Shown: piece by piece, positions 1 through 64,000 of the stretch
Position numbering within the stretch: the first letter of the stretch is position 1
Layout of the letters: each line of letters opens with the position of its first letter
From: Balneolaceae bacterium
GTDB lineage: Bacteria > Bacteroidota > Rhodothermia > Balneolales > Balneolaceae
Reading direction: 5' to 3'
NCBI GenBank assembly: GCA_020832285.1
Contig: JAFIFB010000023.1
Span: 62,001 to 126,000 of the forward strand
DNA: 64,000 nucleotides
Translations under genes and position numbers: made by a program
Notes under the pieces: generated by a model
Database searches by the model: none
What the model saw: the letters and a program-made list of their open reading frames with translations, nothing else
Told to the model about the DNA's origin: nothing

Positions 1-475
1 TGTTGTTTATGAATAACTGATTATGTCCCTCTTTGTTACTGTAGTTAACCCGGCTCACATAAATATCGAGATAACCGTTACCATTTATATCGGCCATCGT
101 AACCCCGGTTGACCAGCCTTTTGTATCACCTCCAGTTCCAGAAGATTCTGTTATATCTTCAAAAACGAAATCTCCTTTGTTCAGGTAGAGTTTGTTCTCC
201 ACTTCATTGCCTGTAAAATAGATATCAGGCAGACCGTTGTTGTTGATGTCTCCAATAGCTACTCCCCCGCCATCATAAAAATAACCGTAGTTTTGGATAT
301 TCAGATCTTTTGTATTCTCAACCTGGTTCACAAAATCAATCTGAGTGTGTGAGGTTGGGAGCAGTGTAAATTTTGTTTCCTCTGTTTCAGAAGAACAGCC
401 GTAAATAAAAAAGCAGAACAGAATTCCGGCTCCGGCTGAAAGACGTGCAATTCTGTACAATAAAAACCTGGTCAT
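1..475 (-). CDS. FG-GAP/VCBS-repeat lipoprotein (CRTAC1/ASPIC-like), N-terminal fragment
   Basis: The open frame starts at an ATG at 473-475 and runs off the left edge, giving about 158 residues. The N-terminus is a basic, hydrophobic lipoprotein signal with lipobox IYGC (Cys27), so the mature protein should be lipid-anchored. Two calcium-loop repeats of the D-I-N-x-N-G-x-x-D type are visible (DINNNGLPDIY and DINGNGYLDIY), as in FG-GAP beta-propellers of the CRTAC1 family. It lies 124 nt downstream of a susC-susD pair, with the post-susD hairpin in between, so it is probably the third gene of that uptake locus. An ASPIC/UnbV C-terminal domain is likely from family resemblance but lies outside the window. 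Substrate unknown. Confidence 0.8.
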   Translation of the reverse strand, partial: MTRFLLYRIARLSAGAGILFCFFIYGCSSETEETKFTLLPTSHTQIDFVNQVENTKDLNIQNYGYFYDGGGVAIGDINNNGLPDIYFTGNEVENKLYLNKGDFVFEDITESSGTGGDTKGWSTGVTMADINGNGYLDIYVSRVNYSNKEGHNQLFINN

Positions 476-535
476 TTGTATTCGATAGAAGTATGCTTCT
501 TTGGTAACCTTTTGAAAATACATTCAAAATGAAAA

Positions 536-559
536 GGGGGCAATTTTTTAATTGCCCCC
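536..559 (-). terminator. Hairpin downstream of susD (intrinsic terminator or attenuator)
   Basis: A 10-bp perfect stem (GGGGGCAATT with AATTGCCCCC) and a 4-nt loop start 40 nt past the susD stop. On the minus strand it is followed by a short T-rich run. The next gene starts only about 60 nt further on, so partial read-through is plausible. Confidence 0.75.
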
Positions 560-599
560 CTTCTTACTATAAGTTGAAAAATTCCTGGTCTACATATGA

Positions 600-2513
600 T
601 CAGTTGTAACCGGGATTTTGTTGCAATACAGGTTCACCCGCTACCGTACTTAAATCGATCTGATTTTGCGGGATCGGAAAAATTTCGTCCCGTCCCGGAG
701 TAAACGAACCGCTTCTTGTTGAAATACCGAGTGCATCATTTTCATAATCGAAAAACGCATTCAGAGTTTCTTCAGCAGTCCCCCACCGGATGAGGTCGAA
801 ATAGCGGTGCCCTTCCATAGCCAGTTCAAGTCTTCGTTCAAAGTGAATGGCTGCACGGGCAAACTCCTGGTCACTGAAATCTGCGGAGCTGTACTCATTG
901 ATCACATAGTTTGGCAATTCATATTCTTGCCAGTTATCAATATCTCCGACTCCCCCGCCCAGGTATACAAACGTAGATTGAGTATCTTCACGAATCACCC
1001 AGTCGAGGCTGCTTACACTCAGGTTCAGCATTTCAGATTCACTTGAGACTTCTGCTGCTGCCTGACCTCTGTTGTGATCTAAGTTTACAAATCCGTCCTC
1101 ATTGGCAGCTCTGTTTCGTACACGATTCACGTAGTCACGTGCTGTTTCGAGCGAACCCACTTCCACTTCTGCCTCAGCTGCCAATAAGAGAACATCTGCA
1201 AAACGGATAATGTAAGTGTTAATAGCTGTTCCGGGAGCCCAAGAGTTGAGATCAGCATAATCAGATTGCTGCTCAGCCCAGAATACATGTTTCTTCGGGC
1301 CGTAAGGGCCAAAGTTATTGGGTTCACGAGCCCAATCGATACCAGGATACGGGCCCCAGTCAAGATAGGGAACACCGCGGCGTCCTACCGTCCAATCCAG
1401 GCGGGGATCCACATTCCCTTCATACATACCGAACTGAGTGCTGGTGGATACACCCATATCGTGTGTTACCTTATCATCATTGTGAGCATCCGGCCGGTTT
1501 ACATCAACATAGGGAAGGCCGTTTTCGTCTGTTCGAAATGCATTTACCAGATCCTGTGTAGGCTGGAAATATCCGCAGCATTCAAACGGGCTTGTATCGC
1601 CGTATGGAAAAGCAGTAGACATTCCAAGATTCGCATTATTGGTATGGCCGGTACCGTCATTGGCTACCATGTGAGCAGCAAATACTTCTTCGGGATTTCC
1701 GTCCTGGCGGGCTGGATTCCAGTTCTGACGATATTCGTCGATCAGATCATACGGCACACCTTCTGTCGTAACACCGTTTGGGATAATATTATCAAAAAGT
1801 GCTTTTGCTTCACTCCAGTTTTCCTGGTAAACATGTGCTTTTGCCAGATATGACGCTGCTGCCCAGCTATTAACCCGTGCCCTGTCACTTTGAGTTTCAG
1901 GCAGGTTATCCATTGCAAACTGAAAATCAGCTTCGATATTTGGCCAGATATCCTGATCATTCGGCTGGTTTACATCTTCGGTATCTTCATCAATCCAGGG
2001 AACCATATCAAAGATTTTTTTCAGATCGAAATAGAAGTGTCCCCGGAGAAAACGCGCTTCTGCGGCGACCCGGGTCTTCTCTTCTTCTGTCATGTCTTCA
2101 ACATCTTCAAGCACTCTCAGCACTGAATTGGCACGGGTGATACCCTCGTAGAGTGCGGTCCATTTTCCATCGAAAAAACCGATGTCGGCAGATGAATTCA
2201 TGTTTCCGATCTGTACGTAACCATTCGTATTACCCAAAGATTCACCTTTGTGCGCATCCGCCCCGGCAATACTTCCGTACACCCAGTTGCTTACATCGGT
2301 TGCTTCCCTTCGTTCAGTATTCAGGGCCTGACCGTCTAATGCACCATATACTCCAATCAGAAGTGCTTCCACGCCTTCCTGGTTGGCCAGTACTTCATCA
2401 CTTAATGCTCCTTTCGGAGAAACATCAATCAATGCATCACAAGCATAGAAAAAGAGACCGGCCAGCATGATGATTAAAACAAGTCGGCTTGTTTTGTTAT
2501 TTATAAATTTCAT
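600..2513 (-). CDS. SusD/RagB-family nutrient-binding outer-membrane lipoprotein
   Basis: A 637-residue surface lipoprotein with lipobox FYAC (Cys25). SusD proteins act as the lid on the SusC TonB-dependent channel and bind the ligand outside the cell. The C-terminal RagB/SusD domain carries the typical run RRLELAMEGHRYFDLIRWG, and the protein ends in PIPQNQIDL...LQQNPGYN, the usual family terminus. It follows its SusC partner after a 27-nt gap and is followed by a hairpin. Length is normal. Ligand specificity cannot be read from sequence; no glycan-active enzyme lies next to it in the window. Confidence 0.95.
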   Translation of the reverse strand: MKFINNKTSRLVLIIMLAGLFFYACDALIDVSPKGALSDEVLANQEGVEALLIGVYGALDGQALNTERREATDVSNWVYGSIAGADAHKGESLGNTNGYVQIGNMNSSADIGFFDGKWTALYEGITRANSVLRVLEDVEDMTEEEKTRVAAEARFLRGHFYFDLKKIFDMVPWIDEDTEDVNQPNDQDIWPNIEADFQFAMDNLPETQSDRARVNSWAAASYLAKAHVYQENWSEAKALFDNIIPNGVTTEGVPYDLIDEYRQNWNPARQDGNPEEVFAAHMVANDGTGHTNNANLGMSTAFPYGDTSPFECCGYFQPTQDLVNAFRTDENGLPYVDVNRPDAHNDDKVTHDMGVSTSTQFGMYEGNVDPRLDWTVGRRGVPYLDWGPYPGIDWAREPNNFGPYGPKKHVFWAEQQSDYADLNSWAPGTAINTYIIRFADVLLLAAEAEVEVGSLETARDYVNRVRNRAANEDGFVNLDHNRGQAAAEVSSESEMLNLSVSSLDWVIREDTQSTFVYLGGGVGDIDNWQEYELPNYVINEYSSADFSDQEFARAAIHFERRLELAMEGHRYFDLIRWGTAEETLNAFFDYENDALGISTRSGSFTPGRDEIFPIPQNQIDLSTVAGEPVLQQNPGYN

Positions 2514-2540
2514 GATACTGTTTTTTAATTATTTAATTTT

Positions 2541-5500
2541 TTAAAACGTGATGTTAATTCCCAGCAGAATTTGTCGCGGATTTGCATAAGCTCCTTCATC
2601 AATCCCGAAATTGGTGTTGCCACCGCTTATCTCGGGATCAATTCCACTGTACCCTGTAAATGTGAGTAAGTTGGAACCTTGAACATAGAACCTGAGGTTC
2701 GAAGCCGAAATCATCTGGGCAACATTCACCGGCAGTGTGTATCCGATGATCAGTTCCTTTAAACGGAGATAGGATCCATCTTCCACGAAATAGGAATTCG
2801 GTACGGTGGATGAGCTGAAACCGCCTCCGGTTGTCTGCATCGGCAGGGATGCATCCGGGTTATCAGGCGACCAGGAGTCATAAAGTGCAGCATGGCTTTT
2901 TGCACCCGCAAAGTTGGAGTAGAAATCTGTCCACCATCGTACCTGGTTCCAGATATCGTTCCCCTGCGATCCAAAGAAGAATGCGCTGAAATCAAAATTA
3001 CTGTAGTTCACTCCTATATCGACACCGTATGTAAAATCGGGGTTGGGGTCGCCCAGGAATGTTCTGTCGGACGAGGTAATTTGCCCGTCTCCGGTAAGGT
3101 CAGCATATCGGTACTGGCCAACTCCGGCATCGGTCTGATAGGTTCCACCGGGAGAGCTGGCATTTAATTCATCAATTTCCTGCTGACTGGTGAAAAACCC
3201 TTCAATTTGATACCCATAGAAGGAAGAAACCGGTTGCCCCACTTCATTTCGAATGATGTCGGTTCCGAAACGGCGGCTGTCCTGACTGAAAAACTCACTG
3301 ATTTCGGAAATCTGTACAATTTCGTTTCTGTAGGATGTGAAACTGACTCCGATATTGTAAGAAAAGTCATCCCGCCCTAAATCTCCGAAAGTGGTTATTC
3401 GAGCATCAATTCCGGTATTTCTCATATTACCCACATTCACGAATGGTACTGTGGCTGTTCCAGCGGTACCGACCAATTGTGGATTAAACAGCAAGTCTTC
3501 GACTTCTTTCCAATAGTATTCTGCCATAATTTCTATCCGGTTATCAAAAAGATTGGCAGTAAAACCTGCATTTCCTGTGATATTGCGCTCCCAGCGGGCA
3601 TTTGGGTTACCGATACGGGACTGCTCAAATCCAAGATCGATATTGCTGTTGCTGCCTGTAATCGGGTAATAGGAAGCTGAAGTATTTCCTGCATAAAGAC
3701 TGTGCGGATTGTTGGGATCAACATTCATCTGATTACCCATTATACCCAGACCTGCACGAAGTCTTAATTCAGAGATCCAGTTAACATCCTGCATGAACGG
3801 TTCCTGAGATACACGCCATGCAACACTACCGGAAGGAAAAGTTCCCCATTTATTATTCAAAAACCGTGAAGAACCATCACGGCGAACGGTAGCACTGAAA
3901 ATATATTTGCTGTCGTAATTGTAATCCACTCTTCCGAAGTATGAAAAGAGTGCATCCTCATATTTATAGCTGTAGTTTGTTCTTGTACCGGCACCTGTCG
4001 AAAGGTTGGTATAGTCTGGATTGAAGGAGAAATATTCCTGTGTTGTTCCACCCAGCTGCTCCCCCCTGTTTTGATAGGCTTCGGTTCCGGCAATAATTTC
4101 AACTGAATGTGCTTCCCCAAAATCTTCTCTGAATGTCAGTGTGTTAGTCCAGGTCCAGTTGTACCCTTTGTTGGCTGCACTGCTGAAAGAATTGGTTGAA
4201 TTATTTTCAGCATTCTCATAGGTAGGGAATGTAAACGAACTATTGGCCCATGAGCTCACATTTCCGCCAAAATTGGTTCGGAACATAAACCGGTCATCCA
4301 AAAAGTCCATTTCAGCAAATACATTACCAAAAAGACGGCTGCTGGTTGACTCATTGTTTCGGGTTCGATCCATCTGAGCAACAGGATTTTGAGCTTGTCC
4401 CAACTGTGGCCCTGCCGATCCTGCATAATTTCCGCCTACATCATAAACCGGCACAATTGGCTGCTGCCTGTAAGACATTCCGATTGCACTTCCTTCACTT
4501 AAAGCGTTGACCTGAGGGCTTTCAGACATCGAAAATGAAATATTCTCTCCAACTCTGAAATTATCACTGATACTGAATCGTGTATTTACACGAATAGTTG
4601 ATCGCTGGTTATAGGTGTTCATTAACGTTCCCTGCTGATCCAGGTGGCTCAATGAAATCAGGTATGTCCCCTGATCGCTGCCACCGGAAACTGAAAGATC
4701 ATGATTCATCGTAAGTGCCGGCGAAAAAATCTCTTCATACCATTGTGTTCCCTGGTGGTTCGCACGAACAATCTGATTGAAAGTTCCCAAATCGGAAGGA
4801 TTGCTGTATTCAGGAACAACAAAATAATCACTTTCATCAATATCAGCCTCCATGACTCCGCCCGGCCTAATATAGTCTGGCAGAACTGGGGTTTGACCGC
4901 TTCCATATTGCGGATCAGGCCGTGGGTTTCCACCTGAATTTTCGATGGCTGTCCATTTTAATTCAGCCATCTCCTGCGGGCTGAGCACATCCCAGACATT
5001 ACCGCTTTCCGGAATGCTATATCCTGCAGAACCGTTATAGGTTACCTGCATACTGCCTTCCTGTCCTCGTTTGGTCGTAATAACAATTACACCGTTCGCT
5101 GCACGTGACCCATATATAGAGGCAGCAGCACCATCTTTAAGTACCTGCATCGACTCAATATCGTTGGGATTCAGATTGCTGATATTCTGTGTGGGAACAC
5201 CATCCACTACATAAAGCGGTGAATTATCTCCAAATGTGTTGATACCACGAATGCGAACAGCAGGCTCTTCCCCGGGCTGACCCGAGCCAACTACTGACAC
5301 ACCGGAAGCTCTTCCCTGTAATTCTCTTGAAACAAGCCCCGAAGCACCGCGAGACATGCTCTCCATATCCACCACATCTACTGAACCAGATATATTCTGC
5401 CGCTCCTGAATCGTGTATCCAACCACAACAAGTTCATCTCCGGCGATCACCGAAGAGACGAGTTCAACGTTTATTTCTGTTCTGCCCTCGATCATCACTT

Positions 5501-5843
5501 CTTTACGTTCAAATCCAATAAATGTAAAAACAAGAACCTCAGTTAGATCTTCTACCTGCAATTCAAAATTTCCATCCATATCGGTGCTGGTTCCGGTGGT
5601 TGTTCCCTGTATTGCAATGTTTACACCAGGTATGGCTTCACCGGTCTGGGAATCGGTAACGGTTCCTTGCACGGTTTCCTGAAGTTCATCTTCTTCAATT
5701 GTGATAGCGCTTTCAGGTTCGGCCAAAAAATCATCACTTAGTCCAGATGGATATGATGAAGCTGCCGAAAAAGAGGCTAATGACAAAGCTCCTGTCACTA
5801 AAAAAGCTATTGCCACTTTAATGATATGTCTCATTATTCGCAT
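2541..5843 (-). CDS. SusC/RagA-family TonB-linked outer-membrane transporter
   Basis: An 1100-residue TonB-dependent receptor. After a signal peptide (about residues 1-30) comes a carboxypeptidase-regulatory-like beta-sandwich (about 56-130; VQGTVTDSQTGEAIPGVNI), then a TonB-box-like DELVVVGY (136-143), the SusC plug signature (PLYVVDGVPTQNISNLNPNDIES; VLKDGAAASIYGSRAANGVI) and a 22-strand-type barrel ending in LLGINITF. There is no N-terminal STN domain, so ECF/FecR signalling is not expected. The upstream region instead carries a TTAACCGGTTAA palindrome 69 nt before the ATG, shared with the SusC gene at 21916-25011. That suggests control by a LacI-type regulator. Confidence 0.95.
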   Translation of the reverse strand: MRIMRHIIKVAIAFLVTGALSLASFSAASSYPSGLSDDFLAEPESAITIEEDELQETVQGTVTDSQTGEAIPGVNIAIQGTTTGTSTDMDGNFELQVEDLTEVLVFTFIGFERKEVMIEGRTEINVELVSSVIAGDELVVVGYTIQERQNISGSVDVVDMESMSRGASGLVSRELQGRASGVSVVGSGQPGEEPAVRIRGINTFGDNSPLYVVDGVPTQNISNLNPNDIESMQVLKDGAAASIYGSRAANGVIVITTKRGQEGSMQVTYNGSAGYSIPESGNVWDVLSPQEMAELKWTAIENSGGNPRPDPQYGSGQTPVLPDYIRPGGVMEADIDESDYFVVPEYSNPSDLGTFNQIVRANHQGTQWYEEIFSPALTMNHDLSVSGGSDQGTYLISLSHLDQQGTLMNTYNQRSTIRVNTRFSISDNFRVGENISFSMSESPQVNALSEGSAIGMSYRQQPIVPVYDVGGNYAGSAGPQLGQAQNPVAQMDRTRNNESTSSRLFGNVFAEMDFLDDRFMFRTNFGGNVSSWANSSFTFPTYENAENNSTNSFSSAANKGYNWTWTNTLTFREDFGEAHSVEIIAGTEAYQNRGEQLGGTTQEYFSFNPDYTNLSTGAGTRTNYSYKYEDALFSYFGRVDYNYDSKYIFSATVRRDGSSRFLNNKWGTFPSGSVAWRVSQEPFMQDVNWISELRLRAGLGIMGNQMNVDPNNPHSLYAGNTSASYYPITGSNSNIDLGFEQSRIGNPNARWERNITGNAGFTANLFDNRIEIMAEYYWKEVEDLLFNPQLVGTAGTATVPFVNVGNMRNTGIDARITTFGDLGRDDFSYNIGVSFTSYRNEIVQISEISEFFSQDSRRFGTDIIRNEVGQPVSSFYGYQIEGFFTSQQEIDELNASSPGGTYQTDAGVGQYRYADLTGDGQITSSDRTFLGDPNPDFTYGVDIGVNYSNFDFSAFFFGSQGNDIWNQVRWWTDFYSNFAGAKSHAALYDSWSPDNPDASLPMQTTGGGFSSSTVPNSYFVEDGSYLRLKELIIGYTLPVNVAQMISASNLRFYVQGSNLLTFTGYSGIDPEISGGNTNFGIDEGAYANPRQILLGINITF

Positions 5844-5912
5844 AGTTTATTGTTATGGTTATCAATTTTATGCTTTATTTGATAACACCTTATGAAAAAT
5901 TGCAACTATGCA

Positions 5913-5924
5913 TTAACCGGTTAA
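5913..5924. promoter_or_regulatory. 12-bp palindromic operator TTAACCGGTTAA
   Basis: A perfect inverted repeat with a central CG step, the form usual for LacI-family operators, 69 nt upstream of the susC start at 5843. The identical 12-mer occurs at 25094-25105 upstream of another susC. No LacI-type gene is in the window, so the cognate regulator is inferred. Confidence 0.6.
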
Positions 5925-6197
5925 GCGGTAAAAAATAGAAGAGCTGGTATAACCTTCACTGATTTTAAATACCTTTCCCGAACTGGAGCGTTGTATAGAG
6001 CAAATAATATATTAAGCACAAGATGCTGTTACTATAAAACAATTTTACATCCAATAGATAAAAAAGATATTTGAAGGACGCAAAGTAATCTGATTCGGCA
6101 TGATTAAAATAGTGCACTATTGTTTTTATGACTCTTATATTGGGACTAATACTTCTTAAACTCTCTTAAAAACAAAAACTTTTGCATCAAGTATAAG

Positions 6198-6213
6198 TTA
6201 CCGGTTATTTAAC
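6198..6213 (+). promoter_or_regulatory. Distal CCGG site with TTATTTAAC tail
   Basis: TTACCGGTTATTTAAC lies about 355 nt upstream of susC. Its 14-nt core ACCGGTTATTTAAC recurs exactly at 25399-25412, about 390 nt upstream of the other susC with this operator. The matching sequence, orientation and distance suggest a distal binding site, perhaps for looping, or a promoter element of the plus-strand gene at 6364. Confidence 0.4.
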
Positions 6214-6363
6214 TTTTTTCTTTAATTATCAAGGAGTCGGTTTTTTTTAAACCTTTTTACAAGCCAAATCAAAGCTTTTTGTGCGCATTTTTTTCTTTTT
6301 GTAAAATAAACTTGTTCTTCTACGCTGATTTCTTACTAATTCTTTCGATTTTGAATTCTGCAT

Positions 6364-8622
6364 ATGAACCAAATCAAAATGATGAAATATTACCAGCTAC
6401 ATCTGTTTATAATTGCTCCCTTTCTGATTCTGACGAGTATTCTTTCCTGCAGCAGAGATTCTGAAGTTACACTGGAATCTGATGAAACGTCCATCATGGC
6501 AACACGGCTTGATAATCTTAACCGCAATTCAGACCCTCAGTTCAACCACTTTGCAAATCAAAAACGGGTGGAATATCTCACAACCTTATCCACCCCAGAT
6601 ACACCTGCAGAACGTTTTACATACAAAGGAACCCTCGGTCAAGAGATGATCTATGCCGGACAAACCGATGAAGCGATCACTCTGCTGGAATCTCTTCTGA
6701 AGGAACTTGAAAACAGCTCAGCAGAATACCGGGATCAGTTCACCGAAAATACATTGGACCTGCTTGCTCTTGCATGGCTTCGGTTGGGTGAGCAGCAAAA
6801 CTGCATCATTAACCACTCTGCCGAATCGTGCCTTTTCCCGATACAGGGCGAAGGAATCCACACTCTTGTTGAAGGCTCGGAAAAAGCGATCGAGTTATAC
6901 GAGAAACTTCTCTCCGATTGGAGGCCGGGCGATATGGAAACCATCTGGCTGCTTAATATCGCGTATATGACACTTGGTAACCATCCCGGTGCGGTGCCGG
7001 AAGAGTGGCTGATTTCAGCCGAACATTTTGAAGACAGTGAATCATTCCCCCGCTTCAGGGATGTAGCACCAACTGTTGGATTGGCCGATTATATGGCACT
7101 TTCCGGAGGCAGCATCACTGAAGACTTCACCAATAACGGCCTAATCGATATTGTGGCCTCTTCCTGGGGGCTATCGGATCAGCTCCGTTATTTCGAAAAC
7201 AGCGGCGATGGTAAATTTGTGGATCGAACAGAAGAAGCAGGCCTTACCGGAATTACCGGCGGACTCAACCTCATCCATGCCGATTTTAACAACAGCGGAT
7301 ACAAGGACGTTTTTGTACTGCGGGGCGCCTGGCTTGGACAAGCGGGACATCACCCCAACTCACTTCTTCGAAATAACGGTGACGGCACATTTACCGATGT
7401 GACCAAAAGTGCCGGCCTGCTGAGTTTTCACCCCACACAAACTGCAGTCTGGGCCGATTTTAATAACAACGGATGGCTGGATCTGTTTATCGGCAACGAA
7501 TCCACGCCCGATGACCCTCACCCCTCCGAACTCTATCTGAACAATAAAGATGGCACCTTCCGCAATGTTTCGCTGCAAGCCGGGGTTACGGTCAATCAGT
7601 ATGTGAAAGGTGCTGTAGCAGGAGACCTGAACAACAACGGTTATTCCGACCTCTACCTCTCTGTGCTTGACGGCAACAACATTCTCCTGGAAAACCGCGG
7701 AATAAACAGCCAGGGTGTTCCGCTATTTATGAATACCGCTGACAGGGCCGGAGTCACAGAACCCTATACCAGTTTTCCGGTCTGGCTTTGGGATTTCAAT
7801 AACAATGGCTGGCTCGATATTTTTGTATCGGGCTATTATGCAAACGGTGCTGATGTGGCCAACGAATATTTGGGCAGGTCAACAGAAGCTGTGCTGCCCA
7901 AACTGTATAAAAACAACGGGGACGGAACCTTCACCGATGTTACAGAACCGGCCGGCCTTGATAAGGTGATGTACGCCATGGGGTCCAATTTTGGAGATCT
8001 GAACAACAGTGGTTATCTCGATTTTTATGTGGGAACCGGAGACCCGGATATGCGTGCACTCATGCCGAACCGGATGTTTATGAATGTGAACGGAGAACAT
8101 TTTGAAGAAGTGACAGCCGCAGGCGGATTTGGCCACCTGCAAAAAGGACACGGTGTCTCTTTTGCCGACATCAACAATAACGGCCACCAGGATATTTTCA
8201 CCGTAATCGGAGGGGCGTTTGAAGGCGACATCTACATGAATGCATTATTCGAAAATCCGGGAAACGATCACAACTGGATCATCCTGAAGTTTGAAGGGGA
8301 AAAGAGCAATCGCGCGGGACTCGGCAACCGGGTAAAATTAGTTCTTGAAGATGCCGGTTCAAACCGAACCATCCATCGCACTGTTACTACGGGTGGAAGT
8401 TTTGGCTCATCGGCCATTCAGCTTGAAATCGGGCTTGGAACGGCCACACGGATCGACGAACTGGAGGTTTTCTGGCCTGCAAGTGAAATCCGCCAAACCT
8501 TTACCGGCCTTGACATCAACCAGGTATATAAAATCACAGAATTCTCAGAGGAGCCCGAAGCCATTCAGAGACAATCATTTGAATTTAGTCGTGAAGCAGA
8601 AGATCATCACGTTCAACACTAA
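6364..8622 (+). CDS. FG-GAP/VCBS-repeat lipoprotein with C-terminal ASPIC/UnbV domain
   Basis: 752 residues; the signal ends in lipobox ILSC (Cys29), so the protein should be lipid-anchored. A helical N-terminal region (about 60-200; TPR-like, YAGQTDEAITLLESLL) precedes a beta-propeller with seven D-x-N-N-x-G-x-x-D loops (for example DFNNSGYKDVF, DFNNNGWLDLF, DINNNGHQDIF), probably calcium sites. An ASPIC/UnbV domain follows (about 645-725; GLGNRVKLVLEDAG, IDELEVFWPASEIRQTF). Biochemical function is unknown. It heads a plus-strand group with a CoA-transferase starting 39 nt later and an enoyl-CoA hydratase. Met6 or Met7 are alternative starts with the same signal. Confidence 0.9.
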   Translation: MNQIKMMKYYQLHLFIIAPFLILTSILSCSRDSEVTLESDETSIMATRLDNLNRNSDPQFNHFANQKRVEYLTTLSTPDTPAERFTYKGTLGQEMIYAGQTDEAITLLESLLKELENSSAEYRDQFTENTLDLLALAWLRLGEQQNCIINHSAESCLFPIQGEGIHTLVEGSEKAIELYEKLLSDWRPGDMETIWLLNIAYMTLGNHPGAVPEEWLISAEHFEDSESFPRFRDVAPTVGLADYMALSGGSITEDFTNNGLIDIVASSWGLSDQLRYFENSGDGKFVDRTEEAGLTGITGGLNLIHADFNNSGYKDVFVLRGAWLGQAGHHPNSLLRNNGDGTFTDVTKSAGLLSFHPTQTAVWADFNNNGWLDLFIGNESTPDDPHPSELYLNNKDGTFRNVSLQAGVTVNQYVKGAVAGDLNNNGYSDLYLSVLDGNNILLENRGINSQGVPLFMNTADRAGVTEPYTSFPVWLWDFNNNGWLDIFVSGYYANGADVANEYLGRSTEAVLPKLYKNNGDGTFTDVTEPAGLDKVMYAMGSNFGDLNNSGYLDFYVGTGDPDMRALMPNRMFMNVNGEHFEEVTAAGGFGHLQKGHGVSFADINNNGHQDIFTVIGGAFEGDIYMNALFENPGNDHNWIILKFEGEKSNRAGLGNRVKLVLEDAGSNRTIHRTVTTGGSFGSSAIQLEIGLGTATRIDELEVFWPASEIRQTFTGLDINQVYKITEFSEEPEAIQRQSFEFSREAEDHHVQH

Positions 8623-8661
8623 CTCAAATTTTTTACAAGTAGCTTTTAAATCAACAAAAGA

Positions 8662-10209
8662 ATGAATAAAGAAATAACCGCATATGCAGCCGTAAAACTT
8701 ATTCAGGACAACCAAACCGTATGTATTGGCGGGGGTGGTGCCGGCCATGCTGTACCCGATGAGATCATAAAAGCACTCGGCGCCAGATTCAGGAAAACGG
8801 GACACCCCAAGAACCTCACGATTTTACACCCCTGCGGAATTGGAGACAGTGATAAGCTGGGCCTGAACCACCTGGCCCAAGCCGGTATGCTTAAACGGGT
8901 CATCGGCGGCTTTTACGGAAACGCGCCCGATATGGTCACTCTCGCATTTGAAAATCTGTACGAAGGCTACAACTTCCCCCAGGGTGTACTGAGCCATCTT
9001 TGCCGGGCCATCGCCTCCGGTGAAAAAGGCCTTCTGACCAAAACCGGCCTCCACACTTTTGTGGATCCCCGCTACGAAGGCGGGAAAGTAAACGAGGCAG
9101 CCTCAGAAGATCTGGTTGATCTGGTAACAATCGGTGATGATGAATTTCTCTTTTACAAAACCTTCCCTGTGGATGCAGCCATCATCCGCGGCACCTCGGC
9201 CGATTCGAACGGTAATATTCTGATGGATGAAGAAGTGGGTACCTTTGCGATGCTTTCCAACGCTCAGGCAGCAAAAATAAACGGAGGCATTGTCATTGCT
9301 CAAGTTGCCCGTATAGAAGAGCCCGTCCAGATTCCTTCCAGCAGGATCAAAATTCCGGGTGCATTTGTGGATCATTTGGTAGTGGTTCCGGATCAGCCGA
9401 TGACTTACATAACGAAAAACGATCCCTCACTGATTTATCGTGATTTTGAGTGGGATTCCGGCTCTCTTACTCTGGACGGCGTTAAAGAAATTGTTGCCAA
9501 ACGGGGTGCACTTGAGCTTTTTCCCGGTGCGTTTGTGAACCTCGGCTACGGCATTTCAGATGGAATTCCAATTGTGGCGAGAGAGGAGGATTATCTCGAT
9601 GAGATCACTTTTTTCATTGAACAGGGTCCTCTCGGTGGCATTCCTACCACAGGGCTGAATTTTGGCGCGATGCACAACCCAACAGCTATCCTCGATGACG
9701 GTTACCAGTTCGACTTTTTTCATGGCGGCGGGCTGGACATCGCTTACCTCGGTTTTGCCCAGGTGGACCGTTTAGGAAACGTGAATTCGAGCCGATTTGG
9801 AAACCGCATGACCGGCTGCGGTGGCTTTATCGATATTTCCCAGCACAGTAAAAAAGTTGTGTTCTGCGGAAGTTTTGCGGTGAAGGGTGAGTTTGATTTT
9901 TCGGGTGATGGAATCAACATCATCAATCACGGGAAATATAAAAAGTTTGTGAATGATGTGGATCAGGTCACTTTTAACGGCAGATACGCCGCCGAGTCCG
10001 GTAAAGAGGTTTTGTACCTGACTGAACGCTGCGTATTCCAGCTGACAAATGGCGGCCTTCTTCTCACCGAAATTGCTCCCGGAGCTGACCTTGAAAACGA
10101 CATTCTGGCAATGATGGATTTTGATCCCGAAATCTCACGAAACCTCAAACAAATGGATGCACGCCTTTTTAACGGTGCCAAATTAAACCTGAAAGAAATA
10201 GCTTTCTGA
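8662..10209 (+). CDS. Acyl-CoA:acetate/3-ketoacid CoA-transferase, fused alpha-beta (YdiF-like)
   Basis: A 515-residue cytoplasmic class I CoA-transferase with both subunits in one chain. The N-terminal half has the glycine-rich CoA-binding region (VCIGGGGAGHAVPDEI). The C-terminal half has FFIEQGPLGGIPTTG, in which Glu320 is the expected nucleophile forming the glutamyl-CoA thioester. The family moves CoA between short-chain acyl groups such as acetate, acetoacetate or other 3-keto or branched acids. It lies 39 nt after the FG-GAP gene and 77 nt before an enoyl-CoA hydratase, suggesting breakdown of an organic acid through CoA esters. The actual acyl substrate is not determined. Confidence 0.9.
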   Translation: MNKEITAYAAVKLIQDNQTVCIGGGGAGHAVPDEIIKALGARFRKTGHPKNLTILHPCGIGDSDKLGLNHLAQAGMLKRVIGGFYGNAPDMVTLAFENLYEGYNFPQGVLSHLCRAIASGEKGLLTKTGLHTFVDPRYEGGKVNEAASEDLVDLVTIGDDEFLFYKTFPVDAAIIRGTSADSNGNILMDEEVGTFAMLSNAQAAKINGGIVIAQVARIEEPVQIPSSRIKIPGAFVDHLVVVPDQPMTYITKNDPSLIYRDFEWDSGSLTLDGVKEIVAKRGALELFPGAFVNLGYGISDGIPIVAREEDYLDEITFFIEQGPLGGIPTTGLNFGAMHNPTAILDDGYQFDFFHGGGLDIAYLGFAQVDRLGNVNSSRFGNRMTGCGGFIDISQHSKKVVFCGSFAVKGEFDFSGDGINIINHGKYKKFVNDVDQVTFNGRYAAESGKEVLYLTERCVFQLTNGGLLLTEIAPGADLENDILAMMDFDPEISRNLKQMDARLFNGAKLNLKEIAF

Positions 10210-10233
10210 ATGCATACTATAATGGGTCGTACT

Positions 10234-10256
10234 GGCGCAAGCGTCTCGCTTGTGCC
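10234..10256. repeat. Short hairpin repeat between two plus-strand genes
   Basis: GGCGCAAGCG and CGCTTGTGCC pair as a 10-bp stem (one G-T pair) around a TCT loop. There is no T-run after it, so it looks more like a small interspersed hairpin than a terminator. Confidence 0.5.
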
Positions 10257-10286
10257 TTACACCCAAACTAAACAATGTAAACTCCT

Positions 10287-11021
10287 ATGCCCTCAAACCC
10301 TTCCATTCTTAGCGAAATAAAAAACCAGGTTCTTCACGTCACCCTCAATAACCCGGAAAAGCACAACTGTTTCGGTATGGCTGAATTGGAAGCTATTCAA
10401 AAGCTTCTGCTCAGGCATCAAACCGATGCTGATGTGAAGGCAGTGGTTTTCAGGGGTGCGGGCGAACGATCATTTTCCACTGGAGCAAATCTCAAGCAGT
10501 TCACGGCTCTCGACCAGCCGGGTACAATGGAATGGATTAAAAAAGGGCATGAGGTATTCAATTTTATCGAAAATTTTCCCAAACCAACGGTTGCTGTCAT
10601 ACAGGGTTTTGCACTGGGTGGCGGGATGGAGCTCGCGCTCTCGTGTGATTTCAGAGTTGCTTCAGAAAAGGCTGTTTTCGGAAGCCCAGAGCTGCGCCAT
10701 GGCTGGTTACCGGGGTGGGGAGGCATCCACAGGCTGAAAAAATTACTGGGAGAAGCGGCTGCCAAAGAGATTATTTTCCTGGCTGAGCATGTTTCTGCAA
10801 AGAATGCCTACAGGCTTGGTTTGATTCACCGGCTCACTGCAACCGAAGCGCTTGAAGCTGAAACCATCACACTCTTGGATAAACTGCTATTGGTCCATCC
10901 TGATGCGTTTTCCATGGCGAAGGCTGCCATTTCCGAGAGTGGAGATTCCAGCCCAACTACTGCTTCTCAGGTTTGGTTTGATGTTTTGAGTACGCTCCAT
11001 TCAAAACGAAATTCGGAATAA
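10287..11021 (+). CDS. Enoyl-CoA hydratase/isomerase (crotonase) family protein
   Basis: 244 residues, the usual crotonase length. The oxyanion-hole segments are visible (STGANL around residues 64-69; GFALGGGMELALSCDF around 107-122), with candidate acid/base glutamates Glu115 (GGGMEL) and Glu135 (SPELRHGWLPGWGG). The family hydrates or isomerises enoyl-CoA thioesters. It follows the CoA-transferase, so both probably act on one acyl-CoA route in the cytoplasm. The exact reaction (hydratase, isomerase or lyase) cannot be fixed. No strong ribosome binding site is visible before the ATG, as is common in this lineage. Confidence 0.85.
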   Translation: MPSNPSILSEIKNQVLHVTLNNPEKHNCFGMAELEAIQKLLLRHQTDADVKAVVFRGAGERSFSTGANLKQFTALDQPGTMEWIKKGHEVFNFIENFPKPTVAVIQGFALGGGMELALSCDFRVASEKAVFGSPELRHGWLPGWGGIHRLKKLLGEAAAKEIIFLAEHVSAKNAYRLGLIHRLTATEALEAETITLLDKLLLVHPDAFSMAKAAISESGDSSPTTASQVWFDVLSTLHSKRNSE

Positions 11022-11033
11022 CGGGCTTCTTTT

Positions 11034-11142
11034 TTCTCGCAGATGTACGCTGATGAATACGCAGATTAACGCTGATTTTTTGATATGACCTCACATCACT
11101 TCTGCGAACATCTGCGAATAACTCTGCGAAAATCTGCGAGAA
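11034..11142. repeat. Palindromic CTGCG array, left copy flanking the GxxExxY gene
   Basis: A 109-bp array bounded by an 11-bp inverted repeat (TTCTCGCAGAT at 11034-11044 and ATCTGCGAGAA at 11132-11142). The left half holds units in reverse orientation (CGCAGAT, CGCTGAT). The right half holds four TCTGCG units starting at 11101, 11111, 11123 and 11133, spaced 10-12 bp. The first 20 bp of the array beyond its opening TT recur as a direct copy in the array at 11622. Confidence 0.85.
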
Positions 11143-11223
11143 CCCTATTTAACTTAATTTTTTTTGTAAGGTTTTCACGATTTAGGGTTCATACAATAAA
11201 AAACCCTTTAAAAATTAAAGATC

Positions 11224-11601
11224 ATGCATGAAAATGAAATCTCCTATGACATCCGTGGAGCAGCTTTCAACGTTCATTCTGCATTGGGGCCAGGACTCCT
11301 TGAATCTGTTTATGAAGCTGCCCTGGCTTATGAACTCCAAAAAATGAACTATGATGTAAAAACTCAATTGGGTGTGCCAGCGGTGTATGAAGCAGTTAAA
11401 ATGGAACAAGGTTTCAGGATGGACCTTTTGGTAAATGATAAAGTAATAGTTGAGATAAAATCTGTTGAAATGTTAATGGACGTACATTACAAGCAACTAC
11501 TCACCTATTTAAAATTATCCGGAAAAAAACTTGGGCTGTTAATCAATTTCAATTCTGCAACGTTGAAAGGTTCGATGAAGCGGGTCGTTAATAATTTGTA
11601 G
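11224..11601 (+). CDS. GxxExxY family protein (PD-(D/E)xK nuclease-like fold)
   Basis: 125 residues, full length for the family. The name-giving motif is GLLESVY (GPGLLESVYEAAL, about residues 23-35). Further on, GFRMDLLVNDKVIVEIKSVE (about 63-82) gives the D...ExK arrangement of PD-(D/E)xK nucleases. The family is widespread in Bacteroidota and other phyla, and its function is unsettled. The gene stands alone between two palindromic CTGCG arrays at 11034-11142 and 11622-11708, is unrelated to the metabolic genes on either side, and is probably a guest. Whether it nicks or binds the arrays is inference. Confidence 0.9.
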   Translation: MHENEISYDIRGAAFNVHSALGPGLLESVYEAALAYELQKMNYDVKTQLGVPAVYEAVKMEQGFRMDLLVNDKVIVEIKSVEMLMDVHYKQLLTYLKLSGKKLGLLINFNSATLKGSMKRVVNNL

Positions 11602-11621
11602 CTTTTAACTGGATTTTTTTC

Positions 11622-11708
11622 TCTCGCAGATGTACGCTGATGTATTTTTAATCAGACCATAGACTAATCTGCGAAACTCTGCGCATAACTCTGCGATAAT
11701 CTGCGAGA
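11622..11708. repeat. Palindromic CTGCG array, right copy flanking the GxxExxY gene
   Basis: An 87-bp array bounded by TCTCGCAGAT (11622-11631) and ATCTGCGAGA (11699-11708), with TCTGCG-type units in its right half. Its left arm shares CTCGCAGATGTACGCTGATG exactly with the array at 11034 and in the same orientation. It ends 7 bp before the stop codon of the convergent SDR gene. Confidence 0.85.
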
Positions 11709-11715
11709 AAAACCC

Positions 11716-12480
11716 TCACAATCTCCTCAAGTGAAACCCGCCATCTACGTTGATCACCTGGCCGGTGGAGTATAAAAAGTGGCCCGCAGCCAGCCCGGCC
11801 ACTGCCCTGGCAATATCCTCCGGGAAGCCCCAGCGCGGAATTGGCAAGCCGCCTTCACCGATAAACTGATCATATTTTTCACGAACTTTTAAAGTCATTT
11901 CTGTTCTTACGATTCCGGGGCGGATTTCATACACAAAGATCCCATCTGCTGCGAGCCTGTCGGCAAAGAGCTTAGTCATCATACTCACACCGGTTTTAGA
12001 GAGACAATACTCCCCCATCGAAATAGCTGATGCATAGGATGTCAGAGATGCAATATTCACGATCATCGGAGTCCGCTCCGGATGCTCTCTGACTTGCTCC
12101 AACATCTCTTTTGCCACAAACTGTGTCAGAAAAAACGGTCCTTTCAGGTTAACGTTCATCACTCGGTCATAGCTTTCCTCGTCGGTTTCCAAAAGATCTT
12201 TTCTCTCATTTACCGACACCCCGGCGTTGTTCACCAGAAAATCTATCCGTTCAAATTCTTTTATCGTATTCTCCACAAGTGCTGAGCGGTCTTCCTTGCA
12301 GCTCACATCGCATCGGACAAAACGTGTCTTCACCCCCTCTTTTTTGCAAAGCTCCAGAGTTTTATCCGCTTCCGCGACGATATCGGCTACTACAATATTA
12401 AATCCCTGACTGGCAAGGGCAGCGGCAATAGCCTGTCCTATTCCTCTCGCTCCGCCGGTAACAATTGCTGTTTTACTCAT
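11716..12480 (-). CDS. SDR-family NAD(P)-dependent oxidoreductase
   Basis: 254 residues when started at the ATG at 12478-12480, which places the Rossmann motif at the N-terminus (MSKTAIVTGGARGIG). Classical SDR features: TGGARGIG (8-15), NNAG (84-87), catalytic Ser145, Tyr158 and Lys162 (YCLSK). It is FabG-like in length and probably oxidises or reduces an alcohol/ketone of a sugar or acyl compound in the cytoplasm. The ATG overlaps the stop of the upstream FG-GAP gene by 8 nt (ATGAGTAA), so translation is probably coupled. A longer frame up to 12561 exists but would add an unrelated leader overlapping the neighbour. Confidence 0.9.
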   Translation of the reverse strand: MSKTAIVTGGARGIGQAIAAALASQGFNIVVADIVAEADKTLELCKKEGVKTRFVRCDVSCKEDRSALVENTIKEFERIDFLVNNAGVSVNERKDLLETDEESYDRVMNVNLKGPFFLTQFVAKEMLEQVREHPERTPMIVNIASLTSYASAISMGEYCLSKTGVSMMTKLFADRLAADGIFVYEIRPGIVRTEMTLKVREKYDQFIGEGGLPIPRWGFPEDIARAVAGLAAGHFLYSTGQVINVDGGFHLRRL

Positions 12481-15400
12481 AATTTGGGTGGGTAATAATG
12501 TAATCTTTCTGTTCATCAGCCAGGTCAATCGTCTGTGATGTCCCATCAAACCAGTAAACATCCACAGCTACCGGCCGTGTTTCTCCATACCCAAGAACCT
12601 GTGTAAAACTGTTCTGAGACCAATAGCCCGATCCCGCCTGAATATCTCTTCGCGGGCCTTTTGATCCGTCATTATATACAACCCGGATGGCAGATCCCAC
12701 CGCACTCTCATTCGAAGCCGGACCCTGTAATGTAAACCGGTATCCCCGTTTTTCGGCCTGATTTTGATAGATCATCAGCCGGTTTCCATTCTGCGATACT
12801 GCCAAGTCTGTTCGCCCATTTTTATTGAAATCTCCAAAGGCAGCACCTCTCTGCTCACCATAAATCTTGATCCCGCTCTCCGATCCGTTCATCGATGTGA
12901 AATTTCCACTGCCATCGCCAAGAAGTACCAGGCCTCTGCCGGCATCCATCCGGATCTGATTTTCCGGAACAGCAAAGAAATTCTGGCTGAGGAAAATATC
13001 TTCATTTCCGTTGTTGTTCAGGTCTGCAACACCTACATGAAATCCTGCCGAGAACTGTGCCTCTTTCGGCAGCGGACGCGCCTCGAAGTGATCGCCCCGG
13101 TTCAGAAAAACCATATGTTCCAGCGTATTGATCTCTTTATAATCTACCTCATCATACCGATGACCCAGAATTTCGCGAAGCGTGGCTGATGCAAATTCGC
13201 GATGGCTGCCCATGTGATTCAGGCTGATCTGTTGTTCCTGAAATTCGTACAATTTCCTTCGCGGCACATACTCTCCGCTGCTTCCGGTATACGCTTCGAT
13301 AATATCTATGGTACCAAAACCATCCAAATCACTAAAGTAGATGCGAATCGGCTTCCCATTTTTAAGCTGCCAGCCACTGTTCTGACCAATGTTTGCCGCC
13401 ACAATATCGGGCAGGCCGTTATTGGTAAAATCTCCAACCGCTACCCCTTTCCACCATCCTGAAAATGCATCGAGACCCATCTGAGCTGTGATTTCCGTAA
13501 AGCGGCCGTTCCGGTTTTCAAATAGCCGGAGTGTTCCCCATTCGGAGCTAACGAGCAGATCCTGCGCCCCATTTCCGGTAAAATCCGAGAAAACAGCGCC
13601 GGTAACCAAACCAAGGTTGCTGAATGTTTCCGAATTCTCCCGGTCGAACTGAAAGGTTCCATCCTGATTCCTCACCATTCTCGAGTCAGCGCTTACCGGA
13701 AACCCTCCCGGCCTGAAGCTGGCGCCTATAAAAAAATCGAGATATCCGTTTCCGGTGACATCTGCTGCTGCCAAAGGGCCTGTAGTGGAGTGGACCCCGG
13801 GAATACTGTCGGCCTGAACTGTACCATCTTCCAACATGGTAAAAATATTGACAGAAGCCACATTTAAACGGCCCTGTTCATAATTTGCTGAACCGGTCAG
13901 TAAACGCATCATTCCATTTTCTTTCCAGCCGATTAAAGCAGTCTGATCTCCCTGTGCAGTCACCGTTATTCCACTCAAAGTAATCGGATCGAATGTTTCA
14001 TCCTCGTTCGAGGCAAGTGCTGTAAGCGACCCTCCTCTTCCCGATCCCATCAGAAGCTCATCCCTTCCATCACCGTTCACATCCATCCAGGCTACACCCG
14101 GACCCATCTGACTCAGTTTGTAAGGGAGCAACGGCTGTATATCAAAATCCTGAAACGGCTCTTCGTGATGCATAAATTCACATTCGGTGCAGATCTCCTC
14201 AAACAGAGACGGTGTTTGGGCTGCCATTGCATTATCTCTGGCTGCATCCACAGAAGAAACCCTGCTTTGATCAATTTCATACATCCGGTTGGCTTGAACG
14301 GATGAAATGACGCTCTTTCTGCCATCCGGCCAGCGGATGTGAATTTCGTGCTGATCGTTCTCCGGATCAGCGGCAAACATCAGGTGTGTATCAGAACCGG
14401 AAAGATAATCCCCGCCCGATGCCACCTCTTTCTGCTGATGATGAACGGCTCCGCCAATCAATTCCACTTTGGCCCCAATTGCCTGGGTATTCGGGGATTC
14501 ACCAATCAGGCGCACAGCAATTCTTGGTGCCTTAGTCCTGTTTTCGAAAATGGCGGCTTCACGGTTCATCCGGTTCACGATCACATCCAGAACACCGTTA
14601 TTGTTGAGATCGGCAAAGGCCATTCCGTGCGACACATCCAGGTCGCGGAATCCCCAATCGGAGCTTACATCTGAAAATGTGAGGTCACCGTTATTTCTCA
14701 AAATTTTGTTCTGCTGTTCGAGCGGATCAACCAGTTCGGTAAACTCCATGAAGTATTCATCCATGTTCCGACGGCTGCGAATCATCTCAAACTGCCCGTC
14801 AATATCGAGAATATCGTAGGTGTAACCTGTATTTACGATCAGGTCTTCATATCCATTCAGGTTCACATCCATGAAGCGGGTTGCCCACGACCAACCAGTT
14901 GCTTCTGTACCGGAAAAGTAGGTGATTTCGGCAAAGGTGTGATCTTCACGCTGCAAATAGAGCGAATTTCTGTTATACATCGGCCGCTGCTGGATATCTC
15001 CGGGTACCACGGGAAGGTGCTGATCGGAAGAAGCCTGACGCTGTCTGCGTTCATGGTCAGGATCGAGCATTTCGGTCGCGAAAATATCAAGCCTTCCATT
15101 CCGGTTGATATCGGAAAAGTCAACCGCCATACAGGAGTAACTGAGGTTTCGGAACATCTGCCAGGGTGCGGCTTTAAACGTGCCGTCTCCCTGGTTTAAC
15201 CAGATTCGGTCGGGTGTATGGAAATCGTTGCAAACATAGAGATCCTGCAAACCATTGTCATTGATATCCTGAAATTTGGCCGTAAGACCCCAATCACGCT
15301 GAAGTCCCAGTGGATTTCCCTCTTCGTCCAGAAATACCTGTTCGGTATCCGTTACTTTTTCAAAAACTCCTCCTTTGTTCAGGTAGAGTTCGTCCAGCTC

Positions 15401-16171
15401 GCCCAGCTCCGAAACACCAGCAAGTGCTCCATCCTGACGCACCAGTTCGTAATGGCGGTCGAATGGCGGAACCAGCGTATAATCATCTTCTGGTGAGCGC
15501 AGCGGTTCGTTCAAAATATTGCTCCAATCCAGCTCACGAGTGGTATAAATATCTTTAACGGATCGTTCCTTATAATTGGTGATGTAGAGATCGGGATAGC
15601 CGTTTCCGGTGACATCGGCCAGGGCCATGGTCATGCCACCCCGTGCCGGGCCAAGCCCGCTATTTTCTGCTTTTTCGAACCGGCCGTTACCATCGTTCAG
15701 ATAGAGTACACTTTCTCCGTGCATAGCCGTTACGAGAAGATCCAGGAAACCATTGCCATTCACATCAGCAAAAACGGCACCTGTTGAGTAGTACCCATCG
15801 TGCGCTACACCGGCTTCTTCTGTGATATCTTCAAATTTCATCCCGCCCAGGTTTTTATAGAGGCGGTTCGGGCCGTTCAGATGAGTAAAGTATAAATCTG
15901 TATAACCGTTTCCGTTGATGTCACCGGCGGCCACTCCAGAGCCGTTCAGATAATGCCGGTTCTCGGAAATCTCTTCTTCTGTAAGAATATTTTTGAAACG
16001 TATGCCGGATCGGGACGGAGACAACTGTCTGAATCCGTCTGATCCCCAGAATCCTGTAGAAAGTTCAGCCCAGCGTACGCCCTCTTTTTCTTCAAACCAT
16101 TCCAGTTCGGTTGTCTCAGAACAGGCTGCCAAAAGAGAAAAGATTATTATCCAAAAAAATTTGCTGCGCAC
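12473..16171 (-). CDS. Giant FG-GAP/VCBS lipoprotein with two propeller-ASPIC modules
   Basis: 1232 residues, starting with GTG at 16169-16171; lipobox LAAC (Cys17). The architecture is a tandem duplication. A first propeller has about seven loops (DINGNGYTDLY, DVNGNGFLDLL, DVNLNGYEDLI, DLNNNGVLDVI) and is followed by an ASPIC/UnbV segment (AIGAKVELIGG ... IHIRWPDGRKS). A second set of loops follows (DVNGDGRDELL, DVTGNGYLDFF, DFTGNGAQDLL, DLNNNGNEDIF) and ends in a second ASPIC-like segment (AVGSAIRVVYNDGS ... VDVYWFDGTSQ). Function is unknown; extracellular binding of a polymer or partner protein is plausible. It ends inside the SDR gene start and may be the distal part of the locus at 16.3-25 kb. 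Confidence 0.9.
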   Translation of the reverse strand: MRSKFFWIIIFSLLAACSETTELEWFEEKEGVRWAELSTGFWGSDGFRQLSPSRSGIRFKNILTEEEISENRHYLNGSGVAAGDINGNGYTDLYFTHLNGPNRLYKNLGGMKFEDITEEAGVAHDGYYSTGAVFADVNGNGFLDLLVTAMHGESVLYLNDGNGRFEKAENSGLGPARGGMTMALADVTGNGYPDLYITNYKERSVKDIYTTRELDWSNILNEPLRSPEDDYTLVPPFDRHYELVRQDGALAGVSELGELDELYLNKGGVFEKVTDTEQVFLDEEGNPLGLQRDWGLTAKFQDINDNGLQDLYVCNDFHTPDRIWLNQGDGTFKAAPWQMFRNLSYSCMAVDFSDINRNGRLDIFATEMLDPDHERRQRQASSDQHLPVVPGDIQQRPMYNRNSLYLQREDHTFAEITYFSGTEATGWSWATRFMDVNLNGYEDLIVNTGYTYDILDIDGQFEMIRSRRNMDEYFMEFTELVDPLEQQNKILRNNGDLTFSDVSSDWGFRDLDVSHGMAFADLNNNGVLDVIVNRMNREAAIFENRTKAPRIAVRLIGESPNTQAIGAKVELIGGAVHHQQKEVASGGDYLSGSDTHLMFAADPENDQHEIHIRWPDGRKSVISSVQANRMYEIDQSRVSSVDAARDNAMAAQTPSLFEEICTECEFMHHEEPFQDFDIQPLLPYKLSQMGPGVAWMDVNGDGRDELLMGSGRGGSLTALASNEDETFDPITLSGITVTAQGDQTALIGWKENGMMRLLTGSANYEQGRLNVASVNIFTMLEDGTVQADSIPGVHSTTGPLAAADVTGNGYLDFFIGASFRPGGFPVSADSRMVRNQDGTFQFDRENSETFSNLGLVTGAVFSDFTGNGAQDLLVSSEWGTLRLFENRNGRFTEITAQMGLDAFSGWWKGVAVGDFTNNGLPDIVAANIGQNSGWQLKNGKPIRIYFSDLDGFGTIDIIEAYTGSSGEYVPRRKLYEFQEQQISLNHMGSHREFASATLREILGHRYDEVDYKEINTLEHMVFLNRGDHFEARPLPKEAQFSAGFHVGVADLNNNGNEDIFLSQNFFAVPENQIRMDAGRGLVLLGDGSGNFTSMNGSESGIKIYGEQRGAAFGDFNKNGRTDLAVSQNGNRLMIYQNQAEKRGYRFTLQGPASNESAVGSAIRVVYNDGSKGPRRDIQAGSGYWSQNSFTQVLGYGETRPVAVDVYWFDGTSQTIDLADEQKDYIITHPNYE

Positions 16172-16338
16172 GAATTACAATTCTTTGATTTATACCGGAT
16201 ATCTCTTCGTGAAATATCCGGGTTAACTAATTAGATTATCTGTAAAGTTAAAATTATCGCAAAAGAAATTTGCGATCTCAATCTAAAGGCATTGATGCAG
16301 CTCTTTACCGCATTGCGGCCTGAAGATTGCGACTTTCG

Positions 16339-17760
16339 CTACCTGTTGAGTCCCGGAATCTGCGAAATTTTATAAGGGTATCTTTGAGGTCTCGAAAGCA
16401 TTGAATTTGCTTCATCATCGTTTTTGAAACGTTCATTAACAGGATCCCAATAGAGTTTACGTGGTAATTTCATTGCTATATGAGATACCAGGCAGGCGGT
16501 GTTTGACCGATGTGCAATTTCGGGTGGAGCGGCAGTTTTGTCCCGGCTTTTGATACACCGAACCCAGTTCGCGTGCTGTTCTTCTGCTCTGTAAAGGTGA
16601 ATTTCATCAGGACCAATTTCTGAATTTAAGATGGTACGATTACTGGCTTGCAGGGGGCCCTCTTCATCACCGGAATCCGGATCACTACCCCCGCTGCGAG
16701 TTACAAAGATCCAGCCTTCATCCCCTTCAAACCGGATACCATTGGGAAATTCACCCGATATCAGCATTTTGACCTCATTCGCATATTTTGCTTCTACAAG
16801 AAAATCTCCGTGCACATTCCACAATCCATCATAGTCAGGATCATCAGTTGGGAACTCTGCTTGCCCTTCGATTTCAATCGGGCCGGTATATTCGGTTCCC
16901 ATTCCCCATTGTGCGGTATCCACATGGTGAGTTCCCCAGCCGGTTATCATTCCAGCACAAAATTGTTCGATGCGCAGCCAGCCCGGCCTGCTATATCCAT
17001 CCAGAGGGTGTACCCTTTGCTCAGTATATGGCTGGTAAGAAGTGGTGCCTAACCATCCATCATAATCTAAATGTTCGGGAACAGGCATCGGTGTGGGATC
17101 TCCCCCGGGCGGATCTCCCGGAAGTCCCACTTTTACGGTATGAAGCTGCCCGATTCTTCCATTTCGAACCAATTTACATGCACGACGAAAGTGAGGCCAG
17201 GGCCTGTCGCCCCGCTGCTGGCTGCCCAATTGGAACACAGTTCCGGTGCGATGCAGGAGATCACTCATAAATCTGCCCTCTTCAATTGTAAGTGAAAACG
17301 GTTTCTCCATATAAATATCTTTCCCTGCAAGTGCCGCTTCCACACAGGGAAGCAAATGAGCGTGATCCGGGGTACTGATAATGACCGCATCAATATCAGA
17401 TTGGGCAAGCAATTCTCTGTAATTCTGATACATTTTTACATCCACATAATTTTCACTCCCCTTGTTTTCTCTATACCAATCTTCAACCAGCTGTTTCCCT
17501 TCTTTCATCCGCTTGCGATCTACATCACATACGGCAACAATACGCACATCTTCGTTTTCCATCGTTCGCGGCAGATTATGACCACGGGCAATCCTCCCGC
17601 AGCCAATTTGAGCAACGTTAATTTTATTACTGGGTGCATTTTTACCAAATACTGTTGAAGGAACGATTGATGGTGCCAAAAATAATCCCGCTGTTCCAAA
17701 CAGGGAGGTCTTCAGATAGTTTCGCCTGCTTATTCCATTATTTTTATCTTCCTCGCCCAT
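16339..17760 (-). CDS. Tat-exported Gfo/Idh/MocA family oxidoreductase
   Basis: 473 residues with a twin-arginine signal (SRRNYLKTSLFGTAG, about 10-24), so it should act in the periplasm with a tightly bound NAD(P), as known for some family members. The Rossmann motif is AQIGCGRIARGHN, the conserved EKP is in MEKPFSLT, and a family-like GWGTHHVDTAQWGMG lies in the C-terminal domain. Such enzymes oxidise or reduce sugar or polyol hydroxyls, and some work through 3-keto-glycosides. It follows two DUF6807 genes by 34 nt, supporting a shared carbohydrate-processing role. Substrate unknown. Confidence 0.9.
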   Translation of the reverse strand: MGEEDKNNGISRRNYLKTSLFGTAGLFLAPSIVPSTVFGKNAPSNKINVAQIGCGRIARGHNLPRTMENEDVRIVAVCDVDRKRMKEGKQLVEDWYRENKGSENYVDVKMYQNYRELLAQSDIDAVIISTPDHAHLLPCVEAALAGKDIYMEKPFSLTIEEGRFMSDLLHRTGTVFQLGSQQRGDRPWPHFRRACKLVRNGRIGQLHTVKVGLPGDPPGGDPTPMPVPEHLDYDGWLGTTSYQPYTEQRVHPLDGYSRPGWLRIEQFCAGMITGWGTHHVDTAQWGMGTEYTGPIEIEGQAEFPTDDPDYDGLWNVHGDFLVEAKYANEVKMLISGEFPNGIRFEGDEGWIFVTRSGGSDPDSGDEEGPLQASNRTILNSEIGPDEIHLYRAEEQHANWVRCIKSRDKTAAPPEIAHRSNTACLVSHIAMKLPRKLYWDPVNERFKNDDEANSMLSRPQRYPYKISQIPGLNR

Positions 17761-17794
17761 ATTATTCTATTTTTATATTATAGTTATGTGTTTT

Positions 17795-18724
17795 TTATTC
17801 ACCGACAAACCGGGTATAAAAGTCGGAAATTCCGGCTTCTTCAGGTCTTCCCGCATGTATAATCACCCGGTAAGACAAGTGAATGGATTCACCTTTATTC
17901 ATAAATGTCCCGTCACTTTCATCTTCCGGCCAATAGATCGGAGTTGGCGAGAAAAATCCGTAATCGCGTGTAAACCAGGGGGCTTCCGGCCAATCATTTT
18001 CGGGATGTTGCATAATCGTAATCCCCTCATATCTGCCCCCTCGTTCCCCAAAGTATGAAATCCAGGGTGACATGACTCCAAAAGTTCCTTCCTCGCCTCT
18101 ATCACCTTCTGCATTCACCATTTCTCCGCCATTGATCACTGCAAGATCGGGATCCATTCGAGCACTGAACAATGAGTGGTTATTTCGTTTGATCGTTACA
18201 TCCTGAAGAGGGAGCAGACTGATGGTAAAATCGATGATATAGATCTCTTCATCCGGAGAAGTGATTGTAATTCTGCGGGTATCTTTGATTGGAGACTCTG
18301 CATCAGGCCGAACCCACACACATTCATCCGTAATAACCACACGGGAACCGTTTTTTTCCTCTATTTGAGCATTTACAGATAAAATTTGGCCTCTTTCGAG
18401 GCCCTCCTGCCAGTAATTCCCGCCATTCACAAAATCGGCACCAAAAAACAGAGAGCTGTGATGTGGAAAATTACTATTTCGCTTTGAGGTTACACTGGCG
18501 CCGGACGGCCCGTTTACCGGGTAGAAAAACGGATATTTTTCATATTCTGAAAATTTATAACTGGTAAAAAAACGCCCATCTATATATACATCTATTTTGG
18601 AACCAATTTTCTCTGCTGTTATGGTTGATTGAGCCTCTGCTTTTTCAGCGGATGGAACCAGCATCAAAAAGATGATCAGCAGCCCTGTTAAGCCGGTAAT
18701 ATATTTCGACTTGGGGTAAGCCAT
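17795..18724 (-). CDS. DUF6807 (formerly PmoA-like) secreted protein
   Basis: 309 residues if started at the ATG at 18722-18724, which gives a clean signal peptide (ending about AEKAEAQS). An in-frame ATG at 18763 would add 13 residues. The family core is recognisable: KIDVYIDGRFFTSYKFSEY, YPFFYPVNGPSG, FPHHSSLFFGAD, and the late FMNKGESIHLSYRVIIHAG. The old PmoA name (methane oxygenase) is misleading; the fold is a beta-sandwich and members sit in sugar-utilisation clusters of Bacteroidota and Planctomycetota. It is adjacent to a second DUF6807 gene and a Gfo/Idh/MocA oxidoreductase. Catalytic role unknown. Confidence 0.85.
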   Translation of the reverse strand: MAYPKSKYITGLTGLLIIFLMLVPSAEKAEAQSTITAEKIGSKIDVYIDGRFFTSYKFSEYEKYPFFYPVNGPSGASVTSKRNSNFPHHSSLFFGADFVNGGNYWQEGLERGQILSVNAQIEEKNGSRVVITDECVWVRPDAESPIKDTRRITITSPDEEIYIIDFTISLLPLQDVTIKRNNHSLFSARMDPDLAVINGGEMVNAEGDRGEEGTFGVMSPWISYFGERGGRYEGITIMQHPENDWPEAPWFTRDYGFFSPTPIYWPEDESDGTFMNKGESIHLSYRVIIHAGRPEEAGISDFYTRFVGE

Positions 18725-18791
18725 TTTAAAATTATCAATTGTCTGTATATAAATATAATGCATTCAATTCAGATAGCTGCCATTTACATTC

Positions 18792-20096
18792 TCAGTTTAC
18801 CGGGGTGACTTGAATGCTTGGGGGCTGTGCAAAATTACTCCAGTAGAGATTCGCTTCCTCTTCACTGATACTTCCATCATAAACAAACATTCGATACTTG
18901 AGTGTATAACTTTTGCCATAATCCATCTCCCAATCCCTGTCCTGTGCCGGGTTGAAATTAATATATACATTTTCAACGCCCTGGTTGGCACCCACCGGCC
19001 AGATTCGGAGCTGTTCGGGGTAATTAAAATTGGCAGGGTTCGTCATAAACAAAATTCCGGATCTTCCCTGAGCCACATCCGAAATACCATTTACATCAAT
19101 CCAGCGGGCCCTGGTAGCATTGGCATCACTTTTATTGTACCCCTCTGATGTGAGTAAATTCGTGTTATCATCATTCCATTTTTCGGTGGCACGCAGGCTG
19201 AATCCCTGGTACCTGTACTCCTTTATCGTAATTCCATCCTCAGTGGCAGGGTTTAAGGTCGATGTAAAATCGATCATCCAGACGTTTTGATCCGGATCAA
19301 TATTCCAGATATCTACATCCCACTGCTCGGTTATTGCTACTTTTCCGCCTGTGTCACCTGTGAAATCGATATGATCGTGTATGGATTTAAATCCACCATA
19401 TACGCTGCCCTGGTGACGTTCTGCGATCTGCTTAGCACGAACAGTACCTTGTCCATCCCCAATATTCCAAAAATCTACCTGCCTCCCTTCAAATTCTGTC
19501 CGGGTCCATGGATTCCATATTCCGTAATGATGGTAGTGATCCGGTGGTTGAATTCTGCTCAGAACCTCACCACCCGGAGACCATATCGGATGAATGTACC
19601 CGCTTCGTTGAAAAATTTCATCTACACCTTCAGGTACGTCAATTTCGGTGTATCTGTAGTTTAAAACAGGTTTATCATCAATTGCGAAGAGCAGACTGTT
19701 ACCATCGTCCTCTACAGATATCCCCGGTTTTGCCGGTGCTTCTGTATAATCGGGATGGACAACTTTAAGAACATAATTTCTGATGGTACCCGGTTTTGTT
19801 TGCCCATCCAATATCCAGGCCAATTGGTCGGGGTTTCCCGGTTTCAGCTGTGAAACTACCGGTGTTTCCTGTCCTCCTGTAGTTTCATAGAGCTGCAGTA
19901 CTCCTTCATGCAACTTAAGTTGAATACCTTGCAGATTTGTGGTTACCGGTGCGTTATAATATTCCAATTCACCAGTTTCTACTGTAATTTCTGCAATCGT
20001 TGAAATTTCTTTATCCAAATAGTTTGCTAAGGGTCCTGAAAATGCAAATAAAGAATAAAAAACAGTTAAGATGGATAAAATGTGTAAACAGTACAT
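18792..20096 (-). CDS. DUF6807-family secreted protein, long form
   Basis: 434 residues with an N-terminal hydrophobic segment, probably a signal peptide. An extra domain of about 130 residues precedes the DUF6807 core: KPVLNYRYTEIDVPEG, SGYIHPIWSPGGEVLSRI and PPDHYHHYGIWNPWT, with a His-rich loop that could bind metal or substrate. It is the first gene after the susD hairpin and is followed 67 nt later by the shorter DUF6807 paralogue. The tandem pair suggests divergence after duplication. The function is undescribed in detail; a role in trimming or oxidising a sugar derivative delivered by the SusCD pair is inference. Confidence 0.85.
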   Translation of the reverse strand: MYCLHILSILTVFYSLFAFSGPLANYLDKEISTIAEITVETGELEYYNAPVTTNLQGIQLKLHEGVLQLYETTGGQETPVVSQLKPGNPDQLAWILDGQTKPGTIRNYVLKVVHPDYTEAPAKPGISVEDDGNSLLFAIDDKPVLNYRYTEIDVPEGVDEIFQRSGYIHPIWSPGGEVLSRIQPPDHYHHYGIWNPWTRTEFEGRQVDFWNIGDGQGTVRAKQIAERHQGSVYGGFKSIHDHIDFTGDTGGKVAITEQWDVDIWNIDPDQNVWMIDFTSTLNPATEDGITIKEYRYQGFSLRATEKWNDDNTNLLTSEGYNKSDANATRARWIDVNGISDVAQGRSGILFMTNPANFNYPEQLRIWPVGANQGVENVYINFNPAQDRDWEMDYGKSYTLKYRMFVYDGSISEEEANLYWSNFAQPPSIQVTPVN

Positions 20097-20131
20097 ACGG
20101 TGTACTATATAAAATTTGATTAAAAAATAAA

Positions 20132-20167
20132 AAGACCGGCAAGTGTGATATCCAGCTTGCCGGTCTT
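20132..20167 (-). terminator. Strong intrinsic terminator after susD
   Basis: A 12-bp perfect stem (AAGACCGGCAAG with CTTGCCGGTCTT) and a 12-nt loop, followed on the minus strand by TTTTATTTTTTAAT. It lies 28 nt past the susD stop at 20196 and 36 nt before the next gene. The plus side is followed by CTTTT, so it may work both ways. Confidence 0.85.
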
Positions 20168-20195
20168 CTTTTGGTATGATTAAAGTGATTTTTTG

Positions 20196-21893
20196 TTAAT
20201 AGCCCGGATTCTGCGGGAATGCACTTGATCCCCCTGCCGTTCGGTCAATTTGTGTTTGAGGAATTGGCCGTAACAGATGCTTTTCTTCCAGCAGGCCCAC
20301 ATTTGCTACTTCGGGGTTATACTGATAAGCCCTGTCAATCAACATTCCTGTACGCTTCAGATCGTACCATCGGAATTGCTCACCCAATAGTTCGCGGGCA
20401 CGTTCGTCAATAATTGCAATGAGATCCACTTCCGATGGATCGAGTTCCATTTCACCCTCTTGTCCCGGCCATGCTGCCCGCCGCCGGATAACGTTCAGGT
20501 GTTCAGTTGCAGCATCAAGAGATCCGCTGCCCAGCAGTAAGGCTTCTGCAGCAATCAGGTGCGTTTCAGCCAGACGAAAAGCGAGAAAATTCCTTATACC
20601 CTGAGTTGTATTCATTTCAGGGCGGTTAGGGTCCTCATGCTTGGCAAGTGTTGGAAAATCCCTGGGGTTGTATTCGGCACAACCCTGGGCCCTGTCTTCC
20701 TCAGAGCAGTTGGGGATCACTACGGTATAAGGTTTCGTCTGAATCTCTTCCAGAGACCAATTCACTCCCGGAAAGTAAATAGCGGTATCTCCCAGTGCGA
20801 CCTCCACTCCGTCAACTCCGTTGATTGTGTATGTTCCCGGAACCGATGCATAGAAAACATCTCTGAAGAATGCATCATACCTGGAATCATGCTCCCGGGT
20901 TTCCGGTCCTAAAAGATCATCATAGAGAAATTCAGTAGGACGGAACCGTTTCCAGGGGCGGCCATACTCAACGGTGCGGTTCATCGCCGGCATCTCATCG
21001 TAGGTGGTGAGATAGTAGAGGTGAGAGTTGTTGCCACCTTCATTGAGCAGCGGGTTATCCGAGTACTGAAGTGACCAAATCACTTCCTCGTGCTCTTCAT
21101 TACCAATTGCCCAAACCTGGCTGACATCATCAAGAAGGGAGAAGTTGTAATCATTAATGACCCGAAGCGCAAGTTCTGCTGCACGATCATAATCACCCGG
21201 TTCTCCGGCATCATCGCGGTAAAACTCTGATGCCCTGGTAAGCAGAACACGTGCAAGTAAATGCTCGGCAGCGGGACGTGTGGCCCTGCCATAATCACTT
21301 GCCTCAATCGGCAGATTGTCAATTGCGTGTTCAAGATCACTTACTATCTGGTTAAACACTTCTGAAACGGGAGCCCTTGATGCCTCAATTTCAACGCCCT
21401 GTGTTTCTTCGGTAGTGATATGCACCGCACCATATTGCTGAACCAGGATAAAGTAGTAATGTGCACGAAGGAAATGGGCTTCTGCAGATCTTACCCGAAC
21501 AACATCGGGGTCCAGCCCTTCTACCGACTGGCCTCTATTAATGACCGTATTGGTCATATTAATGCCTTCATACATAAAATCCCAGAGCTCCGTTACCCAT
21601 CCGGTGGAAGCATTTAACTGAACACCATAAAAGTTCCACTGCTTATGGCTGCCGTCTGCTCCTTCGTGAAAAATATCCACGCCATAACCTTCCGTCATTC
21701 CATGTCCCCTTTCGGTCCCATAGTAGTGACGGAGGTTTGTATAAGAGGCATTTACGATTTCATTAAATCCGGAAGGAGAGTTAAACCGCTCATCCCCAAC
21801 CTGGGATCTGATATCTTCATTCAATAAATCAGTGCAAGACACTGTAACCAGTGCTGCAAAGATTATGAGCACAAATGTTTTAAAGTTATACAT
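20196..21893 (-). CDS. SusD/RagB-family nutrient-binding outer-membrane lipoprotein
   Basis: 565 residues; lipobox VSC (Cys20). The C-terminal SusD signature is ARELLGEQFRWYDLKRTGML, and the protein ends in PIPQTQIDR...FPQNPGY. It starts 22 nt after its SusC partner and is followed by a strong terminator hairpin, so the SusCD transcript may be made in excess over the downstream DUF6807 and oxidoreductase genes. Length and features are normal. Ligand unknown; the neighbours suggest a sugar or glycoside. Confidence 0.95.
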   Translation of the reverse strand: MYNFKTFVLIIFAALVTVSCTDLLNEDIRSQVGDERFNSPSGFNEIVNASYTNLRHYYGTERGHGMTEGYGVDIFHEGADGSHKQWNFYGVQLNASTGWVTELWDFMYEGINMTNTVINRGQSVEGLDPDVVRVRSAEAHFLRAHYYFILVQQYGAVHITTEETQGVEIEASRAPVSEVFNQIVSDLEHAIDNLPIEASDYGRATRPAAEHLLARVLLTRASEFYRDDAGEPGDYDRAAELALRVINDYNFSLLDDVSQVWAIGNEEHEEVIWSLQYSDNPLLNEGGNNSHLYYLTTYDEMPAMNRTVEYGRPWKRFRPTEFLYDDLLGPETREHDSRYDAFFRDVFYASVPGTYTINGVDGVEVALGDTAIYFPGVNWSLEEIQTKPYTVVIPNCSEEDRAQGCAEYNPRDFPTLAKHEDPNRPEMNTTQGIRNFLAFRLAETHLIAAEALLLGSGSLDAATEHLNVIRRRAAWPGQEGEMELDPSEVDLIAIIDERARELLGEQFRWYDLKRTGMLIDRAYQYNPEVANVGLLEEKHLLRPIPQTQIDRTAGGSSAFPQNPGY

Positions 21894-21915
21894 GTTTATA
21901 ATCTTTTCTATAGGG

Positions 21916-24900
21916 TTAGAGTGTCAGGTTAATTCCGAACGAGAGAGTCCAGTACGAGGGGGTGTTATTGCTTGTACTGGTTTCGGGGTCTACACCGCCA
22001 TGATTCCTTACATAAGGAGCAAAGATATACGGATTTTCAGCTCTCACAGAGAAGCGTACCGAATGAGCTCCGACAACTCCCTGGGCTATCTGCGCAGGCA
22101 ATGAATAAGAAAGACCTACATTCTGAATTCTCAGAAAATCACCATTAAAATACTGGCGGGTACCGCTCCAGATGGGATTCTCCAAATCGGCACGCGGCTG
22201 AGGTGCTGCATTTGTAGGATTATCCGGTGTCCAGTAATCTACTCTGAGATTGTTGTATCGGCCGGTCATCGCACTTGTACCACCAGTGTGGATACCACTG
22301 TTAATCATGCTTCCCAACCTGGCAACCATAAACACGTTCAGATCGAAGTTGCGGTAGCTGAATTGATTTCCAAAACCGCCCTGCCACTTCGGCTGAGCCT
22401 GCCCCAGTATAACCCGGTCGTCTCCGCCGATGCTTCCGCTTTCAGTTAAATCGCGTACCTTAATTTCACCAGGACGCTGTCCGTAAACGGCCGCTTGTTC
22501 GGCTTCGTCGAGCTGCCAGATTCCAATTTTTTCATGGTCGAAATAAACATCTATCGGTTGGCCAATAAACCACTGATTACCTACATCATCCTCTGCACCG
22601 CCGAAGAGTTCAACAATCTCTTCATTGTTATAAGCAAAGTTCAGGTTACTGGTCCACTGGAACCCGCCAATACTTTCTGAAGAAATGTTGATCGTGTTAA
22701 AAGAGGCTTCAAAACCTGTATTACGGGTCGCACCCACATTTTCGAGAACACTGCTGAAGCCGCTGGTTGTGGGAATGGCACGCTCCAGAAGAAGATCTTC
22801 GGTATTTTGACGGTAAACATCGAACTCGGCTACCACACGGGAGTCGAACATCTCGAGCTGCATACCCAGGTTCAAAGATGTGGTGGTTTCCCAGCGAAGA
22901 TCATCATTCCGGATCTGGCTTGGCTTAAAACCAAAGGCCGGTGTAGTGCCGAAATTATAGGCAGTTCTGGAAGCCAGTCCTTGTGTTCTGTAGGGGTCAA
23001 TGCCTGTTTGTCCGGCCTTTCCCCAGCTTAATCTCAGCCTGACGTCATTCAGCGTGTAAGACGGTGTGAAGAACGACTCATTCGCAATATTCCAGGCCAG
23101 TGCTACAGAAGGGAAAAAACCGTATTGGTTCTCAGCACCGAACCGGGAGGAACCATCAACACGACCAGTAAGGGTTAAAAGGTAACGCTGGTCGTAATTG
23201 TAGTTCACTCGCCCCATATATGAAACCAGGCTCCATTTTTCAAAATCGGAACTGGCACTCAGAATCTCTTCGGCTGCACCAAGGTTATGATGCCTCATAT
23301 CAGTAAGCGGAATACCCCTTACCTCTACTCCTGAATCTTCATACTGGTATTGCTGAATACTGAAAAGACCCGTCGCGCTAATGGTCTGGTTTTCAGAAAT
23401 CGCTTGCTGAACATTCACAATATTTTCCCACGTGTACTCGAAGATCGTTTCGCTTTCGAGCTGCGCAGCAGCAGGCCCGCCCTGTCGTGCTCTGGACCGA
23501 ACCGCCTGGAACCGATTGTCATTCACAGATCGTATGTCTGGTGAAAAGTTCACTCTGAAATTCAGATTTTCACTTGGGTTATATTCCGCAAAAATATTAC
23601 TCAGAATCCGCTGAGTTTTTACTTCATCAACGTAGGTTTCGGGCAGTACTTCAAGAAGCGGATTTGTACGCTGAGCGTCTGGTTTGGGCTCCAGTCTTAA
23701 CTCACCGTTTTCGTCAAATGGCTGTGTGAGCGGAGTATTTTGGATTGCCTCACCGTAAAAGTTTCGGTTTCCGCCATCCTGAATGCTGTAAACACCCAGT
23801 GTAGAGGTTCCGATACGTATTCGGTCGGTAATATCAAGATCGATATTCAGCCGGGTATTATATCGCTGAAACTGCTCCGGGGCAAGGATTCCGCTGTGGT
23901 TGAGGCCTCCGAAAGAAACATAATACCTGGCTCTCTCCGATCCGCCGGCAATTCCAAGCTGATGCTGGTGTCTGACTCCGGTTTCCAGAAGCATATCCTG
24001 GTAATCTGTCCATGTGCCATTCTGAATTTGCTCCAGTTCGGTGGGGTGGAAAAGGTCCGCATCGGGTCTCGGGTCACCCGCAGCACGAAACGCTTCCCGT
24101 CTCAGTTCGGCCCATTCTTCGCCGTTCATCATATTCACCTTACGTGTTGCCTGTGAAAAGCCGACAGAGCCGTCATACGTCAGGGAAATATCACCTTCGT
24201 ATCCTCTTTGGGTGGTAACAATAATCACTCCGTTCGAACCTCTTGCACCATATATAGCGGTTGCAGAAGCATCTTTCAGTACTTCAACGGATTCAATATC
24301 CCTGGGGTTTATATCCTGAATACCTCCTGATACAGGCACGCCATCTACTACAAAAAGCGGATCATTACCCGCTGTGATAGATCGATTTCCGCGAATTCGG
24401 ATTTGTGCGCCTGAACTTGGTTTGTTGCCGCTTTGATTTACGTACAATCCGGCACTTCTTCCCTGTAATCCCGATTCCAGAGATGTTATCGAACTTTCGT
24501 TGATCGCATCTGCAGAAACAGAGGATACCGATCCGGTCATGTCGCTTCTTCGCTGAACACCGTAGCCTACCACAACAATATCATCTCCCAGAATTCTCAT
24601 TTGTTCGAGCTGGATATCGATATTTGCGGTTTCACCTACTTCAATTTCCACCAGTCTCTCATAGCGCTCGTAACCCACAAATGTGACTACAAGTGTATAA
24701 GTTCCCGGATTATTTACCTGAATAGAAAAACGGCCTTCAAGATCTGTGGCCGCGCCCGATTCGATTTCAACAACATAGATATTAGCTCCCGGTATAATTT
24801 CTCCGGTAGTTGCATCTGTTATGGTCCCTGTAATCGATTCCTGAAACAAATCTGCTGATTCAGGATCTTCTGCAGTTACCAATTGAATATTTTCAGTATC

Positions 24901-25011
24901 GTTGTTTTTTTCGTCTGAAAAAGCATATAGCTGAACGCTTTGTAACGACAAAAAAACAGCTAAACTGAAAATGAAAACATGAACTGTCTTTTGTGTCAGT
25001 GTTCCCATCAT
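21916..25011 (-). CDS. SusC/RagA-family TonB-linked outer-membrane transporter
   Basis: 1031 residues with a signal peptide and carboxypeptidase-regulatory-like domain (about 58-140; ITGTITDATTGEIIPGANI), TonB-box-like DDIVVVGYG, plug motifs (DPLFVVDGVPVSGGIQDINPRDIES; VLKDASATAIYGARGSNGVI) and a barrel ending in LSFGINLTL. There is no STN domain. Two CCGG-centred palindromes lie 46-94 nt before the ATG (25057-25068 and 25094-25105). A distal site at 25397-25412 matches one upstream of the SusC gene ending at 5843, so the two loci are probably co-regulated. Confidence 0.95.
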   Translation of the reverse strand: MMGTLTQKTVHVFIFSLAVFLSLQSVQLYAFSDEKNNDTENIQLVTAEDPESADLFQESITGTITDATTGEIIPGANIYVVEIESGAATDLEGRFSIQVNNPGTYTLVVTFVGYERYERLVEIEVGETANIDIQLEQMRILGDDIVVVGYGVQRRSDMTGSVSSVSADAINESSITSLESGLQGRSAGLYVNQSGNKPSSGAQIRIRGNRSITAGNDPLFVVDGVPVSGGIQDINPRDIESVEVLKDASATAIYGARGSNGVIIVTTQRGYEGDISLTYDGSVGFSQATRKVNMMNGEEWAELRREAFRAAGDPRPDADLFHPTELEQIQNGTWTDYQDMLLETGVRHQHQLGIAGGSERARYYVSFGGLNHSGILAPEQFQRYNTRLNIDLDITDRIRIGTSTLGVYSIQDGGNRNFYGEAIQNTPLTQPFDENGELRLEPKPDAQRTNPLLEVLPETYVDEVKTQRILSNIFAEYNPSENLNFRVNFSPDIRSVNDNRFQAVRSRARQGGPAAAQLESETIFEYTWENIVNVQQAISENQTISATGLFSIQQYQYEDSGVEVRGIPLTDMRHHNLGAAEEILSASSDFEKWSLVSYMGRVNYNYDQRYLLTLTGRVDGSSRFGAENQYGFFPSVALAWNIANESFFTPSYTLNDVRLRLSWGKAGQTGIDPYRTQGLASRTAYNFGTTPAFGFKPSQIRNDDLRWETTTSLNLGMQLEMFDSRVVAEFDVYRQNTEDLLLERAIPTTSGFSSVLENVGATRNTGFEASFNTINISSESIGGFQWTSNLNFAYNNEEIVELFGGAEDDVGNQWFIGQPIDVYFDHEKIGIWQLDEAEQAAVYGQRPGEIKVRDLTESGSIGGDDRVILGQAQPKWQGGFGNQFSYRNFDLNVFMVARLGSMINSGIHTGGTSAMTGRYNNLRVDYWTPDNPTNAAPQPRADLENPIWSGTRQYFNGDFLRIQNVGLSYSLPAQIAQGVVGAHSVRFSVRAENPYIFAPYVRNHGGVDPETSTSNNTPSYWTLSFGINLTL

Positions 25012-25056
25012 TTTATAGTTATTTGGTTATGGTTTTGGTTCTGTTTTAGCTGGATA

Positions 25057-25068
25057 TCAACCGGTTAA
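25057..25068. promoter_or_regulatory. Near-palindromic operator TCAACCGGTTAA
   Basis: One base away from the perfect TTAACCGGTTAA, 46 nt upstream of the susC start. Centre-to-centre distance to the next site is 37 bp. Confidence 0.55.
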
Positions 25069-25093
25069 TAGCTGGAATAAATGCTCCGGTGAT

Positions 25094-25105
25094 TTAACCG
25101 GTTAA
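25094..25105. promoter_or_regulatory. 12-bp palindromic operator TTAACCGGTTAA
   Basis: A perfect palindrome, identical to 5913-5924, 83 nt upstream of susC. A LacI-family operator is the best match in form; the regulator is not in the window. Confidence 0.6.
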
Positions 25106-25396
25106 GTGAGCTTCCGGTATTTTCTCATCTGGCAGCATGAGAGGGATTAAATTCTCATGAAATATGCCATATTCTTAACTCGGTAAATTAGAATACACAA
25201 TGAGATACAAGGAAGCGCTTCCTATTTAAAAAATAGTTACGCCTAACGCAAGAGTTTTTGTAAAAAAAATTTCGAGGCTTGATTTATTTAATTTTAGATA
25301 AAAAAGAAGATGAGTGAAACTTATAATTAGATCTCTCCAATAATGAGAAAGGTTATATTCAGAATACAATTAAGTCATTTTTTGGACTACTTTACG

Positions 25397-25412
25397 TAAC
25401 CGGTTATTTAAC
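25397..25412 (+). promoter_or_regulatory. Distal operator-like site TAACCGGTTA with TTTAAC tail
   Basis: A 10-bp perfect palindrome plus tail. Its last 14 nt are identical to 6200-6213, and it lies a similar distance from its susC (about 390 versus 355 nt). No plus-strand gene follows here, which argues that the element serves the minus-strand susC. Confidence 0.45.
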
Positions 25413-25871
25413 GCAGAAAAAACCCGGTCTGTTGAATACAATCTCAAGTGCGCTATACGTTTATAAACGTTTTATTTTTTTATTTTTTAACCTTAAAAAC
25501 AAACTTAATATCTTTTTAAGGAATCAAAAAATGCTCAAAAAACAGTATAGTTCACTGCTATATACAGGAATGCCAAATATCTATTTATTTACTCTGAAAA
25601 GTGGCCTGACAAAAGTGTGACATGCAACTACTCTTGTTTGTTTTACAATTATCAACCAGGTGATTTTACAATTTTTATGTGCACAAATTGTTCGAGAAGA
25701 TCCAAAAAGCATCAGAAAAAAAACAACTTATATATAAGGGTTCCAGTGCAAACATCTTGATTTACTTTTTTGGTTCTTACAGGAAACCTTTGATGTGGAT
25801 TTTTACTGTTGAATTTTGTTGAAAATGTAATTTCCGGATGAACGTAACAACCTGGCAGGACGCTTTATTGA

Positions 25872-25927
25872 ACAACCTGCCAGAGTTTGAGCGGAGTGAA
25901 ATCCTGGCAGAGTTGTGGGTTGGGGCA
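25872..25927 (+). repeat. Hairpin repeat, CCTGCCAGAG family, copy C
   Basis: ACCTGCCAGAGT, a variable insert, then CCTGGCAGAGTTGTGGG. It aligns with the reverse complements of the copies at 25941-26040 and 26327-26408, so it forms an inverted pair with the first of them. Confidence 0.6.
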
Positions 25928-25940
25928 TGGTTGGCTTTGA

Positions 25941-26040
25941 GGCATTTCAGGGTAGTGCCCCGCGACTCTTGCCGCATAGCGATCCCACACGGGACAGGAG
26001 CCCGGAAAAGCACCGGGCACTCTGCCAGGTCACTGAATAA
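25941..26040 (-). repeat. Hairpin repeat, CCTGCCAGAG family, copy A
   Basis: It starts GGCATTTCAGG and continues TGCCCCGCGACTCT. It contains a hairpin GCCCGG-AAAAGCA-CCGGGC, and the 15-mer CCGCATAGCGATCCC that recurs at about 54962. The stem differs from the one in copy B but the loop and pairing are kept. Confidence 0.65.
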
Positions 26041-26326
26041 ACAACCTTATCAATTTACCCACAAAGGTTTTGTTAGATCCTTAAATGGGATTTTCTTGTG
26101 GTGCCAAGATATCGTTATGATTGAACGATTTATGAGATATTTGATATTCGACTTAGCGATTTTTAATGGCCATCAGATCGAATATCGTTACGTCGTTACA
26201 TCTCAAAAATCGGATATCATAGTGGCGGTTGAAAACAATGTAAGTACTGAATTTTCTGAAGAGAGCCTGACTCAAAGTAAGCGGAACTCACAACTTGTTG
26301 AATGTTATTAAAATAATTGACTTTAA

Positions 26327-26408
26327 GGCATTTCAGGACATTGCCCCGCGACTCTGCCAGGAACCCTTGAAAAGCGCAAGGGCACTCTTGCAGGTCGCTG
26401 ATTTCAGA
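26327..26408 (-). repeat. Hairpin repeat, CCTGCCAGAG family, copy B
   Basis: It starts GGCATTTCAGG and continues TGCCCCGCGACTCT like copy A. The internal hairpin is CCCTTG-AAAAGCG-CAAGGG. It ends 51 bp before the stop codon of the cupin gene. Confidence 0.65.
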
Positions 26409-26459
26409 ACCTCACCGAAGGTTTCCAATGAAAACAAACAGATTCAATTTTTTATTGGC

Positions 26460-27434
26460 TTACCGTATAACCGCCTCGTGGGAATGCTCTTCATTGAAGG
26501 GCAGTGCATCCTCCTTGGACAGCCCAAGTCTCTCATTGATTGCCCTGATGTGATGGTCCACTCCGATTTCACTCCCCGGAATAAAGCCCGGGATGGTAAT
26601 TACCTGAGTTACGACACCGCCATAACCACGGTGCATCACTCCCCTGGGCAGGTACACCAGATCACCTACTTCAAGTTCATGCTCATTAATGAGTCCATCA
26701 ACCTGTGATTTTTTCACTTTTCCTGGGTTTTTAATTATATCAACTTTCTCACTTGTAATAATTTTAGCCCCGGGGTGCACCATCTGCACCAGATAAAATT
26801 CATCGAAACCGCCATCTACAGGATGGTAATGACTGAATGAATCGTAAATTCTTACTCTGTGAGCGTTGAGTGCATGGTAGATATATTCCCCGACATCTTC
26901 AGACCATGTCAGCAGAATTCGACGGTAGGCATCTATATCTGTAGCGCAGCCACCCGGAACATCGGTAATATTAGGATCCCAGTCGGGCCGGATAAATGAA
27001 GGCAACTCCCGTTCAGGTTCAATAGGCACATCAAATACCAATAAACCCATTTCGGTATCAAACCGAAGGCTCTCCCCTTTATGCAGAATCAGAATATCAC
27101 CAACAATTGCCTCAGACTCCCTTACACTGCCCGGATTTCCCGTGATGGTGGCTTTTGCAAGAACATCCTGATTGGTAACTCCGCCAATTTGCTGAACAAA
27201 AGCTACCTGAGTAATATCCTTCGCCCCGACTTCGCGCACATCAGAAAGGTAACCCATATCATATCCCGGATTTTTCTCCCTGAATTGCTGCCGGATTAGT
27301 TCAAAAGTATCTCTGTCCTCTTCATTGTAAAGGTTGGCAATCTGAACCTGCCCTTCCTGAGCAAAGAGAGTGTGTTTCGTTCCATTTACATGCAGAACTG
27401 TAAATGTCAGCATGAGCATTATCAAAATTTTCAT
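26460..27434 (-). CDS. Secreted cupin-domain protein
   Basis: 324 residues if started at the ATG at 27432-27434, which gives a signal peptide (MKILIMLMLTFTVLHVNG...LFAQ). The longer frame to 27554 adds a non-signal leader. The C-terminal half has both cupin motifs: HYHPVDGGFDEFYLV (metal-ligand HxH and a distal Glu) and GDLVYLPRGVMHRGYGG (PxGxxHR). The N-terminal half may be a second, degenerate beta-barrel (VGDILILHKGESLRFD). Cupins here could be metal-dependent isomerases, oxygenases or sugar-binding proteins. It is the last gene of the decaying SusD/ThuA locus, 232 nt after the ThuA gene. Confidence 0.7.
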   Translation of the reverse strand: MKILIMLMLTFTVLHVNGTKHTLFAQEGQVQIANLYNEEDRDTFELIRQQFREKNPGYDMGYLSDVREVGAKDITQVAFVQQIGGVTNQDVLAKATITGNPGSVRESEAIVGDILILHKGESLRFDTEMGLLVFDVPIEPERELPSFIRPDWDPNITDVPGGCATDIDAYRRILLTWSEDVGEYIYHALNAHRVRIYDSFSHYHPVDGGFDEFYLVQMVHPGAKIITSEKVDIIKNPGKVKKSQVDGLINEHELEVGDLVYLPRGVMHRGYGGVVTQVITIPGFIPGSEIGVDHHIRAINERLGLSKEDALPFNEEHSHEAVIR

Positions 27435-27666
27435 AATAAAATCTGAATGAACGTTACTATTTACGGTACTACAGGAATTGATGTAAGTATATTTAAACCG
27501 TGGCCGCACAATCCCTTCTTGCCTGCCCCGACCGCTTCGGGCAGAGAACACCATTTATCTCAAAAAAACTTTCCACAACAATTCCTATAGAACACTACTT
27601 ACATTACACCACACTAACAATGTAAATATTTTGTTTTAAATTACTTAAAGTAATTTGAATAAACAG

Positions 27667-28431
27667 CTACAATCTTCCCACTGCCCAAAGAATCCCGTTC
27701 GCAACCTTGTCGAGAAATTCTTCCTGCTCAAAAATTTCGTTATTGTGTCCAAGGCTTGTGGCAAAGACGCGAATGCCATTCTTCTCATGGGTCCATGTAA
27801 CAGTGTGGTAATCTTCTGTTTCCTCACCATAAGCACGGGCAAGCGGAGTAATTTCACCCCAAACTCTTTCTACTATATAAACTTCATCAACCGGACTCAT
27901 CCATCTTTCCGGGAATCCGTTCATCACCGGGTGGTCTGGTGCAATATTCTCCACCTCAAACTCCCGCTGACTTTCATGTCTCATGGACTGCAACCCCATA
28001 AATTCGAACCAGGGATCGGCAGGCTCAGCAAACCGGTAGCTGTGAATTGCAGCATGAATCAATACTGCCGGTGTTCCCTGATGGTACTCAACAAACCGGG
28101 CTACATAATCCGGATCTGACACTCTTCCAAACCCGGTATTGTGAACGACAACATCATACCCGGCTGCCCAGTTTTCTTCTTCCAAAACTGAAACGTGGTG
28201 GTCCGGTTCTCTGTCACCTTCATGGATAATTGTCCATTCGATATTCTCTCCCAGCCGTTCACTAATTCCATCGGTCAACAACGCTTCCTGCGTTTCATAA
28301 TCGTGCCAGCCTCCCCCGGTAATTAGCAGTGCCTGTATCGGCCCTTCCTCGGCAGCGGAACACGATATCCCGGCTATAATCAAAAAAAGAAATAGAATTT
28401 TGTAAAAGAAGAAATTTAAGATACGATTCAT
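27667..28431 (-). CDS. ThuA-domain lipoprotein
   Basis: 254 residues from the ATG at 28429-28431, with lipobox GISC. The ThuA glutamine-amidotransferase-like fold is indicated by ALLITGGGWHDYET, VVVHNTGFGRV, AVLIHAAIHSYR and a C-terminal RVFATSLGHNNE. ThuA proteins in Bacteroidota and Planctomycetota sit beside Gfo/Idh/MocA enzymes and are linked to trehalose or other 3-keto-disaccharide metabolism. The same gene mix occurs across this region. It follows a broken DUF6807 remnant and precedes the cupin. A frame extending to 28455 would add eight residues. Confidence 0.85.
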   Translation of the reverse strand: MNRILNFFFYKILFLFLIIAGISCSAAEEGPIQALLITGGGWHDYETQEALLTDGISERLGENIEWTIIHEGDREPDHHVSVLEEENWAAGYDVVVHNTGFGRVSDPDYVARFVEYHQGTPAVLIHAAIHSYRFAEPADPWFEFMGLQSMRHESQREFEVENIAPDHPVMNGFPERWMSPVDEVYIVERVWGEITPLARAYGEETEDYHTVTWTHEKNGIRVFATSLGHNNEIFEQEEFLDKVANGILWAVGRL

Positions 28432-28568
28432 TTCGGTTTGTCTAACGGTTTGCATGATTTATGATTACATTTATTGTTACCCCAACATATTGAAACCCTT
28501 TATGTTCCTGGTAATCTGTCGGGACAGTTCTATCCTGAGTTATTTAGTAATGATTATCACAGTATAAG

Positions 28569-28942
28569 TTAATTATTAAAATTTTCGAAAATCTGGTTTA
28601 ACTCAGGATCAGACATCTCTCCACCAATGACAACCAGATGTGTAAAAAAGATGCTTTCACCTTCACTCAAATGAATATTCACATCTTCGGCATCCTCATA
28701 CATATCTCTTCCCCCAAGATTGTTGACGGCAAAAAGGCAGTACCCGCGTGCATGCGACCATGCCGGGTAGAGAACAGGTTTTTCCATATCATCGGGTAAA
28801 AGAAATTGGTAAACAATTTCCCTTCAACATACACTTCAATTTTGTTGTTTGCCTCATCAGTTTTAAACTCAACGCTACCAGAATTTTTTGAGCATCCCGC
28901 CGAGAATAGTAAAGATATTACGATAAAGTAGATTGAATTCAT
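28569..28942 (-). pseudogene. Broken DUF6807 lipoprotein remnant
   Basis: Reading from 28942, a lipoprotein signal (FSAGC) leads into NKIEVYVEGKLFTNFFYP, the start of a DUF6807 domain. Near 28790-28800 the family-like continuation DDMEKPVLYP is in another frame, which indicates a one-base deletion. The sequence then jumps to a C-terminal segment (HLSEGESIFFTHLVVIGG), so about 200 internal residues are missing compared with the 309-residue paralogue at 17795-18724. Both a frameshift and an internal deletion are therefore present. It occupies the position behind susD that an intact DUF6807 gene holds in the 18-20 kb locus. Confidence 0.75.
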
Positions 28943-28989
28943 TTAGATATTATTTTAATAACTTGTTGTAAGGAAATTTTTTTAAACAA

Positions 28990-29023
28990 AAAGATACTGC
29001 CCATAAAAACAGGCAGTATCTTT
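28990..29023 (-). terminator. Intrinsic terminator after susD
   Basis: A 12-bp perfect stem (AAAGATACTGCC with GGCAGTATCTTT) and a 10-nt loop, followed on the minus strand by TTTGTTTAAAA. It lies 35 nt past the susD stop. Confidence 0.85.
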
Positions 29024-29058
29024 AACTATCAATCCTTACTGGATAATTTTATAACCAA

Positions 29059-30849
29059 TTAATATCCAGGATTTTGCTGAAGTTGTGGGGCCCTTGAGAG
29101 CTCTTCGGAGTCGATAGGTATCCAGTACATTCTCTCAACCACGTTATTATCAGGCATGGCTCTTGTTTTTCTCCAGGTTGTTGTTCTTTGATCAGTGTCC
29201 AGGTTATGCACCTCGACAATATCAATGCCGCCAGGAGTTTGAGGCATAACCTCCTCAAGCATTCTCCATCTTCTGATATCATACCACCGGATATTTTCAG
29301 CGAATAGCTCGACTTTTCGTTCGTAATGGTAAGCATCCCAAATATCCCCGGTAAAATCCGGCATTCCCGCACGGTTTCTGATCATGTTGATGTACGTACG
29401 AGCTTCTTCTTCGTTACCCAATTGCAGATTTGCTTCAGCATAATTCAACAGAATTTCGGCATAACGCAAGTGGATCCACGCTGTTGTATTAAACATATCC
29501 CTGCCAACTATATGACGCTGCATGAACTTTTTCAGTACATAGCCCTGAACGTTCGCATTCCAATCTTCAACCGGACCATTTCGAGTATCCAGCCCGAACC
29601 TCTCATTCAGAACTTCACCCCCCTGAACCACTCTTCTGGTCCTTCGGTCGTAAATTCCTTCGGGGTCGACACCAACCAGATTCGAAAACCTCGGCTGCCA
29701 CCGGGCACTGTCATGCAAAACAGATGCATAAAATCGCGGCTCACGGAAATGATAGATATTTTCACTTTCATGGGATGAAGATGTATTTATATAGAAGTTA
29801 TCTTCATTAATCGTGAAATGATCAAAGAAATCTGAACCGTCTGCCATTTGATAGCTATCTACCATCTGCTGACTCGGTCCGTTTCTTCCCCAGTTATTGA
29901 TACCATTTGGACCATTTGTACGATTGATTCTGTGCCTTGCACCCACATCTTCCCTGAACATTCTGCCCCAAATAATTTCATCATTTGAAAGGTCATCTGT
30001 TTCGAAAAAGGCGTGATAATTTTCGGCAACGGCCTCCTGGTTGGGTGCACCAAAATCTGCCAATTGTGCTGTACCCAGATCCATGACATCCCTGGCAGCA
30101 TTTCTGGCAGCTGTCCAGAGAGCGGTTCTGTCGGGATTTGTATATCCTACCAGGTCACTTGAAACATTGGACCCTGCTGTTAAATCACTTGCAGCAAACA
30201 GAAGTACACGTGATTTCAGGGCCATAGCTGCTTCTTTTGTTGCCCTGCCCATATCCATCTCGCTTTTGTATCCGAGCAGATTCGCCGCATTATCTGCATC
30301 GTTTACAATGAAATTGACAGTTTCCTCAAAAGTCGATCTGGTATGGGTTTGAAAATCATCACCTAATTCACTTGGTTCCTCCAGCAGAACAGCTCCGCCA
30401 TAAGAGCGCATCAGTTCATGATAGGTCCATGCTCTTAAAAACAAGAGTTCTCCGCGGATCCGGTCAACTGTTGAACCTTCCTGGCCAACCAGGTTAGAGA
30501 GTGCGAGATTAATTCTCTGGATCTGTGTGTAACGCTGATTCCACCGCAAATGGCCGCGATCGCCTCCAAGCCGGTCAGCAGTAATTTGTCCCTGATTCCA
30601 GACGTCATTAGAACCGCCCCTGGCCATGATCAATTCATCTGTCATGGCGCCCGACATCTCACCTTTACCCAATTGATAATCAACCTGATTATAGACTCTG
30701 TTCAAATAGGTTTCAACGAGTCCCATGTCATCCCAGACAACCGCGTCTGAGTATCTGTCAACAGGGTTCTTATCCAGTATATCGCTGCAAGCCACGAACA
30801 AGTAGAGCGATATGACTATACAAATGATGTTTTTTATATAAGATTTCAT
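29059..30849 (-). CDS. SusD/RagB-family nutrient-binding outer-membrane lipoprotein
   Basis: 596 residues from the ATG at 30847-30849 (lipobox VAC, Cys21). The frame extends to 30936 but the extra leader is not a signal. The SusD C-terminal signature is YERKVELFAENIRWYDIRRWRML, and the protein ends in IPIDSEELSRAPQLQQNPGY. The reading frame is intact although its SusC partner, 23 nt upstream, is a pseudogene and lacks its own 5' end. Expression is therefore doubtful unless a promoter in the IS or in the susC remnant drives it. Confidence 0.93.
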   Translation of the reverse strand: MKSYIKNIICIVISLYLFVACSDILDKNPVDRYSDAVVWDDMGLVETYLNRVYNQVDYQLGKGEMSGAMTDELIMARGGSNDVWNQGQITADRLGGDRGHLRWNQRYTQIQRINLALSNLVGQEGSTVDRIRGELLFLRAWTYHELMRSYGGAVLLEEPSELGDDFQTHTRSTFEETVNFIVNDADNAANLLGYKSEMDMGRATKEAAMALKSRVLLFAASDLTAGSNVSSDLVGYTNPDRTALWTAARNAARDVMDLGTAQLADFGAPNQEAVAENYHAFFETDDLSNDEIIWGRMFREDVGARHRINRTNGPNGINNWGRNGPSQQMVDSYQMADGSDFFDHFTINEDNFYINTSSSHESENIYHFREPRFYASVLHDSARWQPRFSNLVGVDPEGIYDRRTRRVVQGGEVLNERFGLDTRNGPVEDWNANVQGYVLKKFMQRHIVGRDMFNTTAWIHLRYAEILLNYAEANLQLGNEEEARTYINMIRNRAGMPDFTGDIWDAYHYERKVELFAENIRWYDIRRWRMLEEVMPQTPGGIDIVEVHNLDTDQRTTTWRKTRAMPDNNVVERMYWIPIDSEELSRAPQLQQNPGY

Positions 30850-30872
30850 AAGAATTTTTTTATGCGTGACAA

Positions 30873-33430
30873 TTAAAATGACAATGTTGCACCAAATGTG
30901 ATTGTCCTCATGATCGGATATGCTCCCATTCCCCAATTCTCAGGGTCCATCAGGTCATTACCGGAATAGAGAAGAAACAGGTTCTGTCCGGCACTATAGA
31001 ATTTCAGATCTGATGCACCAATTCTGCTGCTTAAGCTTGCAGGTACCGTATAGGTTAACTGAAGGTTTCTCAAGCGTACATAGGAATTATCAATCAGATG
31101 AAAATCGGTTCTGTGAGAACTTCTCCAGTATTCTTCATCTCGTTCAAAAGCCCTTGGTTTGGTAGCATCAATGTTGTCAGGTGTCCACCGGTCATCTGCA
31201 TCCCACTGGAAATAGTTCCCGGCTGTACCAATACGGCCATCCGTGAAGATATCTCACATGGTTCTGGAGTGCCCCTGAATAAGACCACGCAGATCCCAGT
31301 TTTTGTAAGCAAAATCGAAAGAAAATCCGAAAGTAAGTTCAGGGGTTGCTGTTTGAGTGAACAAAACCCTGTCATCGGTGGTAATCTCGCCATCACCGTC
31401 AATATCCTCGATAATGATATCACCGGGACGGGCACCCGGAACGTGAGGTAAGGAATTCACATGATCCCAGTCTCTGAAGATACCAGCTGATTTATACCGA
31501 AGAACTGAACCCATCGGTTTTCCGGTACGTTCCTGCCAGGCAACAGATCTTTGTGGTTCATCATATTCTACAATTTCATTTCGCGCAAAACCAACATTGC
31601 CGGTAAATCTGTAGGAAATGTTACCTCTGTTATCCCTGAAGCCCAGAGTCGCCTCAAAGCCTCGATTATCAACAATTCCGAAGTTCTCATCCGGCAGTGA
31701 AATTCCGGTAAACCTTGGCACGGACACATTTCGCTCAACAAGGATATCCGAACGTCTTTCATAGAAAAAATCTGTTTCAAAAAACAGTCTCATGTCCATC
31801 AAATACGCTTCCCAGCCAAAATTATAGATATTGGAGACCTCCCATGTTATTAGAGGATTTGGAGCTCCGCTCTGTTCGAGTCCCGAACTATACACACGGT
31901 TTGATCCTAACGTATATCCGGTATCGAACGCATAAGCGGTGAGATACTGGAACGGATCTACCCGGTCGTTCCCCATCTGTCCATAGGAAGCTCTTAACTT
32001 GAAATAATCGATAAAGCCAAGACTGTTATCCCACCAGCTGTGCTGAGAAGGCGCCCAGCCAACAAGTATAGATGGAAAATTACCCCATCTTCTGCCTTCG
32101 GCAAACCTGATGGAACCATCTCTTCGGAAGCTGAATTGCAACATGTACTTTTCTTCGTAATCATAACTTACTCGCCCGAAATAGTTCTGGCTGGCATCAA
32201 GATCTACCCAGTTCGAATTATCTTTTTCAGCATCACCCCCTGCAAATATATGAGGCAACTCGTTCGAAAGGAAATGGCGCCGGAATGCTGTCACCCCTTC
32301 AAGATCGTACTCATTATGTTCATATGCTGCGAATGCACTTAAGTTATGTCCGTCACCTAACGTTGTGATGTAATCCAACTTAAGGTTAAGAGTACGTGAG
32401 GTTGACTGTTCATTGAGGTGATCTAATCGCGGTTCAGGAAATGCTTTTGGGGTTCCAATCAGAAAAGCAGACCCATCTTCCCTTCCAGTATTTCCTGCAG
32501 CGAGATAAGCATCTACATCCAGATCGTAAAGCACCCAGGGTTGTTGGAACAATTTTCTTTCTCGTGAAAATTTATCATAAGCGAAGTAACCGGAAAAAGC
32601 GAGGCCTTCAACTCCCGGAACCTGTAATGTAGCAGACAATATGCTGTTAAACATAACGCGCTCATCATCATTAAAACCTGTCGCATCCGAAGCACTCACC
32701 ATTGGCTGATCGCCATGTTCGATATCAGGTCCAGGCAGTCCATTCGGCCAAAGCGCTGGTGATGTGGGGTAGAGCCTGATTGCTGACTGATAGACAGAGT
32801 TGGATGATCTCGCTGCACGCATTCTGTCTTCCTGGATTCCGGTCAGATCAAGACCAATTCTCAGATAATCATTGACATCGATATCAATATTACCTCTTAA
32901 GTTGTATCTGTTGAACGAAGTGTTATTGTTGGTATAAATTCCATCGTCAAACTGCGAGCCAAACGATGTGAAATACCTCACCCGTTGTGTACCTCCGGTT
33001 ACAGATAAATTATGCCGCTGGGTTGAACTGTAATCCCTTAGAGCTTCATCAAACCAATCGGTATTCGGATGTGTCCATGGATATTCTCCAGACCTGTATT
33101 TCTCAATATCATCCAGAGAAAAGGCCATGCTTCCTTCATCAGCTCCGCGATAAGATTGCATTTCACGTATCATCGTTGCATACGTAGCTGCATCGGCCAT
33201 TTCCGGTAATTTGGTTGGTGACAGGAAACCATGGCTGAACTGATAGGTAAAAGTAGGCGGAGCATCTGTACTACCGCGCTTGGTGGTTACAAGTATTACA
33301 CCGTTGGCTGCCCTTGCACCATAAATTGCGGCTGAGGCATCTTTCAGTACCGTTACACTTTCTATATCACTTGGATTCAGAGAATTCAGATTACGTCCGG
33401 GGATTCCATCGATTACAATGAGAGGTTCAT
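30873..33430 (-). pseudogene. SusC/RagA transporter, 5'-truncated by IS1380 and carrying an internal stop
   Basis: The remaining frame begins in the plug (NEPLIVIDGIPGRNLNSLNPSDIES, VLKDASAAIYGARAANGVI) directly at the IS end. The signal peptide, regulatory domain and start of the plug are gone, and they are not found on the far side of the IS. The frame is interrupted by an in-frame TGA at 31254-31256 within GHSRTM-stop-DIFTDGRIG, then continues without shift to a normal C-terminus (ITFGATLSF) at 30873. CGA to TGA is a likely single-base origin. The partner SusD is intact. This is a genuine loss of function, not a start-site artefact. Confidence 0.9.
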
Positions 33431-33459
33431 TCCTAAAATCCGCAGGCAATAAATAAAAA

Positions 33460-33506
33460 GAGCCAAAAAAGTGGCTGAATTTGTTGTATTCAGGCTTTTT
33501 TGGCTC
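33460..33506. terminator. Subterminal hairpin of the IS, upstream of the transposase
   Basis: A 12-bp stem (GAGCCAAAAAAG with CTTTTTTGGCTC) is extended by CTGAAT/ATTCAG around a 7-nt loop. It sits between the left inverted repeat and the transposase start at 33556. Such hairpins can shield the transposase from outside transcription or its translation start from read-through mRNA. T-runs lie within the stem rather than after it, so true termination is uncertain. Confidence 0.5.
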
Positions 33507-33555
33507 GGTATTTTTCACTTATTTAGGTGAGTCCATTCACTATAAATAAGCTGAT

Positions 33556-34845
33556 ATGCATATTACAAAATCATCGGAAAAGATCACACCTTTTGGCGGA
33601 TTAGATTTTTGTTTGGAAAGTTTTCATCGCAGCGGGCTGGCGGGGTTGATTGACCGCCACCTCGGGCCAAGGGTTCAAACGGTTGGGTTTTCCTATAGCG
33701 ATATTGTAGGCAATCTCATGAGCCTGCTGTTTACCGGCGGGGATTGTGCCGAAGACCTGGCCGTGCACCTGCGCGAGCCTCTCTACCGCACGCGGGGCCT
33801 GTCGGTGTGCAGCCCTGATACGCTGCTTCGCGGGGTCAAGCAGCTGGCCTGCGACTCCGAGCAGCTCATTCATCCGACCAGCGGGGTAAAACATACCTTC
33901 AACATCAATGAGCCGCTAAACGAGTTGATGATTAAAGCCTTGCGGACCACCGGGCAACTTAGCAACCGGGGCTGCTATATTCTGGACTATGACAATCAGG
34001 TCATTGAAACTGAAAAATGGGATGCGGCCCGGACCTACAAAAAATGCAAAGGCTACCAGCCAGGCATTGCCAGCATAGACGATATGCCGGTCTATATCGA
34101 GGGGCGCAACGGCAACAGCCAGGCCAGCTTTGCTCAGGACAAAACACTGTCGCGGATGTTCGAGCGCCTGAGTGCCAATGATGTGAGAATCTCTTGCTAT
34201 CGGGCCGATTCAGCTTCTTATCAGCAAGAGGTCGTTGACCTGGTGCAAGGCCATACCAACCGGTTCTATATCCGGGCCAAACGCTCGGCGAAGATGCTCC
34301 GGCAGATCGGGGCGATCGACCAGAGCGACTGGACATCCATCACCCTGAACTGGCAGGCGATGGATGTGGCCGAGCTGGCCGACTGGCAGCCCTTTGATGG
34401 GGAAACCTCCTACCGGCTGATCGTCAGTCGCATCAAGCGAGACGACCAACAAGGGGATCTGTTCAGCGGTTCGGATTATACCTACCGTGCGATCCTGACC
34501 AATGACCGCACCCGCTCTCCGCAGGAGATCGTCTCCTTCTATAACAGGCGCGGGGCAAGTGAAAGGATCTTTGATCAGATGAACAATGACTTTGGCTGGT
34601 CGCGGCTGCCTTGTTCGTTTTTGTCAGAAAACACCGCCTTTATGATTCTCACGGGCATCATTGCCAACTTCTACCGCTACATCCTCGGCCTGTACTCACA
34701 GCGCCTTGGCTGGCTGGAGGCCACCTACCGGCTCAAAAAGTTTATCTTCCGCTTCATCAGCGTACCGGCCAAGTGGATCAAAACAGGCCGCCGCCATGTG
34801 CTCAAGCTCTATACCGAAAAGGTTTATCGTCCTTTGCTGGAATAG
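33556..34845 (+). CDS. IS1380-family transposase
   Basis: 429 residues, complete for an IS1380-type DDE transposase. Candidate catalytic positions are the Asp in YILDYDNQV, the Asp in CYRADSASYQ, and the Glu in YNRRGASERIFDQMNNDFGW, the conserved C-terminal block of this family. The C-terminal region (FYRYILGLYSQRLG...KWIKTGRRHVLKLY) is also typical. The gene is visibly GC-richer than its neighbours, consistent with recent arrival. No frameshift is seen, so the element may still be active. About 240 bp of non-coding IS sequence follow, including the palindrome TGCCAGCGCTGGCA at 34963-34976. Confidence 0.93.
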   Translation: MHITKSSEKITPFGGLDFCLESFHRSGLAGLIDRHLGPRVQTVGFSYSDIVGNLMSLLFTGGDCAEDLAVHLREPLYRTRGLSVCSPDTLLRGVKQLACDSEQLIHPTSGVKHTFNINEPLNELMIKALRTTGQLSNRGCYILDYDNQVIETEKWDAARTYKKCKGYQPGIASIDDMPVYIEGRNGNSQASFAQDKTLSRMFERLSANDVRISCYRADSASYQQEVVDLVQGHTNRFYIRAKRSAKMLRQIGAIDQSDWTSITLNWQAMDVAELADWQPFDGETSYRLIVSRIKRDDQQGDLFSGSDYTYRAILTNDRTRSPQEIVSFYNRRGASERIFDQMNNDFGWSRLPCSFLSENTAFMILTGIIANFYRYILGLYSQRLGWLEATYRLKKFIFRFISVPAKWIKTGRRHVLKLYTEKVYRPLLE

Positions 34846-35126
34846 CCACGCCTGCCTCACCCGGAAAAACGAATTCTAAGGAGCAATAATGGGAGTGTTG
34901 CGACTAAATCCCAAAAAACGATAGATATAGTAAATAAGATAACGCCTTACAGTCGAAATTTCTGCCAGCGCTGGCAAAAATTCAAGAAACGAAAGACAGA
35001 TGCAGGCGCAAAATCAGGGCTACCTCCATATAAAGTACTCGTATCTTTGGCAAACAGATCCCTTGCGGATTTTAGGAAATCTTGAAACTCACTTCTTGGA
35101 CAGCCTCATTTTTTAGCGCATGAATG

Positions 35127-35150
35127 ACGATTTATAATTGAACTCAGGTT
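35127..35150. repeat. 24-nt repeat beside a gene 3' end, copy 1
   Basis: It begins ACGATTTATAAT and ends ACTCAGGTT, with two differences from 53302-53325. It ends 4 bp before the stop codon of the FG-GAP gene at 35155. The TTGAAC-TCAG-GTTCAA part can form a 6-bp hairpin. A weaker relative (ATCGAATTCAGGTTGA) lies at 38471-38486, beside the 3' end of another gene. Confidence 0.55.
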
Positions 35151-35154
35151 CAAA

Positions 35155-36477
35155 CTAATCATTCCCAGAACAGATCACATGGTACCAGAATATACCATCC
35201 GGGTCTGAACCGACAAAAAATTCTGCAATGTTGCCATCGCCATTAATGTCATCAAACAGAATCTGATCATCTGGTTTTAAAAAGTGGTCTTGTGCCCGTA
35301 ATATGTACTCTCCGCTATCAGAATCATAGGCATAAATTCGTAAAGTATCTGTAGTACGTTCACCGGAAATGATTTCCGCCCTTCCGTCCCCGGTGATGTC
35401 GAAGGCATAGGTTCCCCACCAGTTGTGTTCATGTTCAACAACTCTTTTTTGCCATTCCCTGCTAAAATCGTAAATAAACAGGCCCTCATCGCCGGAATCA
35501 TGACTGGCTCCGGCAACGATATCCCTGTCGTCTCCGTTACCTGTGAGATCACCGGATGAAATATGAAGCGTGGGATAAGAGTTATCCACGGTTACCATTT
35601 CCCAGGAATCGGTGGGATCATCCGGTTTCAGTAAGATATAAATACCGCCTGCCGCATTGGAGGGTGCCCGTCCCCCTGCCCTCGCACCAACCAGAAGGTC
35701 ACCGGAATTGCCGTTGTCATTGAAATCTTTCGGGCTGTTGTAATCAATCCACCAGGCACCTTCCATCTGAATGATTTCATGCTTTATCCAGTTTGCAGAA
35801 CCCAGTGGATCTCCACCCAGATTTTCCATCCAATAGAATCCTCCTTCTCCCGGATTAACTCCCTCGTAGGCATAGACAAAATCTAATATTCCGTTTCCGG
35901 TGATATCAAGTGCGAGTCCTTGCTGTACGTGAGGTGCGTCTTCGTCCAGAACAGTCACTACCCACTCCCGGCGAGGATCGTTATATTTCTGTTTAGCAAT
36001 ATACACATTGGGCTGGCTGGCGTCTGCAGTTGCCTGATCAAGAATAATGACTTCAATCTGGCCATCCCGGTTAAAATCTGCAGCTATTGTACCTTCAACT
36101 TCAATAAAACCATCGGCAATCAAATGATTTAGCCAATCTGAAGGGGAATGTTTTTCGTACCAGTAAACCTCACCGCCATCGCCGGTGCCTACAATGATAT
36201 TGTTTTGGCCATCACCGTCTATATCTGCCAGGGATTGCCCGTCACCTTCGTTGATCCCGGTATCGATCTCGTGCTTTTTAAGAACAAAATCTCGGCAAAT
36301 GCCAGTATTATTCGTTTCCGGCTTCGTTTTATATTCCCGGAACATAGCTAAATAATGGGTACTCAGATTTGATAATTCAGCATCATATAGTTTACTGGTT
36401 CTTGCATCATTCGAACATAAATCCTCACAACAAACGGTACCAAATAAAAAGAGTAATGTAATAATGATGGCCATCAT
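35155..36477 (-). CDS. Secreted FG-GAP/VCBS beta-propeller protein
   Basis: 440 residues with an N-terminal hydrophobic segment (MMAIIITLLFLFGTVCC) that could be a signal peptide or a lipoprotein signal. Propeller loops include DIDGDGQNNIIVG, DFNRDGQIEVII, DITGNGILDFVY, DITGDGRAEIIS and DINGDGNIAEFF. No ASPIC domain or enzyme motif is visible. Several Cys pairs near the N-terminus suggest export. It is the last gene before the IS and follows the M20 amidohydrolase by 368 nt, so it may have its own promoter. Probably an extracellular binding or structural protein; function unknown. Confidence 0.8.
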   Translation of the reverse strand: MMAIIITLLFLFGTVCCEDLCSNDARTSKLYDAELSNLSTHYLAMFREYKTKPETNNTGICRDFVLKKHEIDTGINEGDGQSLADIDGDGQNNIIVGTGDGGEVYWYEKHSPSDWLNHLIADGFIEVEGTIAADFNRDGQIEVIILDQATADASQPNVYIAKQKYNDPRREWVVTVLDEDAPHVQQGLALDITGNGILDFVYAYEGVNPGEGGFYWMENLGGDPLGSANWIKHEIIQMEGAWWIDYNSPKDFNDNGNSGDLLVGARAGGRAPSNAAGGIYILLKPDDPTDSWEMVTVDNSYPTLHISSGDLTGNGDDRDIVAGASHDSGDEGLFIYDFSREWQKRVVEHEHNWWGTYAFDITGDGRAEIISGERTTDTLRIYAYDSDSGEYILRAQDHFLKPDDQILFDDINGDGNIAEFFVGSDPDGIFWYHVICSGND

Positions 36478-36845
36478 GAAAGTTTATTTGATCGGTTTGT
36501 CACCATCGCCAGCACTTTATAAGCAGAAGGCTATTCGTGTTGAAGATTTTCGTGTCTTTTTTTAGTTAGGATAGATTTTCTTTCAGATCGAGAACCAATC
36601 CTATTTTTATCAAAGAGTTACACTGATAATTCCGCTGAACCTTACAGACTTTCTGCATAAATCTGCTATTAACTCTGCGAGAATGTGACTCCGTCAGAAA
36701 CTCGCGCAGGGGATTGAATCCTGTCAAAGTGAGAATGGCTCTAACGGGGTCATTCCTTAATCGTTTTGGACAGTCTCCATACCTATCCACTCTGTCAAAA
36801 AACAAGTAAGCAAATTTAAGAAACAAATGCTTACTTACGATGATA
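36478..36845. other. Intergenic region with a decayed CTGCG array
   Basis: 368 bp with no gene. At about 36620-36682 an array like those at 11034 and 50761 is still recognisable: CACTGATAATTCCGCTGA, then CTGCATAAATCTGC and AACTCTGCGAGAA. It is degenerate and its left boundary is lost. Confidence 0.6.
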
Positions 36846-38192
36846 TTAGTTGTTGTCCATTAACCGGATAACCGCGTTTGTCATGGTAAGAACACCGGTT
36901 TTTATTGCAGGTTCATAATCGGGCAGAAACAAGCTGGAGTGAGTTGAAGGCAGGGCATCAATCAAACCTTGTTCATATTTTTCCATCTGTTCCGGAGCAA
37001 CCGCACCGAGGCCGTAGATCAGGATGGGAATTTCGGGAAAAACCCGCCCATACATTCCAAAATCTTCACCATACATCACCGGGGATAGTTGAAAAACGTT
37101 TTCATCTCCAATCAGATCAGAAAATGTTTCCAGCATTTTATCTGCCAGCACTGGTGAATTGTATACTGAAGGCAGTGGTTCATCACCTACCTGTACGTCT
37201 GGCCATTCTTCCTCCGGCAACCCGGCACCTTTACCGGCCGCATCGGCCATCTCCCGAACCCTGCGAATTATTTTTTCCCGAACCTCACTTTTGTATGTGC
37301 GTAATGTCAGCCTTAACTCCGCTTCATCGGGAATGATATTAAAACTGCTCCCGCTTCGGATCGATCCTACAGAAAGCACAGCCGGTTCAAATGTGGAAAT
37401 TTCTCTGCTGATGATTGTTTGCAAATCGAGTACAAGTTTTGAAGCCATTACAACGGGATCAACTGTCAGGTCGGGATACGCTCCGTGGCCGCCCCTCCCT
37501 TTTACTGTAATGCGGATTTCATCAACACTGGCGTAAACATAACCGGGCACAATTCCCACTTTGCCTGATTCGAGAGCAGAATTTACATGCAGTGCCAGGG
37601 CAAAATCGGGCCTCGGAAACCGTTCAAATAACCCATCATCGATCATCGCTTGTGCTCCGGTACCGATCTCTTCAGCGGGCTGTGCAATCATGATCAATGT
37701 TCCGCTCCAGTTCTCATGAAGGCGGGTAAGCACAGCAGCAGTACCAATCATTGTTGTCATGTGGAGATCATGGCCGCAGGCGTGCATCACATACGTTTCA
37801 TCTCCATTTGGCAAAATGGCTCTCTTTGTACTTGCAAATTCGACACCGGTCTGCTCCCTTATCGGGAGTGCATCCATATCACTTCGAACCATGACGGTTG
37901 GTCCCGGCCCGTTTTCAAACACACCCACAACTCCATATCCGCCAACTCCTTCTGTCGCAGTGAAACCAAGTCTTTGCAATTCCGCACTCATCCTCTTAGC
38001 TGTGTTTTCTTCCTGAAGAGAAAGCTCAGGGTTTGAGTGAAGATGCTGATACAGTTCTTCAAGGCCGGGATATTTTTCATTAATCAGTTGCTGCATATCC
38101 TGACTTTGGACAGGAGCTTGCAGCAAAAAAGTCAGCACTGAAATAAACAGGCTGATTATCAAAATATGAATTGTTTGATATTTTTTTTCCAT
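36846..38192 (-). CDS. Secreted M20-family amidohydrolase (N-acyl-amino-acid / hippurate hydrolase type)
   Basis: 448 residues with a clear signal peptide (about 1-31, APVQSQ). M20D-type metal ligands are visible: HACGHDLHM (His137-His144) and the catalytic Glu pair in QPAEEIG (174-175). The dimerisation domain begins about residue 210 (KGRGGHGAYPDLTVDPV). The family removes acyl groups from amino acids or hydrolyses related amides in a di-metal site. Export is unusual but known in this phylum. It follows the dehydrogenase/cytochrome fusion by 298 nt and probably belongs to the sigma/FecR-controlled SusCD locus. Substrate unknown. Confidence 0.88.
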   Translation of the reverse strand: MEKKYQTIHILIISLFISVLTFLLQAPVQSQDMQQLINEKYPGLEELYQHLHSNPELSLQEENTAKRMSAELQRLGFTATEGVGGYGVVGVFENGPGPTVMVRSDMDALPIREQTGVEFASTKRAILPNGDETYVMHACGHDLHMTTMIGTAAVLTRLHENWSGTLIMIAQPAEEIGTGAQAMIDDGLFERFPRPDFALALHVNSALESGKVGIVPGYVYASVDEIRITVKGRGGHGAYPDLTVDPVVMASKLVLDLQTIISREISTFEPAVLSVGSIRSGSSFNIIPDEAELRLTLRTYKSEVREKIIRRVREMADAAGKGAGLPEEEWPDVQVGDEPLPSVYNSPVLADKMLETFSDLIGDENVFQLSPVMYGEDFGMYGRVFPEIPILIYGLGAVAPEQMEKYEQGLIDALPSTHSSLFLPDYEPAIKTGVLTMTNAVIRLMDNN

Positions 38193-38490
38193 TCAGGCGG
38201 AGGGTTTTGTATCAGTTATAAGTTTACAGAATGTAAATTCCATTCAAAACACTTTTATTCATTATTCACGGTTCTTGACCTCAATCCGGTGATTTTACAA
38301 CACAAACAAAAAAATCTTTTTTGAGATTGCGATCTAATGAAACGAGGTGCCGGGCAGGCTGCCCGGCGTACGGTTATTCGTCATCCTGTTGTTGACTTAA
38401 TAAACAAATAACCATTATACAATTTCACTATTAACTTGCCGTGAGCAGGATTATTTGCTTGTCTGTTTTCATCGAATTCAGGTTGAAAAA
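38193..38490. other. Intergenic region with a GC-rich hairpin
   Basis: About 300 bp without a gene. GCCGGGCAG at 38349-38357 pairs with CTGCCCGGC at 38359-38367, a near-continuous inverted repeat embedded in AT-rich DNA. It is probably a small interspersed hairpin rather than a terminator, as no T-run follows. Confidence 0.5.
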
Positions 38491-40089
38491 TCAGTTTCCG
38501 CCGGCATTTCTGGAATCTTCAATTTCATCCGGACTAAAGTAATCTGTTTCTGATGAAAATTCTTCCCTGATGTAATTCAAAATCGCTGCAATTTCATCAT
38601 TCTCCAGGCTTCTGTAAACCGGCATCTCCCAATCAAAAGCTCCCGTTTTTTCGTCTTCCGGAATTCCATGCAACATCATGTCAATCAGGCCTCGTCTGCT
38701 TCCCGATACCCAGTCACTGCCAATCAAAGGCGGAACAATCCCTTCCATTCCAGCGCCATCCTGAAGGTGACAGCTTGCACAGTGAGCCAAATAGAGCTGC
38801 TCGCCTGCTCTCATATCATCTAAAATCTCAGAATCACCCAGATAACGAGGAATCATGTTTTCCTCAAGGATTTGTTTGTTCTCAGTATCTTCAAACCGGG
38901 CAAGCAATTGCTCATCTGCAAATTGAAGCATGATGATTCGGTCTCCTTGTTCGATTAATCCCGGATCATGAATATCCGGCCTTGACTCTCTATACCAATC
39001 AGTATTACTGGTGAGCAGAAAAACCCTTCCCTGCTGGTCAACAGCAACATCACGGAGCCGTCCGAAATGCTGTTGAAAGAAAATCTGAATGTTTTCAATC
39101 TGTTCTCCGGAATCATCCAAGTGCAATACCCGCAATGTTTGCACACGAAGGGTGGACATCAACAGGCTGTTTTTCCACTCAGGTATCGCATCGAAGTCAT
39201 AATATTCCATTCCTGCCGGCGGAACTGCCGGTTCAAAAGCAACAAGAGGCTCTACAATTAACGAATCTCTGCAGTATTGCCTCTCCGATTCAGAGTCACA
39301 AAATCCCTGAACATCCGGCCACCCGTAGTTTCGTCCTTTTTGAATGAGATTCACTTCATCATGTGCAGCTGCACCATGTTCAGACGTATATATCAGGCCA
39401 TTCCCATGCGTGATACCTTGAATATTCCTGTGGCCTGTTGACCATACCCGACTACCGGGAAATGGATTATCATCCGGAGTCGATCCGTCAAGATTCATTC
39501 TCAGTACTTTACCGTGGTATGTTGCCGGATTCTGGGCCAAATCCCCCCGGTGTGAATCTCCTGTTCCCATCCATAATTTGTTATCTGGCCCTATCATCAT
39601 TCTCGATCCGTTATGTCCCCTGCCACCGGGCAGGTCATCCAGAATCAATGTCCGTTCTGTTAGTGTATCACCGGTAAATGTATATCGGACAATCCGTGAA
39701 CCCAACTCCTGTTCGGCAAATGAATAAAACAGGAATACATAAGGATGTTCATCAAAATCGGGATGCAATACTTTGGTCCAGAGTCCCCGCCCCCTGGATC
39801 TGTTAATATCTGTCAGTTGCAGTAATTTCATTACTTCGCCACTTTCTGGATTCACCCTTGAAACAACTCCTTCCAATTCGGTTACCCAAATCCAGCCTTC
39901 CGGATCAACACTAATATCCCATGGAGATTCCAGACCGTTCATCACTTCGGTTGCAATAAGCGTGGTGGAATCCAGCTGCACATGGGCTACATAGGCGCCG
40001 GTGTAGATATCTCTTTCCGAATGTTGCTGACAGGATGAAAGAAATCCCACCAAAAGGAGAGATAAAAGAGCACAAAAAGTGTTTTTCAT
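38491..40089 (-). CDS. PQQ-dependent sugar dehydrogenase (sorbosone/Gdh-B type) fused to cytochrome c
   Basis: 532 residues from the ATG at 40087-40089 (lipoprotein signal, lipobox SSC); the frame extends to 40188 without a signal. The N-terminal about 400 residues form a soluble-glucose-dehydrogenase-like propeller: ISVDPEGWIWVTELEG, GHNGSRMMIGPDNKLWMGTGDS, STGHRNIQGI and HDEVNLIQKGRNYGWP. A c-type cytochrome follows with the heme motif CASCH (near residue 437) and a likely axial Met in FDWEMPVYR. The enzyme should oxidise an aldose or alcohol in the periplasm and pass electrons straight to its own heme. It is the first gene after the susD hairpin. Confidence 0.88.
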   Translation of the reverse strand: MKNTFCALLSLLLVGFLSSCQQHSERDIYTGAYVAHVQLDSTTLIATEVMNGLESPWDISVDPEGWIWVTELEGVVSRVNPESGEVMKLLQLTDINRSRGRGLWTKVLHPDFDEHPYVFLFYSFAEQELGSRIVRYTFTGDTLTERTLILDDLPGGRGHNGSRMMIGPDNKLWMGTGDSHRGDLAQNPATYHGKVLRMNLDGSTPDDNPFPGSRVWSTGHRNIQGITHGNGLIYTSEHGAAAHDEVNLIQKGRNYGWPDVQGFCDSESERQYCRDSLIVEPLVAFEPAVPPAGMEYYDFDAIPEWKNSLLMSTLRVQTLRVLHLDDSGEQIENIQIFFQQHFGRLRDVAVDQQGRVFLLTSNTDWYRESRPDIHDPGLIEQGDRIIMLQFADEQLLARFEDTENKQILEENMIPRYLGDSEILDDMRAGEQLYLAHCASCHLQDGAGMEGIVPPLIGSDWVSGSRRGLIDMMLHGIPEDEKTGAFDWEMPVYRSLENDEIAAILNYIREEFSSETDYFSPDEIEDSRNAGGN

Positions 40090-40175
40090 TTTTCTTTTGT
40101 TGTTCGGTGTAATTCGAATTGCTGATACAACCATTTTTCCAAAATAAGGTATAAAGGATTGGCGGGCTAAAAATA

Positions 40176-40244
40176 CAGCGGTTGACAAACCCTGAGAGCT
40201 GTACCAGGAACACCTGTTTGCTCAACAATGTTTGTCAACCGCTG
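40176..40244 (-). terminator. Long-stem hairpin after susD
   Basis: A 15-bp perfect inverted repeat (CAGCGGTTGACAAAC with its complement) encloses a 39-nt loop. It lies 40 nt past the susD stop and is followed on the minus strand by TATTTTTAGCC. The large loop is unusual for an intrinsic terminator. Confidence 0.7.
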
Positions 40245-40284
40245 AAAAATAGTGTGTGGATTTAACTCAGTTCACACATCGGTT

Positions 40285-41979
40285 CTACCATCCCGGATTT
40301 TGGCCAATATCAGGGTTCAGCCTGATTTGACTTTCAGGAATAGGCCAGAGATAATCACGATCTACATTGAACTGGTATCCGCCCGGATAGAGATTCTGGA
40401 AAACATCCAGATGTCCATCGTTAGTTAAGGGCAGCCCCGGATCGTGATGAAACTGATCGGCCCGTGCACCGATTGCACGTGTACCTGTCAGATAGCTCAT
40501 TGCAGCCCAGCGGAAAAGGTCATCCATCCGGAAATTTTCACCTGCAAGTTCAACCAGTCTTTCCCGCCTTACTTCATTAATAATCGGTGACAGGTCGGGA
40601 TAAGCCCAGTTTGGATCGTGAGTAATATTTCCAAGTACCAGGTGTGGCATTCCCACTCTGTCGCGAAGCAGGTTGATAGAAATGTCCAGGTCCTCCTGGG
40701 TTAACGTTCCCAATTCAGTTTTGGCCTCGGCATAGTTTAGCAATACTTCAGCATATCTGTCATTGAGAGTAGGGGTCTCTTCGTGCTGTGTATGATGGTA
40801 CCGGCGATATTCATAATACTGTTTCCGCACATGATATCCGGTTGCATTGGAATGCGAAACATCCTGGAAGAAACGGCCAAAAGTTACATCGTAATAATCC
40901 ACGGTCCCATCGTCATAAACGTATAGAGGGTTGTTTTGAGTAAAGATGGACTGATCCAGCCTCGGATCCCGGTTTTGTATTTCATCTTCAATTGTGGTAT
41001 CGCCCTGGTAGAGAGAACTCACGGCAATCGGCTGCCCTTCAATATCAAGGTACTGGTCAATCAGGGTTTTTGTGAACCCTTTATGCTCGGGATAAGCCAG
41101 GTAAAAGAGTTTTCTGCCGGCATTGATATCCTGAGTGAGGTCCATCTTGGTCCATCTCATCGCTTCTGTATTATCCGTAAAATCCCTCCAGTTGAAGGTG
41201 TTGTAATAATCATTTTCCGGATCACCAGTGGAATGGAGTGCATAAAGGCCTGAGTCCATGATCTCTTTGGCAGCTTGAGCCGCAATATTCAGGTATTTCT
41301 CAGGGTCGGCATTTTGAACACCAAACACAGTTCCGTCGTGGTATTTTTGCCAGGTTCCTTCATACAGAGCCACCCTCGACTGAAGCAAAAGGGCAAACCA
41401 CCTGTTCAGACGTGAATAACCGTTTCCTCTGTCTGCCTTCAGATACATGGCCGCCGTATCGAGGTCTGCAATGATATTGTCAACCACAACATTTCTTGGG
41501 TCACGAGTTGAAAACAGCTCTGGTGAATCCATGTTTAACACAGAATCGATCCAGTGAACATCCCCAAAATTCCTGAGCAAATTCCAGTGAAAATAGGCTC
41601 TGAAATAGTATGCTTCTCCGGCTGCCTGCTGAATAGCTGCAAAATCACCATCCCATTCATCAATCTTCTTCAGGAGATAGTTTACGCGTCTTATATCCGC
41701 ATAACCGTATCCCGGGCCATCATTTATTGTAATATCTCCGGCCAGCCGGCTTGGAGGGTTATTACTGTAAACCAGAATGTCCGTGTGCGCATCCCCCCAG
41801 GAGTAGGTACCTCCTGTATGGGGATGAAATCTGTTTACATACACAATGAAATCATTGGGCGTGTTGAAAAAAGATGCTTCCGTAATCTGGTCCAGCGGCT
41901 CGGTTGTAAGCCAATCCTGACATGCAGAAAACGTCATAAAAAATCCAACTAACGCGGTAATTAATATTTTTTTATACAT
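40285..41979 (-). CDS. SusD/RagB-family nutrient-binding outer-membrane lipoprotein
   Basis: 564 residues; lipobox SAC (Cys20). The C-terminal signature is RRERLVELAGENFRMDDLFRWAAM, and the protein ends in PIPESQIRLNPDIGQNPGW. It is paired with the STN-type SusC 27 nt upstream, hence part of the sigma/anti-sigma-controlled operon. The length is normal, with no disruption. The neighbouring dehydrogenase/cytochrome fusion and M20 hydrolase suggest an oxidisable sugar, alcohol or amide ligand, but this is inference. Confidence 0.95.
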   Translation of the reverse strand: MYKKILITALVGFFMTFSACQDWLTTEPLDQITEASFFNTPNDFIVYVNRFHPHTGGTYSWGDAHTDILVYSNNPPSRLAGDITINDGPGYGYADIRRVNYLLKKIDEWDGDFAAIQQAAGEAYYFRAYFHWNLLRNFGDVHWIDSVLNMDSPELFSTRDPRNVVVDNIIADLDTAAMYLKADRGNGYSRLNRWFALLLQSRVALYEGTWQKYHDGTVFGVQNADPEKYLNIAAQAAKEIMDSGLYALHSTGDPENDYYNTFNWRDFTDNTEAMRWTKMDLTQDINAGRKLFYLAYPEHKGFTKTLIDQYLDIEGQPIAVSSLYQGDTTIEDEIQNRDPRLDQSIFTQNNPLYVYDDGTVDYYDVTFGRFFQDVSHSNATGYHVRKQYYEYRRYHHTQHEETPTLNDRYAEVLLNYAEAKTELGTLTQEDLDISINLLRDRVGMPHLVLGNITHDPNWAYPDLSPIINEVRRERLVELAGENFRMDDLFRWAAMSYLTGTRAIGARADQFHHDPGLPLTNDGHLDVFQNLYPGGYQFNVDRDYLWPIPESQIRLNPDIGQNPGW

Positions 41980-42006
41980 GAATCTGAAATTTAGCTGTTA
42001 AATTTT

Positions 42007-45000
42007 TTAGAAACTTACGTTCACACCCAACGACAACATCCGTGTGATTGGATAGGTACGCATCAGTGTGCCCGAAGCGATCATGTTTTCAGGTTCAAAT
42101 GCCTTCGGCAGTGACTGAAATGTCATCAGGTTTTCACCGGAAAAATAGACCCTCATTGCGTGGATAGGTGTTCTCTGTGTAATTGAGAGCGGCAGAGAAT
42201 ATCCTACCTGAACGTTTTTCAGGCGTAAATACCTTGCATTATCAACAAATCTGGTCTGAGTCTGAATGTTTTTATTCCGCTCAGAAGAGAAGTAGGGTTT
42301 GGGCATATAAGCATCGGTATTGGGCCCAAGAGAGTTGGTTTCATCGGCAGGCCTCCAATAGTCGAGGTGATGCGAGTTTCGAACCAGGATTGCGGAGTTG
42401 GGATTATTGAGTTTACCCCAGTAAAATTCCGAACCCGAGGCCGGTATAAACGGATGACTGCCGATACCCTGCCAGAACATGTGAAAATCCCAGTTTCTCC
42501 ATCTAACATCCCCGGAAAAACTTACCTGATACCTTGGAGTAGTATTGGCAATCACAGAAAGGTCGCCATGATCATCCAATGTTTGTTCTCCGGGATGAAC
42601 TCTGCCGTCACCGGTGAGATCTACATATTTAATATCGCCCGGCCCCCAGTTTGAATGATAGTAGGACTGGTCTGGCATCGATTCATTTTCGGACTGGATG
42701 ATACCGTCGGTTGTCAAGCCCCAGACATCGCCATATTTTTTCCCGGCATACCAGGTGTGTACGTTTCCGGTTTCATTTATGTACTCCAGAATCGTTGTTT
42801 GGTTATCTCCAAGCCCAAATCTGGCATTGTAGAAAACTTCACCTACTACGTCCCGCCATGCAACAGACAGTTCATAACCCTTGGTTTCAAGTTTAGCATT
42901 GTTCGTTCTTGGAGCACTTGTCCCCAAAACAGAAGGAAACTCCTGCGATGGCCCCATCATATTATCCGTCACCCGATGGTACCAGTCAAATTCCAGCAGC
43001 AGGCGGTCAGATAATGTAGCCATTTCAAAACCAATGTTTGCAGTTCTTACTGTCTCCCAGGTCAGGAATTCAGATCGTATGGCCGGCATATCGGCATAGT
43101 TGGGACGTGTGCCGTCAATAATCCGGTTTAATCTCTGATGGATGGGAATCTCTTCCAGGTAGAGATAGTTCGCGGCATTTGGATCAAAGACCTCTCTAAG
43201 AGCTTGTCCTGACTGGAACATCTGCGGAGGACGAAGTGACTGATTCCCCAGTGATCCGTATGAAGCCCTGAATCGCAGCATCTGAACGTACGGCTCGAAA
43301 GGCTCCCAGAACTCTTCCCTTGAAATATTATAGGCCACAGAAGCAGACGGGAAAAGTCCCCATCGCTGCCCTTCCTCGAACCTGGACGATCCGTCATAAC
43401 GGGCACTGGCTTCAAATATGTACCTTTCGTCGTAGTTATAGTTCAGTCGACCGAAGATTCCCTGTGTAGCCCAGTGGTTAATAACGTCATCCACTTCTTT
43501 TGTACCAAGGGCAGTGCTTATAGAAGGTGCCTCCAGCGAAGCCAGATCATATCCTTCACCAGTCACCCATCTGTTAAAATCGTAATCCTGCTCATATCCA
43601 GCCATCATAGAAAAATAGTGCTGCCTGAAGTTTCTCTGAAATTGAGTATAAGCTGTGAAAACAGAATAGTGGCCTGTCCGAATCTGCTCATAGAGTCCGG
43701 TCTGTGCAAAACCGATATTACCGGTCGATCCATCTGCAATCGTAGTTTGAACGGGATGCATCAGGTTGGTTGTCGTACCAGAACGATTGGTATAATTATA
43801 GCTGATATTTGTGGTCCAGCCGGTAACTGGTTCCAGCTCCGTACCGATGGAAAATCTTGTATTGCTGTTGTTGGTTACAATCCTTCCGCCATCCATAAGT
43901 GCTACCTGGATTGGGTTATGGAGAGACCCGTCGATGTTATACATCGGCATGGTAGGCCACAAAATGTTGACGTGCATCCAATAACCGCTTCGGTCGCCCC
44001 ACACACCTCCGTTTGGCCGGTCGGTCTCCGTTTGGGTATACCTTCCGCTGAAATCAAATCTTGCCCAGTCGTTAACTCGCTTTGAAACATTCCCTAAAAG
44101 ATTGTACCTCTGGTATTGATCATTCCCCCAGGTCAAGATGCCCGGCTGATCCTGGTAACCCATGTTTACATAGTACTGCGTGTTTTCATCACCACCGTCT
44201 ATGCTGAGTGTATGTTTTTGTTGTATAGAATAATCCTTGAAATATTCCTGGGTCCAGTTCATATTTGCATTTCCATCCCATCGTCCCCGCCAGTGATTAA
44301 AGGGCGGCTGTTCGGGATCATAAGGGTGTGGATAGGTTCCGTCAATATATCCTCTGATTCTTTCCACCTGTGCCGGGCCAAAAATCGGTCCCAAGCCTGC
44401 ATTGGTACGTGCCTGGTTAAATACCGTTGCGTATGTGTATGAATCGTGCATATCAGGCACGTAGTAGGGGATATTGGCCGAAGTGATATTACTATATGTA
44501 ATCCGTGCGGGCCGATCTCCTCCCTGCTTGGTTTGAATCAGAATCACACCGAAAGCAGCTCTTGAACCGTACACTGCTGAAGCAGACGCATCCTTCAATA
44601 TTGTTATATTTTCGATAGACGAAGGTTCCACCAGATTCATATCCATTTCAACCCCATCAACCAGAACAAGGGGTGACGAATCACCTGTAATAGAGCCCAC
44701 TCCGCGTAATTGAAAATTCTGATCCCCACCAGGTTCTCCGCCACGCATGTTCATGGATACAAGCATACTTGGAGAATGTCCCTGTAAAAGCTGACCGGTT
44801 TGTGCAGCAGGCCTGCTGGCAAGTAAATCACCGGAAATTGTTTCAAGTGATCCGGAAAGATTGGCTCTTTCCTGAATTCCGTAACCCACAACCACGATAT
44901 CTTCCATAAGCTGGACATCTTCTGATAACTCAGCATTTACCTCAATTCGATTCGCTATATCAATAACCTGCCTTACATATCCTACGAATGAGAAAATCAA

Positions 45001-45561
45001 TCTCTCTTCAAGGTTTGGAACCTCCAGTTCATATTCACCGTCCATGTTTGTGGTGGTCCCGATCGTGGTGCCTTCAACCACAATATTCACACCCGGCAAT
45101 GGTTCGCCTGTTTGAGCGTCTGTAACAGTTCCTCTAATAGTATCGGACTGCAGCTCTTCGGTTCCTTGCGGAACGATAATTACATACCCGTTACCGGAAA
45201 AAATGAAATCGAGTCCTGTTTGTTCAAGTACGTGATCAAAAGCCTCAAAGAGATTTACCTCCTGGAGTATTCCGCTCACTTTATGGCTCTCTGGAATCAG
45301 CTCACTGTTGGCAAGGATCTTCCAGTTACCATAACCGGCAATCTCCTGGAGTGCATCATTGAGCGATGTATGCTCAAATTCAAACGAAAATACTGTCTGG
45401 CTCTCCGCCATTGTTTGAGAAATGATTGTATTTGAAAACAATTCCGCTGGGAGGTTGGTATGCCCGCTGACCGCTTCTTTATCCTGGCCAAACAACAAAC
45501 CGATCCCCATCACCATTGTAAACAGCACCACCATTCCACCACCGTAAACAACTTTCATCAT
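42007..45561 (-). CDS. STN-domain SusC/RagA TonB-linked transporter (signalling type)
   Basis: 1184 residues. After the signal peptide comes an STN/secretin-like domain (about 50-145; FEFEHTSLNDALQEIAGYG ... FSGNGYVIIV), which contacts the FecR anti-sigma factor in the periplasm. The carboxypeptidase-regulatory domain (TVTDAQTGEPLPGVNIVVEG), TonB-box-like DIVVVGYGIQ, plug (SPLVLVDGVEMDMNLVEPSSIEN; ILKDASASAVYGSRAAFGVI) and barrel ending in LSLGVNVSF follow. It sits directly downstream of sigma and FecR genes, so ligand binding should induce its own operon. An AAGGAG site supports the start at 45561. Confidence 0.95.
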   Translation of the reverse strand: MMKVVYGGGMVVLFTMVMGIGLLFGQDKEAVSGHTNLPAELFSNTIISQTMAESQTVFSFEFEHTSLNDALQEIAGYGNWKILANSELIPESHKVSGILQEVNLFEAFDHVLEQTGLDFIFSGNGYVIIVPQGTEELQSDTIRGTVTDAQTGEPLPGVNIVVEGTTIGTTTNMDGEYELEVPNLEERLIFSFVGYVRQVIDIANRIEVNAELSEDVQLMEDIVVVGYGIQERANLSGSLETISGDLLASRPAAQTGQLLQGHSPSMLVSMNMRGGEPGGDQNFQLRGVGSITGDSSPLVLVDGVEMDMNLVEPSSIENITILKDASASAVYGSRAAFGVILIQTKQGGDRPARITYSNITSANIPYYVPDMHDSYTYATVFNQARTNAGLGPIFGPAQVERIRGYIDGTYPHPYDPEQPPFNHWRGRWDGNANMNWTQEYFKDYSIQQKHTLSIDGGDENTQYYVNMGYQDQPGILTWGNDQYQRYNLLGNVSKRVNDWARFDFSGRYTQTETDRPNGGVWGDRSGYWMHVNILWPTMPMYNIDGSLHNPIQVALMDGGRIVTNNSNTRFSIGTELEPVTGWTTNISYNYTNRSGTTTNLMHPVQTTIADGSTGNIGFAQTGLYEQIRTGHYSVFTAYTQFQRNFRQHYFSMMAGYEQDYDFNRWVTGEGYDLASLEAPSISTALGTKEVDDVINHWATQGIFGRLNYNYDERYIFEASARYDGSSRFEEGQRWGLFPSASVAYNISREEFWEPFEPYVQMLRFRASYGSLGNQSLRPPQMFQSGQALREVFDPNAANYLYLEEIPIHQRLNRIIDGTRPNYADMPAIRSEFLTWETVRTANIGFEMATLSDRLLLEFDWYHRVTDNMMGPSQEFPSVLGTSAPRTNNAKLETKGYELSVAWRDVVGEVFYNARFGLGDNQTTILEYINETGNVHTWYAGKKYGDVWGLTTDGIIQSENESMPDQSYYHSNWGPGDIKYVDLTGDGRVHPGEQTLDDHGDLSVIANTTPRYQVSFSGDVRWRNWDFHMFWQGIGSHPFIPASGSEFYWGKLNNPNSAILVRNSHHLDYWRPADETNSLGPNTDAYMPKPYFSSERNKNIQTQTRFVDNARYLRLKNVQVGYSLPLSITQRTPIHAMRVYFSGENLMTFQSLPKAFEPENMIASGTLMRTYPITRMLSLGVNVSF

Positions 45562-45566
45562 TGGTT

Positions 45567-45572
45567 CTCCTT
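45567..45572 (-). promoter_or_regulatory. Strong Shine-Dalgarno AAGGAG before the STN-SusC gene
   Basis: It lies just 5' of the double ATG at 45561/45558 and touches the fecR stop (TAA at 45572-45574). Most genes here lack a visible site; this one probably allows coupled, high-level translation after fecR. Confidence 0.7.
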
Positions 45573-46639
45573 TATTTATTGATTGTTATTGTATTGTTAT
45601 TTCGACTATAATTAAAATCAAGCGTGATCGATGTCAGCCGTAACATCTCATCAAATGTTTCATAGCGAAATTCTCCGGTAAATGGTGTGGCTAACAACGA
45701 TTGATTATCCACATTGAAATCCACGTCAAACCGGCGCTCCCATTCTCTCAGAACCCGCCCAAATGGCTGTTCATCAAAAATAAATCTGCGCTGAAGCCAG
45801 GAGAAATAGCTATCGATATCTACTTGCTGAGCGGGAGTAGGTGCATAACCCGGCTTCACCCTGCTCATTTCACCTTTGGTAAGAAGCACTTCTGAATTTT
45901 CTTCATCTGTAACAACAGAGGCAGATTGCAGGGCTACAACACCATCAGCAACAACAACTTCCACTTGCTCTTCATCGGAATAAGCTCTTACATTAAATTC
46001 GGTTCCTAATACCCTTATCGTAGCTTCCGGTGTTTCAACTATAAACTCTACATCCGGATTATGACGTACATCGAACCAGGCTTCTCCTTCCAGGTACAAA
46101 TTGCGCACATCTGAATCGAACTGTCTGGGAAACCGAATAAGACTGGCTGCATTTAACCGCACTACCGTTCCGTCGGTAAATGTCATTTCTGACTGGTTGG
46201 CCCGATCTGTTTTTACCTCCTGCATCACACTCTCGGATTCTGCAATAGTGTGTTCTTCTCCCTGAAGACCGGTGAAATAGCTTATGGCATATACAGAAAA
46301 TAAAATACCAACAACAAGAATTGCTGCAATTCGAAGCCAGATTGCAAAAGAGGACCTTCTCTTGTTCTGTCCCGATGGATGTTGCAGTTCCTGAACCCTT
46401 CCCCTGCCGCGTTTCATTTCAACTTGATACATCTGTTCTTCAAGCTGAATCCAGGCTTTTTTCAGATCTGTTTCAACTTCTTGCCTGGGGTCTACTTCCC
46501 AGATTTTTTTAAACGCTTCAAATTTTCTTCGATTTACCGGGTCTTTTTCTATCCAGTTTTCAATTCGCTTTTTTTCCCCGGCACTACATTCACCAGTTAA
46601 ATAACGGTGTATTCGGTTTAGCTGTTTGCTATCGGACAT
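45572..46639 (-). CDS. FecR-family anti-sigma factor
   Basis: 355 residues: a cytoplasmic sigma-binding N-terminus (about 1-80), one transmembrane helix (about 98-122), a periplasmic FecR domain (about 140-240; MTFTDGTVVRLNAASLIRFP, LYLEGEAWFDVRHN) and a C-terminal DUF4974/STN-contact domain (FDEQPFGRVLREWERRFDVDF ... TSITLDFNYSRNNNTITI). It lies between the ECF sigma gene and the STN-SusC gene, with 10 nt to the latter. It should hold the sigma factor inactive until the transporter reports ligand. Confidence 0.95.
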   Translation of the reverse strand: MSDSKQLNRIHRYLTGECSAGEKKRIENWIEKDPVNRRKFEAFKKIWEVDPRQEVETDLKKAWIQLEEQMYQVEMKRGRGRVQELQHPSGQNKRRSSFAIWLRIAAILVVGILFSVYAISYFTGLQGEEHTIAESESVMQEVKTDRANQSEMTFTDGTVVRLNAASLIRFPRQFDSDVRNLYLEGEAWFDVRHNPDVEFIVETPEATIRVLGTEFNVRAYSDEEQVEVVVADGVVALQSASVVTDEENSEVLLTKGEMSRVKPGYAPTPAQQVDIDSYFSWLQRRFIFDEQPFGRVLREWERRFDVDFNVDNQSLLATPFTGEFRYETFDEMLRLTSITLDFNYSRNNNTITINK

Positions 46640-46973
46640 ATGTTACTCGACAATTAAAAGTTCTATTTAACTGTCGTTTCAAATCGGCAGTACCCTATTA
46701 TTTTTTTAAAAAAAATTTGAGAAACCTGAACTTTCTAAACTCCGGATTGATCAAAAAAATCGTAATTCCAGAAGGGGTATGGGTTTTTAGTAGCAATCAA
46801 AGCAAATAATAACAAATATTTAAACATCTAATAATAGACAGGTGATTCCGGGGAGTTTATTTGTTTGATATGCAAGAAATATTTCGGTTCAGCATCTGAC
46901 AATTTCGATACCAGGAGACTGAAATACATTTTTTAATAAAGGAAAACGGGAAAACTACTTTAAAGGAGTGGAT
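46640..46973. other. Intergenic region between sigma and fecR genes
   Basis: 334 bp without a gene, strongly AT-rich, with a homopolymer-like A/T run (46698-46717) next to an ECF-like promoter. The separation of sigma from fecR suggests that the sigma gene is transcribed independently. Confidence 0.6.
46673..46697 (-). promoter_or_regulatory. Candidate ECF-sigma promoter for fecR-susCD
   Basis: On the minus strand, TAGGGTA is followed after 14 nt by CGAC, with an A/T run directly upstream. The GG-type -35 and CGNC-type -10 fit ECF promoters, and the distance to the fecR ATG (about 34 nt) is sensible. The sigma encoded at 46974-47603 is the obvious candidate factor. Confidence 0.4.
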
Positions 46974-47603
46974 TTAAAGAATTGTTGCTACAATTTGTGC
47001 CATCAAAACTACATTCAGGTATTTAGACAAATTCAGCCGAAGATTGTCAAGTGCACGGCTCATGTGAGATTCAACGGTTTTTGTAGAGATTTCCAGCACA
47101 TCTGCAATTTCACTATATGTCAATCCCTCCATCCGGCTCATTTTATATATGATTCGAGTACGCTCTGGTAAATCTTCAATCGCACACTGTGTTACACGAA
47201 TAAACTCTTTTTTATCGATTTCCTGTTCAATCTTCATTGAAGGATTAATAGAAATTTCATCCAAAAATGAGTGCTCTCTCAAATAATTTCTCTTTACCTC
47301 CTCATGACGAAGATAATCCATCGCTTTATACTTGACAGCCCTGAAGAGATATGTTTTTAACGTACCCTCCACCTGCCAGTCTTCTCTTTTTTCCCAAATC
47401 CATAGAAATACATCCTGAACTACATTTTCGGCTTCTGTTGCCGATTTCAGATATTGGAAAGCAAAACGGGTCAGATGATCGTAATATGTAAGAAAAATCA
47501 TTTTAAATGCTTCTTTTTCACCCCGCTGGACGGCTTTAATCCATTTTTTCTCCGACTGATTGTCCGGGCCTAAAAGGTCTGAAGAAGAGTTAGCATGAAC
47601 CAT
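46974..47603 (-). CDS. ECF-type RNA polymerase sigma-70 factor (Bacteroidota FecI-like)
   Basis: 209 residues. Region 2 (about 35-100) includes LTRFAFQYLKSATEAENVVQDVFLWIWEK and KAMDYLRHEE for -10 recognition. Region 4 (about 138-192) has the helix-turn-helix LTYSEIADVLEISTKTVESHMSRA for -35 binding. The C-terminus is an unusually hydrophobic tail (YLNVVLMAQIVATIL). It is followed by fecR and STN-susC, the classical trans-envelope cascade. It should direct polymerase to the fecR-susCD promoter when released by FecR. Confidence 0.95.
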   Translation of the reverse strand: MVHANSSSDLLGPDNQSEKKWIKAVQRGEKEAFKMIFLTYYDHLTRFAFQYLKSATEAENVVQDVFLWIWEKREDWQVEGTLKTYLFRAVKYKAMDYLRHEEVKRNYLREHSFLDEISINPSMKIEQEIDKKEFIRVTQCAIEDLPERTRIIYKMSRMEGLTYSEIADVLEISTKTVESHMSRALDNLRLNLSKYLNVVLMAQIVATIL

Positions 47604-47939
47604 TTTATGAAATCAAAAACTTGATCTTACATTATCTTACACATAGTACTATTTATCCTTTTTATTTGCCAGCCAAATCAGAGAAACATCTGGTATTAAT
47701 CATTTTGCAAGAATTTGAAAGTGCCAGGATATTATTTCAGACAACCTGACATTTTTATAATCCGTAAAGCAAATTTTGGTACCTATTGTAGAGATTTGTG
47801 ATAGACATCTAAAAGAATAAAAACAATTGATTCCGACAGATTTATACTTAGTTCCCTTTATTGAACCTTCGGGAGCCTGTATTTAACTGACGATTTCATA
47901 AGGAGTTAAATCGAACTGAAACCGGCAAAACTTTCCGGG
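47604..47939. other. Intergenic region upstream of the sigma gene
   Basis: 336 bp, AT-rich, with no gene and no clear repeat. It should contain the promoter of the sigma gene, but I cannot point to one. Confidence 0.6.
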
Positions 47940-48308
47940 TTATGTTTCAGGTGCCCAGTAATCGCAATATCCGGCTGCAAATACGGGACCTTCAAAGAGC
48001 ACACATCCGCCACAATTCCCTTCTTCTCCCGGCGGAATATACAAACTGCAGTTATCACATCTGAATTCCGGATATGGAGTTTCATCGACATATCCATAAA
48101 CATCCCGTTTATCGATTTCACTTTGGCTTACATTTGATAGATCATCACAACTTCTTCCATAAGCAGCTTGCTCTTGCTCCCCTTCTTTTTGTGTTGAAGA
48201 ATCCTCTTTTCGCCCACATCCTCCGATGAACCCTGCAGCGATGATGACAGTTCCGTACTGAACGATATTTTTCATAAACTTTCGCCGCGAAAACTTGATA
48301 TCATCCAT
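47940..48308 (-). CDS. High-potential iron-sulfur protein (HiPIP), Tat-exported
   Basis: 122 residues with a twin-arginine signal (SRRKFMKN ... GFIGGC). The Cys31 in GGC may also act as a lipobox. The [4Fe-4S] ligands fit C-x2-C-x14-C-x12-C: Cys84, Cys87, Cys102 and Cys115, within RCDNCSLYIPPGEEG, GGCVLFEGPV and GYCDYWAPE. This matches HiPIP spacing. HiPIPs carry single electrons in the periplasm. It is 64 nt downstream of a PVC-type dehydrogenase that has no heme motif, so it may be that enzyme's electron acceptor (inference). Extra Cys54 and Cys99 are unexplained. Confidence 0.88.
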   Translation of the reverse strand: MDDIKFSRRKFMKNIVQYGTVIIAAGFIGGCGRKEDSSTQKEGEQEQAAYGRSCDDLSNVSQSEIDKRDVYGYVDETPYPEFRCDNCSLYIPPGEEGNCGGCVLFEGPVFAAGYCDYWAPET

Positions 48309-48372
48309 TTTTCATTCTTTTTTTATCCAGAATGTTTGTCATAATAATTGATCTGTGACGAACCTTCATTTT

Positions 48373-50610
48373 TTATTTAGAGTCGGAGAAAATTTCTCTC
48401 AAAAGTTCAATTTTCTCGTTGATATTCTCTGCAGATTCCAGTTCATTCACCTTCAAAAGGACTTCTTTCAGACCGGGATTTTCATCCTCATGCCTTTCCA
48501 GCCCATCCGTTAATCCATCCAGTCCACTCATTTGCCAGGCCTCATCGGGACCGAATTCCATTTGAATGGTATCAAGCAGAACATGAATCTCCTCTGACAT
48601 CGCGCGTGATCCAACTGCAAAAGTAAGATCTTCCAACAAAGACCTTTTCCACGAGGACATTTCATCCTGGAAAAAATCCCTGGTATGTAGATTCAGGAAC
48701 AATTCAATGGATGAACCGGATTCAGAGCTTAAGACGGCTGTACGAAACCAGGTATTGTGGCCATACTCCTCCACCACATACGCCAATGTTGATGTAACCT
48801 CATCGCCTGTAAATTCCCCGATGCTCAGAGTCGCCTGAAAAGCAACCTGTATCGATGGATCCGTTACTCCCTCAAGTAATTCGGAAAGGAGTCCGGGGTA
48901 TCGTTCTGCCAACAGCATCCCATGCTCACGAACACCGGGATGCTCATCTTCCATGGCCATTCTGACGATTTCTTCATTCAGAGAATCGAATCCCTCCAAT
49001 ACGTAAAGGGCATGGAGCCTTGTCCTGGGATCTTCATGGTTAGTCAAAAGAGCTGTGATATCAGGAATAACCGAATGATCCTGCCGTTCGATCAATAATC
49101 GCTGGGCTGTGAGCCTCCACCATTGCCCCGGATGTGACAACATCTCCACCCATTGATGCAAACTCATATCCTTCAGGTTTGCCGGGCTGTTTTCATCCAG
49201 ACGTTCATTTTTTGGCACAATCCTGTAAATGCGGCCGTGTTCAAGTCCTTGGGTGAAATCCAGGTCCGGATTCTCTTTCAGGTCTTCGGGAATAGCGATC
49301 GGATGCTCGGTATGCTGCCTGTACATGTCAACAACATACAAATAGCCATCCGGCCCCACTGTAAATGTCGTGGGCCGAAACCACGGATCGGTTGAAGCCA
49401 GGAATTCCCGGTCTTTTTCCGACTCATGACGGCTTGCAATATAGACGGGACTCTCTTCACTTTTTGTTACCACATCCCTGTGCACCAGATTCCCGGCATG
49501 CTCACCTGTAAAAATATTTCCGTAATATTCATCCGGGAAAGACTGGCCGGTGTAAATTGTTCCGCCTGTTGCACCTGTAAATTCACCTTTCACATCCTCT
49601 GTTCTGTCAAGTCCTGCCTCATCATACTGTGCCTGCCGGCGGGCGCTCCGTTCAGCACGCCAGTAGGGAGCGGGGGTCAGCTGAAACATGGTCAGCCCAT
49701 GATCATTGATGTTTTTTATGGCATTTTGCGATCGCCCGTGAGAATGACGCCTGAGATATCTGTCCGGAATCACGGCCTGACGAATATGCGGAACAGCAGC
49801 TGTCATAAACCGGTGGCCCCAATCATTGATCGTACGGCCAACCCTTCCCACACCCGTTGCCCTTTCGAACTCACCGGTATCCATCCGGAACCGAAAATCA
49901 GCTCCGTTTATAGAAACAGGCGGGGCTTCAGGGTCTCTGCCTGAGGTCACCTCGCCGGGGCGGCCGTCATTGGATGCATAGATCCAGTTATCTACACTGT
50001 ACCGAAGGCTTGTTATCTGGGCCTGAACATTGGAAGTGGAAAAACCTGTAAACAGTACTTCGCGGGTGTCTGCTTTCAGGTCACCCGTGGTATCTTTCAG
50101 GTAGAGGATGTCTGGAGCCGAGGTGATAATCAGCCCACCGTCCCAGGGAAGAATACTTGTCCCCTCCCTGATTCCTTCTGCAAATACTGCTGAACTGTCT
50201 ATCCTGCCATCACCAGTGGAATCGATAAGACGCCGGATACGGCCGCCGGATTCTAAAACATCCGGATGGTACGGGTACTGGCTCACTTCACCCACCACAT
50301 CTTCATCACTTAAATCCCTGTCTTTAAACGGGTAATCGGACATCTCCATCACATAAATATTCCCATTTTCGTCAAACACCATCTCTACCGGATCGACCAC
50401 ATGGGGTTCAGATGCAAATATTTCTATCTCAAAATCTTCATGCAGGTGAAAAGACTGAAGGGCCTCTTCTACGGTGAGTGGATCCGGATAACGGTTTTCG
50501 GAACAAGAGAACATCATTATTAGAGAGATGCACCCTGTAATGAGGAGGAGTCCGGCTGATGGAAACCCGCCAGATCGTGTTGTCACAACAATGAATTTCA
50601 GGTTCTTCAA
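48373..50610 (-). CDS. PVC-type membrane-bound dehydrogenase-like lipoprotein with HEAT-like repeats
   Basis: 745 residues; lipobox MFSC. The N-terminal about 440 residues match the PVC-type dehydrogenase propeller (VDPVEMVFDENGNIYVMEMSDYP, GGRIRRLIDSTGDGRIDSS, INDWGHRFMTAAVPHIRQ, FRPTTFTVGPDGYLYVVDMYRQ, HGRIYRIVP). The C-terminal part consists of helical HEAT-like repeats (TRLHALYVLEGFDSL, PGVREHGMLLAERYPG). Many relatives carry a C-terminal CxxCH heme domain; none is present here. A HiPIP gene follows at once. It probably oxidises a sugar or alcohol outside the cytoplasm. Catalytic details of this family are little studied. Confidence 0.82.
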   Translation of the reverse strand: MKNLKFIVVTTRSGGFPSAGLLLITGCISLIMMFSCSENRYPDPLTVEEALQSFHLHEDFEIEIFASEPHVVDPVEMVFDENGNIYVMEMSDYPFKDRDLSDEDVVGEVSQYPYHPDVLESGGRIRRLIDSTGDGRIDSSAVFAEGIREGTSILPWDGGLIITSAPDILYLKDTTGDLKADTREVLFTGFSTSNVQAQITSLRYSVDNWIYASNDGRPGEVTSGRDPEAPPVSINGADFRFRMDTGEFERATGVGRVGRTINDWGHRFMTAAVPHIRQAVIPDRYLRRHSHGRSQNAIKNINDHGLTMFQLTPAPYWRAERSARRQAQYDEAGLDRTEDVKGEFTGATGGTIYTGQSFPDEYYGNIFTGEHAGNLVHRDVVTKSEESPVYIASRHESEKDREFLASTDPWFRPTTFTVGPDGYLYVVDMYRQHTEHPIAIPEDLKENPDLDFTQGLEHGRIYRIVPKNERLDENSPANLKDMSLHQWVEMLSHPGQWWRLTAQRLLIERQDHSVIPDITALLTNHEDPRTRLHALYVLEGFDSLNEEIVRMAMEDEHPGVREHGMLLAERYPGLLSELLEGVTDPSIQVAFQATLSIGEFTGDEVTSTLAYVVEEYGHNTWFRTAVLSSESGSSIELFLNLHTRDFFQDEMSSWKRSLLEDLTFAVGSRAMSEEIHVLLDTIQMEFGPDEAWQMSGLDGLTDGLERHEDENPGLKEVLLKVNELESAENINEKIELLREIFSDSK

Positions 50611-50760
50611 ATACGTAAAATGCTTTGCAGCAGAAATTTTTTTAAAGTATAATCATTTTGAGAAACGAACTTACGATATTCGCGTAAATTAATCTCTCAA
50701 CTTTCGCACATGTTATATATAAAGATTCTTTCCATAAATAAACGATGGTGCCAGATCTGT

Positions 50761-50849
50761 TTTCTCGCTGATTTTCGCAGATGAATTCGCGGTTTTTCGC
50801 TGAAATTCTGCGGGAATCTGCGTCAAACTCAGCGAAACTCTGCGAGAAA
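50761..50849. repeat. Solo palindromic CTGCG array
   Basis: 89 bp bounded by TTTCTCGC and GCGAGAAA. The left half has reversed units (CGCTGA, CGCAGAT, CGCTGAA) and the right half forward units (TCTGCGGGA, TCTGCGTCA, CTCTGCGAGAA). It has the same plan as the arrays at 11034 and 11622 but no GxxExxY gene. It lies in the gap between an amidohydrolase 3' end and the PVC-dehydrogenase 5' end. Confidence 0.8.
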
Positions 50850-50890
50850 CCTTAAGTGCGAAAGATGAGTTAATCAGAATAACTGTTCAG

Positions 50891-51913
50891 CTATAAACCG
50901 AACAGTTTTTTAGAATTTTCATAAAGTAATTTTCTTTCCACATGTTTACTCGCAGATAGTCTGCGAATCGCCTTGATCGTCTGAGCTCCCTGGCAATCCG
51001 GTCCGTGGCCATAAGGATCGGCACAATCGCTGCCATAAAGGAGCTTGTCCTGATGACGTTCCAGGAAACCACGGGCATGATCTTCATCACGAGTCATGGA
51101 ATTCAGGCCGGAACCGGCGGAAAGATCTCCGTACATATTCGGATAATCACTTAAAAGCCGATCGGTTAATCCGCCTCTTGTCACTTTTCCACTTGGAAAC
51201 ATAATACTCTGGTCTTCATGATTCTTGTCAATATTCGCCCACCACGTCTGTGCATGTCCGATAAAATTCACATCCGGATACTTCTCCAGCATTTTGTGGA
51301 AACGCTCAAATCCAAAATTGTATCTCTCATACTGCCAGTGCATCAAGACCGGAACATCGTATTCACCGGCAAGTTCATAAATTTTTTGCATCTCAGGAGA
51401 ATCACAATCCACCCCGAATTTTGATTCTCCGATCATCTGGCCGCCCAGTTTGAGATACTTTTCTATCTCTTCAATGGCCTCAGGAATGTCAGGTACTTCG
51501 TTTGCAGCAAACAGAAACTCATCAGGATACTTTAGAGCAAATTCATAACATGATTCATTGCCACCTGCCTGCACGCCTCCCAGTCCGTTTGAAGCACCGC
51601 CATGAGTGGACGCTGTTTGAACCGACCGGCCGGCAGGAAGGAGAATTGTGGTGGTAATACCCATTGCCCGCTGGTGAGCGAGTAACTCCTCGTAGCTCCG
51701 GCCATGATAATTCGTATGCTGATGAATATCGATTATAGGATCGGCATCTCCTGCTGCAATCTCGTCGGACTGCTGTGTTTCCCCATCCTCTTCCCGACTG
51801 CAGCCGGAAAACAGCGACGAAGCAGTACCCAGAGAGAAAACCGTACCCAGTCCGGCAAGAGTGTTTCGTTTTATAAACTCGCGTCTGGTACAGTTTTTAT
51901 TCTTTTTATTCAT
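50891..51913 (-). CDS. Tat-exported amidohydrolase-2 family metal-dependent hydrolase
   Basis: 340 residues with a twin-arginine signal (CTRREFIKRNTLAGLG) ending near FSGC, possibly a Tat lipoprotein. TIM-barrel metal motifs are present: DIHQHT (His64, His66), VLMHWQYE, NFIGHAQTWW and LLYGSDCADPYG (a late Asp ligand). Family members hydrolyse lactones or decarboxylate aromatic and sugar acids; the exact type cannot be set. It lies 26 nt downstream of an alpha/beta-hydrolase, so the pair is probably co-transcribed. A periplasmic lactonase acting on a dehydrogenase product is one option. Confidence 0.85.
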   Translation of the reverse strand: MNKKNKNCTRREFIKRNTLAGLGTVFSLGTASSLFSGCSREEDGETQQSDEIAAGDADPIIDIHQHTNYHGRSYEELLAHQRAMGITTTILLPAGRSVQTASTHGGASNGLGGVQAGGNESCYEFALKYPDEFLFAANEVPDIPEAIEEIEKYLKLGGQMIGESKFGVDCDSPEMQKIYELAGEYDVPVLMHWQYERYNFGFERFHKMLEKYPDVNFIGHAQTWWANIDKNHEDQSIMFPSGKVTRGGLTDRLLSDYPNMYGDLSAGSGLNSMTRDEDHARGFLERHQDKLLYGSDCADPYGHGPDCQGAQTIKAIRRLSASKHVERKLLYENSKKLFGL

Positions 51914-51939
51914 TCGTTTGGCTGAAATTACAGTACAAA

Positions 51940-53049
51940 TTACTCAATCACATGATTCGATGGTACGTGATTGAACGTTTGATCGATAAATCGGTATGCT
52001 TCTTTTCTGGTCTGAACAGGAAAATCGTGCTCTGCTTCAGGATATCGAACCTGTAAGTTTTCTTCTGCACCTAAAAACCGGTAAGCCTCTGAAGCCAGTG
52101 ACACACCAAGCCTGACGCCTTCCACATCAAAATTACTGTCATTAAGCGGCGAGTTGGAGAAGAACGGTCGCGGAGCAAGGACAGCAATTACCTCATGAAA
52201 ATCAAATGGCAAAAAATCGCCGTCCAGGTTATATTTTTCCCGAATCAGAGGCATGTATCTGTCTTGTGCCCAGGGACCTAAACGACCGCCAAACCTTTCT
52301 TCTGCAACCTCCCCGATATCGTAATAATCCATTTGTGTCCATCCGCAGCTCGACACAATCACCTTTAAACGTGTATCAAAAGCGGCTGCAAACATCGCAT
52401 TGTGTCCGCCAAGTGAATGGCCCAAGACCCCGATACGTTCTGGATCAACATCTTCCCTGGACAGCAAAAGATCCACGCTGCGCATATGATTGAATATTCC
52501 TTTCATCGTACCCGATTCATACCGGTCATTTTGAAAATCATGATCTATCAGATCACCCATACTTGGATAATCAGGTGCTATAACAATGTACCCCCTTTCA
52601 GCTAACTCTTTTGCATGTGCCCTGTTTGGCAGAGGGCTTTCACCATCCACAAGGCGTTTTCCGCCATCCCCTGTCCCGTGCAAAACCAGCATGGCTGGCA
52701 GTTTTCCGGTAACACCTTTACGAAATGGAATATAGAGATAGGCGGGCACCACTTCACCTTCTGCCGCAGTAAAACGGATTGTCAGTCGATTGTAACGATC
52801 TGTTTTTAATGTATCGGTGATTTGCAGGTCAAGTGCCGGAAGGCTTGAACGATCAGGAAGCTTGCCCATAACATCCTCCATACCTTCCAGGATTTGCCAG
52901 CGTTTTTGTTCCCAATCTGCTATGTTAGTCACTGTACGAATCTCTCCTGATGCATCTTTGAATTGCATAAGCTCAGGAGGATCAGTTAAAAATCCGAAAC
53001 CTGTAATGGTTATAAGAAGAGGTAAGAAATAACAGAATATATTATGCAT
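51940..53049 (-). CDS. Secreted alpha/beta-hydrolase (dienelactone hydrolase / acetyl-xylan-esterase-like)
   Basis: 369 residues with a signal peptide (MHNIFCYFLPLLITITGFGF). The nucleophile elbow is GHSLGG with Ser212. The strand before the oxyanion hole is AMLVLHGTGDGG, and a late His lies in EAEHDFPVQ. An N-terminal beta-rich cap (about 60-110) precedes the core, as in family members that de-esterify carbohydrates. It should hydrolyse an ester or lactone in the periplasm. It is followed by the amidohydrolase. No acetyl-xylan or other polysaccharide enzyme is nearby, so the substrate is open. Confidence 0.85.
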   Translation of the reverse strand: MHNIFCYFLPLLITITGFGFLTDPPELMQFKDASGEIRTVTNIADWEQKRWQILEGMEDVMGKLPDRSSLPALDLQITDTLKTDRYNRLTIRFTAAEGEVVPAYLYIPFRKGVTGKLPAMLVLHGTGDGGKRLVDGESPLPNRAHAKELAERGYIVIAPDYPSMGDLIDHDFQNDRYESGTMKGIFNHMRSVDLLLSREDVDPERIGVLGHSLGGHNAMFAAAFDTRLKVIVSSCGWTQMDYYDIGEVAEERFGGRLGPWAQDRYMPLIREKYNLDGDFLPFDFHEVIAVLAPRPFFSNSPLNDSNFDVEGVRLGVSLASEAYRFLGAEENLQVRYPEAEHDFPVQTRKEAYRFIDQTFNHVPSNHVIE

Positions 53050-53349
53050 AAGGGAATTGCATTCTATAAAAGCAAATCATAACCGGGGACATAAGCGCTA
53101 ACTTTAACTAAATATGACCGAACTATTTCAAACTCTTCCCTCCTTTACGAAGGAGGGGTTGGGGGTGGTTGGATAGGGTTTTAGTCTTACAACATACTGT
53201 TAAATATGCATATGATCTACAAACCATTCCTAAATCCACTCTCCCGAAGTCTTGGTTCAAATGAGAATTACAATGGGAAAGAATTTAGCAAGACAAAAAT
53301 AACGATTTATAATCAAACTCAGGTTATAAAAACACTTGCCTGTTGAACT
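53050..53349. other. Intergenic region with hairpin repeat
   Basis: 300 bp without a gene. CCCTCCTT-TACG-AAGGAGGG at 53138-53157 is an 8-bp hairpin with a TACG loop, followed by GGTTGGGGGTGG. A 24-nt repeat lies at 53302-53325. Confidence 0.6.
53302..53325. repeat. 24-nt repeat beside a gene 3' end, copy 2
   Basis: 22 of 24 positions match 35127-35150. It ends 24 bp before the stop codon of the Gfo/Idh/MocA gene at 53350. Confidence 0.55.
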
Positions 53350-54666
53350 CTACACAATCCCGCTTTTACTGCCAGGAACCGGAATCGGATAGTTCCCATC
53401 CTGATTTGGCTGCACCGGTGCATCAGAATCCCAGGTCAGGTTTTCAGGAACCAGTACCACTTCAGAATTCAATGCTTCATCCCACTCAATCAGGTGGCCG
53501 GAATGAACCGCCATTCGCCCCATGATGTCAGTCATCGTACTGTTCGCTCCCCACTCTGTATCATTATGGGGAATATCTTCCCGGACTGATCTAAAGAAAA
53601 CATCCATGGCTAACTGAAATGCACTTGGGTCATCCTCATCCTCGTAACTCCAGACAGTTTCTCCATCGTAATTCTTTATCTCAGAAATTCTGCTTGTAGC
53701 CGGATGGGATGCAACCCCTTCGGAGCCATGAAAATAGAAACCCCGGTTATTCCACCCTCCCGGCACGTGACGGGTTGCACTATGCAGCCGCATGCCGTCA
53801 GCATATTCAAACTCAATGTAAAAATTATCAAAAACGTCGCCACGGTCCGACCCGCTGAATACAGAACGTCCGCCACTTCCAAATGCCCGAATCGGGTGGG
53901 CATCTTTGGCCCAGTTGATTACATCAGTATAATGGATGGTTAATGCTGCGGGTGAGCCTCCCCATAACCAGCAAAAATGACGCCAGTTGCGCAATTGGAA
54001 CTCCAGTTCTGTTTGATTTTCTTCGCGGGGGATCAGCGTAATATCTGGTATTAAATAGTGAACCCGTGCGGAGGTCATGGTACCGATTGTTCCATTTTTC
54101 ACCTGTTCAACCAGCTTATTTTGCCGGTATCCGTAACGGTTCTGTAAACCAACGACCACTTTCAAACCTTTTTCATCCGCTATTTTTCCGGCTGCAAGAA
54201 TTTTTCGCACACCCGGTGCATCGCAAGCCAGCGGTTTTTCCATAAATACGTGTTTACCTGCATCCACGGCTGCCTCAAAATGAAAAGGCCTGAATGCCGG
54301 AGGGGAAGCCAATATGACTACATCCGCTAATTCAATCGCTTGTTTGTAGCTGTCCAGCCCCACAAACTTATGTTCTTCCGGTACGTTAATATGGTCTTTT
54401 AAATCAGGAGCCTGTATTAAACTATCGTAGCTTTGATCAATTTTATCCCGAAAGACATCCGTCATCGCAACCAGTTCTACCGGCCCTTCGGTACGGATCG
54501 CCATTCGAACGGCTCCCGCTCCCCTGGCACCACTGCCGATCAATGCCAATTTGAGTCTGTCGCTTCCTGCTACATGTGCACTGCTTCGCACAGAAAGAGG
54601 ATGTAAAAGTGTGCCGCCAACAACCGCAGCAGAATGACTTATAAATTTACGCCTGGAAATGTCCAT
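53350..54666 (-). CDS. Tat-exported Gfo/Idh/MocA family oxidoreductase
   Basis: 438 residues with a twin-arginine signal (SRRKFISHSAAVVGG). The Rossmann segment is ALIGSGARGAGAVRMAI, the EKP motif is in FMEKPLACDAPGVRK, and GLQNRYGYRQNK and IHYTDVINWAKDAHP are C-terminal domain features. It differs from the paralogue at 16339-17760 in motifs and length, so it is not a recent duplicate. It probably oxidises a sugar or polyol in the periplasm with bound NAD(P). It lies 300 nt upstream of the alpha/beta-hydrolase gene, so joint transcription is uncertain. Confidence 0.9.
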   Translation of the reverse strand: MDISRRKFISHSAAVVGGTLLHPLSVRSSAHVAGSDRLKLALIGSGARGAGAVRMAIRTEGPVELVAMTDVFRDKIDQSYDSLIQAPDLKDHINVPEEHKFVGLDSYKQAIELADVVILASPPAFRPFHFEAAVDAGKHVFMEKPLACDAPGVRKILAAGKIADEKGLKVVVGLQNRYGYRQNKLVEQVKNGTIGTMTSARVHYLIPDITLIPREENQTELEFQLRNWRHFCWLWGGSPAALTIHYTDVINWAKDAHPIRAFGSGGRSVFSGSDRGDVFDNFYIEFEYADGMRLHSATRHVPGGWNNRGFYFHGSEGVASHPATSRISEIKNYDGETVWSYEDEDDPSAFQLAMDVFFRSVREDIPHNDTEWGANSTMTDIMGRMAVHSGHLIEWDEALNSEVVLVPENLTWDSDAPVQPNQDGNYPIPVPGSKSGIV

Positions 54667-55007
54667 ATTGCCTTATTCGTTTTTAGATATTGGGTTTTGA
54701 CAATTTATCTTCTTGAAACGAAATATTCAAAACTATCTCGGCAAAGACATTGCCTCATATTTTAATCATACCTCAAACGTGATATTTTGTTCTTTTGCCC
54801 AACACCGCCCAAGAATTAGAGGAACAAGCAGATTGCTGGAACCATAATCAATATCTCATTTTTCGTAAAACTTAAAAAATCGACCTCAATGGCTTGTAAA
54901 CAACGATTTGTAGTGCTACATCGCCATTTTTCGGAACTTGAGATATAGCAGCCCGGTGATTCCGCATAGCGATCCCTAGTGTCCTGTCAACTGTAAAAGT
55001 GTGAGAG

Positions 55008-55084
55008 AGTCATCAGACGAGTCGATCCGGGATCATCCCAATCATCTACATTGGTATATTTTTTGAAAAACTCGTCAGATGACT
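55008..55084. repeat. 15-bp inverted repeat with 47-bp spacer
   Basis: AGTCATCAGACGAGT and ACTCGTCAGATGACT pair with one mismatch. The left arm follows TGTCCTGTCAACTG, which could be an old insertion-sequence end, but no transposase is present. Confidence 0.45.
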
Positions 55085-55355
55085 TAACCCGACGTTTTAT
55101 CTTTGACATAACAGTAGGGGTCAGCGTTGTGAACCATTGCTCTCGTACCACCTACTTGGTTGACAAGTTTCATTGAGAATAGGGTTCAATTTTATCCCGG
55201 GGCGTCGTTCGCCCCGATGGTCGGGACCGGAAAAGCACCAGCTTTGCTCACTATGCCACGACCTGCTCTTCGAAGTTTTCCTGACCCTCGAAGCTTCAAT
55301 ACAGTGAATAACGTAGTAGAGCGAGCAACTATTTCAAAGGTGACAGGCTCTATAA

Positions 55356-55426
55356 TCCCCTCTTCGAGAGGGGAAAGGCGTAAACGAAACGGCGAAGCCG
55401 GGTGAGTTTAGCGAGGGGTGTATTCC
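55356..55426 (+). repeat. About 70-bp interspersed repeat, copy 1
   Basis: It starts with the hairpin TCCCCTCT-TCG-AGAGGGGA and ends CGAGGGGTGTATTC. It aligns along its length with the reverse complement of 58752-58822. Confidence 0.65.
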
Positions 55427-55661
55427 GTGGCATTGTTTGTGAACCGTAGCCGTTTCAGGTTCCTTGCCCACGCAAAAACAAATATCGTTGATTAAAGTCC
55501 AAATACACACTATATGTAAAACTTTCACTGGCAGTGTAAATAGTCGGGTAGATTTGTCGAGCTATAGGTTCTCCCCTCCTAATGAAGAACCTGCCCCGAC
55601 CATTCGTTGACATGATATTAGAGAACTTACCAGTGTTTTAATCCGATTATTTCAAAATCCA

Positions 55662-56903
55662 TTACTCTTTTGGAATGTTATAATATTCATCGATACTTCT
55701 GATTAAGATTTCTCCGGATTCCATGTTCTTCTCACTGGTATAAAACGTACTGCCTCCTTCGCATAAAATGGCTGTAATGCCAAATTGATGGTGCGGTCCA
55801 TCTGACCAGCTCACCGGCCCGAAACCGGGTGGGCTGTCACGCACAGCAAGCGGCTTGATCAGTTCATCAGGATCATTTGAAGCCATTATTTCTGCAAAAT
55901 CTTCCCAGGGGCCCAGTGTAGTTCCCATTTCCGGGCCTACCCGCAGCAGCGGTTCCACTATTCCCTGCCAGGTATGCATGGCCCATATTGTGGTAATGGG
56001 TGTCTCCGAAACCATCAGTTCCTCCAAATCTGTTTGAAACTCATAGGCTTCGTGGGTCTGCTCATCCGGATCAGAACCTTCCGGACTGTACGAACGATTC
56101 ATATCAATGCCTTCCTCGTTCACACGATACCAGCCATGCGTGGGAGCATCCGGACTCATAAAAAAGATAAAATGAGCAACATTTCTCTGTCTGAATTCAT
56201 CGCCTTCATCGCTCAAAATCCAGTCTGCCATACCTACCATCCGCCAGTGGGAGTTGTGCTCTCCGGGATGCTGATTGGCAAAATAGTGCCCCCAGCGCTG
56301 TTCAGGTGCTACCGGGCTGTCCGGATCAGTAATCTCAAGCCGGTAAAGCGGCCGTCCCTGCATTGACTCTCCGATCGTGTGCAGAGTGGCATGCGGATGT
56401 TCGGCCCACTCCTGTTTCATCGCTTCGGCTGTTTCAAATGACATCGGCACCTGTGTACCTACATGAACATGATCTTCCTCAAAAACCGGAAACTCCAGAA
56501 TATCGTATTGTGGTGAATCCCTGAATCCTTTCTCCCAGTGAATCGGCTGCCAGTTTTCTCCATCATACGACCATGATTGGTGGTACTCATTAAATGACAT
56601 CCCGGGACCGCCTTCAAACTCCACTTCCAGAGTAAGATCGTTGCCTTTTGCATTCTGTCGAATTTCAAAGTTCACTTTATTGGGCCATTGAGGATTATCC
56701 GGGGCGTGATCGAGGGTAATCAAAAAATGATTGGTATCGACCCGGGCGATTTCTGCTCCATGAGACCCCAGCAGGCCGTTAAAATAGAAATCATCCACGC
56801 TCAATTCAGTAACACGATGCTGGTCATCTGCACATCCTGTGTGAATCAAGGCGAGAATAATACCGGTAATGAAAAGTGAATAAAACTGTTTAAAGTAGAG
56901 CAT
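55662..56903 (-). CDS. M14-family zinc carboxypeptidase-like lipoprotein
   Basis: 413 residues; lipobox HTGC (Cys24). A beta-sandwich of about 140 residues precedes the peptidase domain. M14 metal and catalytic residues are present: His212 and Glu215 in QHPGEHNS, His310 in WAMHTW, DMNRSY near 268, and the general base Glu392 in ILCEGGS. The family trims C-terminal residues from peptides or deacylates. It follows the M23 peptidase by 48 nt and ends the right-hand SusCD locus, pointing to peptide or peptidoglycan-fragment processing at the outer membrane. Substrate specificity is unknown. Confidence 0.85.
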   Translation of the reverse strand: MLYFKQFYSLFITGIILALIHTGCADDQHRVTELSVDDFYFNGLLGSHGAEIARVDTNHFLITLDHAPDNPQWPNKVNFEIRQNAKGNDLTLEVEFEGGPGMSFNEYHQSWSYDGENWQPIHWEKGFRDSPQYDILEFPVFEEDHVHVGTQVPMSFETAEAMKQEWAEHPHATLHTIGESMQGRPLYRLEITDPDSPVAPEQRWGHYFANQHPGEHNSHWRMVGMADWILSDEGDEFRQRNVAHFIFFMSPDAPTHGWYRVNEEGIDMNRSYSPEGSDPDEQTHEAYEFQTDLEELMVSETPITTIWAMHTWQGIVEPLLRVGPEMGTTLGPWEDFAEIMASNDPDELIKPLAVRDSPPGFGPVSWSDGPHHQFGITAILCEGGSTFYTSEKNMESGEILIRSIDEYYNIPKE

Positions 56904-56951
56904 GCTAAATGTATTTTTCTAATTTCTGTTGAATTATTTGAATGCTGAAAT

Positions 56952-58484
56952 TTATGGATTCAGAGCTTGCACCTGTACATGTATATGTGCGGTTGCTGTT
57001 CCATTGGATGTTTCCCGTTCCACCTTCACCAGGTAATCTCCGGGCTCTTCAAACCGGTGAGTAACCGTTGCATAGCCGACTTTTGCATGGGGATGTGAAT
57101 CGATATTTGATTTTACAGCAACCGGATCACTGCCGTCCCTAAAATCCCACACATCAAACCCGTCTCCTTTTTCTGCCGTTGAACGGACTTTAAAGTAGAC
57201 TTTGTCTCCGGGTTTAATGTCCCTGGTGGGATAATACGTTGCATGAATACGGGGCGGACGGTTCTCTTCGAAATCTTCCTCAAAAACCATGACTGTAGCC
57301 GTATCATAATCGTAGTTTCCATGGATATCGGTGACTTTCAAGATTTCACTGTACATCCCTGGTTCTTCGTATGTTTTTTCAATTTCGGAGCCGCGTTCAG
57401 AAGAACCATCAGAAAGCGTCCATTCATAATACTCGATTTCATATTTTGACCATGTGTTTGCACCGCTTATGGTTACCGGTTCACCCACAAAAACAGCCTG
57501 GTAAGGCCGGGCCACAGCGAGAATATCCGGATCAAATTGCCGCTTATACGCTTCCATTAAAAATGCGTATGATTCTTGCACACCCCACTCTCCGGAAGGC
57601 TGTTTACTTTCAATGTGAAAGTGTAAATGAGCCCATCCGCCGCTGGCACCTTCTTTTCCAAGCATACCCAGTTTTTCTCCGGCAAGGACCCGCTGTCCTA
57701 CTTCCAGATGGGGAAGTATAGAATCGAAGTGACTGTATCGATAGTACCATCCCCGGTCATCGCGAATATAGATCACTTCATAGCGCTCATTGATTGGATT
57801 GCCTTCCGGTTCTCCATCAAGAACGTCTCCTGCAACCGAAACGATGACTCCATCGGTTGCCGCAACCACTTCAACCATATCTTCAACACCACCAAAATCT
57901 ATTCCGGCATGATAGTAAATACTACCATCCACCCGCGGCGATCCCCTGACAGGTTCATTGCTGTACTGTGTTTTTGAGGATGCAAGCCATTTTTGATTTA
58001 CGGGGTAGACCAGCGTTCCCGGCCAGATCAAAGGTGATCCTTCGGGCCAAAGCCTTATCCGGGCATCTTTTTCGATTTCCCACCAATCGATATTGGAACT
58101 CTCCATATAATCCAGTGTGACGGGACTATCAATTTGAACACCTGCTACCGTAACCGGCAACTGGTAGCTTGCTGATGTTAACGTGATGGTTTCTCCATTC
58201 ACCAGAACCGTTACTTTCACTTCCCGAACCGCATCCATAACTGAATCTTTAATTGGTTCAACATCAATCAGCTGAACTTCTGCGGAAGTCCCATCATGCA
58301 GCTCAACAATAGCCGATTCACCAATATTCAGGTCTACAGTCCGGACCAGCGGAGACAATTTATATTCGGGATCATCATTACTGAAAGCTTTCACTGAAAG
58401 GAACGAGAGTGAAAGAATTATCAGCAGGAGGATCGCAGTAAAAGTGTGGCAAAGAGTAGGTTTTGGGATCACTGTTTTAATCAT
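56952..58484 (-). CDS. M23-family metallopeptidase with PKD-like domain
   Basis: 510 residues from the ATG at 58482-58484, giving a basic N-terminus and a signal helix; the frame extends 10 residues further. The peptidase core carries zinc ligands His192 and Asp196 (YYHAGIDFGG) and the HxH pair at 286-288 (WAHLHFHIE), with YRYSHFDSILPHLEVGQ between them. One or two PKD-like beta domains follow (about 335-400, YEWTLSDGSSERG; about 405-510). M23 enzymes cut glycine-containing peptides or peptidoglycan cross-links. It is the first gene after the susD hairpin. Confidence 0.88.
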   Translation of the reverse strand: MIKTVIPKPTLCHTFTAILLLIILSLSFLSVKAFSNDDPEYKLSPLVRTVDLNIGESAIVELHDGTSAEVQLIDVEPIKDSVMDAVREVKVTVLVNGETITLTSASYQLPVTVAGVQIDSPVTLDYMESSNIDWWEIEKDARIRLWPEGSPLIWPGTLVYPVNQKWLASSKTQYSNEPVRGSPRVDGSIYYHAGIDFGGVEDMVEVVAATDGVIVSVAGDVLDGEPEGNPINERYEVIYIRDDRGWYYRYSHFDSILPHLEVGQRVLAGEKLGMLGKEGASGGWAHLHFHIESKQPSGEWGVQESYAFLMEAYKRQFDPDILAVARPYQAVFVGEPVTISGANTWSKYEIEYYEWTLSDGSSERGSEIEKTYEEPGMYSEILKVTDIHGNYDYDTATVMVFEEDFEENRPPRIHATYYPTRDIKPGDKVYFKVRSTAEKGDGFDVWDFRDGSDPVAVKSNIDSHPHAKVGYATVTHRFEEPGDYLVKVERETSNGTATAHIHVQVQALNP

Positions 58485-58751
58485 GAAGGGTTTATGGTAA
58501 TTATCCAAAGTCACAGAGCTTTCATTGGTAAGATCTGAACAAATTTTATTTGATTCTAAATGAATTGTTGTGGATAGTTATTTTTATGATAACTGAAATC
58601 CCCTCCCCGAGGGGCCGGGATTTCGAAAACCTCTCAACTCGAGAGGAGAAAAATTAGTCAAAAAAACGACTTGTCGTGATTTGTTGACTGACGGTGGGTG
58701 TGTTTGCCAAGCCATGAAACGAGCTCAGGACACAGAAAATGGGCCTATACC

Positions 58752-58822
58752 CAGAACACACCCCTCGTTCGACAAATCAGGCTCTGCCTTTTTGTCTTCA
58801 CATTTCCCCTCTCGAGAGGGGA
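58752..58822 (-). repeat. About 70-bp interspersed repeat, copy 2
   Basis: On the minus strand it starts with the 18-bp palindrome TCCCCTCTCGAGAGGGGA and ends CGAGGGGTGTGTTC, matching 55356-55426. It lies on the opposite strand, 3.4 kb away, so the pair encloses the M23/M14 genes in inverted orientation. Confidence 0.65.
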
Positions 58823-58907
58823 CTGCAGGAGCCATCATATTAATTTATCCATAACAATTCCTGTTGCCGTTTATGGGTCTAAACAGATACGTTTTTTCAC
58901 AATATAA

Positions 58908-58943
58908 AACTCAGGCACTTTGTTTGTGCAAAGTGCCTGAGTT
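58908..58943 (-). terminator. Intrinsic terminator after susD
   Basis: A 15-bp perfect stem (AACTCAGGCACTTTG with its complement) and a 6-nt loop, followed on the minus strand by TTATATTGTGAAAAAA. It lies 24 nt past the susD stop. Confidence 0.8.
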
Positions 58944-58967
58944 AAAACTTTCATGTGACCGATTTTT

Positions 58968-60731
58968 TTAATCGATGGTTTCGACTGGGGGCTCGTTTCT
59001 GTGAGCTCCGTCGTAACCTTCGTTCTGGTTGATCCGCCCTTGTGTATTTGCCTCTATGGTTCGCTGAGGAATCGGCAAAAGAGCGTGCCGGGGTTCAATA
59101 TGAGCAACCTCACCTCTCCAGATCGGCTCGGGCTGGTGATAGTTGTCATTTACCCTCATGATTCTGTCATGGAACCAATTATTTTCGTGGAAATTATCGA
59201 GGCTGTAGCCACTTCTGTTAAGTGTTGCCTTAATATAAGCTACCCTGGAAAGCTCATTATGTCGCGCTTCTTCCATATAGAGCTCACGGGCCCGCTCATC
59301 CATAATGTAATCGATGTCAACATCTCCGGCTGTAATCAGAGGAGCATTGGCTCGTTCCCGGATGATATTGATATCGTCTGCTGCTCCGCCCATGTTATTC
59401 TGCCAGTACCGAGCCTCTGCACGAATCAGATAGGTCTCTGCAAGTCGGAACAGGTACCAGTCACCCTGATCTCCCACGGGTAACCTTGAATGTGGTGACT
59501 CAAGAAAGATTTTGTATTGTGGCCATGGGTACCAGGTATCAAAGGTGTCGATCAAAGACCCGTAGTATTGCATGCTGAAGTTTTCTCCAAAATTTGGAGT
59601 ACCTTCATGACAACCCTGAATATCTTCCATTTCGACCCAGTTCACCTCTGCACCTCTTCGTTCATCCGGGGTGGTATTCCATTTATATTGGTTATCTTCC
59701 CAGATATAATAGTGCCAGTAGTGATTAGTGCGCACATCTGCATTCCCAATTCCGAGAGTGTCTCCAACTGAAGAATCCCAGTTACACCAACGGTTTCCGG
59801 CAGAATCCAGAATTTTCCAGTAGGATGGAGAATATTGTCTATTGGTGTAGAGAGACGGAGATCTTGAAGACGGAGATACATCAGGCCGGCCGATGATCGT
59901 GTAAAGTGACTCCGTATTTTCAGCTAAGTTTTTATTCTCTGACCGGTGCAGGTCCCACTGCAAGTTTCGCGCAGCATCACTTGCTGTAGTGCCAAATCGC
60001 TGGGTCATTAAACCAAAGCTTGCATCTTCAATGAGCCTTGATGCTGCGGCTTCTGCATCTTCAAAATTTAAATTGGCCAGGTGAACTTTTGCCAAAAGAT
60101 GAGTGACCGGAGCTTTTGTGATTGTACCATCTGTCATTCTGCCTGATTCCAGCCTTTCTTCTGCCCAGCTTAAGTCTTGTTCAAGTTTATTCAGTATCGC
60201 AGACCTGCTGTATGTTTGATAATCCAAAACCGCTCCTTCTGCTTCCTGACCAACCCAGGGCACATCACCATAGGTGCTGACAATTCGGTAAAACCAGTAG
60301 GAACGGAAAAAGTAGGCTTTTGCCACAAAACGATCTCTCACTGCCGGTTCTAATTCAACATCATCAATTCGGGATAGGAGAACATTCGCATTTCGGATGT
60401 ATTCATAAGCATCATCAAAGAAATCAAGTGTAGGCCATGGAGCTGCCTGATCGTTTGGGGTTAGGTGTGCTCTCAAATCTGCCGAAGCCATAGTTACCGC
60501 AAGATCTGAAATGCCATGACTCATGGCAATGGGATGCCCATAACCATAAAAGTCATTCCAAAGATCTGTTTTCATCGTAGTAATCAATGCCTGAAAGCCT
60601 GCTTCATCAACATATACTGCCTCAGGACTGAAAAATGATTTTGGGTCCGGTGACAAAAAATCATCAGAGCAGGCACCAAAAATCAGCAAACATGCTGCCG
60701 TAGAAAGAATTAATTTTTTAAAAAATTTCAT
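58968..60731 (-). CDS. SusD/RagB-family nutrient-binding outer-membrane lipoprotein
   Basis: 587 residues; lipobox GAC (Cys21). The C-terminal signature is DERARELYMEEARHNELSRVAY. LLPIPQRTIEANTQGRINQNEGYDG follows, then a short extra tail (AHRNEPPVETID) not usual in the family. It starts 47 nt after its SusC partner, the widest spacing of the five pairs. The downstream M23 and M14 peptidases suggest a peptide-like or peptidoglycan-derived ligand, which is inference. Confidence 0.94.
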   Translation of the reverse strand: MKFFKKLILSTAACLLIFGACSDDFLSPDPKSFFSPEAVYVDEAGFQALITTMKTDLWNDFYGYGHPIAMSHGISDLAVTMASADLRAHLTPNDQAAPWPTLDFFDDAYEYIRNANVLLSRIDDVELEPAVRDRFVAKAYFFRSYWFYRIVSTYGDVPWVGQEAEGAVLDYQTYSRSAILNKLEQDLSWAEERLESGRMTDGTITKAPVTHLLAKVHLANLNFEDAEAAASRLIEDASFGLMTQRFGTTASDAARNLQWDLHRSENKNLAENTESLYTIIGRPDVSPSSRSPSLYTNRQYSPSYWKILDSAGNRWCNWDSSVGDTLGIGNADVRTNHYWHYYIWEDNQYKWNTTPDERRGAEVNWVEMEDIQGCHEGTPNFGENFSMQYYGSLIDTFDTWYPWPQYKIFLESPHSRLPVGDQGDWYLFRLAETYLIRAEARYWQNNMGGAADDINIIRERANAPLITAGDVDIDYIMDERARELYMEEARHNELSRVAYIKATLNRSGYSLDNFHENNWFHDRIMRVNDNYHQPEPIWRGEVAHIEPRHALLPIPQRTIEANTQGRINQNEGYDGAHRNEPPVETID

Positions 60732-60778
60732 AACGTAATGGTTTAATATTTTTGATTGAGTATCGGATTCATTCTGGG

Positions 60779-63700
60779 TTAAATCGACACGTTAATTCCA
60801 ATCGTGTACGTCCGGGGTAAAGCTGTGTACCCTGTTTCGGGATCCCAATGCGGCCATTTTGTGAAAGTAGCGAGATTTCTGACCGATCCGAATATTCTGA
60901 CATCTCTGAGCTGAAGCCTGTTTGCCAGCGATTCTGAAAAATTGTAAGAGAGTGAGAGATCCTGAATCCTGACAAACTCCCTGTCCCTATATACATTGAT
61001 TCCACCGCCATAAGCTCCGGTTAATACATCCAGTCGCGGATAGTCATTAATCGGATTCCAGGGTGTCCAGTAAGGAACAGGTCCTGTATGCCGACTCCGT
61101 CTGTCATTAGACTCCTCGCCAGGATTCAAAGCGGCGGGTTCAGCACCTATATGTCCAAGATCAGCTCTGATGAATACGGAAGCTGACCAATTCCTATACG
61201 CAAATTCGTTTCTGAAACCCAAACGGTACCGTGGCTCTTCATGACCAATAAATTGTTTGTCATCTTCTGCCCTGTAAACACCATCGTCGTTTACATCAAC
61301 GGCTTTAATGTCGCCTGGTCTCAATCCATATCTGGCAGCTTCTTCTGCTTCATCTTCCTGCCAGATACCGTCAAATTCATAATCCCAAACGGCATCAATT
61401 CCCCTGCCTATAAACCATCGGTTGGTAAAATCCGGAAGTTCTCCTTCCCGGTCTTCACCCAACAATCGGTATTCGCCCATATCCCCGAACAATGAAACAA
61501 TTTCATTTCTGTTAAGAGAAAACATTACATCTGATGTCCAGTTAAAATTGGATGTTGAGATGTTTCTTGAGCGAACTGTCATTTCAAATCCGCGATTTTG
61601 AAGTTCCCCTAAATTGGTGGTTACATTGTCAAAACCGGTCAGGCTTGGCAAACGTCGGTTCATCAACAGATCAGTAGTAGTTGCATTATAATAATCCAGA
61701 TTCAGAGTAATTCGATTATCCATAAGATGAATATCCGTTCCTACATTTATCGACTCTGTTCTTTCCCATCGCAAATTGGGATTTGCCAGTGTTGCGTTAA
61801 ACAGACCTACCCGGGTAGTTGATCCATCATACCACTGCCTTGAACCCAAACGTGCCAGTGCTGAATAGGCTCCGATATCCCGGTTACCATTAATTCCCCA
61901 GGATAGCCTTAATTTGAATTGATTCACCCAATCAATATCAAAAAAGCTTTCATCACCAATCTGCCATGCAAATGCAAGGGCCGGAAAGGTTGCTCTGGGC
62001 TGGTCCTGACCAAAGGCAGAATATCCATCACGTCTGACAGATGCAGTTATCAGATATCTATCTAAAAGGCTGTAATTTAATCTTGCCATCAAGGCATCAC
62101 CTGTTACCCGCAAATCGTCAGAGTTCACGGTAGGGCCATCGCCAAATTGAATTCCATGATATCCAAGTTGCTCACCCGGAGAAAAATTTTGATTCTCCAT
62201 TCTCTCATTCCAGACGTTATTTACTTCTACCGACTGCAAAAGAGTTACGTTGAAGCTATGAACTCCGAAATCTTCTCTCCAGGTAATAAGATTATCGATC
62301 ATCCACTCGAATTGAGTATTTCTTTCTCGCCAGGCCTGGCTTTGATCTTCACGAGGTTCACCTCCCACACTTGGGTCTGTTGACCTAAACCACATATCCC
62401 GGTGATGCTCTATTCGAGGCTGAAATGAGAATTGATATTCAATATTTAATGGAAGTGTAATATCTGCATAGAAATTACCAAAAAATGTATGCAGCCTTCT
62501 TTCACGGTCATCTCTGTAGTGATTGATCAGAGGATTAAAGGTATGGCCATGTGCAAGCCTCGTCAGCCAGCCCTCCTCATCTGTATAAACCTGGCCATAT
62601 GGACTGTTTGCATACATATTCCAGTTTGCAGGAACTCCCCCTTCATCCCTGTCTGAAAGCTGGGCATTGAGTCCAACAGACAACCAATCCACTACCTGGT
62701 AATCGACATTCAATCTTGATCGGAGTGCTGAAAAATCTTCCCCCACCCGAAGTCCTTCGTTATTTACATATCCAAGCGACCAAAAATACCGGGTATTATC
62801 CGAGCCTCCCGATACGCTGATATTATGATTTTGCCTTACCCCGTTTCGTACAACAACATCATACCAGTCTGTTGTCTGGCCTCTTTTATAATTTTGTTGT
62901 TCAATACTAAAAAATGCAAGACGCCGCAGATATTCATCTGTTGTATCGCCCAGCGGTGTATCTGCCATACCCATCCAATCATTCACAGATATATCTGATG
63001 GAAGTTCATCAGGGTTGGTATAAAAATGAAAATCCCGGTCTGGAAAAACGGTTCGGAACCAATCAGCCCTGAACTGAATATACTCTTCCGGTCCAAACGG
63101 ACGGCGTTCGTTCGTAGGCTGAGAAACACCTACCTGAGACGAATAATTAATAATCGGTCTTCCAATTTCCCCTCTTGTAGTGGTAATCAAAATGACTCCG
63201 GAAGCAGCTTTGGCGCCGAAAACTGCTGCAGAGCTTGCGTCTTTAAGGATATCGATAGTTTCAATATCATTAGGATTGATATCCCGCAGACTACCATTGT
63301 AAATGGCTCCATCCATTACAATCATCGGCTCTGTCCCGGCTTCGAGGGATGTTGGACCCCTTACCTCAAGTGAACTACCACCTGCCGCAGTTGCACTTTG
63401 ATTGGCTGCAAATCCGGCAATGGTTCCGGTAAGCATATCTGTGATCTGTGTCATGTTTTGACTTCTGAACTGCTCACTCGTCACACGCTCGACTGAACCG
63501 GTTAAGTCTGTACGTTCAACGGTTCCATATCCAACAACGATCACTTCATCGAGCCGGCCGATATCCTGCTCCATAGCAATGTCAATAGTCTCCTGCCCTT
63601 CATAAGGCACCCGCTGGGTTTGAAAACCGACAAAAGAGAAAACGATAACCACATCATCCAAATCTGCGGGGACTGTTAATTCGTACTGCCCGTCGATATC

Positions 63701-64000
63701 TGTGATGGCTCCGGCGGATGTCCCTTCAATGATAATATTTGCCCCAGGAATGGGCTCTCCGGACTGTGCATCTGTAATGACACCTGCAATCGTTTGCTGA
63801 AGCAGAAGTTCGGGACTGATAAGCTCATTAAGTGTTGCCTGCGGCCATACATTCTCGGTATTTACTGCAATTGTAAAACTCTGCTGACGAAACCAAAGAC
63901 CGGTTTGTGATGCAATTTGAGTAAGCAGCTCTGCAACACTAATAGAGTCTTCATCATAACTAAAAGAGCTTGTGATTTCCTCCTTGAGGGAGGCCGGATA
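60779..64000 (-). CDS. STN-domain SusC/RagA TonB-linked transporter, 5' end outside the window
   Basis: The frame is open to the right edge (about 1073 residues seen). A TTG at 63659-63661 is not the real start, because family domains continue upstream. Near the edge is the end of an STN domain (SFSYDEDSISVAELLTQIA, LWFRQQSFTIAVN). Next come a carboxypeptidase-regulatory domain (IAGVITDAQSGEPIPGANI), the TonB-box-like DEVIVVGYG, a plug (EPMIVMDGAIYNGSLRDINPND; ILKDASSAAVFGAKAASGVI) and a barrel ending in TIGINVSI. The STN domain predicts an ECF sigma/FecR pair just beyond the window. The partner SusD follows after 47 nt. Confidence 0.93.
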   Translation of the reverse strand, partial: YPASLKEEITSSFSYDEDSISVAELLTQIASQTGLWFRQQSFTIAVNTENVWPQATLNELISPELLLQQTIAGVITDAQSGEPIPGANIIIEGTSAGAITDIDGQYELTVPADLDDVVIVFSFVGFQTQRVPYEGQETIDIAMEQDIGRLDEVIVVGYGTVERTDLTGSVERVTSEQFRSQNMTQITDMLTGTIAGFAANQSATAAGGSSLEVRGPTSLEAGTEPMIVMDGAIYNGSLRDINPNDIETIDILKDASSAAVFGAKAASGVILITTTRGEIGRPIINYSSQVGVSQPTNERRPFGPEEYIQFRADWFRTVFPDRDFHFYTNPDELPSDISVNDWMGMADTPLGDTTDEYLRRLAFFSIEQQNYKRGQTTDWYDVVVRNGVRQNHNISVSGGSDNTRYFWSLGYVNNEGLRVGEDFSALRSRLNVDYQVVDWLSVGLNAQLSDRDEGGVPANWNMYANSPYGQVYTDEEGWLTRLAHGHTFNPLINHYRDDRERRLHTFFGNFYADITLPLNIEYQFSFQPRIEHHRDMWFRSTDPSVGGEPREDQSQAWRERNTQFEWMIDNLITWREDFGVHSFNVTLLQSVEVNNVWNERMENQNFSPGEQLGYHGIQFGDGPTVNSDDLRVTGDALMARLNYSLLDRYLITASVRRDGYSAFGQDQPRATFPALAFAWQIGDESFFDIDWVNQFKLRLSWGINGNRDIGAYSALARLGSRQWYDGSTTRVGLFNATLANPNLRWERTESINVGTDIHLMDNRITLNLDYYNATTTDLLMNRRLPSLTGFDNVTTNLGELQNRGFEMTVRSRNISTSNFNWTSDVMFSLNRNEIVSLFGDMGEYRLLGEDREGELPDFTNRWFIGRGIDAVWDYEFDGIWQEDEAEEAARYGLRPGDIKAVDVNDDGVYRAEDDKQFIGHEEPRYRLGFRNEFAYRNWSASVFIRADLGHIGAEPAALNPGEESNDRRSRHTGPVPYWTPWNPINDYPRLDVLTGAYGGGINVYRDREFVRIQDLSLSYNFSESLANRLQLRDVRIFGSVRNLATFTKWPHWDPETGYTALPRTYTIGINVSI

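Follow-up and report, generated by a model that had tools for sequence, protein, structure and literature searches.

The GxxExxY gene described here and the phased short repeats around it form, in our reading, a selfish element: a minimal RecB/Cas4-like nuclease with cognate recognition arrays, whose cassette would spread by a homing-like route. We assign this reading a probability of about 0.5. The locus lies in a 64,000-nucleotide stretch of a Balneolaceae genome, referred to below as the window. A preliminary description had suggested a selfish mobile system resembling REP sequences and RAYT transposases, and it named three outcomes that would count against the idea: no enrichment of arrays near GxxExxY genes, arrays mainly in genomes lacking the gene, and no clean empty site. 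All three were examined, and none was encountered.

Organization of the locus

As originally described, a single GxxExxY gene stands between two inverted arrays that are direct copies of each other, the site lies between metabolic genes, and TCTGCG units recur every 10-12 bp. The copies match over 40 nt (88%) on their left side and over 42 nt (90%) on their right, and unit starts in the complete arms are spaced 10-12-10 (Table 1). The heptamer unit of this locus is CGCNGA(T/G), i.e., of the TCTGCG type. Below, a row of units is called an arm and an inverted pair of arms a doublet.

Table 1 Features of the GxxExxY locus and of a solo doublet in the window
Feature	Position	Strand	Details
Enoyl-CoA hydratase gene	10287-11021		One neighbour of the GxxExxY gene
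Upstream inverted doublet (arms > and <)	11034-11142	.	Repeat search; 42-nt arms, 74% complementary
Upstream doublet, arm >	11038-11076	+	Four heptamers (CGCAGAT/CGCTGAT) with starts 10-12-10 bp apart; 24/24 conserved positions in the arm scan
Upstream doublet, arm <	11100-11138	-	Four heptamers, 10-12-10; arm scan 23/24
GxxExxY nuclease gene, PD-(D/E)XK	11224-11601	+	125 aa; key residues E27, D67, E77, K79, Q91, Y95
Downstream inverted doublet	11618-11712	.	Direct copy of the upstream doublet; repeat search; left arm reduced to two units
Downstream doublet, truncated arm >	about 11621-11645	+	40-nt direct repeat vs 11019-11058, 88%
Downstream doublet, arm <	11667-11705	-	Complete, 10-12-10; arm scan 24/24
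SDR gene	11716-12480	-	Other neighbour of the GxxExxY gene
Solo doublet without a gene	50766-50844	.	Same 10-12-10 geometry; arms 50766-50804 > (22/24) and 50806-50844 < (23/24); arm scan and pattern search

Profile searches place the protein in the GxxExxY / PDDEXK_3 family: PF13366 (E 2e-40, 138.2 bits vs a cut-off of 22) and TIGR04256 (E 1.3e-42, 144.8 bits vs a cut-off of 35) both pass their curated cut-offs, and the motif residues G22, G24, E27 and Y30 are conserved. Rfam returned no structured RNA at the gathering threshold in positions 10000-13000, and a known structured RNA was rejected on this result. A defence system at the locus was likewise rejected, the PADLOC matches being only weak (E 0.014 and 0.024). 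The conserved junction of the enoyl-CoA hydratase and SDR genes was not recovered among 99 relatives, so that empty sites were examined at other loci.

Arrays accompany GxxExxY genes and follow the protein

The window genome contains five GxxExxY genes, and all five have arrays, each with a different unit (CTCTGTG; TCnGCG/CCGCGG; TCTGCG; TCACAG-like; CAGGATT). Because of this diversity, we collected 144 distinct GxxExxY loci from a sample of the phylum, named genomes and fetched stretches; twenty 20-kb stretches from the same genomes served as controls. An array was called by the union of three tests: the period of 6-mers, clusters of CRCNRA(G/T) units, and repeats between the two flanks. The predicted enrichment was found, with arrays at 109 of the 144 loci, whereas control genes gave 10 of 438 and shuffles 5 of 1008; the Fisher value, 5e-74, overstates the certainty because related genomes, which are not independent, were counted as if they were. 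The association spans at least four phyla, and outside Bacteroidota, 18 of 19 loci were positive by the same union of tests. For 6-mers repeated at 8-14 bp spacing, the threshold was reached by 0/1560 shuffles and 2/427 control genes, and the periodicity of the window array is not a product of chance. This simple detector was too strict, missing degenerate arrays, and was superseded by the three-test union. About a quarter of the loci have no detectable array, and many of the test-negative loci show degenerate arrays by eye. Across loci, unit spacing peaks at 9-10 bp, and on either side of the gene most units are directed towards it (upstream 338 forward vs 158 reverse; downstream 290 reverse vs 138 forward).

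GxxExxY is present in 60 of 118 sampled genomes of the window's phylum. It matched none of 50,697 phage records and only 7 of 72,556 plasmid records, and on these counts we rejected a phage or plasmid origin. In one plasmid record, from Bacteroides finegoldii (L345, 1489-1863), the gene lies between radA and a gene for an FAD-dependent protein with short intergenic gaps, possibly as a settled, array-free form. Three PF13366 matches (G026:C9:91047, G054:C1:72351 and G038:C22:338274) fall within an 883-aa open frame and are perhaps fusions of GxxExxY with another protein.

These data raise the question of whether an array belongs to the host genome or to the nuclease. The array goes with the protein rather than with the host: among protein pairs from different genomes, 47% share arrays at 60-70% identity and ~2% below 40% identity, the arrays of dissimilar GxxExxY genes of one genome are similar only near background, and the correlation persists in cross-phylum pairs (within-phylum permutation, 0/500). 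Each protein clade has its own unit type. The earlier proposal of CTGCG arrays as the repeat of GxxExxY is correct for the window locus, where it describes just one of many clade-specific units, and a single universal CTGCG repeat is rejected by the clade units CGCAGA, CACAGAG, CACGAAG, CACAAAG, CGCAAAG, CAGGATT and others. One clade (L005, L171, L175, L181, L190) has AATCC/CAGGATT-type units; several of its loci seem, by eye, to be adjacent to type I restriction (hsdS-like) genes. L175, L190 and L194 carry TTGTCTGAA/TTCAGACAA-like sequences at their ends.

A conserved nuclease of minimal size

The key residues listed in Table 1 are 96-99% conserved among the 144 relatives, and nearly every pair for which dN/dS could be estimated gives a value of 0.03-0.11, the exception being L121/L127, two near-identical copies borne by MITEs. 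Given these near-invariant catalytic residues and low dN/dS values, the predicted nuclease activity appears to be under selection. The predicted structure is a single PD-(D/E)XK domain (pLDDT 93). Its best solved neighbour is the Cas4 protein SSO0001 (4ic1; VIA Z 9.6, rmsd 3.2, 99 residues; Foldseek of the model against Cas4, E 6.6e-3), and the model contains the RecB-type nuclease core of Cas4. No separate DNA-binding domain and no recombinase or transposase domain was found in the GxxExxY protein; in the window protein, PF13366 is the sole significant profile, and the next, SfsA, reaches E 0.13.

Filled, empty and apparently replaced sites

Clean empty sites, the third point raised in advance, were seen at two loci other than the window's own. 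At the sdhC-sdhA junction of Balneolaceae, an arm-gene-arm insert of ~440-480 bp is present in G026, G054, G065, G204, G208, G200, G160 and G046, while in G038, G216, G069 and G219 the two genes are separated by just 12-16 bp, including a conserved AGGAATT; G223 holds a relic gene and G100 an apparent relic end. In sdhC-sdhA elements (gene starts L167, L176 and L185), the left arm extends into the codons for the N-terminus of GxxExxY (ATGCCACTAATTCACGAAAACACAAAAAAG), and array and coding sequence thus have bases in common. At a second locus, site A, the element is present in G054, G100 and G026 and survives as a relic in G038; G219 and G069 are empty, with no arm at all. At a third, site B, G026 has a left arm and a right arm, then the gene and a copy of the right arm, and G054 has only the left and right arms; this resembles the anatomy of the window locus seen in the middle of gain or loss. 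Such presence and absence at orthologous sites is what characterizes homing genes. No target-site duplication was visible at sdhC-sdhA or site A, where the intergenic flanks have diverged. Since the empty alleles of both loci hold no array, homing into a pre-existing array cannot explain the first entry there, and entry does not always need such an array.

Cassettes that appear to have been replaced horizontally, with edges in doublet centres, were found at one locus of Opitutales. The two stretches L101 and L102 are collinear over 10 kb and 9.3% diverged, and they share an identical tract of 465 bp (L101 4943-5407); the probability of such a run at the flank rate is 2e-20, and no other identical run exceeds 113 bp. 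The tract comprises the inner arm, the gene and the other inner arm, and it ends on both sides in the spacer that separates the two arms of a flanking doublet. A third stretch, L112, compared with L101, is 99-100% identical inside the cassette and 80-94% in the near flanks. In all three genomes, the cassette is 99-100% identical within collinear flanks of ~90-95%, with edges at the doublet centres. These are MAGs from separate projects, judging by the record names, which makes a shared assembly error unlikely. To judge from the alignments, the pattern at this one locus looks like the trace expected from homing or from cassette exchange at doublet centres. The signature of tract conversion into a cognate site is strong at this locus (three MAGs), weak at site A, where purifying selection could account for it, and absent at sdhC-sdhA. 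There, the elements diverge about as much as their neighbours with no sign of a replaced tract, which suggests that these insertions are mostly old or were passed on together with their flanks.

Proposed route of spread

How could a single-domain nuclease and its repeats produce these states? Arms are built from degenerate heptamers, three or four in a row, set about a helical turn apart so as to face one side of the helix; they occur as inverted pairs, singly or on both sides of the gene. Several GxxExxY subunits would bind one arm as double-stranded DNA, an inverted pair of arms would bring two active sites together, and the nuclease would cut at the centre of the doublet. Host recombination might then repair the break by copying the arm-gene-arm cassette in, which would place the gene between two doublets; insertion at the doublet centre predicts that the gene ends up flanked by two doublets in direct repeat, which is the arrangement of the window locus. 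If directly repeated arms then recombined, the gene would be lost and a solo doublet left behind. The association of gene and arrays, the co-variation of motif and protein, and the filled, empty and solo states were observed here; for the element as a whole, we infer DNA binding, cutting, the repair route, mobility and the first entry into an array-less site. The suggestion of a selfish mobile system is upheld in part: the cassette bears signs of mobility, and the strongest evidence resembles homing or gene conversion, not transposition.

Tentatively, we extend this proposal to a cross-phylum class of mobile DNA in which a stand-alone Cas4-like nuclease would read helically phased heptamers by an evolving protein-to-unit code and copy its cassettes into doublets, giving rise to the solo repeats of many Bacteroidota, Verrucomicrobiota, Planctomycetota and Pseudomonadota genomes. 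On this proposal, the cognate arrays place GxxExxY, a gene of roughly every second genome sampled in the window's phylum, in mobile DNA and account for how short intergenic repeats arose in many genomes. Moreover, dozens of natural nuclease/array pairs make the recognition code of a compact 125-residue nuclease directly testable.

Solo arrays and alternative explanations

Arrays are mostly absent from genomes without the gene, as foreseen: of 118 genomes, 26 contain the pattern ACAGAG-CRCNRAG-CRCNRAG, and GxxExxY is present in 25 of these; the reversed pattern was found once. Some of these matches are arrays adjacent to genes; ~20 gene-bearing genomes also have copies away from the listed genes, as judged by coordinates. 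With a looser pattern, GCAGAK, the gene is present in every one of the 12 genomes that have at least five matches. The solo arrays that were retrieved consist of arms with four units, either alone or in inward- or outward-facing pairs, and their geometry equals that of the arms of one resident gene in G099 (9-11-9), G074 and G035 (both 10-11-10) and G031.

The expected solo repeats are present in the window (Table 1) and in other genomes, although several of the solo TCTGCG copies ride in a MITE, so that part of the dispersal is not the work of GxxExxY itself. Genome-wide, paired TCTGCG units number 32 in the window genome vs 0 for the reversed pattern, and many of the 32 sit within a MITE-like repeat (TACTGTCCAAAACG...CGTTTTGGACAGTA) with a TCTGCG doublet in the middle of the element (L014, L015, L030, L031 and several contig ends of this genome, G000). 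Many contigs of the window genome break within this doublet. In total, three MITE families carry arrays or cassettes. In Puniceicoccaceae M30B33 (L130, L131, L133, L134, L135), a multicopy element, GGGTGCATAACA, with the TIR GGGTGC(A/C)TAACAAATTTTTTCC and 9-bp target duplications has captured a GxxExxY cassette, and most of its copies are internally deleted. Another type, TATACTG...CAGTATA, carries a GxxExxY cassette in an Opitutales genome (L121 4832-5498 and L127 4832-5455).

Could the repeats instead be moved by the nuclease itself? In REP/RAYT-like transposition, GxxExxY would excise or copy arms or doublets to new intergenic sites, and solo arms would be non-autonomous offspring analogous to MITEs or REPINs. 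Solo arms and doublets do outnumber genes, with up to 16-18 strict matches per genome vs 3-9 genes; they are intergenic in 35 of 39 cases, avoid divergent promoter regions and have the geometry of the resident gene, and arm-gene-arm units have entered empty sites that had no array. However, no target-site duplication was found at the orthologous empty and filled sites, whose intergenic flanks have diverged, GxxExxY has no recombinase or transposase domain, and the solo copies of one genome are only ~70-73% alike, i.e., no burst of identical copies is seen. We consider transposition of this kind unlikely.

Less probable still is that the arrays are scars or passengers that arrived rarely, by horizontal recombination or in MITEs, and then decayed, with solo arrays as recombination remnants and a nuclease that serves another role, e.g., in host repair or defence. 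The solo doublet of G054 at site B, where relatives have the gene, the relic genes in G223 and G038, the three MITE families and the strong purifying selection all agree with such a history, which nevertheless leaves unexplained both the tracking of the protein by unit sequence and geometry and a cassette that is identical between diverged flanks and ends at doublet centres.

Helically phased heptamers also look like protein-binding sites, and they might be operators for GxxExxY or another regulator, with solo arrays marking its regulon; arm pairing that is not maintained would suit such double-stranded sites. Yet the genes around 30 solo arrays are tandem in 24 cases, convergent in 6 and never divergent, a REP-like distribution that speaks against promoters or operators, arrays lie on both sides of the gene, downstream included, and near-invariant catalytic residues are needless for a pure regulator, so that we give this possibility very little credence. 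Equally remote is a single-strand hairpin or cruciform substrate as in true REPs, in which the doublet would fold and the nuclease read the hairpin: doublets are inverted repeats, and some have perfect-copy arms (L052), but on average, the two arms of one doublet (0.69, n=34) match no better than arms taken from separate doublets of a genome (0.73, n=413). On this comparison of arms, the arrays are more likely read as double-stranded DNA than as folded single strands. The reading that we prefer to these alternatives remains a nuclease with cognate arrays whose cassette would be copied into doublets by a homing-like route.

Comparison with known systems

RAYTs are HUH (Y1_Tnp) transposases acting on folded single-stranded REPs (PMC8266576). 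The resemblance to REP/RAYT systems noted in the preliminary description is one of analogy: in both, a single small enzyme gene is flanked by cognate short repeats, these are dispersed intergenically and at 3' ends as inverted pairs and singles, and repeat and enzyme co-vary. In contrast, GxxExxY is a PD-(D/E)XK nuclease without the HUH domain (Y1_Tnp, PF01797), its units are phased heptamers, several genes with different units coexist in one genome, and hairpin pairing is not kept in the doublets. The missing HUH domain and the unkept pairing rule out true membership. A REP/RAYT-like pair does coexist in the window genome, separate from the GxxExxY arrays. A REP-like palindrome, GGCGCAAGCGTCTCGCTTGTGCC, lies at window positions 10234-10256, ~780 bp before the array locus; it has 11 matches in the window genome vs 0 for a control pattern, and one copy (G000:C24:60867) is 320 bp from a Y1_Tnp (PF01797) match at C24:61207.

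Free-standing homing endonucleases with the PD-(D/E)XK fold include I-Ssp6803I and I-Bth0305I. Homing endonuclease genes share with GxxExxY the nuclease fold, the intergenic position, the patchy distribution of filled and empty sites and apparent replacement of the gene tract between diverged flanks. The array-less empty sites seen here are unlike homing targets, and we know of no homing sites that form phased heptamer arrays on both sides of the gene and solo throughout the genome.

The Rpn (YhgA-like, recombination-promoting nuclease) proteins, also of the PD-(D/E)XK fold and formerly annotated as transposases, have been tied to DNA mobilisation (PMC5350276) and, more recently, to phage defence (PMC10327210). 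Like GxxExxY, they are widespread nucleases with several copies per genome; their Pfam families differ from that of GxxExxY. To our knowledge, Rpn genes have no cognate flanking arrays, and GxxExxY itself has had no known function. Cas4/RecB nucleases (SSO0001) provide the closest solved fold and share the E, D, ExK and QxxxY residues, whereas the window protein has 125 aa and no cysteine, hence no Fe-S cluster, and its locus has metabolic neighbours with no cas1/cas2 partner; the Fe-S cysteine ligands and CRISPR context that define Cas4 are therefore lacking. MITEs and DDE insertion sequences have comparable inverted ends and short solo derivatives, but no DDE transposase and no target-site duplication at empty and filled sites were seen here, and true MITEs carry GxxExxY arrays as passengers. 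The TAACTGA repeats of Beggiatoaceae are direct repeats located mostly just upstream of start codons, and a nuclease is not mentioned in their description (PMC4679880); on these grounds, we rejected their identity with GxxExxY arrays.

Our literature search, which mostly did not extend to subscription papers and may have missed a description there, found no account of GxxExxY with arrays. Within the literature so covered, GxxExxY and its arrays form a new type of system, because they fail the defining REP/RAYT tests, correspond to homing genes only in part and have an enzyme and repeat architecture of their own. If the proposed reading is true, they are a second answer to the REP/RAYT way of life, built on unrelated chemistry.

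Follow-up and report, generated by a model that had tools for sequence, protein, structure and literature searches.

The locus studied here raises the question of why a short palindromic array of CTGCG-type units, of the kind that flanks a GxxExxY nuclease-like gene, should stand in an intergenic gap with no gene of its own. The array lies in a 64,000-nucleotide stretch of a Balneolaceae genome (the window, G000:C70:62001-126000; the source genome, G000, comprises 5.33 Mb in 130 contigs). A first-pass annotation had placed it at 50761-50849 and had described it as a solo, bounded, two-armed array in a short gap, and as a non-autonomous, MITE- or REP-like form of the 11-kb GxxExxY element. The gap runs from an ORF start at 50610 (TTG, minus strand) to the stop of an amidohydrolase gene at 50891, and no gene was found between these two positions, as had been described. 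Rfam gave no match overlapping the array, and two sub-threshold matches elsewhere in 48000-53000. A short CGCAGATAGTCTGCG palindrome at 50948-50971, within the amidohydrolase coding sequence, is weakly array-like (7-8 bits).

The solo array is real and sharply bounded. It consists of eight 6-base units, four per arm, with a 3-base tip separating the arms (Table 1). In order, the left units are CGCTGA, CGCAGA, CGCGGT (at 50788) and CGCTGA, and the right units are TCTGCG, TCTGCG, TCAGCG and TCTGCG. The unit grid placed at 50766 scored 47 of 48, as compared with 28-32 for 60 dinucleotide shuffles of the whole window (best 32), bearing out the coordinates. A profile built from 13 arrays, all of other genomes, recovered the solo array with an E value of 5.7e-23 and the two arrays beside the window's GxxExxY gene with E values of 4.4e-19 and 1.2e-14; it also recovered the decayed copy at 36.6 kb, which the first-pass annotation of the solo array had not listed. 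The two-armed plan also held up, the arms having the same 10-12-10 spacing as in the arrays beside GxxExxY.

Table 1 Features of the window bearing on the origin of the solo array (positions in window coordinates)
Feature	Position	Strand	Remarks
Two-armed array upstream of GxxExxY	11033..11142	.	10-12-10 arms, longer tip
GxxExxY gene (TIGR04256; Pfam PDDEXK_3), proposed trans-acting partner	11224..11601	+	
Array downstream of GxxExxY	11622..11710	.	left arm decayed, right arm 10-12-10
Decayed array	36608..36685	.	E 1.7e-8 with the other-genomes profile
Terminal inverted repeat of IS4-type element/MITE (CGTTTTGGACAG)	36762..36773	-	beside the decayed array
PVC-type heme-binding CxxCH protein (TIGR02604), flanking gene	48373..50610	-	
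Solo two-armed array	50761..50849	.	4+4 units, 89 bp; blastn matches in other genomes stop at or near 50760-50849
Solo-array left arm	50766..50803	+	CGCNGA-type units at 50766, 50776, 50788, 50798; spacing 10-12-10
Solo-array right arm	50807..50844	+	TCNGCG units at 50807, 50817, 50829, 50839; spacing 10-12-10
Amidohydrolase (PF04909), flanking gene	50891..51913	-	stop codon 42 bp from the solo array

A 1.1-kb query around the solo array was searched against 40 relatives; the array alone was matched, at many places in 15 genomes, and the flanks never. The best blastn matches ended at, or a few bases from, the array edges, and the flanks had no match elsewhere in their own genome. What recurs amid unrelated flanks is a unit of 86-90 bp, with full arrays clustering at 88-89 bp. 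The spacing among distinct arms was 10-12-10 in 78, 10-11-10 in 19 and 10-13-10 in 7, with other spacings occurring 0-2 times, a count with some bias, since similarity to the solo array was what led to many of the loci. The resulting period of about 10.7 bp places the units on the same face of the DNA helix. One-armed half arrays are common, and most copies are gene-less. In the 16 arrays aligned, and in the flanks displayed, the edges (TTTCTCGC...GCGAGAAA) carried no GTAG or CGTC tag.

Counted genome by genome, such arrays proved common in the genus, with matches to the array model R1 in 19 of 28 genomes and none in the other 9; some of the assemblies sampled are incomplete and MAG-like. The counts are relative, not absolute: scoring covered 150 of the 473-1909 preliminary candidates in each genome, and an array is usually matched, and counted, on both strands. 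The 62 R1 matches in G000 therefore correspond to about 30 arrays and half arrays, two of which flank the window's GxxExxY gene. A subfamily of about 105-107 bp, whose tip was 20-22 bases long in those measured, was seen in G008 (L384-L386, L398, L399), a genome in which no cognate GxxExxY gene was found. A second, larger dispersed repeat with a CTGCG array inside was noted by eye in G000 and, reversed, in G008 (L035 and L047).

The GxxExxY gene of the window is one of five in G000, each flanked by arrays of a different motif. The four others are L001, L002, L004 and L005; genus-wide, arrays of this kind have a period of 8-10 bases. To relate motif to protein, 69 of 79 listed GxxExxY places were taken, of which 59 were scored and 10 were dropped for having no tblastn match to the window's protein. 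Arms of CGCNGA units spaced 10-12-10 (with a score of at least 23/24 on one side or both) were present at 9/9 loci whose protein is at least 63% identical to that of the window, as compared with 1/50 (L348) at 54% identity or less. The motif thus follows one clade of GxxExxY proteins, and the description of the solo array as a gene-less form of the arrays at 11 kb is supported. Over 57 loci, array-motif similarity tracked GxxExxY protein identity with a Mantel r of 0.47, or 0.44 without this clade, and 0/2000 permutations gave a value as high; orthologous loci were kept and shared descent was not removed, and the match could reflect joint inheritance of gene and arrays without recognition.

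Array matches were commoner in genomes with the cognate gene (9 versus 19 genomes, P = 0.0005; 7 versus 12 at completeness of at least 90%, P = 0.004), and the cognate gene was not found in G009, G024 and G008 despite 65, 36 and 34 R1 matches, respectively. The solo-array arms are also common to loci in which the gene stands between a left and a right arm (L096, L099, L113), that is, the solo plan plus a gene. There was little sign that other motif families of G000 spread gene-less copies: the CTCTGTG pattern had six matches in that genome, four at its gene and two elsewhere that did not look two-armed in the stretch inspected, and the AATCCTG pattern had no match away from its gene.

The nuclease core appears intact, as D67, E77-x-K79, Q91 and H18 vary little or not at all among 46 GxxExxY proteins. 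The AF2 model of the GxxExxY protein has a pLDDT of 93.7. Its best fold match was SSO0001 (Z 9.8), a Cas4 protein, followed by restriction-type folds, Hjc (7.5) and others; this ranking covers the families shown by VIA-align, and little weight can be placed on intermediate Z values, those under about 8. Lambda-type exonucleases were present in the Foldseek list for the same model. The likeness to PD-(D/E)XK nucleases of the Cas4, lambda exonuclease and Hjc type is one of predicted fold, and no sequence link from the protein to the PDB was found.

The explanation that fits best, and that in our judgement is about evenly poised between right and wrong, is that the solo array is a REPIN-like, non-autonomous, gene-less partner of the GxxExxY nuclease, now mostly a relic. 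Judged from sequence, two inverted arms of about 43 bp, each a helically phased row of four putative binding units, would have been copied to this site in the past without the GxxExxY gene. By their association with the gene, the arms may represent the recognition ends of a GxxExxY element. The GxxExxY protein, a predicted Cas4/lambda-exonuclease/resolvase-like PD-(D/E)XK nuclease, would recognise its own motif in trans, as suggested by the matching of motif to clade. Recognition may proceed through a cruciform or single-stranded hairpin of the two arms in which an inner mismatch is kept, followed by nicking or excision and then by repair or re-insertion, a sequence of steps that would spread the unit into gaps just past stop codons.

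The hairpin was assessed by computed folding. As single-stranded DNA, the solo array gave z values of -5.1 and -4.4 on its two strands, with 0/200 shuffles as stable, and all eight single-stranded DNA folds computed (both strands of the solo array and six other arrays) had z values of -4.1 to -7.1. Folding of a 131-nt stretch with RNA parameters showed a weak excess (z -1.8 and -1.6). Across 35 arrays, the variable base of paired units was complementary in 43 of 102 cells, against an expected fraction of 0.60, with 0/4000 permutations as low, ruling out a hairpin held by compensatory changes. The variants of the inner paired units are mutually exclusive (L2 x R3, p = 1.4e-4; L3 x R2, p = 5.5e-4). 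Complementarity below chance and the exclusion of inner variants indicate that the stem keeps mismatches, a pattern that fits either a recognised imperfect hairpin or selection against perfectly palindromic arrays. The arrays might also have had a hidden polarity, an idea that was dropped after an independent spacer test (16 versus 11, P = 0.44).

For five array sites of other genomes, the array was absent from all 34 orthologous sites at which both flanks could be identified (11, 8, 2, 7 and 6 sites, respectively; one step of this survey scored 10 candidates per genome). Conservation of the array at the same position in distant relatives, the outcome that would have refuted the first-pass reading, was not seen for the solo array: none of 80 loci with a relative of the flanking amidohydrolase, all of them, to judge by their titles, from beyond the genus, carried an array. 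At nine of these loci (L143, L151, L163, L165, L166, L173, L176, L177, L191), a CxxCH gene adjoins the amidohydrolase gene on the same strand after 26-114 bp, with no array; L152 has a tenth such neighbour, a weak 26% match. A conserved regulatory site at the amidohydrolase/CxxCH junction was thereby ruled out. Within the genus, an empty-site comparison at the solo array itself is precluded because its flanking DNA is unmatched and the other 27 genomes offer no close amidohydrolase relative, only matches of 26-46% identity. Two array positions are common to species, one with a full array in G009 and a half array in G019 and G023 (L246, L234, L221) and one shared by G023 and G009 (L222, L250), which tells against a simple account by insertion and indicates that insertions can be old and persistent. 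Taken from the sequences, dispersal together with absence at orthologous sites points to a spread of naked arrays.

In one competing explanation, the array arrived inside an IS4-type MITE whose ends have since decayed, the array itself being immobile. In G000, near-identical MITEs measuring 242 bp between the outer bases of their terminal inverted repeats (TIRs) hold such an array inside, and their ends match those of an IS4-type element. An autonomous IS4 family element with a transposase, CTGTCCAAAACG ends and a AAGTTTTTT direct repeat beside it is present at G000:C23:38435-39793 (L066, L082) and probably gave rise to the array-carrying MITEs. Arrays in G013 and G007 (L045, L059) likewise have similar TIRs on their flanks. 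The MITE copies alone reach 0.96-0.99 identity among arrays; the closest pair that is neither MITE-borne nor in tandem at one gene is 0.86 identical, and the nearest relative of the solo array 0.82, so that no near-identical naked copies were found. Nor was there a target-site duplication at the 35 arrays, with a mean abutting repeat of 0.71 nt versus 0.89 nt after permutation, although old insertions could have lost one. Recent spread is therefore evident for the MITE only, and the naked copies in the sampled genomes look old, the sole recent spread visible being as a passenger in the IS4-type MITE. To our knowledge, GxxExxY is not known to transpose.

Despite these points in its favour, we consider an origin of the solo array as a MITE relic unlikely. 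No TIR with three or fewer mismatches lies within about 250 bp of it, although the same was true of 174 of 300 random windows, and its flanks, as noted, are unmatched in the genome. Arrays occur on both sides of GxxExxY genes, and matches in relatives stop at the array edge and not at MITE ends. The solo array resembles the IS4-type MITE in being short and gene-less with inverted ends, and differs from it in having neither CTGTCCAAAACG ends nor a target-site duplication. The earlier interpretation is thus supported in part: the array is a gene-less form of those beside GxxExxY, whereas the strict sense of MITE is not supported, since the naked array has neither a target-site duplication nor near-identical sister copies. 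The decayed CTGCG array of the window, with one IS4-type terminal repeat beside it (36608-36773), appears to be an old array-bearing MITE, a point in favour of the relic explanation. The array-carrying MITEs also break the G000 assembly at many contig ends.

A second competing explanation is that the array serves the host, as a helix-phased binding site or post-stop hairpin acting on supercoiling, mRNA 3' ends or a domain boundary. Such roles have been proposed for REP elements (PMC3733652), and the placement of the units on one helix face would suit them, as would the retention of the 88-89 bp length at a median identity among arrays of 0.68. Arrays are also intergenic: of 35 non-redundant two-armed arrays, with ORFs taken from a simple caller, 18 lie between same-strand genes, 5 within a divergent pair and 4 within a convergent pair, and 8 have no pair of called neighbours, so that 18 of the 27 with both neighbours called are in the same-strand arrangement. 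A host function nevertheless appears improbable given the absence of the array from every one of the 34 orthologous gaps and 80 amidohydrolase loci and the 9 of 28 genomes that do without arrays. No intrinsic terminator was found at the solo array in a scan of 50500-51000, where no T run follows the stem; a separate terminator-like hairpin, the sole one in the vicinity, occupies 50881-50907 at the 3' terminus of the amidohydrolase gene, on the side that faces the array.

The solo array might instead have formed in place, from a full GxxExxY element that lost its gene and left arm against arm. The arm-gene-arm loci described above are elements of the required form, and the position with a full array in G009 and half arrays in G019 and G023 shows different states at one site. 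We regard this origin as quite improbable. At none of the 34 orthologous sites did one genome carry the gene where another carried a solo array, and the tip is too regular for random deletions, with 14 of 35 arrays having 3 bases there and 22 having 2-9. Mobilisation of a REPIN by an ordinary RAYT/IS200-type Y1 transposase is very unlikely: Y1_Tnp genes occur in 25/28 genomes, and one in G000 has a half array about 360 bp away, but arms were present at none of the six top Y1 loci (of about 120 places), the G000 neighbour has, by eye, hairpins of its own beside the gene, and the array-free genomes G018, G015 and G012 have 4-5 Y1 genes.

The REPIN-like partnership with GxxExxY, the explanation we prefer, has its closest parallel in the REPIN/RAYT system (RAYT, REP-associated tyrosine transposase). 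In one report (PMC3116915), the REPIN, an inverted-repeat doublet forming a hairpin, is the replicative unit and single repeats are apparent remnants, while a different repeat group lies beside each cognate gene and repeats and enzymes co-diversify. The arrays studied here are similar, being hairpin doublets of 4+4 units with single-arm remnants, a distinct motif beside each GxxExxY gene and a motif that varies along with the protein. They differ in that the consistent gene neighbour is PD-(D/E)XK nuclease-like (PDDEXK_3) and not a Y1/HUH enzyme, in that each arm contains four phased 6-base units where a REPIN has one palindrome of about 20-40 bp, and in lacking the GTAG/CGTC tag and numbering tens of copies, not hundreds. 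The enzyme class and the missing tags keep the array out of the REPINs proper, and it is accordingly classed as a variant of REPIN-like working whose partner is of the PD-(D/E)XK type.

More tentatively, and with the doubts outweighing our confidence, we propose that GxxExxY constitutes a second, unrelated class of REPIN-mobilising enzymes, in which a Cas4-like PD-(D/E)XK nuclease would read helically phased 6-base units presented in a cruciform or a single-stranded hairpin, each clade maintaining and spreading its own array family, gene-less copies included. GxxExxY is a curated family that is functionally unexplained; were the array its substrate, the family would gain a testable role and bacteria a REPIN-like system with another nuclease fold at its base. 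The 10-12-10 spacing and the match of clade to motif provide concrete predictions for binding and cutting assays. Among open-licence papers, none on GxxExxY arrays was found.

A further parallel is offered by the intervening sequences (IVS) of 23S rRNA, in which a small S23 four-helix-bundle gene lies between inverted-repeat arms; these are called selfish and their mobility unknown (PMC4990558). An IVS lies within 23S rRNA, whereas the arrays studied here lie between protein genes and the associated gene encodes a nuclease-like protein. The likeness is that one orthologous gap in our survey is filled by a four-helix-bundle gene between arrays of its own. This is the gap of the G019 array L236, which in other species contains a gene between GTCTTGAGTC-motif arrays (L288, L292-L296); the gene in L292 encodes a four-helix-bundle protein (TIGR02436), and the other five look alike by eye. 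At three further loci of the same gap the arrays are of the CCCCTCCTT type; L289 has a DUF559-like gene between them, whereas L290 and L291 seem to have none. The CCCCTCCTT-type arrays apparently represent a third array-plus-small-gene family with solo forms.
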